From Actinomycetes bacterium (lineage in GTDB: Bacteria; Actinomycetota; Acidimicrobiia; Acidimicrobiales; SZUA-35): a stretch of 32,342 bases of DNA. Position numbers and translations under genes: made by a program. Positions 1 to 32,342 of the stretch are shown one piece after another (within the stretch, counting starts at the first letter, position 1; the number at the start of each line of letters is the position of its first letter). The stretch spans positions 1-32,342 of the forward strand of contig JAJRXF010000124.1 of assembly GCA_024276425.1 (NCBI GenBank), read 5' to 3'. Under the pieces are notes generated by a model. It searched no databases and was not told the DNA's origin. It was given only the letters and a program-made list of their open reading frames with translations.

Positions 1-549
1 CCGTTCGTACCGCTGATGCCAGTCGCGGAACTCCTGGTTGGCAGCAAGGGAGGGGGCGAACCGGTCGACGATGACCGAATCCGCGGTGCCCCAGACCTCC
101 GCAACGTAGTCCCTCATGGCGATCCACTGGTCTTCGAGCACGGACGAGGAGGGTCTCGCTGCCGTTCCGAACAGCACGAGGCGCTCGACCCGTTCGGGAT
201 AGGTGGCAGCGAAGAGGATCGCCGTCGTCCCGCCGTCGGACTGGGCGAACAGCGATGCCCGTTCGATTCCTGCATGATCCATGACCGCCCGCAGGTCATC
301 GACCCGCTCGTCGATCCCCGGGTTGTGACTCGTGCGGTCCGACGCGCCGGTTCCCCGCTTGTCGAAGTGGAGATAGCGACTGAAGGTTCCGAACCGTTCG
401 AACATGGCACGGAGATCCGGCCAACCCCAAGCCGCCTCGATGTTCTGGGCGAAGGGAGGGATGGCGACGATGGTGGCCGGACCGTCCCCCCACACCTGGT
501 AGGCCAACCGCGCCCCCCTCGCCAGAGCGAATTGAACCGCAGGTACCAC
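1..549 (-). CDS. alpha/beta-hydrolase domain protein, 3' end outside window
   Basis: The reading frame starts at GTG 549 and stays open for 183 codons to the window edge, so the C-terminus is missing. A GGAGGG ribosome binding site (558-563) lies eight bases before the GTG. The protein shows the alpha/beta-hydrolase pattern: HFDKRGTGASDR (about residues 61-72, oxyanion/turn region), a nucleophile elbow FAQSDGG with Ser104, and ATYPERVERLVLFGTAAR after it. In actinobacteria this exact style of hydrolase domain often stands alone or precedes an adenylate/guanylate cyclase domain or a LuxR-type regulator; which applies cannot be seen here. The substrate is unknown. Codons end in G or C more often than in the genes to the right, hinting at a different origin. 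The frame, not the longer overlapping antisense or shifted frames, is chosen because only it gives family motifs. Confidence 0.8.
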   Translation of the reverse strand, partial: MVPAVQFALARGARLAYQVWGDGPATIVAIPPFAQNIEAAWGWPDLRAMFERFGTFSRYLHFDKRGTGASDRTSHNPGIDERVDDLRAVMDHAGIERASLFAQSDGGTTAILFAATYPERVERLVLFGTAARPSSSVLEDQWIAMRDYVAEVWGTADSVIVDRFAPSLAANQEFRDWHQRYER

Positions 550-672
550 GATGCTGACCCTCCTCGGCGGCGATGCGACCCATCTTGCACCGCTCCTCGA
601 TGCTACCAGGCACCCCCGCCGACAGAGGCTGCGCTGCCGCGGATGGAGTGGTGATCCACCCTCGCTGCGATT

Positions 673-959
673 CCGGGCAGCTATCCGCGAGAGATGCTGC
701 TCGAGCCCCCCGGCCTGACGCAACGTGAACTCGCCGATCGGCGTGCCCTACCAGCGAATCAACGAGCTCGTGAACCGCCGGCGCGGATCACCCCGAGCGC
801 CGCGCTCGGGCTCGCACGATACTTCGGCATCACCAGCGGCTTCGAATGAACGACTGAGCACGGCGGGACCTCTACCACGCCCAAGAGGTCGAAGGCGACG
901 AGGTCCGTCACATCCGGCGTCATCCTCGTGCCGCATCGGGCTGGGCAGCCTCGGTCTGA
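673..959 (+). pseudogene. HigA-type XRE-family antitoxin relic, frameshifted
   Basis: Pieces of a HigA/VapI-like helix-turn-helix antitoxin can be read in three successive frames. Frame A (to about 741) gives REMLLEPPGLTQRELADR. Frame B (737-786) gives IGVPYQRINELVNRRR. Frame A resumes (787-843) with ITPSAALGLARYFGITSGF. A third frame (846-959) has MN, an in-frame stop at 855-857, then RDLYHAQEVEGDEVRHI. Together they follow the family order: helix 1, recognition helix, helix 4-5, C-terminal tail. At least three frame changes and one stop make a functional product impossible. No HigB toxin reading is visible beside it. It lies in the GC-rich left patch, directly next to a transposase remnant, so it is probably debris of an imported toxin-antitoxin pair. 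Sequencing errors could mimic some of the frame changes but are unlikely to explain all of them. Confidence 0.72.
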
Positions 960-991
960 ACGCCGAGAACGTCAGAAGGTCGGGTCCTATC

Positions 992-1186
992 ACCAAGCCA
1001 CATCCCTAACACATGCTTCTCACCATCCAAATTGATACCCAAAGCTAGATGACACGGGCGATTCATGATCTTGGATGTCGGTTCGGTCAAGACACCATCT
1101 GGGCCTAAGAGTTCGAGGCCTTCAGCCTCGACTCGAGCCTTTAAGGCATCCAGGGTGTCATCGTCGATCACGGGCTTGTCTGGCAT
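992..1186 (-). mobile_element. IS256-family transposase remnant with internal deletion
   Basis: Reading from ATG 1186, the first ~39 residues (DDDTLDALKARVEAEGLELL, then GPDGVLTEPTSK) match the N-terminus typical of IS256/Mutator transposases. The next 26 (MNRPCHLALGINLDGEKHVL, then GMWLG) match the region about 200 residues into that family, near the catalytic core. Roughly 165 residues between them, holding the first catalytic Asp region, are absent, and the remaining C-terminal half is lost at about 992. No terminal inverted repeats were seen at either side. This is therefore a decayed insertion that survives as part of a longer chimeric frame. The family assignment rests on memory of the conserved LALGxxxDGxxxVLGxW block, not on a search. 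Confidence 0.72.
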
Positions 1187-1751
1187 GGCCCTGTTCTCGC
1201 CCCCTTGGCCTAGCCCAAGTTGTAGTTGGGCGACGGCTACCTTAGCGGAAAGAGTGTTCAATTGGCCGGAGTTTGTTGTCAGCCGTATCAGCGATCGGAG
1301 AAAACTCACCGCCATTTCCGACGAAACCGCTTCGCTGATCCACTCCTGGGCTGTCCGGTCAGCAAGCTCCCGAGGTTCAAGTCGCCCAAGCCTGGCCAGG
1401 ATCCCCGCGAGCTCGACCTTCGTCCTGAGGCCAAAAGCCTTGGTGCGAAGAAGACCGATGACTCCGGAAGGAGCAAGATGGAGTTCGCCGCCCTTGCGGA
1501 TCTGGCCCGCCGAAGGAGGCCGCTGGCCCCAAGGTGTGATTCCGAGGTCCGTCATGATCTGATGTGCATGGCCCCCTCGGTAAAGGGCATGGGGACCCTG
1601 ATTGAGCAGAAAGCCCCCAAGGCATTCGGTGCTTGCCCGTCCTCCCAGGTGCATGCGAGCCTCTAGAACCTCGACCAGTAAGCCCGCTGAGGCGACATAG
1701 TTTGCGGCGGTCAGGCCGGCCAATCCCCCACCGACAACAACCACGTCGGCT

Positions 1752-1781
1752 TGCTGTGCTGAATCGTGCTGTGCTGAATCC
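1752..1781. repeat. 15-bp tandem duplication
   Basis: Two copies of TGCTGTGCTGAATCS (S is G or C) lie head to tail at 1752-1766 and 1767-1781. They encode a doubled HDSAQ in the N-terminal tail of the FAD oxidoreductase relic, so the duplication keeps frame. Confidence 0.85.
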
Positions 1782-1918
1782 CGCAGGTCTGAGTCTTGTT
1801 GTGATGGGTCGTGCCGTACCGAGTTGGTCATGCCAACTTGACGAAATACCCAGCCTCATTGTGACAATCTGTCTAAATCAACCTCGATGCTGGATGGGCG
1901 GCGAGGGCCTCGACCGTC

Positions 1919-3070
1919 CTATTCGAAGAGGGCGTCGACAAAGGCATCGGAGTCAAAGTCGATCAGGTCATCGACCCCCTCACCCAGTCCGACGAGCTTG
2001 ACCGGTAGCCCGAGTTCACTTTCGATGGCGAAGACGATGCCCCCCTTCGCTGAACCGTCAAGCTTGGTCAGTACAACTCCGCTGACCTCGACTGCTTCGG
2101 CAAAGACCTTGGCTTGGGTCATGCCATTCTGGCCGGTGGTGGCGTCGATGACCAATAGAACCTCACTGACGTGACCTGGCTCCTTGGCCGCAACCCGCCG
2201 CACCTTCGACAGCTCCTCCATCAGGTTGGATTTATTCTGGAGACGGCCCGCGGTATCAGCCAGGACCACGTCACACCCTCGGGCCTCGGCCGCCTTGATT
2301 CCGTCAAAGATGACCGAGGCTGGATCGCCACCCTCGTTGCCGCGAACAATGTCGACCTCGGCCCGCTCGGCCCACATGGTGAGCTGCTCGGCCGCCGCGG
2401 CACGGAAGGTATCACCGGCCGCCATGAGAGGCTTGTGGCCCTCAGCCACCAACCGTTTACCCAGTTTGCCGATGGTAGTGGTCTTGCCAACCCCATTGAC
2501 GCCAACAAAGAGCCAGACGTTCGTCTGACCTTCATCTATGACTAGCCCACGTTCCTTTCCCGCAATCTCGGCCTTCATCCGCGCCTTGAGGAGTCCAAGA
2601 ATGTCCTCACCCTGATCGAGCCCCTCTTCCTTAGCCTCGGACCGAACATCCTCCAGCAGGGTCATCGATGTCTGCACGCCGACATCGGCTCGGATCAAGG
2701 CCTCCTCTAGGTCCTCCCAGGCCTCATCATCCAGTGTCCCAATGCCAACTAGCGAGCCAAGGTAGCCAGTAAAAGCGGATCGAGCTTTGCCAAGCCGGTC
2801 AAAGAAGGATGGCTTTGTTGGTTCGGGTACAACCTTGGGTTCGACGTAGGTCCCATCAAGACCGACATCGATTTCGGGAGGCGCAGAGCCGTCATCAGCA
2901 CCAAGCCGACGATCCTCGTCCTCGCGCTCCAAAACGGCAGTATCGCTCATGTCCGAAGCAGATGGCGGCTCTACCTGGGGACGCCGACGCCCCTGAGTGG
3001 TCCGATAGGCGATTCCAGCGGCCAACAGGACGCCAGCGGCAATGATGAGATAGATCAAGATCGGTTGCAT
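1919..3070 (-). CDS. ftsY: signal recognition particle receptor FtsY
   Basis: FtsY is the membrane-side SRP GTPase that docks ribosome-SRP complexes at the Sec translocon. The 383-residue protein has an N-terminal membrane helix (about 4-22), an acidic linker (about 35-85) and the NG domain. Visible motifs are G1 GVNGVGKTTT (190-199), the ADTAGRLQNK motif (271-280) and TKLDGSAKGG (335-344). A membrane anchor followed by an acidic linker is common in actinobacterial FtsY. The ATG at 3070 has GGAGG two bases before it, which is close. It follows the HtrA gene by 57 bp on the same strand and may share its transcript. In many actinobacteria ftsY sits directly after smc; here the moxR operon and the two-component/HtrA block lie between them. 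Confidence 0.97.
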   Translation of the reverse strand: MQPILIYLIIAAGVLLAAGIAYRTTQGRRRPQVEPPSASDMSDTAVLEREDEDRRLGADDGSAPPEIDVGLDGTYVEPKVVPEPTKPSFFDRLGKARSAFTGYLGSLVGIGTLDDEAWEDLEEALIRADVGVQTSMTLLEDVRSEAKEEGLDQGEDILGLLKARMKAEIAGKERGLVIDEGQTNVWLFVGVNGVGKTTTIGKLGKRLVAEGHKPLMAAGDTFRAAAAEQLTMWAERAEVDIVRGNEGGDPASVIFDGIKAAEARGCDVVLADTAGRLQNKSNLMEELSKVRRVAAKEPGHVSEVLLVIDATTGQNGMTQAKVFAEAVEVSGVVLTKLDGSAKGGIVFAIESELGLPVKLVGLGEGVDDLIDFDSDAFVDALFE

Positions 3071-3127
3071 TGCCTCCGAGCCTACGCTGGAACCCCGCCG
3101 CTCACGCCGTGGATCAGACTGGCTGAC

Positions 3128-4444
3128 TTAGCGTTCTCCGAGGGTCGCTTCAATCATCAGGTGCTCACCATCGCGAACAATCTCCAGTTCAACAACATCG
3201 CCAGGGAAGTGCGCTCGAACCAGTCCAGCCAGTTCACCAAGACTCGTCACGGGACTCCCTTCGATCCGAATCAGCCGATCGCCAACCTGAATCCCGGCCT
3301 TTTCTGCTCCGGAACCCTCGCTCACCTGTCCTATAACGATGCCGGACTCACCCCCGGGGGCGATCTGAGGGTTACCAACGCCTAAGAAGCCGGGCTCTAA
3401 AGACTCCCCCGTTCGGATCCGTTCGATTACCCGCATTGCCGTATCGATGGGGATCGAAAAACTGATGCCAACACTGCCCTGGACAACACCGTCGGTCCGT
3501 ATCGAGGTGTTGATGCCAATGACACGGCCGCTCCGATCGGCCAGCGCACCCCCAGAGTTGCCGGGATTGACCGATGTGTCCGACTGAATCATGGCGTTGA
3601 TCCCACCGGCAGCATTGGCAACCGGACGATTCACCGCCGACACAATCCCGGCCGAAATCGACTGCTGAAGCTCAAAGGGGCTACCGAGGGCGAAGGCTGC
3701 TTGCCCTACCTGGAGTTCCTCACCCAAAGCGAGTTGGGCGATTGGCAACCCCGAATCTGATCCAACGTCAAGGACGGCGACATCTACCTGAGGGTCCGAT
3801 CCAACCAGGGTCGCAGGGAGGATCCGGCCGTCAGCTGTCCGGATGCGAATTCGGGTTGCGCCCTCAATCACGTGATGGTTCGTCATGACCAGCCCGTCAT
3901 CGAAGACAATTCCGGAACCAACACCAAGTTCGGTTTCGACCTGCACAATTGAGGGGCCAAGGACGGCGGCTACAAAGGCAGCGGGCTCGGTGGCATCTGG
4001 ATCCGGTGGGGTGAGCACGATGTCAGGCAGCGGCTGAGTGGCAGTTGGCGACAGGGCCGGACTAGCGGAAGAATCTGTTTCGGCCGCGCCATCCTTTGCC
4101 ACAAACTGACCAAGAGCGAAGCCCCCGCCAGTCAAAAGACCACCAGCAACAAACGCGGCCAACAAACGAAGGCCCCAACGGGGCTTCGTCTTGCCGGTCG
4201 GAGTAGCGGGCTCTGCCCCCAGTATCGGCGGGCCCGAGAGACTCGACCCCCTCGCTGGAGATCCGCCGTAGCTGGTTGCAGAGGCTCCTTCAAGAATGAT
4301 CGGCGGCTGACCGGCTTGGCCGTTGCGGGTTGGCGCCACGGGTGGCATCGACGGCGTTGCGGGACGCCCTGTCGTTCCTTGGGGACTGTACTGGCCACCT
4401 TGACCAGGTTGAAAGTCCCAGACCCTCTCCGTCATCTCATCCAC
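3128..4444 (-). CDS. membrane-anchored HtrA/DegP-type serine protease with PDZ domain
   Basis: This protein (438 residues from GTG 4444, or 435 from ATG 4435, which has AGGTGG upstream) has a long Pro/Gly-rich cytoplasmic tail, one membrane helix (about 92-112) and an extracytoplasmic trypsin-like domain. The triad is visible: His191 in TNHHVIEGA, Asp221 in VDVAVLDV and Ser297 in NPGNSGGAL. One PDZ domain follows (about 345-435). The family degrades or refolds misfolded envelope proteins. It lies 103 bp downstream of the response-regulator/histidine-kinase pair on the same strand, the order seen for mycobacterial mprA-mprB-pepD, so it is probably an envelope-stress target of that system. ftsY follows. 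The substrate is not inferable from sequence. Confidence 0.95.
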   Translation of the reverse strand: MDEMTERVWDFQPGQGGQYSPQGTTGRPATPSMPPVAPTRNGQAGQPPIILEGASATSYGGSPARGSSLSGPPILGAEPATPTGKTKPRWGLRLLAAFVAGGLLTGGGFALGQFVAKDGAAETDSSASPALSPTATQPLPDIVLTPPDPDATEPAAFVAAVLGPSIVQVETELGVGSGIVFDDGLVMTNHHVIEGATRIRIRTADGRILPATLVGSDPQVDVAVLDVGSDSGLPIAQLALGEELQVGQAAFALGSPFELQQSISAGIVSAVNRPVANAAGGINAMIQSDTSVNPGNSGGALADRSGRVIGINTSIRTDGVVQGSVGISFSIPIDTAMRVIERIRTGESLEPGFLGVGNPQIAPGGESGIVIGQVSEGSGAEKAGIQVGDRLIRIEGSPVTSLGELAGLVRAHFPGDVVELEIVRDGEHLMIEATLGER

Positions 4445-4547
4445 CTCACAGTTCTGTACGTGCTCCCAGGGTAGGAACGGCTCCCGAAAACGGAGGTAAG
4501 CCTGCTACATCCGGTGCAAGGTTGCATTGTCGATCCCGTTGTTGCCA

Positions 4548-5897
4548 TCAGACACCCGACTCCGCCCGCTCTGGTTCGCCAACTCCACCTCGCCCCACCG
4601 TCATCGGCAATCGTAGGGTAAAGACTGAGCCGGTCTTCAAAACTATTTGCTCCTGGGTGTTCCCAGACTTTTCATAACCGCTGGCAGTGAGCCTCTGTTC
4701 CACCGCGGCTTGAACGGTCTGACCAGCGGAGCCCTCAGGAAAATCCGAAGGCGAACAAGGGCCGACCGAATCGAGACTCACCGAGCCGCCATGGCGCTCG
4801 GCCACCCGTCTGACGATGCTTAATCCGAGACCGCTACCAGATCCGGAATCGGTGCCTCGCCAAAACCGATCAAAGACCAGCGGTTGATCTTCCTTGGCGA
4901 TCCCCGGACCCTCATCGGTTACCTTTACCACCGCATCAGTTCCTTGGCGGCAGACACCCAACCGGACGGTGGATCCCCGAGGAGCCAAACGCACGGCGTT
5001 GGATACAAGATTGGCAACTGCGCGTCCAAGCGCAGCCGCATCACCTCGCACAACCAAGGGCTCTACCTCGCCAGCCGATGGGGTCTCAACCACGATCGCA
5101 AGCCCTCGCTTGGAGGCTGCGGCCTGAAACTCCTCGGCCTGATCAACCACGATTTGGCTGAGATTGGCCAAGCCTTGGTTGAGTTCTGGTACCCCTTGGC
5201 GGGCTTGTTCCAGCAGATCTTCAATCAGGATACTCATTCGTTCCGTGGCCACGAAAGCGATCTGGGCCGCTCTGGAGATCTCATCCGGATCACCCGAATC
5301 CAACGCAAGCTCAAGATTGGTCCGTGCCACTGCCAGTGGATTCCTCAACTCATGGGATGCCTCGTGAGCAAATCGCCGCTGATCCTCAAATGCCTCCTGC
5401 AAACGATCCAGCATGGCATCGAAGGTGTCAGCTAACGACTTCAGCTCATCGTTGGGTCCCCGCATCGAGATTCGATAATTCAAGTCGTTGGCATTGATGT
5501 ACCGGGCGACACCACTGATCCTCTCCATTGGCTTCAAAGCCCAACCCGCAAAAAGCCAGCCGGAGGCGAAGGACGCAAGAAAGAGCACAGCCATTGACGC
5601 CAGCGTGGCCGAGCGCAGTTCCCTCAGTGCCCGTCGATAGGAGTCTTGTTCGATCTGTTCGGCCACGAATCGTTGTGCCTCTTCAGGAAAAACAACCTGC
5701 ACGCTGGTTTCAATAGCTTCACCGGTGTTGGGATCAGTCAAGAAGACCGGCTGGCCCTGCAAGACAGGCTCGGCCAACTGATTGACCTGAAACAGATAGA
5801 TTCCAGCAAACAAGAAAGACCCAACCGAGAACACCACAATCGAGAACGCCATAGAAAGGCGGAAACGAATGGACTGCAGGACTCGGGGAATGGACAC
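4548..5897 (-). CDS. HAMP-containing sensor histidine kinase (MprB-like)
   Basis: The 449-residue kinase starts at GTG 5897, whose first base is the last base of the upstream regulator's TAG stop, so the two are translationally coupled. It has two membrane helices (about 14-35 and 97-119) enclosing a ~60-residue extracytoplasmic sensor, a HAMP segment (about 120-172), a dimerisation/phosphoacceptor helix with EASHELRNPLAV (His182) and a HATPase_c domain: N box NLVSNAVRLAP (about 298), G1 DEGPGIAKED, F box FDRFWRG and G2 GSGLGLSIV. An unusual ~45-residue insertion rich in polar residues separates the G2 region from the last strand VFTLRLPM. With the HtrA protease downstream it resembles MprB of mycobacteria, an envelope-stress sensor; the signal here is unknown. 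Confidence 0.95.
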   Translation of the reverse strand: MSIPRVLQSIRFRLSMAFSIVVFSVGSFLFAGIYLFQVNQLAEPVLQGQPVFLTDPNTGEAIETSVQVVFPEEAQRFVAEQIEQDSYRRALRELRSATLASMAVLFLASFASGWLFAGWALKPMERISGVARYINANDLNYRISMRGPNDELKSLADTFDAMLDRLQEAFEDQRRFAHEASHELRNPLAVARTNLELALDSGDPDEISRAAQIAFVATERMSILIEDLLEQARQGVPELNQGLANLSQIVVDQAEEFQAAASKRGLAIVVETPSAGEVEPLVVRGDAAALGRAVANLVSNAVRLAPRGSTVRLGVCRQGTDAVVKVTDEGPGIAKEDQPLVFDRFWRGTDSGSGSGLGLSIVRRVAERHGGSVSLDSVGPCSPSDFPEGSAGQTVQAAVEQRLTASGYEKSGNTQEQIVLKTGSVFTLRLPMTVGRGGVGEPERAESGV

Positions 5898-6586
5898 TAG
5901 GCCGACTCCCCCTCGATGAGTCGGTAGCCGGCACCAATGACCGTTTCAATCAAGGGTTGGCCCGAGGCAGCGTTTAGTTTTCGTCGCAGCGTTCCGACCG
6001 TCACCCTGACGGTGTTGGTGAAGGGATCCATAGCCTCATCCCAAACATGCTCCAACAACCGTTCCTGGCTAATCACCTCGCCAACATGGATCATGAAGTA
6101 GCGAAGTAACGCGAACTCCTTCGTCGTCAGGTCAAGCCGGTGGCCCTCATATTCGACCACCAACCGAGCCGTATCCAGAACCAAGCACCCAACCTCCAGG
6201 GTGGCATCCTCGCCGGACACATCTCGGCGAAGGAGACTCCGTACCCGAGCCGAAAGTTCGGCCAAAGCGAAGGGTTTCACCAAATAATCGTCAGCGCCGT
6301 CGTCGAGACCGGCTACTCGATCGGCCACCCCATCTCTAGCGGTTATCATGAGAACCCTGGTCTTGGAGTCGAAATGTTTGTCGCTTCGAATGAGTCGACA
6401 AATCTCTCGGCCGTCAATATCAGGCAGCGTGAGATCGAGAGCAACCAGGTCATAGTCATTGATCATGAGGCGATCAAGTGCACCCTGCCCATTCACAGCG
6501 ACATCTACCGCGTACCCTTCCCGTCGGAGAGCAGTCGCAACTGCTGTCCCAAGCTCCTCTTCATCATCAACAACCAGAATGCGCAC
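5897..6586 (-). CDS. OmpR-family response regulator (MprA-like)
   Basis: The 229-residue regulator has a receiver domain (about 1-115) with acidic pair Asp7-Asp8, phosphoacceptor Asp51 in LVALDLTLPD and Lys104 in VKPF, then a winged-helix DNA-binding domain (about 130-225) with the typical LTTKEFALLRYFM and VRVTVGTLRRKL segments. Start GTG 6586 is preceded by TACGGT exactly six bases upstream, fitting a leaderless transcript. It is first in the run regulator-kinase-HtrA-ftsY and diverges from moxR across only ~54 bp, so both promoters share that gap. By gene order it probably responds to envelope stress, as MprA does; the DNA targets cannot be read here. Confidence 0.95.
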   Translation of the reverse strand: MRILVVDDEEELGTAVATALRREGYAVDVAVNGQGALDRLMINDYDLVALDLTLPDIDGREICRLIRSDKHFDSKTRVLMITARDGVADRVAGLDDGADDYLVKPFALAELSARVRSLLRRDVSGEDATLEVGCLVLDTARLVVEYEGHRLDLTTKEFALLRYFMIHVGEVISQERLLEHVWDEAMDPFTNTVRVTVGTLRRKLNAASGQPLIETVIGAGYRLIEGESA

Positions 6587-6592
6587 ACCTGA

Positions 6593-6598
6593 ACCGTA
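6593..6598 (-). promoter_or_regulatory. putative -10 box of leaderless response-regulator mRNA
   Basis: TACGGT on the minus strand ends six bases before the GTG at 6586, so transcription would start at or next to the start codon. I saw no convincing -35 hexamer. Confidence 0.5.
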
Positions 6599-6640
6599 GC
6601 CACCTCCGGCCTGCGGGTGATCGCAGGACCGGAGATCCAG

Positions 6641-7888
6641 ATGACCAACAACTCACAACCAACTAATGCGGGCCCAGGCCGGGTACCTAGTTCTGGCTTG
6701 CCGTCTCCGGCCGAAGCCGCCGTGGAACTCGAGCAGGCCCTGTTTGAGATAAAGCGTGTGATCGTCGGCCAAGACCATATGGTTGAGAGGCTCTTTGTGG
6801 CCCTACTCTCCCGGGGGCACATCTTGCTTGAGGGCTTGCCCGGTGTGGCCAAGACGCTGGCCGTGTCGACTCTTGCCACCGTCATTGGAGGAGATTTCGT
6901 CCGCCTCCAGTTCACCCCTGACCTTTTGCCCTCCGACCTGATCGGAACTCGAATCTGGAGGGCCTCCAGTGAATCCTTCGACATTGAGTGGGGGCCAGTT
7001 TTCACTAACCTTCTTCTTACCGATGAGATCAACCGGGCGCCAGCCAAAGTCCAGTCAGCCCTGCTTGAGGTCATGGCCGAACGTCAGGTGTCAATCGGCG
7101 GCGAAACCAAGTCACTTCCGCACCCCTTCCTTGTTCTGGCTACACAGAACCCCATCGAGTCCGAGGGGGTTTACACCCTCCCCGAAGCTCAACGTGACCG
7201 CTTTCTGATGAAGGTCACCGTCGACTATCCGACCCCAAATGAAGAGTTGGAGATCGTCCGACGGATGGGGACATCCCCACCATCGGCAAACCCTGTCCTC
7301 TCGCTCGACCGGCTCGAGCAACTGCAGGAGGTTTGCGATCGCATCTACGTCGACGCTGGTGTTGCTCAGTACGCGGTCGATCTCGTCATGGCAACCAGGG
7401 AGCCAGCAACACGAGGACTACCCGAACTCGAGCCGCTCATCGATTTCGGGGTCAGCCCGCGCGCCACTCTTGGACTGGTGGCCGCCGGCCGTGCCCTCGC
7501 CCTTCTACGAGGCCGCAACTATGTCGTACCTCAAGACCTGTTCGATGTGGCCCGAGATGTCTTACGTCATCGAATCATGCTGTCCTATGAAGCGCTAGCT
7601 AAGTCTCTGGACGCCGATGATGTACTCAACCGCCTGCTCTCGGTGATCCCGGCCGCTGCCGTAAGTCCACTAGAAAACCAGTCCTTGGCTTCATCTGAGG
7701 TTGACCCGGCACCAAGCCAAAACTTTCCCGCCCCGACGGTAGGCACCCTCCTAGACCCAACCGTTGAGCTTCCCCCGGTTCCCGCTCCAGCGACAGCTAT
7801 TCCTCCCCCACCGCCAAGCGCAAGCCTGTCCCCAACCACTAACCTGCCGCCAACGAGTCGCGCCAACAAAGCTGGTGAAGCCACGTGA
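6641..7888 (+). CDS. MoxR-family AAA+ ATPase
   Basis: MoxR ATPases are chaperone-like AAA+ proteins that act with DUF58 and VWA partners, often in maturing envelope or enzyme complexes. From ATG 6641 (GGAG at 6631-6634, six bases upstream; a GTG at 6617 is an alternative without a good site) the product is 415 residues. Walker A is GLPGVAKT (65-72), Walker B LLLTDEINRAP (about 125-134), sensor 1 ATQNP (168-172), followed by EAQRDRF with the arginine finger. The C-terminal ~75 residues form an unusual Pro/Ala/Ser-rich tail that most MoxR proteins lack. The stop overlaps the next start (GTGA), so the three genes 6641-9788 are a translationally coupled operon. Confidence 0.95.
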   Translation: MTNNSQPTNAGPGRVPSSGLPSPAEAAVELEQALFEIKRVIVGQDHMVERLFVALLSRGHILLEGLPGVAKTLAVSTLATVIGGDFVRLQFTPDLLPSDLIGTRIWRASSESFDIEWGPVFTNLLLTDEINRAPAKVQSALLEVMAERQVSIGGETKSLPHPFLVLATQNPIESEGVYTLPEAQRDRFLMKVTVDYPTPNEELEIVRRMGTSPPSANPVLSLDRLEQLQEVCDRIYVDAGVAQYAVDLVMATREPATRGLPELEPLIDFGVSPRATLGLVAAGRALALLRGRNYVVPQDLFDVARDVLRHRIMLSYEALAKSLDADDVLNRLLSVIPAAAVSPLENQSLASSEVDPAPSQNFPAPTVGTLLDPTVELPPVPAPATAIPPPPPSASLSPTTNLPPTSRANKAGEAT

Positions 7889-8820
7889 GTCCGACCCCCG
7901 TTGTGGCCTCCGCCCTGGCCGATCAGACTAGGGAAACACTGCGCCGGCTGGAGTTGGAAGTCACCCGTCGGCTCGATGGCTTGCTCCATGGCGACCATCA
8001 GGGTCTGGTACCCGGCCACGGAACCGAACTTGGGGAGACGAGAGCCTACGCCCCGGGGGACGATGTCCGCCGAATCGACTGGAATGTCAGTGCCCGCCTG
8101 GATGAACCCCATATCCGTCAGACCATCGCTGACCGGGAACTCGAAACCTGGTTGGTCCTGGACCAGTCTGCTCGGCTTGACTTTGGAACAGCCAAGTGTG
8201 AGAAACGCGAACTCGTTCTGGCTGCGGCCAGCGCTATCGGGTTCCTCACCAACCGCGACGGCAACCGAATCGGTGCCATCTTCGCCGGGCGAGGTGAGGG
8301 TCGAGTCATTCCAGCTAAGGGAACAAAGAAGCATCTTCTTCGAATTTTGCACGAGCTTGCCGCGGCTCCACGGGGTGACGGCGACGGCGTAACCAATTTG
8401 GCCGACAGCTTGATCAAGGTCGGAGCACTAGCCAAACGTCGCGGTTTGGTCGTCGTCGTCTCCGACTTTCAGGTGGAACAAGGGTGGCTGGAACAGTTGC
8501 AGGCCCTATCTCGTCGGCACGATATTTTGGCAATCGAGGTTCTTGACCCGAGAGAACTTGAGCTTCCCAATGTTGGTTTGCTGGCCGTGATCGATCCGGC
8601 TAATGGCCAGGTACGAGAAATACCAACAAACAAAAGGTCAGTTCGAGAGTCTTACGCGCAAGCGGCCAGCGAACGCCGAGCCAGGCTCTCTTCGGAGTTA
8701 GGTAACTCTCGAATCGATCATCTCACGCTGCGGACCGATCGTGATTGGCTCGAAGACATTGTCATGTTTATCGGCGAGCGGCGCCATCGAATCGCCGCCT
8801 TGGGGGGCGGACGGCCGTGA
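7885..8820 (+). CDS. DUF58 domain protein
   Basis: The 311-residue protein carries the DUF58 signature RAYAPGDDVRRIDWNVSARL (about 53-72), followed by a VWA-like fold with a degenerate metal site (WLVLDQSARLDFG, about 89-101). There is no membrane helix, unlike many longer DUF58 proteins. DUF58 proteins are regular partners of MoxR ATPases, and their biochemical role is poorly defined. It starts at GTG 7885 inside the moxR stop (GTGA) and ends in another GTGA overlap with the VWA gene, so all three are made together. The rest of the sequence gives no catalytic motif. Confidence 0.92.
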   Translation: MSPTPVVASALADQTRETLRRLELEVTRRLDGLLHGDHQGLVPGHGTELGETRAYAPGDDVRRIDWNVSARLDEPHIRQTIADRELETWLVLDQSARLDFGTAKCEKRELVLAAASAIGFLTNRDGNRIGAIFAGRGEGRVIPAKGTKKHLLRILHELAAAPRGDGDGVTNLADSLIKVGALAKRRGLVVVVSDFQVEQGWLEQLQALSRRHDILAIEVLDPRELELPNVGLLAVIDPANGQVREIPTNKRSVRESYAQAASERRARLSSELGNSRIDHLTLRTDRDWLEDIVMFIGERRHRIAALGGGRP

Positions 8821-9788
8821 ACTTCCTCTCTCCCGAACGACTCTGGGTGTTGGTCGTAGTCGCGATATTGGCCGCCCTCTACATATTCATGCAAACTCGA
8901 CGCAAGGTGTACGCGGCCCGTCTAAGTTCCAGCGCCATGCTCGATTCAGTGCTCCCCAAGACGCCAGGCTGGAGACGTCACGGCACCGCCCTGATCTTCC
9001 TGTTGTCTCTGGCCGGACTGGTCGTCGGGTTCGCCCAACCAACTCGATCCGTACGTGTTCCTCGTGAGCGAGCCACCGTCATTGTCGCCATCGACGTATC
9101 CTTGTCGATGCAAGCCACCGACGTCACCCCCGATCGGCTCAGCGCCGCCCAAGATGCGGCCAATCGGTTTATAGATGAGCTGCCCCCAACCCTCAATGTC
9201 GGGATTGTTTCCTTCGCCGGGACTGCCGCCGTTCTCGTTCCCCCGACCCAGGATCGAGCTCTTGCCCATCGAGCAATCGAGCAACTCGAACTAGCCGAAT
9301 CAACCGCCATTGGAGAGGCAATCGTGACAAGCCTCGACGCATTATCTTCTGCCCCACCAGATGAGACTGGAGAAACGCCCCCAGCAAGAATCGTCCTTCT
9401 ATCAGACGGAGTAACAACGGTGGGAAGATCTGACGAGGAAGCCATTGCCGCCGCCCTCGTCGAGGAAGTTCCCGTGTCGACCATTGCCTTTGGTACCCCG
9501 GAAGGACTGATCTTGTATGACGATCCCGCCACTCCAACCGTTGAGCAAGATCCGATTCCCGTTCCCGTTGGCGGTGACAGCCTTCAAACCATTGCCGATA
9601 ACACAGGAGGAACTTTCTTCTCCGCCGAGAGTCTGGAAGAGCTCGATGCCGTCTACAACGACATCGGCTCAGCTATTGGTTACGAAGACGCCGAGCGCGA
9701 AGTAACCGACTGGTTCGTGGGTGGGACACTGGCAGCCTTGGTTGTCGCTGGGTTGTTGAACCTGCTGTGGTTCCAGCGCCTTCCCTAG
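8817..9788 (+). CDS. BatA-like membrane VWA-domain protein
   Basis: From GTG 8817, which overlaps the DUF58 stop by four bases, the product is 323 residues. Two N-terminal membrane helices (about 8-25 and 58-75) precede a von Willebrand A domain with an intact metal-ion-dependent adhesion site: DVSLSM (Asp93, Ser95, Ser97), a Thr in AESTAIGEA and Asp in LLSDGVTT. A last helix (about 300-318) returns the chain to the membrane. This is the BatA/BatB arrangement found with MoxR and DUF58. The complex probably works at or outside the membrane, but the client is unknown. Its TAG stop (9786-9788) interlocks with the smc stop on the other strand. Confidence 0.93.
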   Translation: MNFLSPERLWVLVVVAILAALYIFMQTRRKVYAARLSSSAMLDSVLPKTPGWRRHGTALIFLLSLAGLVVGFAQPTRSVRVPRERATVIVAIDVSLSMQATDVTPDRLSAAQDAANRFIDELPPTLNVGIVSFAGTAAVLVPPTQDRALAHRAIEQLELAESTAIGEAIVTSLDALSSAPPDETGETPPARIVLLSDGVTTVGRSDEEAIAAALVEEVPVSTIAFGTPEGLILYDDPATPTVEQDPIPVPVGGDSLQTIADNTGGTFFSAESLEELDAVYNDIGSAIGYEDAEREVTDWFVGGTLAALVVAGLLNLLWFQRLP

Positions 9789-12700
9789 CTTCTGGTTTCA
9801 ACCTTCTCACTCACCACCTTGGATGAGCCACCCGGCTTCATACTGACACCGTAGAGCACGTCTGCAGCCTCCATCGTGCGTTTCTGATGGCTGACGATGA
9901 TCAGTTGTGCTTCCTTGCGGAATTCTTGAACCAAGGCCAGAAAGCGGTGCAGATTCATATCATCGAGTGCCGCCTCAACCTCATCCATCACATAGAACGG
10001 TGAGGGACGGCTCTTGAACACGGCAAACAGAAAACCAAGGGCAGTCAACGAACGCTCTCCGCCAGACAACAGAGATAGCTTCTTTACGTTCTTCCCCGAA
10101 GGCTTAGCCTCGATCTCAACCCCGCAGTTGAGCAGATCCCCTGGATCGGTCAATTTTACCGCTCCCCGCCCGCCAGGGAAAAGGGTCTGAAACAGCTCGA
10201 CAAAGTTCGTGGCAACATCGGCGTAAGCGGCAGAGAACACATCGACGATTTCGCTATCAATCTCACGGATGAGCCTGCTCAGGTCACGCTTTGTACTCTT
10301 CACATCCTGAAGCTGACCATCGAGAAATTCATGCCGACCCTTGAGCTCTTCGAACTCCTCAAGCGCCAGGGGATTGATCGGGCCCAACAACTTCAGTTCC
10401 CGTTCCAGTTCGCGGGTCCGAGCCTCGGGCGTGGCACCCTCGGGAACCGCTGGCAACTCGGCCGCCATCGCCATTTCGGGTTCGGTGTCGAGATCTCGCC
10501 TCACCGCATCGGTCAGGGTTTCGAGTCGTACCCCGTTTTCTGCATCGGAAAGCTCAAGTCTACTGCGCTTGTCTCTGGTCTCTACCAGGTCTCGCTCGGC
10601 CTTCTTTCGTTCCCTCCTTCGCTCAGACAGGATTTCTGATACCTCTCTCGCGGCATGGGATTGGGCTTCCTGTTCTGCCCGAAGAAGTTCTAGCCACCCA
10701 TCAAGCGTCTCGCCTTTTTCGACCAGAACCTTGGCTAGTTCGTCGACTACGTCAAGCGATGATTGCAGATCTTCCCGACGAAACTTGGCTTCGGCCCTCT
10801 CACCAACCAGGCGTTCGAGTCGTTTCTCAACCTCGATCTGGCGAGCCAGCAAGGACTCTTCTCGACTGTTCAACGCGGCCCGGCGAACCTCGAGTTCACT
10901 TCGGAGTCTGGCTGTCGATTTTGCTCGATCCTCAAGCTCACGTCTGGCCTCCGACATCGACTGGTTGCGATCGGAATGAGCCGCTTCGTCTGCCTCGAGC
11001 CCCGGCAGGCGAAGTTGAAGCTCATCTGTTTGGGCCCGGTCCGAGGCCAGCCGCTCGCGTACGGCACTGAGTTGGTCATCAAGCCGCATTCGATCCGCTG
11101 CCAGATCATTCAGTTGCTGAGTCGATCGTTCTACCGAGGCCGATGCTGCCTCAAGCTCCCCCTGGGCACTGCGAAGACGACTCTCGGCCTGGTGTCTGCC
11201 CTGGCGCGCGACCTCCCGCAGTTCCTGGACATCAAGCAGGGAACGAGCCGCAGCTGCGGCCGAAGCTATTGCGACCTCGGCAGATGACACCGCCTCCTCA
11301 AGCGCAGCCCCCGTCGCCCCGGTGCCTGCCTGCCCGATGCTCCAACTACCTCGACCGAAACGGTCACCAGATCGCGTGACAACCGTCGTGTGCGGGTATT
11401 GAAGAACGACGTCAAGGGCCTCCCGCCAATCAGAGTCCAATGCCACCGCATCGCCAAGCAAAGAATCGAGCAGACCTTCAACATCGGGTCGGAGGGCACG
11501 AACATGTTGACGGACGGGCTCTCCCACGGGAGGAACTGAAGGCTTGGAGCGGGCCGCTGCGAGGGCGACGAAGGGCCCAAGGGCCAGAACTGCTCCGGCC
11601 AGGTCTTGGGATGCCAGCGATTCTAAGGCCGCTCGTCCGTTGGCGACATCGTCAACAACCACCGCACGCATGGCCTGGCCGGCTGCGGCTTCAACCGCCG
11701 CTCCCCATCCCTCGTCGATATCGACCAAGTCGAGCAGGGTGCCCAATACTCCCACTTCACCAACCAACGCGTCTGCTCCAGCCGCACTCCTTGCGGCATC
11801 CAGGGCTTGAGCCAGGGCGTCAGCCCTTGCCTGCCAGCGACTAGCCTCGCTATCGGCCTGGCGACGGGTCTCGGTTGCCTCTTCAACCCTCTTTTCAAGC
11901 GTAGAGCACTCGCCGGTCGAGCGAACAACCATCTCTTGAAGCTTGGGTACTTCTAGGGTGAGCCGTTCGACCGTTGTCTGTGCGTCGGTCCGGCCTTGGA
12001 TCAGCCGGTCGTGACGGGCCCCGAGAGCATCCAACTGCTCCTCTAGTCGACGGCTTTCCTGATCATCTCGTTGGGCGGCCGATTGGAGGGCCGCTAGCTG
12101 GGTTCGGACCTCTGCAGCCTGAACTGGGGCGGGACCCATTCCCTCTCCCCATGCTTGCTCAAAAGCCTCGTGATCCTGCGCCAACCTACGCTCAACTACT
12201 TCGAGCTCTCGAAACTCCGGGTCGAGTTCGTGACCCTCAAGGACAGTCGTCGCCAAGGACTCAACGATTGATGCCGCCTCGGATTCCAGGCTGGATACCA
12301 CGCCCTCATCAACGGCAGACTGCAGTTCGCCCCTCAGGCGTCTCTGCCGCTCAGCCACAACATTGGCCTGGCCCCGGATCCTCTCCTTCAGGCTTTGGCC
12401 GCAGGAGAGAATGTCGCCGACATCGGATCCGCCGAGGGCCGCAAGCTCGGCCTCAGCGTTGAGTACCCCTCGGTCAAATTCGGCCAAGGTTGCCTGCAAC
12501 TCCGCAGTGCGAGCATCAAGGTCCGCTCGTTGTTTACGCGAGTGCGTCAGTTTGGCTTGGAGGGCCGTCAGTTCCCGGCCAACCAGATGGAGCTTCAGGG
12601 CGTGCAATTCACTCACCAGGGAACCATGCCGCCGAGCGGCATCGGCCTGCTTTTCCAGCGGTCGAAGCTGGCGTCTCACCTCTCGAACTAGGTCAGCCAA

Positions 12701-13270
12701 CCGATGAAGGTTCTCGTCCGTGGAAGCTAGCCGACGTTCCGCCCGCTCCTTGCGCCTCCGATACTTCAGAACACCAGCAGCCTCTTCAATGATCGCCCGC
12801 CGCTCTTCGGGCCTAGCGTTCAGCACTGCGTCAATCTGTCCCTGTGACACGATGATGTGCTGCTGACGGCCAACGCCAGAATCAGAAAGTAGCTCCTGGA
12901 TGTCTAGCAAACGACACGAAACATTGTTGATGGCATATTCGGACTCACCAGAGCGAAACAGGGTTCTCTTAATGGTGACCTCCGTGAAGTCAATCGGTAA
13001 CTGCCCGTCACTATTGTCGATAGTGAGGGAGACCTCAGCCCGACCAAGGGCCGATCGCTTCTGAGTACCAGCAAAGATGATGTCATCCATCTTTTGGGCC
13101 CGTACCGCCTTCGGCGCCTGGGCACCGAGCACCCAGGCCATGGCGTCAACAACATTGGATTTGCCGCTGCCGTTTGGTCCAACCACGACCGTCACACCCC
13201 GTTCGAGGTTGAGGGTGGCTGGGTCAGCGAACGACTTGAATCCCTTGATGGTGAGCGCTTTCAGGTACAC
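9785..13270 (-). CDS. smc: chromosome segregation ATPase SMC
   Basis: SMC forms the ring-shaped condensin that organises and segregates the chromosome. The 1161-residue protein starts at GTG 13270 with MYLKALTIKGFKSFA. Walker A is GPNGSGKSN (31-39). Two long coiled coils flank a hinge around 490-650 (gene-proximal motif GEVGVLGTLLDLV, later IGQAGTGATG). The C-terminal head has signature LSLLSGGERSLTALG and Walker B FYVMDEVEAALDD. Length and domain order are normal. It lies 17 bp after the MutM-like gene in a rnc-mutM-smc run common to actinobacteria. It converges on the VWA gene with overlapping stop codons, leaving no room for a terminator between them. Confidence 0.98.
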   Translation of the reverse strand: MYLKALTIKGFKSFADPATLNLERGVTVVVGPNGSGKSNVVDAMAWVLGAQAPKAVRAQKMDDIIFAGTQKRSALGRAEVSLTIDNSDGQLPIDFTEVTIKRTLFRSGESEYAINNVSCRLLDIQELLSDSGVGRQQHIIVSQGQIDAVLNARPEERRAIIEEAAGVLKYRRRKERAERRLASTDENLHRLADLVREVRRQLRPLEKQADAARRHGSLVSELHALKLHLVGRELTALQAKLTHSRKQRADLDARTAELQATLAEFDRGVLNAEAELAALGGSDVGDILSCGQSLKERIRGQANVVAERQRRLRGELQSAVDEGVVSSLESEAASIVESLATTVLEGHELDPEFRELEVVERRLAQDHEAFEQAWGEGMGPAPVQAAEVRTQLAALQSAAQRDDQESRRLEEQLDALGARHDRLIQGRTDAQTTVERLTLEVPKLQEMVVRSTGECSTLEKRVEEATETRRQADSEASRWQARADALAQALDAARSAAGADALVGEVGVLGTLLDLVDIDEGWGAAVEAAAGQAMRAVVVDDVANGRAALESLASQDLAGAVLALGPFVALAAARSKPSVPPVGEPVRQHVRALRPDVEGLLDSLLGDAVALDSDWREALDVVLQYPHTTVVTRSGDRFGRGSWSIGQAGTGATGAALEEAVSSAEVAIASAAAAARSLLDVQELREVARQGRHQAESRLRSAQGELEAASASVERSTQQLNDLAADRMRLDDQLSAVRERLASDRAQTDELQLRLPGLEADEAAHSDRNQSMSEARRELEDRAKSTARLRSELEVRRAALNSREESLLARQIEVEKRLERLVGERAEAKFRREDLQSSLDVVDELAKVLVEKGETLDGWLELLRAEQEAQSHAAREVSEILSERRRERKKAERDLVETRDKRSRLELSDAENGVRLETLTDAVRRDLDTEPEMAMAAELPAVPEGATPEARTRELERELKLLGPINPLALEEFEELKGRHEFLDGQLQDVKSTKRDLSRLIREIDSEIVDVFSAAYADVATNFVELFQTLFPGGRGAVKLTDPGDLLNCGVEIEAKPSGKNVKKLSLLSGGERSLTALGFLFAVFKSRPSPFYVMDEVEAALDDMNLHRFLALVQEFRKEAQLIIVSHQKRTMEAADVLYGVSMKPGGSSKVVSEKVETRS

Positions 13271-13287
13271 GGTTGAATGAGGCTCCG

Positions 13288-14136
13288 CTAGACCTGCGTG
13301 GTACAGAAGAAAACTGGCTTGCCCTTGAATGTCGCTTTGGAGATTGGCACCCGAGATCGAGGACTAAGTTCCCCGGCCTTGCCATAGACCGCCAGATGAT
13401 CTCCAAACTCTCCGGGGTTTCCCGTGAGATCGAGAAATGGCCGCTTCTCCAGTGAAGTCCCACGATATTTGATGGCATCATGAAGGATTCCGACCACCGA
13501 GCGATAGAGCCGACGGACCTCTTGAGTGGTCAGTTCGTTGGCCTTGCGGTCATAACGTAAGCCAGCGTCAAACAAGATCTCATCGCTATAAATCGCCCCA
13601 ATTCCCACAAACGCGGTCGAATCCATGAGCAAAGCCTTGAGTGGTTCAGTGCGGCGTAACACGAAACGTCCAAAATCGATCCAAGACATCGGATGACTAA
13701 GCAGATCGAGGGCCTGCTCATCTTCGGGCAGCAGGCTGGCCTCGAATTCCTCGGTACTCATAAGTCGGATCAGATTCGATCCATCGGTGTCGGCTACCCG
13801 TAGGTCTCCACCCTGAGTAAAGGTCACTACAAGATCAATATCACTAGCCATTGCCTTGCGACTCGCGCAGCGTTCGAGTCGACCTGATGCACCAAGATCA
13901 ATGGCCAAGACCATCTCGTTGTTTAGTTGAAGAAGGATCGTGGTCGTACATCGCTCGACGGCTAGGACCTTGGCTCCGATCAGAGGATCGGCGAATGCCT
14001 TCTTTGTCCGGAATCCGGGCATCGACTTGAGACTCTTGGCATCGACGGCTTTGACCTTGCGGCCGACAATGTCTCGTTCAAGGTCTCGACGTAGAGTCTC
14101 GATCTCTGGTAGCTCTAGTTCGGCCATGGCGCCCAT
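13288..14136 (-). CDS. mutM: Fpg/MutM-family protein, probably without base-excision activity
   Basis: Overall sequence and position (rnc-mutM-smc) identify the formamidopyrimidine-DNA glycosylase family: LPEIETLRRDLERDIVG at the N-terminus, DLGASGRL, and GIGAIYSDEILFDAGL (helix-two-turn-helix). Length (about 280) is normal. The catalytic features are not: family members begin Met-Pro-Glu-Leu-Pro-Glu, with Pro as the nucleophile after Met removal, whereas here the frame reads MAELELPEIET, placing Leu at that position. The active-site Lys of the GKY turn is replaced (ERCTTTILLQL), the void-filling Met of GMSGRL is Ala, and the C-terminal zinc finger has kept one of four Cys (LSPRSR and FFCTTQ). 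ATG 14136 is preferred (GGAAGAG just upstream); GTG 14139 and ATG 14127 are alternatives. It overlaps the rnc stop. It may be a DNA-binding relic or have another role. Confidence 0.88.
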   Translation of the reverse strand: MGAMAELELPEIETLRRDLERDIVGRKVKAVDAKSLKSMPGFRTKKAFADPLIGAKVLAVERCTTTILLQLNNEMVLAIDLGASGRLERCASRKAMASDIDLVVTFTQGGDLRVADTDGSNLIRLMSTEEFEASLLPEDEQALDLLSHPMSWIDFGRFVLRRTEPLKALLMDSTAFVGIGAIYSDEILFDAGLRYDRKANELTTQEVRRLYRSVVGILHDAIKYRGTSLEKRPFLDLTGNPGEFGDHLAVYGKAGELSPRSRVPISKATFKGKPVFFCTTQV

Positions 14137-14882
14137 CACTCTTCCAGTGCGTTGGCGAGAACGATCCAGGCCGACCGTGCGGCCGCCTGCTCTGCTCTCT
14201 TTTTGGATGTTCCGCTGCCCTCACCCATCGAGTTATCGTCAACGATGGCAACTGCTTCGAAGCGACGATCATGATCAGGTCCGCTTCCGGTTATTCGATA
14301 GCCTGGCGATCCAAGCCCAAGCTGGGCCGTCAATTCTTGGAGACGGGTCTTGTAGTCCTGGCGACCAGGTCGTTCGGCGCCAGCAAGTATGTCTTCCAGG
14401 AGAAGACGGAGCACGATCTGCTGGGCCGTTTCCCAGCCGCCGTCAAGGTATACCGCTCCGATGACCGCCTCCAACGAGTCGGCAAGAATCGACTCCTTGT
14501 CTCGCCCTCCGGATTGATCTTCACCTTTGCCTAGCAACAGAATAGAACCCAGTTCTAATCGGGCCGCAACCTCGGCCAAGGTGGCCGTATTCACAACCGA
14601 AGCTCTGAGCTTGGCCAGGTGCCCCTCGGCCAGATCTGGATAGCTGGCATGGATGTGATCGGTGACCACCAAACCCAAAACCGCATCACCAAGGAACTCC
14701 AGGCGCTCATTGGAGGTCGCCTCGACGTTCTCCGCACAATAGCTACGGTGGGTCGTCGCCAACCTCAGGTACGCCAAGTCCTTGAACTCATAGCCAAGAT
14801 CACGGGTGAACGCCGCGGTTTCAGGCCATGGCTCATCGGTCGATGAATTCGCCGAAAGTGGTGCGGTCTCCGTATCGCTCAG
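14136..14882 (-). CDS. rnc: ribonuclease III, apparent CTG start
   Basis: RNase III cuts double-stranded RNA in rRNA and mRNA maturation. The core shows NERLEFLGDAVLG (Glu and Asp metal ligands at about 62 and 66), DSLEAVIGAVYLDGG, then a C-terminal double-stranded RNA-binding domain ending GTSKKRAEQAAARSAW. The first standard start codon in frame is TTG 14777, which would cut off the first helix. Upstream of it the frame remains open and reads like a typical N-terminus (PETAAFTRDLGYEFKDLAYL) back to a CTG at 14882, just downstream of an in-frame TGA. That CTG overlaps the acpP stop as CTGA and has GGAG three bases upstream. I therefore extend the gene to 248 residues. The 3' end overlaps the MutM-like gene by three bases. 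Confidence 0.9.
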   Translation of the reverse strand: MSDTETAPLSANSSTDEPWPETAAFTRDLGYEFKDLAYLRLATTHRSYCAENVEATSNERLEFLGDAVLGLVVTDHIHASYPDLAEGHLAKLRASVVNTATLAEVAARLELGSILLLGKGEDQSGGRDKESILADSLEAVIGAVYLDGGWETAQQIVLRLLLEDILAGAERPGRQDYKTRLQELTAQLGLGSPGYRITGSGPDHDRRFEAVAIVDDNSMGEGSGTSKKRAEQAAARSAWIVLANALEE

Positions 14883-15178
14883 GACTCCTCACCAACCTGG
14901 CTGTAAACATAATCAACCGCGTCTCGGACAGTCTTTAGATCCTGTAGATCCTCATCCTCAATACGAAACCCAACCGTGCGATCGGAGAGTTCTTCTTCAA
15001 GCGCCTCGACCAATTCGATTAGTGCGAGTGAGTCGGCGTCCAGATCGTCGGCAAAAGAACTTCCCTCGTTGATGCTTTCCGGCTCGGTTTCTAGAATGTC
15101 TGCAAGACGATCCCGCACAAGGCTTACTACGTCTTGTCGGCTCATAGGTGACTGTTCCATGTGGGTTTCGGCTGGCAT
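14879..15178 (-). CDS. acpP: acyl carrier protein
   Basis: ACP carries fatty acyl chains on a phosphopantetheine arm. The motif DDLDADSLALIELVEALEEE contains the Ser modified by holo-ACP synthase. From ATG 15178 (AAGGA seven bases upstream) the product is 99 residues; an ATG at 15205 lacks a binding site and ATGs at 15160 and 15145 would also give plausible proteins of 80-95 residues. The segment EELSDRTVGFRIEDEDLQDL is longer and more acidic than usual after helix II. It lies between plsX and rnc, the classical plsX-acpP-rnc order, which links phospholipid precursor synthesis to RNA processing. Its stop overlaps the putative rnc start. Confidence 0.93.
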   Translation of the reverse strand: MPAETHMEQSPMSRQDVVSLVRDRLADILETEPESINEGSSFADDLDADSLALIELVEALEEELSDRTVGFRIEDEDLQDLKTVRDAVDYVYSQVGEES

Positions 15179-15249
15179 CCACTCGTCCTTGGTGACTAGT
15201 GTCATAAGCTGGCGGTAACGGACAACCGCGAGCTTAGAACGGCGAGAGT

Positions 15250-16332
15250 CTAACGGATTGTTTCGCCGATGCTGGGATCGTGCGAGGAATCTGCCCTCTG
15301 TTCGACCATGTCGCGGATTCGCTGCACCATTTGAACTTCAACCATGTCTGATGCCGTTCGAATAGCATTCGCAATCCCATAGGGGGTCGCTGAGCCATGC
15401 GCAATCATCGAAACGCCCCGCGTTCCCAGCAAGGCTGCCGAACCACGCGACTCGACATCAAGTTCGGTGTAGATCGGAGCGAGAACCGGATCAACAAGAT
15501 TGGCCGTGGCGGACACCTCGGGGGTGGATCGAAGTGCTGAACGAATGGCGTTGAGGGCTACATCCATGCCCCCTTCAAGAGACTTGAGGATGATGTTGCC
15601 CGTGAACCCGTCACAAACAATCACATCAGCCGCACCAATCATGAGGTCTCGACCCTCGAGATTCCCGACATAGTCAGCTCCACACGCTGTTGTCCAATTG
15701 GTTTCTTCCAGCAGCGAACACGTATCCTTGACCAAGGCATTGCCTTTGCCTGCCTCCTCACCAATGGTCATAATCCCGACCCGCGGTCGTTCGACCCCAA
15801 ACCGGGCACGAGCGTAGACCGCTCCCATCTGTGCGAACTGGACCAGCCACTCCGGCGAACAGTCAGCATTGGCACCACAATCAAGCAGGGTGGTTGGTGT
15901 GCTGCCAAGAACAGGGAAAGGAACGGCGATTGCAGGACGAGAAATGCCTCGGATTCGACCGAGGCGTAACAGTGAGGCAGCCATCGCCGCGCCAGTATTG
16001 CCAGCGCTCAGAACCGATGAGGCCTGACCATCTCGCACTGCTTCGGCCGCTCGCACAACCGAAGAGTCTCTTTTGCGACGAACACTGGCCGCTGGCTCGT
16101 CATGCATCGAGATCACTTCGCTCGCCGAGATAACGGGAATACCATTGGTATCACCAATCTCGTCTGGTCGACCAACAAGAACCACTGGAACACCGAGGCG
16201 CTCGACCGCTAGCTTGGCACCGGCCACAATGGAGGCTGGCGCATTATCACCACCCATAGCATCGACCGCGACAGGCAGTCGTGTAAGGCTTTGATCTTGG
16301 GATTGCTCGCTTATGCCGCCGATGCTGACCAC
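15250..16332 (-). CDS. plsX: phosphate acyltransferase PlsX
   Basis: PlsX converts acyl-ACP to acyl-phosphate for the first step of phospholipid synthesis. The hallmark LPVAVDAMGGDNAPASIVAG is near the N-terminus, followed by VVLVGRPDEI, SVLSAGNTGAAM, LLDCGANADC and VCDGFTGNIILKSLEG, all normal for the family. A longer open frame reaches 16458 but overlaps rpmF, so I take GTG 16332, 13 bp after the rpmF stop, giving 360 residues, slightly long because of a ~20-residue Ser/Gln-rich leader. It follows rpmF directly, the common rpmF-plsX coupling, and precedes acpP by about 70 bp. Confidence 0.94.
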   Translation of the reverse strand: MVSIGGISEQSQDQSLTRLPVAVDAMGGDNAPASIVAGAKLAVERLGVPVVLVGRPDEIGDTNGIPVISASEVISMHDEPAASVRRKRDSSVVRAAEAVRDGQASSVLSAGNTGAAMAASLLRLGRIRGISRPAIAVPFPVLGSTPTTLLDCGANADCSPEWLVQFAQMGAVYARARFGVERPRVGIMTIGEEAGKGNALVKDTCSLLEETNWTTACGADYVGNLEGRDLMIGAADVIVCDGFTGNIILKSLEGGMDVALNAIRSALRSTPEVSATANLVDPVLAPIYTELDVESRGSAALLGTRGVSMIAHGSATPYGIANAIRTASDMVEVQMVQRIRDMVEQRADSSHDPSIGETIR

Positions 16333-16345
16333 GGGGCGCCCGACT

Positions 16346-16525
16346 TTAGTCGACCTCGATGGCCTGGCGACCCTTGTACCAGCCGCAGCTTGCACAGACC
16401 CGATGGGGGAGCTTGGCGGCCGAACAACGCGGGCAAAGGCTTCGAGCCGGAGCGTCAAGCTTCCAACTGGAGGCTCGACGGCTGCGAGTCTTGGCCTTGG
16501 AGGTCTTTTTCTTTGGGACGGCCAT
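16346..16525 (-). CDS. rpmF: 50S ribosomal protein L32
   Basis: The 59-residue protein begins MAVPKKKTSKAKTRSRRA, the invariant L32 start, and has the zinc-ribbon cysteines LCPRC and VCASCGWYKG. All four Cys are kept, so this is the zinc-binding form. The ATG at 16525 is clear because the Met-Ala-Val-Pro start is conserved; the open frame runs further upstream without meaning. It heads the rpmF-plsX-acpP-rnc-mutM-smc run. Upstream 16526-16674 is a shared divergent promoter region with the membrane protein gene at 16675. Confidence 0.97.
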   Translation of the reverse strand: MAVPKKKTSKAKTRSRRASSWKLDAPARSLCPRCSAAKLPHRVCASCGWYKGRQAIEVD

Positions 16526-16662
16526 GCAGAATCCAGTACTCGTTTGAGAATCGGGAGGGCGCCAACCGACGGGTGGGCGCGGGCGGCAAAGCATAGCGTC
16601 TATCGGCCAATCCAACGACCGGGGACCCGTGGAGGCTCAACAAAATCTCCGCCACGATGGTC

Positions 16663-16668
16663 TAAGGT
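16663..16668 (+). promoter_or_regulatory. putative -10 box of leaderless mRNA for the 220-residue gene
   Basis: TAAGGT ends six bases before ATG 16675 and no ribosome binding site is seen, fitting leaderless transcription. Confidence 0.5.
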
Positions 16669-16674
16669 CGAGCA

Positions 16675-17337
16675 ATGACTGAGGGAACCCCACATACGCC
16701 CCAACATCCGGGCCAGTCTGGACAACCTGGCCAAGCAACCCCACCGAATCAAGCGGACGGATATCAGGACCTGCAACCCGGATATCAGCCTCCTCAGGCT
16801 CCTCCTGCGGCCTACCCGTCACCTCAGGCTCAACCACCGGGGTTCCCGGTCACGCCAGCCGCCCAGCCCTACCAGCCCTACCCCCAACAAGCCGTACCCC
16901 CACAGGGATTCCCTCAGCAGGGAAGTCCAGTGAATCCACCAAAGAAGCCGAAGGCCAAAAAGATCGCCCTCATCCTGGGCTTGGTTATCGGACTACCCGT
17001 TCTAGGAATCGGTGCCTGTTCTGCCTTTTTCTACCGAACCTTCACCGGTCCAGTCGATGAGGCCAACAGCTTCATCGCACTCCTTGATGACAAGAAGTTC
17101 GATCAGGCAATAAACGCTATTTCATCCTCGTGCCGAGGAAGTCTGACCGCCGCCGACCTATCCCAACAATGGCAAGCGGTAGAAATCGACGGGTATCGCC
17201 TAAATGGTGTCAACATCGTCAACGCGAATGCGACCGTCAGCGGCACCATCTCGGTCAACGGTGAGCCTGAGGACACCATCGAGATCACCCTAGTCAAACG
17301 CGACGGCGACTGGGAAGTGTGTTCGATGACTCGATAG
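16675..17337 (+). CDS. proline-rich single-pass membrane protein, DUF4878-like
   Basis: I do not recognise a specific function. The 220-residue product has a Pro/Gln/Gly/Tyr-rich N-terminal 90 residues, a basic stop (KKPKAKK), one membrane helix (about 97-119) and a ~100-residue extracytoplasmic domain. The last part (FIALLDDKKFDQAINAISSS, then TLVKRDGDWEVCSM) resembles small lumazine/DUF4878-type folds that follow a single helix in many actinobacterial membrane proteins. Cys153 and Cys216 could form a disulfide outside the cell. The Pro-rich tail could bind partners. It lies between yceD and rpmF on the opposite strand, splitting a gene pair that is usually adjacent, and converges on yceD with 8 bp between. 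A leaderless start is likely. Confidence 0.82.
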   Translation: MTEGTPHTPQHPGQSGQPGQATPPNQADGYQDLQPGYQPPQAPPAAYPSPQAQPPGFPVTPAAQPYQPYPQQAVPPQGFPQQGSPVNPPKKPKAKKIALILGLVIGLPVLGIGACSAFFYRTFTGPVDEANSFIALLDDKKFDQAINAISSSCRGSLTAADLSQQWQAVEIDGYRLNGVNIVNANATVSGTISVNGEPEDTIEITLVKRDGDWEVCSMTR

Positions 17338-17345
17338 GAACGTCT

Positions 17346-17876
17346 CTATTCGCCAAAGGTAAGTTCGTCCAGGCTGGCCCAGCGTGGGTCCTGACCCCGT
17401 TCGGACGCACGCTCGGCTTCGATTTGTTCAGCCGATTTCGTTGGGTACCGATCCGGATCTGGGCCTTGGCAATCCGCCCGACACAATGGCACGAGAGGTA
17501 AAGCCAATGCAATGGCATCGTGTACCACCGGTACGAGATCCAAGGTATTGTCGGTTAACTCGATAATGTCGGAATCGGCCGGGGCAGGGGATTGGAAGAT
17601 TTCATCAATGTCGACTCGCGACCGACCGTTAACCAGATCGAGACATCGTCGACACTCACCTTCCCACGAAAAGGAAACGGAACCGACGATGGAGACGCCC
17701 CGCTCAATCGACTCGATGACGACTGAACCTGTTACCGGATCAGCCGTGGTTCGGCTCGAGACCACTTCGACAGGATCGAACAGATAGTCAATCTCAACTA
17801 TCCGTCGTTGACCGAGACCTCGGCGAAGGTCGGCCACATTGATAGGGTGCCGCTTGGTCATCTTTGGCTGCATCAC
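17346..17876 (-). CDS. YceD/DUF177 family protein
   Basis: YceD (DUF177) proteins support 23S rRNA accumulation and are usually co-transcribed with rpmF. The 176-residue protein shows the family pattern: VEIDYLFDPVE early, GSVSFSWEGECRRCLDLVNG in the middle (Cys-x2-Cys), and PLVPLCRADCQGPDPDRYP (Cys-x3-Cys), which could form a metal site. The start may be GTG 17876 or the next codon, ATG 17873; ATG 17861 is also possible. It follows the DivIVA-like gene by 21 bp on the same strand. Mycobacteria show the same DivIVA-like/DUF177/rnc neighbourhood (the SepIVA region), supporting the call. Confidence 0.88.
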   Translation of the reverse strand: MMQPKMTKRHPINVADLRRGLGQRRIVEIDYLFDPVEVVSSRTTADPVTGSVVIESIERGVSIVGSVSFSWEGECRRCLDLVNGRSRVDIDEIFQSPAPADSDIIELTDNTLDLVPVVHDAIALALPLVPLCRADCQGPDPDRYPTKSAEQIEAERASERGQDPRWASLDELTFGE

Positions 17877-17897
17877 ATCCGAACCCGCCTGATCGAC

Positions 17898-18452
17898 TCA
17901 GAGAGGCTCGGCGAAGGGATCATCACCCTCCGAAAGTTTCGTACCGTCGGTGCTGGCTGGCCCAAGCAGTTTCTCTCGTCCGGCGTTGACCGTTTTTTGA
18001 GTCTTCTCCAAGATGATCTCAAAACTGGCGAGTTTCTGGTCACAGTAGTCTTCGACTTGCCGCCGCAGAAGGCGAGACTCTGTCCTGGCCTCCCCAACGA
18101 TTTGTCGTGCTCGTTCTTCCGCAACTCGCATTACCTCTTGGCGCTCAATCATTCGGGTGACCTGATCACGCCCTTGGTCAATGATCTCGTCTCGTTCCCG
18201 ACGAGCACCAGCAAGGAACTCTTCCTTCTCCTTCAACAACCACTGAGCCGCCCTCATTTCCTCGGGAAGTTCATCCCTGGCCTGTTCTAGTATGTCAAGC
18301 AGGTCATCTCTATTGACCTTAACCGTGGTTGACATTGGCAAGGGCCTACTTCGAGCCACCATGTCAATGGCTTCCTCCAACAGTTCCTCGATCGTTGGTT
18401 GAGGCCCCTGGGGCTGGGTTGCGTCCGGCGGAGGGGGAAGGTCGCTCATCAC
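17898..18452 (-). CDS. DivIVA/SepIVA-like coiled-coil protein
   Basis: The 184-residue protein has a short Pro-rich head, EELLEEAIDMVARSRPLPMS (about 22-41), NRDDLLDILEQARDELPEEM and a long charged helix (about 60-165: ERDEIIDQGRDQVTRMIER, ERARQIVGEARTESRLLRRQ) characteristic of DivIVA-related and F-ATPase b-subunit-like coiled coils. By position beside a DUF177 gene it corresponds to mycobacterial SepIVA, a cell-division factor. No membrane helix is seen. Its ATG overlaps the coaD stop by four bases, so it is coupled to coaD. Which polarity or division partner it binds is not visible. Confidence 0.78.
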   Translation of the reverse strand: MMSDLPPPPDATQPQGPQPTIEELLEEAIDMVARSRPLPMSTTVKVNRDDLLDILEQARDELPEEMRAAQWLLKEKEEFLAGARRERDEIIDQGRDQVTRMIERQEVMRVAEERARQIVGEARTESRLLRRQVEDYCDQKLASFEIILEKTQKTVNAGREKLLGPASTDGTKLSEGDDPFAEPL

Positions 18453-18925
18453 TTCAACTTTCTTGCCATGGCCTGTCCAACGACGCTCGGCACGGTCTTG
18501 CTCACGTCGCCACCCATGGTGGCTATCTGGCGGACATAGGTGCTCGCCACGCGGGCCGAAGCCCCAATGGCTGGCATAAACACCGTGCGAACGCCGCCCG
18601 TTACCAGATTCATGTGGGCCTGAGCCATCTCATCGGCCAGGTCACCACCACCGCGAAGACCCTTTAGAATGACGTTGGCTCCACAATCCTTAGCCGCCGC
18701 GGTGACCAGGCCAGAGAACAGGCACACCGACACGTTTCCGAAGATCTCCGTGCAGCTTTCAATGAGTTCTCCCCGCTCTTGCGGGGTGAAAAAGCCTGAG
18801 GTCTTGGTCGGGTGGTAGCCAATTCCAACAACAACCGACTCAAATACTGACGAGGCAGCCTCGATTACTGCAAGGTGACCGTTGTGGATCGGATCAAATG
18901 AACCTGGGTAAAGAGCGACGGTCAT
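18449..18925 (-). CDS. coaD: phosphopantetheine adenylyltransferase
   Basis: CoaD makes dephospho-CoA from ATP and 4'-phosphopantetheine. The 158-residue product has YPGSFDPIHNGHL (6-18), the T/HxGH nucleotidyltransferase signature, LKGLRGGGDLADEM (87-100) where most CoaD proteins have RGLRAVSDFEYE, and GGDVSKTVPSVV (138-149). The Ser-rich adenylate-contact motif ISSSLVRE is VASTYVRQ here. The active-site His pair and the overall length are normal, so I expect an active enzyme with divergent substrate-side residues. It lies downstream of rsmD, the usual rsmD-coaD pair (about 90 bp apart), and overlaps the DivIVA-like gene. Confidence 0.94.
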   Translation of the reverse strand: MTVALYPGSFDPIHNGHLAVIEAASSVFESVVVGIGYHPTKTSGFFTPQERGELIESCTEIFGNVSVCLFSGLVTAAAKDCGANVILKGLRGGGDLADEMAQAHMNLVTGGVRTVFMPAIGASARVASTYVRQIATMGGDVSKTVPSVVGQAMARKLK

Positions 18926-19013
18926 GAGCAGTGGTCTTTCGATGACAAGAAAGTCTTCATAGTGCGGCGCGTCAGACGTGCCAAAAGCGGGCCTCCGCCA
19001 GGAGACCCGAAGT

Positions 19014-19544
19014 CTAGCCCCTGTCGCCCGGATCGGAACGAGCGATCAGGATCTTGGCTCGACCATAGTTGCGACGGCGAACTTCAACCCAGCCGGGAAC
19101 CAAGTCGATTTCACGTTCGGCATGGCCTACCAGGATGTCGGACTTAACCGAGCTAAGGAGATCTCGCCAGAGGTCAAGCCGGTATGGGGGGTCACAGAAT
19201 GCGATGTCAACCAAACCCAGCCTCGGCACGACCCGTTGGACCGGGCTGGTCACGATGGTGGACCGATCGCCAAATCCCAAAGTCTCCAGATTCTTCTCGA
19301 TGGCGGCTACCGCGGCCCTATCTTGCTCGACAAAGGTGACCCGGTCTGCCCCTCGACTCAGACATTCCAATCCGAAGGATCCACTTCCCGCAAACAGGTC
19401 GATCACGATCCGACCCTCCACCCCCCCGAGGCTTGCCAACATGTTAAATATGCCCTCCTTAGCCCTATCACCAATAGGGCGGGTCCCCTGTCCGGGCGGG
19501 GCTACAAGCTTTCGACCACGGGCGGAACCAGCAATTATTCGCAC
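19014..19544 (-). CDS. rsmD: 16S rRNA (guanine966-N2)-methyltransferase RsmD
   Basis: RsmD methylates 16S rRNA in the small subunit. The 176-residue protein begins MRIIAGSARGRKLVAP, has the SAM-binding loop DLFAGSGSFGLE (49-60), FVEQDRAA (71-78) and the catalytic CDPPY (117-121). Length is normal. GTG 19544 is preceded six bases upstream by TAGTGT, consistent with leaderless transcription. It diverges from the 55-codon zinc-ribbon-like gene across 60 bp. A long open frame antisense to it is a shadow, and only the unrelated last 55 codons of that frame, beyond rsmD, are kept as a gene. Confidence 0.95.
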   Translation of the reverse strand: MRIIAGSARGRKLVAPPGQGTRPIGDRAKEGIFNMLASLGGVEGRIVIDLFAGSGSFGLECLSRGADRVTFVEQDRAAVAAIEKNLETLGFGDRSTIVTSPVQRVVPRLGLVDIAFCDPPYRLDLWRDLLSSVKSDILVGHAEREIDLVPGWVEVRRRNYGRAKILIARSDPGDRG

Positions 19545-19550
19545 CCTGGA

Positions 19551-19556
19551 ACACTA
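19551..19556 (-). promoter_or_regulatory. putative -10 box of leaderless rsmD mRNA
   Basis: TAGTGT on the minus strand ends six bases before GTG 19544. Confidence 0.5.
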
Positions 19557-19592
19557 TCGTTGAGGCTTCGAGCGCACGTCCAACCCAACCCA

Positions 19593-19598
19593 TACACT
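19593..19598 (+). promoter_or_regulatory. putative -10 box of leaderless small-gene mRNA
   Basis: TACACT ends six bases before ATG 19605, with no ribosome binding site between. Confidence 0.5.
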
Positions 19599-19604
19599 CC
19601 AGCC

Positions 19605-19772
19605 ATGCCCATCCCGGATCATGAGATCGTGTGCGTCGACTGTGGCGGGACGTGTTATCCCCTCGGTTGGTACCCCGGCGATGGACCGTTGGAAACCGGA
19701 ACGATTCTCCCCTATCGGTGCAAGGACTGCCTTGATCGCTGGGACATCGTGGTTGGCGACGACGCCAACTAA
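19605..19772 (+). CDS. small protein with two CxxC pairs (zinc-ribbon-like)
   Basis: I know no named family. The 55-residue protein starts MPIPDHEIVCVDCGGTCYPL and has Cys-x2-Cys (CVDC, about 10-13), a further Cys17, then YRCKDCLDRWDIV (second Cys-x2-Cys at about 39-42). Two CxxC pairs about 26 residues apart form a typical zinc ribbon of DNA-, RNA- or protein-binding modules. The compact Cys spacing, a balanced amino-acid composition and the upstream -10-like box argue that it is real rather than a chance frame. It diverges from rsmD and converges on recG. The longer frame upstream of ATG 19605 overlaps rsmD antisense and is rejected. Confidence 0.7.
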   Translation: MPIPDHEIVCVDCGGTCYPLGWYPGDGPLETGTILPYRCKDCLDRWDIVVGDDAN

Positions 19773-19786
19773 GGCTCCCACCCAAC

Positions 19787-19861
19787 CCACCAACTCACGA
19801 TCCACCAACTCACGATCCACCAACTCACGATCCACCAACTCACGATCCACCAACTCACGAT
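19787..19861. repeat. five perfect 15-bp tandem repeats
   Basis: CCACCAACTCACGAT is repeated five times without change. It lies just past the stop of the small Cys-rich gene, in the gap before recG. Identical copies suggest recent expansion by slippage. There are no spacers, so it is not a CRISPR array. Confidence 0.97.
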
Positions 19862-19893
19862 CCGGGCCGCCCACCGGCTTTTCACCGTTCGTT

Positions 19894-19931
19894 GTCGCGT
19901 TTTCGACCCACGAATGGGTCGAAAGCGCGAC
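19894..19931. terminator. 17-bp stem, CGAA loop; possible bidirectional terminator
   Basis: Arms 19894-19910 and 19915-19931 pair over 17 bp around loop CGAA, with one G-U pair in plus-strand RNA (an A-C mismatch in minus-strand RNA). It lies between convergent genes, the small Cys-rich gene and recG. No U-run follows on either side, so it is not a classical intrinsic terminator. A 12-bp word, GCGCCCTTCCAA, recurs nearby at 19952-19963 and 19979-19990. The gap 19773-20002 holds nothing else I can identify. Confidence 0.45.
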
Positions 19932-20002
19932 AGGGAACCGGGAACAGCCGAGCGCCCTTCCAAACCAGGCAAAGCCAGGCGCCCTTCCAAGCGATCAAGC
20001 AA

Positions 20003-22195
20003 TCAGCCCTTCATGAGAAACTCGGCCTCAGCTTCGTCAACGAAGAGTCCCAGCTCCGAGGCAAGCGACTGGTTTGTTGCCAGGCCCGGATCCGAGTCGA
20101 TCAACTCGATTGCCGCTCGCCGTGCGTTGGCAACCATCTTGCGATCACGACGGAGTGAAGCCAGTTTGAGATCGTTGCGACCCTTTTGACGTTCGCCAAG
20201 AATAGTTCCTTCACCCCGCAAGTCCAGGTCAACCTCGGCCAGTTCAAACCCATCGGTTGAAGCAACGAGAGCCTCAAGTCTTGACTCACCATCGGGGGTT
20301 GCGGCCTCGCCGACCAACCAACAGGTTGAAGCGTAAGCCCCTCGGCCAACACGTCCTCTGAGTTGGTGAAGTTGGGCAATTCCGAAGCGATCAGCATCCA
20401 GGATGACCATGACGGTTGAATTCGGAACATCAACTCCAACCTCGATAACGGTTGTTGCCACCAAAACATCAAGGTGGCCGTCGCGGAACCGTCCCATTGT
20501 CTGGTCCTTGTCCGAGGGCTGCATCCGACCATGAAGTAGGCCAACGGCGAGGCCAGAGAGTTCGACGTTCCTTAGTCGATCATAGGTTTCCTCCGCCGAC
20601 GCGACCTCAAGCTTGTGCGACTCATCTATCAGGGGACACACCACATAGGCCTGACGCCCGGCGGCGATCTCCAAACGAACCTCGGCCCACATCGCTTCAA
20701 GGTCAAGGCTGGCAGTCGCCCCTTCCCCTCCATCAAGCGAACCGCTGGCCCGGACCCAGCGGGTAACGATCGGAGTTCTCCCCGGTGGCATCTCGTCTAG
20801 CACTGAAACATCAAGGTCTCCATAGACAGTCATGGCTGCAGTACGTGGAATCGGTGTGGCCGTCATCACCAGAACGTCGGGCACAACCTCGCCGTCTGTC
20901 TTGTCCCTTAGCGCCGCCCGCTGCTCAACCCCGAAACGGTGCTGCTCATCGATCACAACCACACCGAGCGAGTCAAACATCAACGTTGGTTCGATCAGGG
21001 CATGGGTTCCAATCACGATGTCAATCTGTCCGAGAAGCACCTCACCCAGAATCCGTCGGCGATCAGCCGTCGATGTCCGGTTTGACAACATCTCAACCTT
21101 GAGCGGTCTTTCTCCTAGTAGCGTCGATGGATCAGAGACCTGGAGATCTCCGAGGAGCGCTCGGATGCCGCTGTAGTGCTGCTCAGCGAGAACCTCGGTT
21201 GGCGCCATAAGCGCCGCCTGATGCCCACCATCGACCGCAGCCAGCATGGCCGCCACCGCAACGAGCGTCTTACCCGAACCAACGTCTCCCTGGAGCAGAC
21301 GGTGCATTGGGATGGATCGGGCGAGGTCGGAGAAAATCTCGTCTATGACACGAGACTGCGCTCCAGTTAAGGCGAATGGGAGGGACTGGCGGAACCGCGC
21401 TACCAGTGGGCCATCGGTTCGGTGCTCAAGCCCGACCTCCGTGGCCTCCAGCGCCCGTTTACGCAACACCAGTGCCAACTGCATCCGGAACAACTCATCA
21501 AATACCAACCGCCGACGGGCAGCCATTGCCTCGGCCATGGAGTCCGGAGTGTGAATACCACGAAGAGCGGCCTCACGGTCGACAAAGTCGTACTCGTCGA
21601 GAATCCACATTGGCAATGGATCGGCGAGGCCCCGACCCTTTGGTGGCAGGGTTCTGCGAAGGGTCTCAGCGATGAATCCAGCAATATCCCAACTATGAAG
21701 CTTGCTCTTTTCCGACTGGGGGTAGACAGGAATAATCTTGCCCGTCTTGTCCCCAACCAGATCGACCACGGGGTTTGCCATCTGACGTTGACCCCGAAAG
21801 TACTTGATCTTGCCGAAGATCATGGCCTCGCGGCCAACTCCTAGCTGACGCTCGCGCCACGCCTGGTTGAAAAAGGTCAGGGCCAGATCGGAATGGCCAT
21901 CGGTCACCGTAATGTTCACAATCACCTTGCCCCCTCGAATTCGACGCGAGGTCGACTTGGTAACGGTTACTAGCACCGATGCCTCTTCGTTCTCATCCAT
22001 CTCAGCGATGCGTCGCTCCTTGGTGCGGTCCAGGTAGCGTCGCGGATAGAAGGTCAAAAGATCGAAAAGGGATCGGACCTCGACCTTGGCCAATCCCTTG
22101 GCCTTCTTTTCGCCCACCCCAGTCAACTTCTCAACCGAGATAGCATCGAGTTCGGCCAGAGTGATTCGAGATCGTGAAGCTGACACTTCAATCAC
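20003..22195 (-). CDS. recG: ATP-dependent DNA helicase RecG
   Basis: RecG remodels stalled replication forks and branched DNA. The 730-residue protein has an N-terminal wedge/OB domain (LTGVGEKKAKGLAKVEV, LLTFYPRRYLDRT), Walker A GDVGSGKT in LLQGDVGSGKTLVAVAAML, motif II VVIDEQHRFGVEQR, motif III MTATPIPRTAAMTVYGDLDV, and motifs IV-VI (VGLLHGRMQPSDKD, ATTVIEVGVDVPN, QLRGRVGRG), with a normal C-terminus. The GTG at 22195 overlaps the upstream DhaL/FakA-like stop (GTGA). A FakA-like gene next to recG is a common actinobacterial and Firmicutes arrangement. Length is normal. Confidence 0.97.
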   Translation of the reverse strand: MIEVSASRSRITLAELDAISVEKLTGVGEKKAKGLAKVEVRSLFDLLTFYPRRYLDRTKERRIAEMDENEEASVLVTVTKSTSRRIRGGKVIVNITVTDGHSDLALTFFNQAWRERQLGVGREAMIFGKIKYFRGQRQMANPVVDLVGDKTGKIIPVYPQSEKSKLHSWDIAGFIAETLRRTLPPKGRGLADPLPMWILDEYDFVDREAALRGIHTPDSMAEAMAARRRLVFDELFRMQLALVLRKRALEATEVGLEHRTDGPLVARFRQSLPFALTGAQSRVIDEIFSDLARSIPMHRLLQGDVGSGKTLVAVAAMLAAVDGGHQAALMAPTEVLAEQHYSGIRALLGDLQVSDPSTLLGERPLKVEMLSNRTSTADRRRILGEVLLGQIDIVIGTHALIEPTLMFDSLGVVVIDEQHRFGVEQRAALRDKTDGEVVPDVLVMTATPIPRTAAMTVYGDLDVSVLDEMPPGRTPIVTRWVRASGSLDGGEGATASLDLEAMWAEVRLEIAAGRQAYVVCPLIDESHKLEVASAEETYDRLRNVELSGLAVGLLHGRMQPSDKDQTMGRFRDGHLDVLVATTVIEVGVDVPNSTVMVILDADRFGIAQLHQLRGRVGRGAYASTCWLVGEAATPDGESRLEALVASTDGFELAEVDLDLRGEGTILGERQKGRNDLKLASLRRDRKMVANARRAAIELIDSDPGLATNQSLASELGLFVDEAEAEFLMKG

Positions 22196-23121
22196 ATCCG
22201 ACCGGCTCTTGTTTCGAGCAGGGCCTCTACTCGAATGTTGAACGGTCTCAAACCAAGAATTGCCTCGATGACTTCGCCAATTTCTGGAGCATGAACATGA
22301 GCAGCCAGCGTGTCGCCATCGCTGGCGACAACTACGTCGCTGCCAAATGCCCGAAGCATTTCCTGGAGATGATCCGCGCTCTCGACCGTCTCAAGTGCAC
22401 AGTTGAACTGGAGTTCATAGCCAACCACCACCTGGACAGCCACCGGGTCGGCATCACCTTTCCTTCTGGCCGGTCGGGTAACGACACGATCGGCAATGGT
22501 GAACTCGGGCTCGTTGGAAACCACATCGGCCAGAGCCCCTAGGAAAAGCGACAGTGCGACACCACCAGCATCGACCACCCCGTGGTGGGTGAGTACATCG
22601 AGCTGAAACTGAGTTCGAATCACTGCTTGGTCAGCCCGAGAGGCTGCATCAATGAGGGTTTGGGGCACCGTTGTTCCGGTTGCGCGAGCCGCGGCATCGG
22701 CCACCGTAAGAATTGTTCCCTCCTCGGGCGTATCCACTGCAGCTCTCGCTTTGACCGCGCCGGCCTGAAGGGCCCCGACCCACTCTTCGGGCCAGGGGTC
22801 TTCGACGATTTCGTCAAAGAACCCCGTTAGGTACTGGCCAAGGATCAACCCACTGTTTCCTCGGGAGGACCTCAGGGCAACTTGACCAACCGTCCGAACA
22901 AGTTTGGCTAGATCATCTGGGGGTTCAGAGCCGACTTCGTTGACGATCGACTCGATTGTCTTTCGAACGTTTGTGCCAGTATCTCGATCGGCGACAGGGA
23001 AAACGTTGAGTTCGTTAAGGCGAGTCTCGGCCCTCGCTGCCCGCCGGGCAAAACGCTGAAGAGTCTGTACCAGGTGATCCGCAGTCCGCACGCGATGCAC
23101 GCTAGCCCAGGGCAACGACAA
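22192..23121 (-). CDS. DhaL/FakA-like kinase-family protein, short form
   Basis: FakA binds fatty acids with FakB and phosphorylates them; its N-terminal domain is DhaL-type. Here the DhaL signature reads LNELNVFPVADRDTGTNV instead of the usual DGDTGTNM: the two Asp are kept and Gly is Arg. RSSRGNSGLILGQYLTGF and VVDAGGVALSLFLGAL also fit. After ~200 residues comes the FakA middle domain (VVVGYELQFNCALETVESAD, then DTLAAHVHAPEIGEVIEAIL). The C-terminal ~200 residues of full FakA are missing, so the 309-residue protein lacks one domain. The open frame starts at TTG 23121; GTG 23100 or 23091 may be the true start. It overlaps recG by four bases. Confidence 0.8.
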   Translation of the reverse strand: MSLPWASVHRVRTADHLVQTLQRFARRAARAETRLNELNVFPVADRDTGTNVRKTIESIVNEVGSEPPDDLAKLVRTVGQVALRSSRGNSGLILGQYLTGFFDEIVEDPWPEEWVGALQAGAVKARAAVDTPEEGTILTVADAAARATGTTVPQTLIDAASRADQAVIRTQFQLDVLTHHGVVDAGGVALSLFLGALADVVSNEPEFTIADRVVTRPARRKGDADPVAVQVVVGYELQFNCALETVESADHLQEMLRAFGSDVVVASDGDTLAAHVHAPEIGEVIEAILGLRPFNIRVEALLETRAGRM

Positions 23122-23136
23122 CGGTGGCCACAGACC

Positions 23137-23868
23137 TCAGCTAACAGGGTTATCTGACACCTGGATGCTGCCCGAACCGAAGCGGAGCCATCCCAAAGTT
23201 GCACCAGCCAAACCAGCAACAATGAGGGACAGCACATGAGGTCTAGTGAGGCCCCCGCCCAGCTTCGGCAACCAAAACGAAGCGATCGAACGGATGACCG
23301 AAACAGCCAACACCGAGCCAACAACGATGACCTTGGCCGTGCTCGACCTCGGCGCTCGACGTCGAGACATGCGGTGGAGGAACACCGCACTCGCCACCAC
23401 AGCTACAGCCACGATGATTCCGATAGGCAGAACTCGCGAGCTTATTCCAGCGGGTTGCAGCCCAATGGGGCTGACCGGCCCAGCACAGCCCGAACGAAAG
23501 ACACACGACGCCTCATAGACTCCATACCCCACCATGCCCAGTGGTGCGAGGTCTGCCAAGCGAACCCAACTATCGACCTGATCCCTCTTGGCGCCCCATA
23601 TCAACACAGCGACTGCAGCAAGGGCTCCAGGCCAGAAATCTACCCCGCTCCGAATGATGAGCATTTCGGCTATGCGACCCAATGAAGAACGCTCGTCGAG
23701 GACCAGAGTTGTTAGTCGGCCAAGAACGATTCCGGCTCCGGCCGCACCCAGGATGGCGTCAACAAAGCTCACCGGCGGGTCAAAACTTCCTAGCGGCCAG
23801 AAAATGGAAAGTAACGTCGGAATTCCCAGGGCCAAAAGCACACTCAGGAGCAACCCAAAGTCGATCAC
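23137..23868 (-). CDS. polytopic membrane protein, Lgt-like
   Basis: The 243-residue hydrophobic protein has about six to seven membrane helices. The stretch IRSGVDFWPGALAAVAVLIW, then SWVRLADLAPLGMVGYGVYE and CVFRSGCAGPVSPIGL recalls prolipoprotein diacylglyceryl transferase (Lgt), which has a similar GxxxGRxGCFxxGCxxG region. The conserved catalytic signature is weak, so I call it Lgt-like, not Lgt. Its start overlaps the TlpA-like gene's stop by four bases, so the two are coupled, and the DhaL/FakA-like gene follows about 16 bp on. Such a pair could handle an exported thiol- or lipid-modified substrate, which is speculation. Confidence 0.55.
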   Translation of the reverse strand: MIDFGLLLSVLLALGIPTLLSIFWPLGSFDPPVSFVDAILGAAGAGIVLGRLTTLVLDERSSLGRIAEMLIIRSGVDFWPGALAAVAVLIWGAKRDQVDSWVRLADLAPLGMVGYGVYEASCVFRSGCAGPVSPIGLQPAGISSRVLPIGIIVAVAVVASAVFLHRMSRRRAPRSSTAKVIVVGSVLAVSVIRSIASFWLPKLGGGLTRPHVLSLIVAGLAGATLGWLRFGSGSIQVSDNPVS

Positions 23869-24557
23869 CGGAGTGCGTCTTCGAGGAGGGCCACCAACTG
23901 TTGTTCGGACACGCCTCCCTTGACAACCGCGGTGAGATTCCCATCTCGGCCAAAGACGTAGGTGGTGGGAAAGACCGACATCTCGAGTGCTACTTGGATC
24001 TGGCCGGTGCCGTCGATCACGTTTGGGTAAGTGATACTCAGTTCGTCGAGGAACGCTCGAGCGGAGTTGGGATCATCGTTGGCGACAACTCCCAAAATTG
24101 TGGCCCGCCCCTCGAAATCTCGCGAAGCCCGCTCGAGCAACGGCATCTCCGCTCGACATGGTGGACACCAGGAAGCCCATAAGTTGACTACGACTGGCCT
24201 TCCCTGTTGCCCCGTTAGCAGCCCTTCGAAAGTTTCCAGGTCGGCAAAGGGAACATCGCCTGGCTGGGGGAGCACCAGGGGAGCGGCCGAGGGTGAAAAG
24301 CTCGGCAGTTCGTCAGAGCCACCGAGGCTAGTAACGGCCAGCACGACAACGACGACCGCACCAAGGACGTACAGCAAGATCGACTTGGCTCCGACTCCCC
24401 TGATACGTTCCTGTATCGTCGGGTCCGCCGACTGGCTACCAGCGTCGCCGGAGCGGTTTTGGGTCGGTTGTTCATCCTCTTCCACGACCCTCAGTATGGC
24501 CGGGCGGAACAAGCTCTCGGTATCGCCCAGCGAGATAGGCGGCCGATTCAACCTCAT
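23865..24557 (-). CDS. membrane-anchored TlpA/ResA-like thioredoxin
   Basis: The 230-residue protein has a ~57-residue cytoplasmic tail, one membrane helix (about 58-76) and an extracytoplasmic thioredoxin domain. The redox motif is WCPPC (Cys131, Cys134) within VVNLWASWCPPCRAEMPLL, with the cis-Pro segment FPTTYVF (about 195-201). This family reduces apocytochrome c or other exported thiols. ATG 24557 is taken; a GTG at 24485 preceded by GAGGG is a good alternative. It overlaps the Lgt-like gene by four bases. No cytochrome c assembly genes are seen nearby, so the partner is unknown. Confidence 0.9.
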   Translation of the reverse strand: MRLNRPPISLGDTESLFRPAILRVVEEDEQPTQNRSGDAGSQSADPTIQERIRGVGAKSILLYVLGAVVVVVLAVTSLGGSDELPSFSPSAAPLVLPQPGDVPFADLETFEGLLTGQQGRPVVVNLWASWCPPCRAEMPLLERASRDFEGRATILGVVANDDPNSARAFLDELSITYPNVIDGTGQIQVALEMSVFPTTYVFGRDGNLTAVVKGGVSEQQLVALLEDALR

Positions 24558-24567
24558 GAGCAGGTAG

Positions 24568-24629
24568 TAGGCCCTCTCATCTAGGCCCTCTCATCTAGGC
24601 CCTCTCATCTAGGCCCTCTCATCTAGGCC
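24568..24629. repeat. 14-bp tandem repeat, four copies plus partial
   Basis: TAGGCCCTCTCATC is repeated four times exactly (24568-24623), then TAGGCC. It lies in the divergent promoter gap between the TlpA-like and cold-shock-like genes, close to the TlpA start, so copy number could affect promoter spacing. The rest of the gap to 24722 has a weak TAGTCT at 24679-24684 and nothing else I can name. Confidence 0.95.
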
Positions 24630-24722
24630 ATCTGGCCAAGAGTTCACCGAGAGCCTTTCCCTCGGCCCAGCAATGTCGTAGTCTCTCAGCGGATCCGTTC
24701 TTGTAGCCGCGTTCGGAACCAA

Positions 24723-24977
24723 ATGAGCGAAGGAAAACTTGTGCAAGGTGTAGTAAAGGCCTATGACCCACACACACTCGACGGAGTCGTCTTGTGCGAT
24801 ACCGACATGTCCGAGATTGACCTCGCACCCAATGCCCTAGAGGGCTCCATCTTCCGGATGCTCCGACCAGGGCAGCGTGTCGTCTTTGATCTCAACGAAA
24901 GTCGGCAAGCGACTGGGCTACGTCTGGGATCAGAGGTGGATATGGGCACACCAACCTGGTTGGAGGAATCAACATAG
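24723..24977 (+). CDS. small cold-shock-domain-like protein
   Basis: The 84-residue protein reads as a beta-rich nucleic-acid-binding fold: KLVQGVVKAYDPHTLDGVVL, DMSEIDLAPNALEGSIFRML and RPGQRVVFDLNESRQATGLR. The pattern of a short opening strand, GVVxxYDxxxxxGVV and a later GQRVxFD resembles cold-shock domains, but the aromatic RNP1 motif (GFGFI) is not present, so RNA binding is inference. Small conserved proteins of this kind occur in many actinobacteria. Start ATG 24723 has only CGGAAC four bases upstream. It is about 160 bp upstream of pckA. Its stop codon lies inside a 19-bp tandem duplication. Confidence 0.72.
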   Translation: MSEGKLVQGVVKAYDPHTLDGVVLCDTDMSEIDLAPNALEGSIFRMLRPGQRVVFDLNESRQATGLRLGSEVDMGTPTWLEEST

Positions 24978-25007
24978 AATCTAGGAAACAACATAGAATC
25001 TAGGAAA
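24970..25007. repeat. 19-bp tandem duplication over a stop codon
   Basis: CAACATAGAATCTAGGAAA occurs twice in a row (24970-24988 and 24989-25007). The first copy contains the TAG stop of the cold-shock-like gene. Confidence 0.93.
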
Positions 25008-25138
25008 GTAGAGGCCAGCCACAGAGTAGGCGATCACAAAGGGGAATGAACGCTGGCCACGCCAGCACGACAGCAGCAGCCGGGGACCGCCGCATTTACT
25101 GTCATCCAACAAATTCGACATCGACGTCGGGGAGTAAA

Positions 25139-26806
25139 ATGACACGTACAACTGAGCAGGTACTAGGTGAGCTGGGTAAAGCATTCGGCCTCACGAATGT
25201 GAATCTGAAACACGGCCTAAGCCAGGATGAACTATTCCGCGCTGCAGTCGCCATGGATCGCGGCCACGTCAGCATCGACGGTGATGGTAACGAGCAGAAA
25301 GCATTCTCAACTGCTCTTGGCGTTGAGGGTCCCTTGGTTTATTACACCGACCCCACCTGTACGGGTCGACCCACGAAGGACACCTTCGCCGTGGCCCGAC
25401 CTGAGATTCAGGATGAGGTCTGGTGGAAGCCAGACTTTCAAAAATTCGATCCGACAAAATTTGATGCCCTCCTCCCCCGCGTGATCTCTCATCTCAACGA
25501 GCGCAACGCCACCCTCTACTCAACCGACGTGTTCTGTGGGTGGGATGCGGAGTTTTCCGAGCCGTATCGTTTTGTCGGGGAGTACGCCACCCATGCCTAT
25601 TTCTGCAACATCATGTTCCCCAAGCAGGTCCGCGACGACGCTGACCGGGCCGACGTCGGATGGACTCTGATCAACGTTCCCTCCTTTCGCTGTGATCCCG
25701 AGCGCGACGGCACGAACTCCGAGCGAGGCGTGATCATCGATATCACGAATCGGCTTGCCCTCGTCCTCGGTCGAGCCGACTACTGCGGGGTGAACAAGAA
25801 GACGATGTTCACCCTGATGAACTTCGTCCTCCCCTCAAAAGGGCAGCTATCGATGCATTGCTCGGCCAATGTCGGCACGAACGATGATTCGGCCATCCTC
25901 TTTGGCCTATCTGGCACCGGCAAGACCACCCTTTCGGCCGACCCCGATCGTCTACTGATCGGCGACGACGAACATGTCTGGTCCGACGTTGGAATCTCGA
26001 ACTTCGAGGATGGCTGTTATGCGAAGCTGATCGATCTAGACAAGGAGAACGAGCCGGTCATCGCTGCTGCCCTATCCATGAAAGGAACCCTGATCGAGAA
26101 CGTTCCACCACTTCCTGGCAAGGCTATGGCGGACACCGACCCTCAGGAGCTTGATCTCTTCGACAGTTCTGTCACCGAAAACACCCGCTTTGCCTATCCC
26201 CTCGCCTGCAACCCGGGCGTGGCCGAAGGGGCGAAGGGACCTCATCCCCAGACCATCGTGCTACTCACTGCCGATGCCTTTGGTGTGCTTCCACCTGTTT
26301 CCATACTCAGTCCTGAAGAGGTCATGTACCACTTTGTCACTGGGTTTACCTCCAAACTGGCTGGCACCGAGGTGGGAATCACTGAGCCTGAGGCCACCTT
26401 CAGCGCTTGCTTCGGAGCACCATTCATGTCCCACAAGCCTTCGGTGTACGCCACACTGTTGGCCGACCGGATGGAGAAACACAAAACTCGCTGCATCTTG
26501 TTGAACACCGGCTGGTCTGGCGGTGCCTATGGCAGCGGCGCCCGCATGTCGCTCAAGGCGACCCGCGCGCTGCTAAACGCTGCGCTAAACGGGGACTTCG
26601 ATGACGTCGAGACCCAGTCCGAGCCAACACTTGGTTTGACCATGCCTGTCTCCTGCCCTGGCGTGGACAGTGAAATCCTGAACCCACGCAACACTTGGGA
26701 AGATCCACAAGCCTACGATGCCGCTGCGGTCAGCCTTCGGGATATGTTCCGGGCAAATTATGAGGCCAAGGGATTCGCCCAGTTGGGAATCAAGGCGGCC
26801 ATGTAG
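25139..26806 (+). CDS. pckA: ATP-dependent phosphoenolpyruvate carboxykinase
   Basis: PckA converts oxaloacetate and ATP to PEP and CO2, opening gluconeogenesis. From ATG 25139 (GGGGAG four bases upstream; a start at 25046 would add 31 low-complexity residues) it has 555 residues. Motifs are GVNKKTMFTLMNFVLPSKGQ then LSMHCSANVG (metal ligands), the P-loop GLSGTGKTTL (256-265) and LIGDDEHVW (metal/nucleotide, 273-281), then the later RMSLKATRALL region. Only the ATP-type enzyme has this P-loop context. Many actinobacteria carry the GTP type instead, so an ATP form here is of note. Upstream 24978-25138 holds a repeat and the ribosome binding site. The next gene starts 42 bp downstream. Confidence 0.97.
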   Translation: MTRTTEQVLGELGKAFGLTNVNLKHGLSQDELFRAAVAMDRGHVSIDGDGNEQKAFSTALGVEGPLVYYTDPTCTGRPTKDTFAVARPEIQDEVWWKPDFQKFDPTKFDALLPRVISHLNERNATLYSTDVFCGWDAEFSEPYRFVGEYATHAYFCNIMFPKQVRDDADRADVGWTLINVPSFRCDPERDGTNSERGVIIDITNRLALVLGRADYCGVNKKTMFTLMNFVLPSKGQLSMHCSANVGTNDDSAILFGLSGTGKTTLSADPDRLLIGDDEHVWSDVGISNFEDGCYAKLIDLDKENEPVIAAALSMKGTLIENVPPLPGKAMADTDPQELDLFDSSVTENTRFAYPLACNPGVAEGAKGPHPQTIVLLTADAFGVLPPVSILSPEEVMYHFVTGFTSKLAGTEVGITEPEATFSACFGAPFMSHKPSVYATLLADRMEKHKTRCILLNTGWSGGAYGSGARMSLKATRALLNAALNGDFDDVETQSEPTLGLTMPVSCPGVDSEILNPRNTWEDPQAYDAAAVSLRDMFRANYEAKGFAQLGIKAAM

Positions 26807-26848
26807 CTACCATTTGCGTTCCTGGGCCATCGCGGCAAGCATCAACCA

Positions 26849-27607
26849 ATGACCAGCGCCAACCCGGACCGTTCTGAGACCGTTGCGTTCCCCCTTGCTG
26901 GAAACAACGATAGCGGATCAGCCTATGTTGCCTGGCCCAATGCCCGCGGTCCTCATCCCGGGGTCCTGATTCTGCATGAACTTCTTGGTCTCAACCAAGA
27001 CATCAAGCGGATCGCCAACCGCTTCGCGGCGGAGGGGTACCTAGCGATGGCCCCGGACTATTTTGGGCCTGGGTTCCGGCTGGGGTGCATTGTTCGGTGC
27101 GTTCGGTCGCTTCACTCGGGTGAGGGGCCAGCCTTCGATCGTCTTGCCTCGGCTCAGCAATGGCTCAGTACGCAAACCGAGGTCGACCCCAACAAACTCG
27201 GGGTCGTTGGCTTTTGTATGGGCGGTGGATTCGCGGTACTCCACGCAGTCCGTAGCGACGTGCACGTCGTAGCCGAGTACTACGGAGACGTCCCCGACGA
27301 TGTTGAGAAACTCCAAGGAATCCCGCCGTGTTTTGCCGGGTTCGGTGACCGAGATTCTGTTTTTGCTTCTAAGGCACAGAAGCTTCGAGGTCATCTTGAG
27401 TATCTGGGAGTCGATCACGAAGTCATCTCCTACCCCAATGCTGGCCATAGTTTTATGAGCCAGAATGACGGCGTGCTGGCTTGGTTGGGAGCGAAAGGAC
27501 CAATGAACGTCGGCTATGACCCAACGGCAGCCGAAGACAGTTGGTCAAGAATGTTGGCCTTCTTTTCTCTTCACCTGAATGACCCCGGAGCCAGCCCGCC
27601 TAGTTGA
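26849..27607 (+). CDS. dienelactone hydrolase family protein
   Basis: The 252-residue protein has the dienelactone hydrolase pattern: HELLGLNQDIKRIANRFAAE (Glu of HELLG), nucleophile Cys in GFCMGGGFA, Asp in FGDRDSVF and His in PNAGHSFM. A Cys-His-Asp triad is diagnostic of this family, which hydrolyses lactones and related esters. The natural substrate is unknown; no catechol-pathway gene is near. Start ATG 26849 has no strong binding site. It ends eight bases inside the converging gene at 27600. Confidence 0.9.
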   Translation: MTSANPDRSETVAFPLAGNNDSGSAYVAWPNARGPHPGVLILHELLGLNQDIKRIANRFAAEGYLAMAPDYFGPGFRLGCIVRCVRSLHSGEGPAFDRLASAQQWLSTQTEVDPNKLGVVGFCMGGGFAVLHAVRSDVHVVAEYYGDVPDDVEKLQGIPPCFAGFGDRDSVFASKAQKLRGHLEYLGVDHEVISYPNAGHSFMSQNDGVLAWLGAKGPMNVGYDPTAAEDSWSRMLAFFSLHLNDPGASPPS

Positions 27608-27956
27608 AGAAAGCCCGCAAGGCTAAACCCATCAAGAACAGGTGGCCGAGACCATACAACTGGTATTCCCACTGCTTGATTTGTTGGCGATAGCTATACA
27701 AAATTCCCACTGAGGCAAAGGCGACAAACCCGTAAAACTGGTGAATTTGGGTTGTCTCAAACCCCTCGTTTTGTTGGAGGATAACTCCAAAAACGACCTG
27801 GATAGCAATGGTTCCCTGAGCGAAGTGAGCCACCCACCACATTTTGGGACGCCGCCAACTCACCTGCCGATGAGAGACCAAGAACCAGACACCAACGATG
27901 GCGTTGCTGAAAACCACCACCCAAGCCCAGCCGGTGTGAAGAGAATACAAACTCAC
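27600..27956 (-). CDS. small polytopic membrane protein, unknown function
   Basis: I do not recognise it. The 118-residue form starts at GTG 27956 (VSLYSLHTGWAWVVVFSNAI) and has about four membrane helices, with SWRRPKMWWVAHFAQGTIAI and HQFYGFVAFASVGILYSYR between. His residues in the first, second and third helices (LHTGW, AHFAQ, IHQFYGF) could bind heme or metal, which is only a guess. GTG 27956 is chosen because TACCCT lies exactly six bases upstream; a GTG at 28001 would give 133 residues. It overlaps the 3' end of the dienelactone hydrolase by eight bases, tail to tail. Confidence 0.75.
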   Translation of the reverse strand: MSLYSLHTGWAWVVVFSNAIVGVWFLVSHRQVSWRRPKMWWVAHFAQGTIAIQVVFGVILQQNEGFETTQIHQFYGFVAFASVGILYSYRQQIKQWEYQLYGLGHLFLMGLALRAFFN

Positions 27957-27962
27957 CCCGCG

Positions 27963-27968
27963 AGGGTA
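27963..27968 (-). promoter_or_regulatory. putative -10 box of leaderless membrane-protein mRNA
   Basis: TACCCT on the minus strand ends six bases before GTG 27956, which supports this start over the upstream GTG 28001. Confidence 0.5.
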
Positions 27969-28029
27969 GTTTGTCGGCACTGCGTCCAGACAGGAAAACA
28001 CCCTCGCAAGGGTTCGGCGGCCTCGGCCA

Positions 28030-28035
28030 TAAGAT
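28030..28035 (+). promoter_or_regulatory. putative -10 box of leaderless mRNA for the 99-residue gene
   Basis: TAAGAT ends six bases before GTG 28042. Confidence 0.5.
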
Positions 28036-28041
28036 TCTCAC

Positions 28042-28341
28042 GTGCAGTTCCGCCGCTACTACATAACCGAACTGATCGTTTCCGATCGAACTCTGCCTTC
28101 CCAAGGGGGCGACCTTGTCGTCGTTCGGCAGGAGAATGCACCAGACCTGGATTGGGAACTGATTCACCGAACGAGCGAACGAGTCACAATCGATCAGCTG
28201 CCATATCACCTGCAAATGCGGGGCCCACTGGGGCGGTTTGCTGGCGATGCCATCTTGGTTCGAAGCGACGGTCTCTCCCATGTTTTTCGTGGAAGCGGCG
28301 ACCTCATCGGCTTCTGCGATCAGCTATTCGACAGCGAATAG
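28042..28341 (+). CDS. small soluble protein of unknown function
   Basis: I do not recognise it. The 99-residue protein is hydrophilic with a mixed alpha/beta pattern: RRYYITELIVSDRTLPSQGG, DLVVVRQENAPDLDWEL, RTSERVTIDQLPYHLQM and AILVRSDGLSHVFRGSGDL. No catalytic motif, membrane helix or Cys pair is visible (one Cys only). Start GTG 28042 has a -10-like box six bases upstream, supporting it as a gene. Its last 21 bases are inside a perfect hairpin. Confidence 0.62.
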   Translation: MQFRRYYITELIVSDRTLPSQGGDLVVVRQENAPDLDWELIHRTSERVTIDQLPYHLQMRGPLGRFAGDAILVRSDGLSHVFRGSGDLIGFCDQLFDSE

Positions 28342-28344
28342 CTG
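28321..28344. terminator. perfect 10-bp hairpin, likely bidirectional terminator
   Basis: CAGCTATTCG and CGAATAGCTG pair fully around loop ACAG. It spans the stop codon of the 99-residue gene and sits between that gene and the converging PIG-L deacetylase gene. ATTTCT follows on the plus side, which is only moderately U-rich. Confidence 0.6.
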
Positions 28345-28370
28345 ATTTCTACGTTGAAGCAGGGAAGGGT

Positions 28371-29189
28371 TCACAGACCGGGTAGGAGATCAACGGGCGC
28401 TGGCCCGCCAGTGCCGGTAATTCCAGGGCAATTGAACCATTCGGTGTCAAAGGCCATCGCAAAAGTGTGTTTGGGCATCAACAAAAAGAAGGAATCGGGC
28501 CCAATCTGACTTCGATGAGCGGACATTGCTTGATGCTTCAGATCAATTTGCTGGCTGACATCGATCTGGAAGCTCATGTCCTGTTCCAGGGTGCCGAACT
28601 TGTCCATCTCTCGAAGGGCGGGGCGGTCCAGCGCGAGAGCCTTGTCGGTCGCCGGGTCGAGTTCTCCTGCCTCCTGCGCGGCCATCATCATCTTTATCCG
28701 ATCGCGGTTCATGGTCGATTCATACACATTTGTGACTCCGGCAAGCCTGGCCGCTGCAAGCCCAACGGTATGTACCTTGAGATGATCGGGGTGCCCATAC
28801 CCCCCATGGTCGTCATAGACAGTCAGGACATCGGTACCCACTCGAGTCAAGATCGAGGCCAGGCGTTGAGCGGCCTCGTAGGGGTCGGCCTGCCAAAAGC
28901 ACTCCGGATTTTCGTTTTCTGGTTCGCCCATCATGCCCGAATCGACATAGCCAAGCATGATTGGCTCCTCCGCTCCCAGGATTTTGGCCGCCTCTTGAAG
29001 TTCAACCATCCGCCGGTCGCCCAAGGACTCGCCCTGGCCGAGTACCCCCGGTTCAGGTTCACCCTGCTCGCCCCGAGTGGCAGTGACTAACACAACCCGA
29101 TGACCGGCGGCCGAAGCCTTTGCCATCAATCCACCCGTGGCAATCGCCTCATCATCGGGGTGGGCGTGGAAACAAACCAAGGTCGACAT
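28371..29189 (-). CDS. PIG-L family deacetylase (Mca/MshB-like)
   Basis: The 272-residue protein has the zinc-binding AHPDDE motif (9-14) and the second ligand motif in YDDHGGYGHPDHLKVH (His133 and His136), plus GYVDSGMMG, typical of mycothiol-pathway amidases such as Mca (mycothiol S-conjugate amidase) and MshB (GlcNAc-Ins deacetylase). The GYGHPDH context and the acidic DSGM loop fit Mca or MshB better than LmbE-type enzymes from other phyla. No other mycothiol gene is in the window. ATG 29189 has TAAGCT exactly six bases upstream, suggesting a leaderless mRNA. Confidence 0.92.
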   Translation of the reverse strand: MSTLVCFHAHPDDEAIATGGLMAKASAAGHRVVLVTATRGEQGEPEPGVLGQGESLGDRRMVELQEAAKILGAEEPIMLGYVDSGMMGEPENENPECFWQADPYEAAQRLASILTRVGTDVLTVYDDHGGYGHPDHLKVHTVGLAAARLAGVTNVYESTMNRDRIKMMMAAQEAGELDPATDKALALDRPALREMDKFGTLEQDMSFQIDVSQQIDLKHQAMSAHRSQIGPDSFFLLMPKHTFAMAFDTEWFNCPGITGTGGPAPVDLLPGL

Positions 29190-29195
29190 CCGCTC

Positions 29196-29201
29196 AGCTT
29201 A
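29196..29201 (-). promoter_or_regulatory. putative -10 box of leaderless PIG-L mRNA
   Basis: TAAGCT on the minus strand ends six bases before ATG 29189. Confidence 0.5.
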
Positions 29202-29225
29202 GGGCAAGGACCAGCCAACATTTAC

Positions 29226-32200
29226 TCATGGTGAGTCCGACGATAGAGAAGGATCCCTGGCCGATCCAGCGGTCTGATTCGGCTCGAACCCGACCACAGA
29301 CTGCGAAGCCACCAGTTGGCGCACCCGGTTCTTGGCTTCATCCAGATCTGCAACCGATCGTTCGATTGCCCCATTTGGGTGGCAGAAAACGAACAGGCAA
29401 TCAACCACTTCTAGTCCGGTCGATTCCTCCAGTGCTACCGCGTATGACGCCCCCTGCAGCTCATAGGCCGCCAACTTCTGGTCGATCTCTGCCTCTGTTT
29501 GAGCCGAGTCGGTTTTGTAGTCAACAACAACAAGCCCATCTTGGGTTTCGATCAGGAGGTCCACATACCCTTCAATCATGGTGCCACCAACGGGGGCCGC
29601 AACATAAACCTCCTTATGAGCCCTGTTGTTGATGGCCAGATCTACAGCATTGGAGGCCAGGGCGGAACGAACCAACCCCGAGACGGTGTCAACAAGTTCA
29701 GGAATCAGTTCGAGCTCGGATTGGCGCTCGACCAGCGGGCCAATATCCCCCGGGTTGGCCAAGTCCAGGTTCTCCAGGGTGTTGTGCACCGCTCGACCAA
29801 TAGCGGTCCCGGCCCGGCCCCTGCGTCGCACGATGGACTTTCCTTCGTTGTCAGCATCGGCCACGTCTTGCTCAGCCCGGTCTGCATCAACCAATTGCGT
29901 CGCTCCAGCGGCCAAAAGCGAGGCCACCGCCGTTGCCGAGAGAACCCTCCGTGCTATGGCTGGCTCGACGGCCGCCCTACGAGCGCTTTCCCACGCGGCC
30001 TCAGCCGCTATTTCTGTGGCCACTTGCTTTTCTGTGGCCACTTGTTCCTCTGTGGCCACTTGTTCCTCCAGACCCGCACTATCCTCGCCCAGTACAGCCT
30101 CGTTCAACCCTGTAAACAAGGCCGGTTCATCCCCATCTGCATCTCGCACTTTCCGGGGTCCGGGCCCGCCATCGTCCGAACGGTTGAAGGACCGGACAAG
30201 CCCTGGGTTGTCTTGGCAGAACCGCGCGATCCGAGAGGCGTAGGTCTTTGCCTTACCCAGTTGGCCAGTGGCCTTAGATATCTCTGACTTGTGATGGACC
30301 GAGACCACCAGGTGATCCCTAGCCCTGGTGGCAGCCACGTACAACAACCGCATCTTTTCGTGCTGATCCATGGCTTCCTCCAACGCCGCTCGGGCGCCAT
30401 GACCAGCGCTGGATATCCCCTTGCGAATCCGGACCTCCGGCTCGTCATTGGAATCCATGATGACGCTCACCCCCGGCCGTGGTCGAGCCGACATTTCGGT
30501 GGTCATACCGGACAAGATGGTGATTGGGAACTCCAGCCCCTTGGCCCCATGCACGGTTGAAATACGAACCGCGTCCTCATCGGTTTCCGGGAGTAGAGGT
30601 TCGTGGACCCGAAAGCCGTCGGCGCTTTGGAGTCGTGCCCAATCAATAAAGTCTCGAATGCTGGTTCCAACCTGTTCTTCGAACAAGCGTGCCTGATCCA
30701 ACAGGAACCGCAAGCGGCGCCAAACCTCGGCCGGACGCTGCTGCCCAAAGGCCAGCAAATGGGCTTCTCGGTCTTCCAGGATCTGGCCCAGCAAGCCAGC
30801 GGGCCCGTTCCACCAGCGCTGCAGCCAGAGTTGACGCAGGTGTCCAAGCGCCTGAATAACCAGGTGTTCCTGGTGGAGGATGCCGTGGTCTGCTGGCCGT
30901 ATATTCCATCGACCCCCGGCCTGGCGGAACTCGAACAAATCGATATCGGAGCATCCATAGAGCGGTGAACGCAGAGCCGCCACCAGGCTGAGGGTGTCGG
31001 TAGGGTCGTCAACGGCCTGCAAAACCGCAAGCACGTCTCGCACCTCTTGTGTGTCATAGACCAGTGTGCCCGTAGTTAGGCGGTAAGGCAGATCCTGACT
31101 TTCTAGGGAGGAGCGAAGGTATGGAAGGGAGGTGCGGGTCGGAATCAAGATGGTGATGTCGCTGAGACGGGCTTGTCTCCACTGAGGGTTCCCTTCATCG
31201 TCATCTGCCACGCCAATTGGCCACTGGTGTGGCTCGCTCCGGATGGCCGCAACCAAACTGGCGACGTCGTTGGCCTCAAGCTCCCTCAGTTCACCCGCCT
31301 TGACCTTGGGATCGGGATGCTGGCCTCCAAGCATGACAGGCCGTTGATCTGCCTTGCCATGAGGCGACCTCCAAGCATGCAAGGGTTCGTACCGGGGCTG
31401 AGCTTTGTCAACCTCTTCCGACATGATCTGGGCAAAGAGGCCGTTGATCCATTCGATGATGGGCTCGACCGTGCGGAAGTTGGTTGTGAGCTGGACCGGT
31501 TGGGAGCCACGAGTGAAATGGTCGCGAGCCTTCAAGAAGAGTTCAATATCGGCCCGACGAAAACGGTAAATCGACTGTTTGGCGTCTCCGACAAAGAACA
31601 AACGCCCCCCGCCAACCTCGTGTTCGTCCCAGCCCCCTGGACTGCCATCGGTTGGATCGGCGGCGATGAGTGACGCCAAGTCGATCTGGATCGGATCGGT
31701 GTCCTGAAACTCATCAAGAAGAACGGCCTGATACCGCTGGTGCAAAAGGTGACGAACCTCGGTGTGCGAGCGAAGAACATGACGAGCCAATACCAGCAAG
31801 TCGTGAAACTCCAGGCCTCCAGCCTCTTGACGACTCTGCGCCGCGGCAAGAACTTCGGATGCGGTCAAGGCGCTCATCTGACCAATGGCTTGGGACGCAG
31901 CGCGCTCGATCACAACGTCAACGGATCCGTTGACTTCTCGAATTGCGTCCTTGGCTTCACGCACTGGGATGGTCCAGTTCTTCGTCGCTCCGCCCGATCC
32001 AACCTTCCATCTACTGGCCTCGTTCTTCGCCCTTAGTACCAAAGCGCGAAGTTTGCGATGTTGGTCGCTCATCGAGACAACTGCGCCCATCGATGGCAGC
32101 AGATTGGTTTGGAGATGGAGGCTCAATTTGTCTTGCGGGTCGGTGCAGAACTCCAGAAGTGAGGACAGTTTGTTTACGGACCGGTCGAAGGCAGTAAAAT

Positions 32201-32342
32201 CCAACTCTTCCAGCGGTCCGACATCGGTGGAGGCCAGACCTATCAGCCGATCCCAGTTCTGATTGAAGATGGCGGCCACATTCTTGAACGAGGCCTGACC
32301 CTGATATTTGGGTGACAGTGCGATATCGAGAAGGGACAGCCG
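29226..32342 (-). CDS. AddA/RecB-like UvrD-family helicase-nuclease, 5' end outside window
   Basis: The frame is open to the right edge, so the Walker A domain is outside and only the last ~1038 residues are seen. Helicase motifs in order are LLDEFQDTDPIQ (motif II, near 31.7 kb), FVGDAKQSIYRFRRAD (III), NFRTVEPI (IV), ISTVHGAKGLEFP (V) and LLYVAATRARDHL (VI). A PD-(D/E)xK nuclease follows at the C-terminus: EGYVDLLIETQDGLVVVDYK (Asp and Lys of the active site). This is the AddA/RecB layout, which resects double-strand breaks for recombination. The linker before the nuclease holds a threefold VATEEQ-type repeat. Its partner subunit is probably upstream, beyond the window. Confidence 0.93.
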   Translation of the reverse strand, partial: RLSLLDIALSPKYQGQASFKNVAAIFNQNWDRLIGLASTDVGPLEELDFTAFDRSVNKLSSLLEFCTDPQDKLSLHLQTNLLPSMGAVVSMSDQHRKLRALVLRAKNEASRWKVGSGGATKNWTIPVREAKDAIREVNGSVDVVIERAASQAIGQMSALTASEVLAAAQSRQEAGGLEFHDLLVLARHVLRSHTEVRHLLHQRYQAVLLDEFQDTDPIQIDLASLIAADPTDGSPGGWDEHEVGGGRLFFVGDAKQSIYRFRRADIELFLKARDHFTRGSQPVQLTTNFRTVEPIIEWINGLFAQIMSEEVDKAQPRYEPLHAWRSPHGKADQRPVMLGGQHPDPKVKAGELRELEANDVASLVAAIRSEPHQWPIGVADDDEGNPQWRQARLSDITILIPTRTSLPYLRSSLESQDLPYRLTTGTLVYDTQEVRDVLAVLQAVDDPTDTLSLVAALRSPLYGCSDIDLFEFRQAGGRWNIRPADHGILHQEHLVIQALGHLRQLWLQRWWNGPAGLLGQILEDREAHLLAFGQQRPAEVWRRLRFLLDQARLFEEQVGTSIRDFIDWARLQSADGFRVHEPLLPETDEDAVRISTVHGAKGLEFPITILSGMTTEMSARPRPGVSVIMDSNDEPEVRIRKGISSAGHGARAALEEAMDQHEKMRLLYVAATRARDHLVVSVHHKSEISKATGQLGKAKTYASRIARFCQDNPGLVRSFNRSDDGGPGPRKVRDADGDEPALFTGLNEAVLGEDSAGLEEQVATEEQVATEKQVATEIAAEAAWESARRAAVEPAIARRVLSATAVASLLAAGATQLVDADRAEQDVADADNEGKSIVRRRGRAGTAIGRAVHNTLENLDLANPGDIGPLVERQSELELIPELVDTVSGLVRSALASNAVDLAINNRAHKEVYVAAPVGGTMIEGYVDLLIETQDGLVVVDYKTDSAQTEAEIDQKLAAYELQGASYAVALEESTGLEVVDCLFVFCHPNGAIERSVADLDEAKNRVRQLVASQSVVGFEPNQTAGSARDPSLSSDSP
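30013..30066. repeat. 18-bp tandem repeat, three copies, inside the helicase-nuclease gene
   Basis: TCTGTGGCCACTTGTTCC occurs three times (the first copy ends GCTTT instead of GTTCC). The unit is a multiple of three, so the frame is kept and the protein gains the repeat VATEEQ/VATEKQ in a linker between the helicase and nuclease parts. Confidence 0.92.

Follow-up and report, generated by a model that had tools for sequence, protein, structure and literature searches.

A MutM homolog in the rnc-smc operon of Acidimicrobiia, probably a recurrent pseudoenzyme kept for a non-glycosylase role

The window analyzed here, a stretch of 32,342 nucleotides (positions 1 to 32,342 of contig JAJRXF010000124.1, assembly GCA_024276425.1), carries a homolog of the DNA glycosylase MutM/Fpg between rnc and smc, the same operon position that intact actinobacterial mutM occupies. 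The encoded protein is full length and lacks both the nucleophile of the enzyme and its lesion contacts, which raises the question of what such a gene is kept for. An earlier note on this DNA proposed a lesion-binding, non-cutting protein. The comparisons reported below point instead to a pseudoenzyme, probably retained for a role unrelated to glycosylase activity.

Residues lost and kept in the operon copy

The features of the locus are as follows.

13288..14139, minus strand: degenerate MutM/Fpg gene (pseudo-MutM), with a GTG start at 14139 or an ATG start at 14127
14136..14777, minus strand: rnc (RNase III), directly upstream of pseudo-MutM
9785..13270, minus strand: smc, directly downstream of pseudo-MutM
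14116..14118, minus strand: codon of Leu4, which aligns with the nucleophile Pro2 of Bst MutM (1r2y)
13942..13944, minus strand: Thr62, at the position of the active-site and phosphate-contacting Lys60 of Bst MutM
13888..13899, minus strand: D77-L-G-A80, where H74 and M77 (void-filling wedge) are gone
13777..13785, minus strand: D115-G-S117, where R112 and F114 of the intercalation loop are gone
13594..13596, minus strand: Ala178, at the position of the phosphate-holding N174
13291..13365, minus strand: former zinc finger, SPRSR.PI.K..FK..V..C.TQV, a motif conserved in relatives

The reading frame from 13288 to 14139 is open throughout, with zero internal stops, as the earlier note had stated, and the overlap with rnc that it described measures 4 nt at the rnc stop, provided that the GTG at 14139 is used; the ATG at 14127 is the alternative. 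Residues of the protein (P0001) are numbered from this ATG, and reference residues carry Bst MutM numbering. A scan for promoters and terminators gave no signal above chance.

The N-terminus of P0001 reads MAELELPEIET and places Leu4 where a functional MutM/Fpg has Pro2. The candidate starts read MMGAM.., MGAM.. and MAEL.., and none of them yields an N-terminal proline, so the claim that the nucleophile is lost stands. The same is true of the other losses first noticed: Lys60 has become Thr62, HLGMSG has become DLGASG (hence GASG for GMSG, with D77 and A80), and three of the four zinc cysteines are replaced (S255, S258 and T277, leaving C275). The full set of lost contacts is larger than the one first listed. 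DPR.FG reads DTDGSN (D115, S117), the Asn of GIGN is A178, and Arg264 is K270. The lesion-phosphate clamp K60/N174/R264 is thus represented by T62, A178 and K270, and the void-filling wedge M77/R112/F114 by A80, D115 and S117; PMC3188539 describes how K60, N174 and R264 act as a clamp and the loop with R112 and F114 as a wedge. The finger, with S, S, C and T at the cysteine positions and a Lys for the Arg, corresponds neither to a Cys4 zinc finger nor to a zincless finger with Arg. Glu3, the catalytic glutamate, and Glu6 are retained as E5 and E8. Judged from these residues, P0001 is predicted to be catalytically dead.

The fold, by contrast with the active site, is predicted to persist. P0001 scores above the Pfam cut-offs for the N-terminal domain PF01149 (56.8 bits) and the H2TH domain PF06831 (58.8 bits), while zf-FPG found no match in the same Pfam profile search. 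An AlphaFold model built from 27 degenerate relatives alone reached a pLDDT of 85, with MutM as its best structural match; a second one, from an alignment of 70 sequences that includes intact MutM rows, reached a pLDDT of 95.9 and a pTM of 0.91. The P0001 model superposes on Bst MutM bound to 8-oxoG DNA (1r2y) with Z 32.8 and rmsd 2.5 over 270 residues. At the start of the VIA-align alignment, model residue 4 pairs with chain residue 2 of 1r2y, and the former zinc finger is modelled as a confident beta hairpin. The models therefore have P0001 retaining the two-domain Fpg fold at full length. Against the NCBIfam equivalog models the protein falls short (155.7 vs a cut-off of 212, and 151.8 vs 203.3), whereas the second MutM of the same genome (L001, see below) clears both, with 239.4 and 220. 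Membership of the NFACT family was considered and rejected: P0001 reaches 14.5 of the 31 bits required by NFACT_N (E 0.015), and intact MutM also matches (E 0.0015), so that the match reflects shared H2TH ancestry only.

Distribution and selection across Acidimicrobiia

Of 39 genomes in the window's own family, 34 carry an ortholog (49-76% identity, no internal stops). They include all 20 high-quality genomes (completeness of 90% or more, contamination of 5% or less). Since the frames are open without stops in 34 genomes, an assembly or frameshift error was dismissed. Of the five genomes lacking the ortholog, four are without rnc as well and the fifth has a partial rnc match (residues 4-125 of 213), which makes an assembly gap likelier than true deletion of the gene. 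Wherever both flanks could be read the gene lies between rnc and smc, and nearly every flanked locus examined shows an rnc match close to the fpg gene on the same strand. Among the named records that carry a degenerate copy are the MAG SZUA-35, several Candidatus Microthrix and the marine MedAcidi-G2B.

Across the class, 220 operon copies from Acidimicrobiia were scored for the seven contacts K60, H74, M77, R112, F114, N174 and R264. All seven are kept in 100 copies, six in 3 (two of these truncated), and none to two in 117; no copy keeps three to five. Proline stands at the nucleophile position in 100 of 101 intact copies compared, the remaining one being N-terminally incomplete. Loss of the lesion contacts is common to all degenerate copies, loss of the zinc finger or the proline to subsets only. 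Among the 117, all four zinc cysteines persist in 21 and a free N-terminal proline in 19 (12 with zinc, 7 without); both features are gone in 86, and E3 is kept in 113. One genus (g5) reads MVEP-ELPE, with a proline present and buried behind a three-residue extension. Sites that are at least 90% conserved in intact and not in degenerate copies fall largely at the DNA/lesion interface and the zinc cysteines.

What remains is strongly constrained. Close, non-overlapping pairs (Nei-Gojobori, dS 0.1-1.5) give a dN/dS of 0.111 among degenerate copies (37 pairs) vs 0.096 among intact ones (21 pairs), in keeping with the suspicion in the earlier note that the gene is under some selection; an all-pairs median of 0.48 was discarded because saturated comparisons dominate it. 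These values indicate strong purifying selection on the degenerate copies, which evolve somewhat faster relative to rnc than intact ones do (1.30 vs 1.06). Constraint is greatest in their C-terminal half (H2TH and former zinc finger), where dN/dS is 0.082 vs 0.132 in the N-terminal half. K53, R59, R205, R206 and R257 are found in 100% of 56 degenerate representatives, and R209 and R259 in 98%, against high entropy at positions 62, 77, 80, 115, 117, 178 and 270. Net charge per 100 residues drops from +2.28 in intact to -0.08 in degenerate copies (p = 8e-12, shared ancestry ignored). As a control, rnc of the same genomes differs insignificantly and SMC N-termini show a smaller difference (p values again ignoring ancestry).

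Open frames, orthologs throughout the family and purifying dN/dS together argue against chance decay, and a recent pseudogene or decay in one genome was set aside on the family-wide conservation and the dN/dS. By sequence comparison the degenerate state is conserved across many families.

A second, intact MutM

If the operon copy no longer repairs oxidized bases, another enzyme might be sought, and the earlier note had proposed looking for a second, intact Fpg elsewhere in the genome. One is present: among four Fpg/Nei-type genes in the window's own genome, L001 on contig C49 encodes a complete MutM (MPELPEVET) with all sites intact. Two others, L002 (contig C185, 1087-1899, minus strand; MPEGVEIEFYRR) and L004 (contig C86, 889-1797, minus strand; MPEMPEIQAHAERM), score below all NCBIfam cut-offs.

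A search of 296 genomes of the class detected this second gene, MutM2, in 36. When that search is combined with the 39 genomes of the family, 65 genomes have a degenerate operon copy, and 57 of these carry MutM2; 58 have an intact operon copy, and none of these does (Fisher 9e-27, shared ancestry ignored). All 20 MutM2 sequences read keep every site, and all belong to one clade. The family f35 contains both states, and among the genomes read the split is exact, degenerate with MutM2 and intact without. Four of the eight degenerate cases lacking MutM2 belong to family f28 and have a different MutM (L281-L284), with Thr, Val or Ser at Arg264, the other contact sites intact and one start unclear. 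Another exception (G007) has a MutM2 broken off at a contig end. For G037, G249 and G207, which carry a degenerate copy, the genome search found no intact MutM. The latter two (L041 and L042; family f13, genus g39) are genomes of about 2 Mb, 95-96% complete, whose second gene is of the Nei-like L002 type; they have possibly lost MutM2 after degeneration of the operon copy.

In the gene tree most degenerate copies fall together, and the degenerate f35 copy groups with intact f35 sequences. Because long branches may attract one another in that tree, changes of state were counted on a tree of rnc and SMC N-termini. Parsimony gives seven changes of the degenerate state there, with three well-supported independent contrasts, too few for significance; the average number of contrasts that agree is 1.9 for MutM2 and 2.9 for any second intact MutM, and none goes against. 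By counts, the association of MutM2 with the degenerate state is thus strong; by independent replicates it is weak.

Two families of the same phylum, each outside Acidimicrobiia, provide side observations. In f56, six genomes searched have a degenerate operon copy together with a MutM2-type gene (incomplete in two); the operon copies (L324, L325, L335, L340, L341, L343, L346) keep the zinc finger and, in some, K60 or H74, and from their sequences could possibly be at an earlier stage of degeneration. In f62, the rnc-linked MutM starts Met-Glu-Leu-Pro-Glu in 11 of 11 copies (L326-L330, L332, L336, L337, L342, L344, L347), i.e. Pro2 is deleted, and an in-frame stop lies directly upstream of Met1 in four of them. 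These copies keep K60, H74, M77, R112, F114, N174, R264 and all four cysteines, and MutM2 was not found in the five f62 genomes searched. The alpha-amine of Met1 would occupy the place of the Pro2 amine, comparable to NEIL3, which has Val2 at the nucleophile position, and the f62 protein may be a MutM that uses its N-terminal Met as nucleophile, or else the true lesion-binding non-cutter.

Possible roles and relation to known systems

The operon mutM is probably a recurrent, conserved pseudoenzyme, kept for a role other than glycosylase activity that would most plausibly consist in binding another protein. The second MutM would have taken over repair of 8-oxoG and Fapy lesions, and this takeover would have freed the operon copy, which could then be retained for some function, old or gained, that does without lesion recognition. 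The near-neutral charge, together with the constraint on the H2TH and former zinc-finger half, makes protein binding the most likely function, and RNase III and SMC are the first candidate partners, by gene position only. Conserved basic residues (R205, R206, R209, R257 and R259) remain, and given these arginines pseudo-MutM may bind nucleic acid weakly.

Could the protein still recognize damage, binding oxidized bases and recruiting another repair pathway, as alkyltransferase-like proteins (ATLs) do from a repair-enzyme fold that lacks its nucleophile? Such a protein would be expected to retain the Fpg fold, the H2TH domain and E3/E6 under purifying selection, all of which is seen. However, ATLs lose only the nucleophile and keep all features for DNA binding and base flipping (PMC10779285), so that a design for lesion binding predicts early loss of the nucleophile with the contacts kept. 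The data are the reverse: no more than two of the seven clamp and flipping residues survive in any of the 117 degenerate copies, the nucleophile stays in 19, and the positive charge has fallen from +2.3 to about 0. The proposal of the earlier note is therefore not supported, and we consider it improbable. A chemistry of another kind, in which a different amine (e.g. the invariant K53) serves as nucleophile on a different substrate, would account for K53 and R59 being invariant in the degenerate representatives and for E3 in 113 of 117 copies; but pocket and phosphate-clamp residues all vary and no common new active site is visible there, which renders this idea very improbable.

The main rival is reuse of the Fpg fold on undamaged DNA or RNA, e.g. 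with RNase III or the ribosome, and we regard it as unlikely. Arginines conserved in the H2TH helix and in what was the zinc finger speak for it, as does the operon shared with rnc, and so does the precedent of the NFACT-N domain of RqcH/NEMF, a distantly related fold that binds tRNA (PMC8373112). Net charge near zero speaks against it, and so does the NFACT_N match itself, sub-threshold and shared by intact MutM. Finally, the reading frame might be a leftover kept just to couple translation of rnc and smc, between which it lies with a start that overlaps the rnc stop if GTG is used; since purifying selection at the amino-acid level equals that on intact MutM, and the former zinc-finger motif has long been conserved, this has hardly any probability.

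Pseudo-MutM belongs to the Fpg/Nei superfamily by its Pfam domains and predicted whole-length fold, and from its residues would not be a MutM by function. It shares with Bst MutM (1r2y) and E. coli Fpg (1k82) the full-length fold, H2TH and E3/E6, and differs from them in lacking Pro2, K60, H74, M77, R112, F114, N174, R264 and the zinc finger. A hairpin without zinc is also found in NEIL1, mimivirus Nei and a plant/fungal group (PMC3188539), but those enzymes remain active with the role of the finger unchanged, whereas in pseudo-MutM the finger Arg and all the other contacts vary. NFACT-N of RqcH/NEMF puts a glycosylase-related fold to tRNA/ribosome use instead of glycosylase activity, the relation to the DNA-glycosylase fold being reported in a title cited in PMC8373112; P0001 has a sub-threshold H2TH match only and keeps the full Fpg architecture. 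Rv0944 (Fpg2) of Mycobacterium tuberculosis is a second, defective Fpg homolog beside intact Fpg1, truncated at the N-terminus in that species and complete in other mycobacteria (PMC2734929), while pseudo-MutM has degenerated by point changes at full length and is fixed across families. A search of open-access full text turned up no paper naming both Acidimicrobiia and MutM and none describing a family of Fpg pseudoenzymes.

Left to automatic annotation, these genes would tend to be labelled DNA-formamidopyrimidine glycosylase, a function that the sequence evidence contradicts. They form a rare natural series from enzyme to pseudoenzyme, in which contacts are lost all or none, the nucleophile and zinc persist variably, a replacement enzyme is paired with the degenerate copy, and what remains has long been under selection. 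Tentatively, MutM of Actinomycetota may have been converted several times, with a second MutM present each time, into a non-repair protein of the rnc-smc operon acting together with RNase III or SMC. It is equally tentative that this would be a repeated passage from enzyme to scaffold whose intermediates still exist (copies with Pro and zinc but no contacts, copies without zinc, copies without Pro). The finding raises the question of whether intact MutM has a second role beside RNase III and SMC, one that would explain its fixed operon position.
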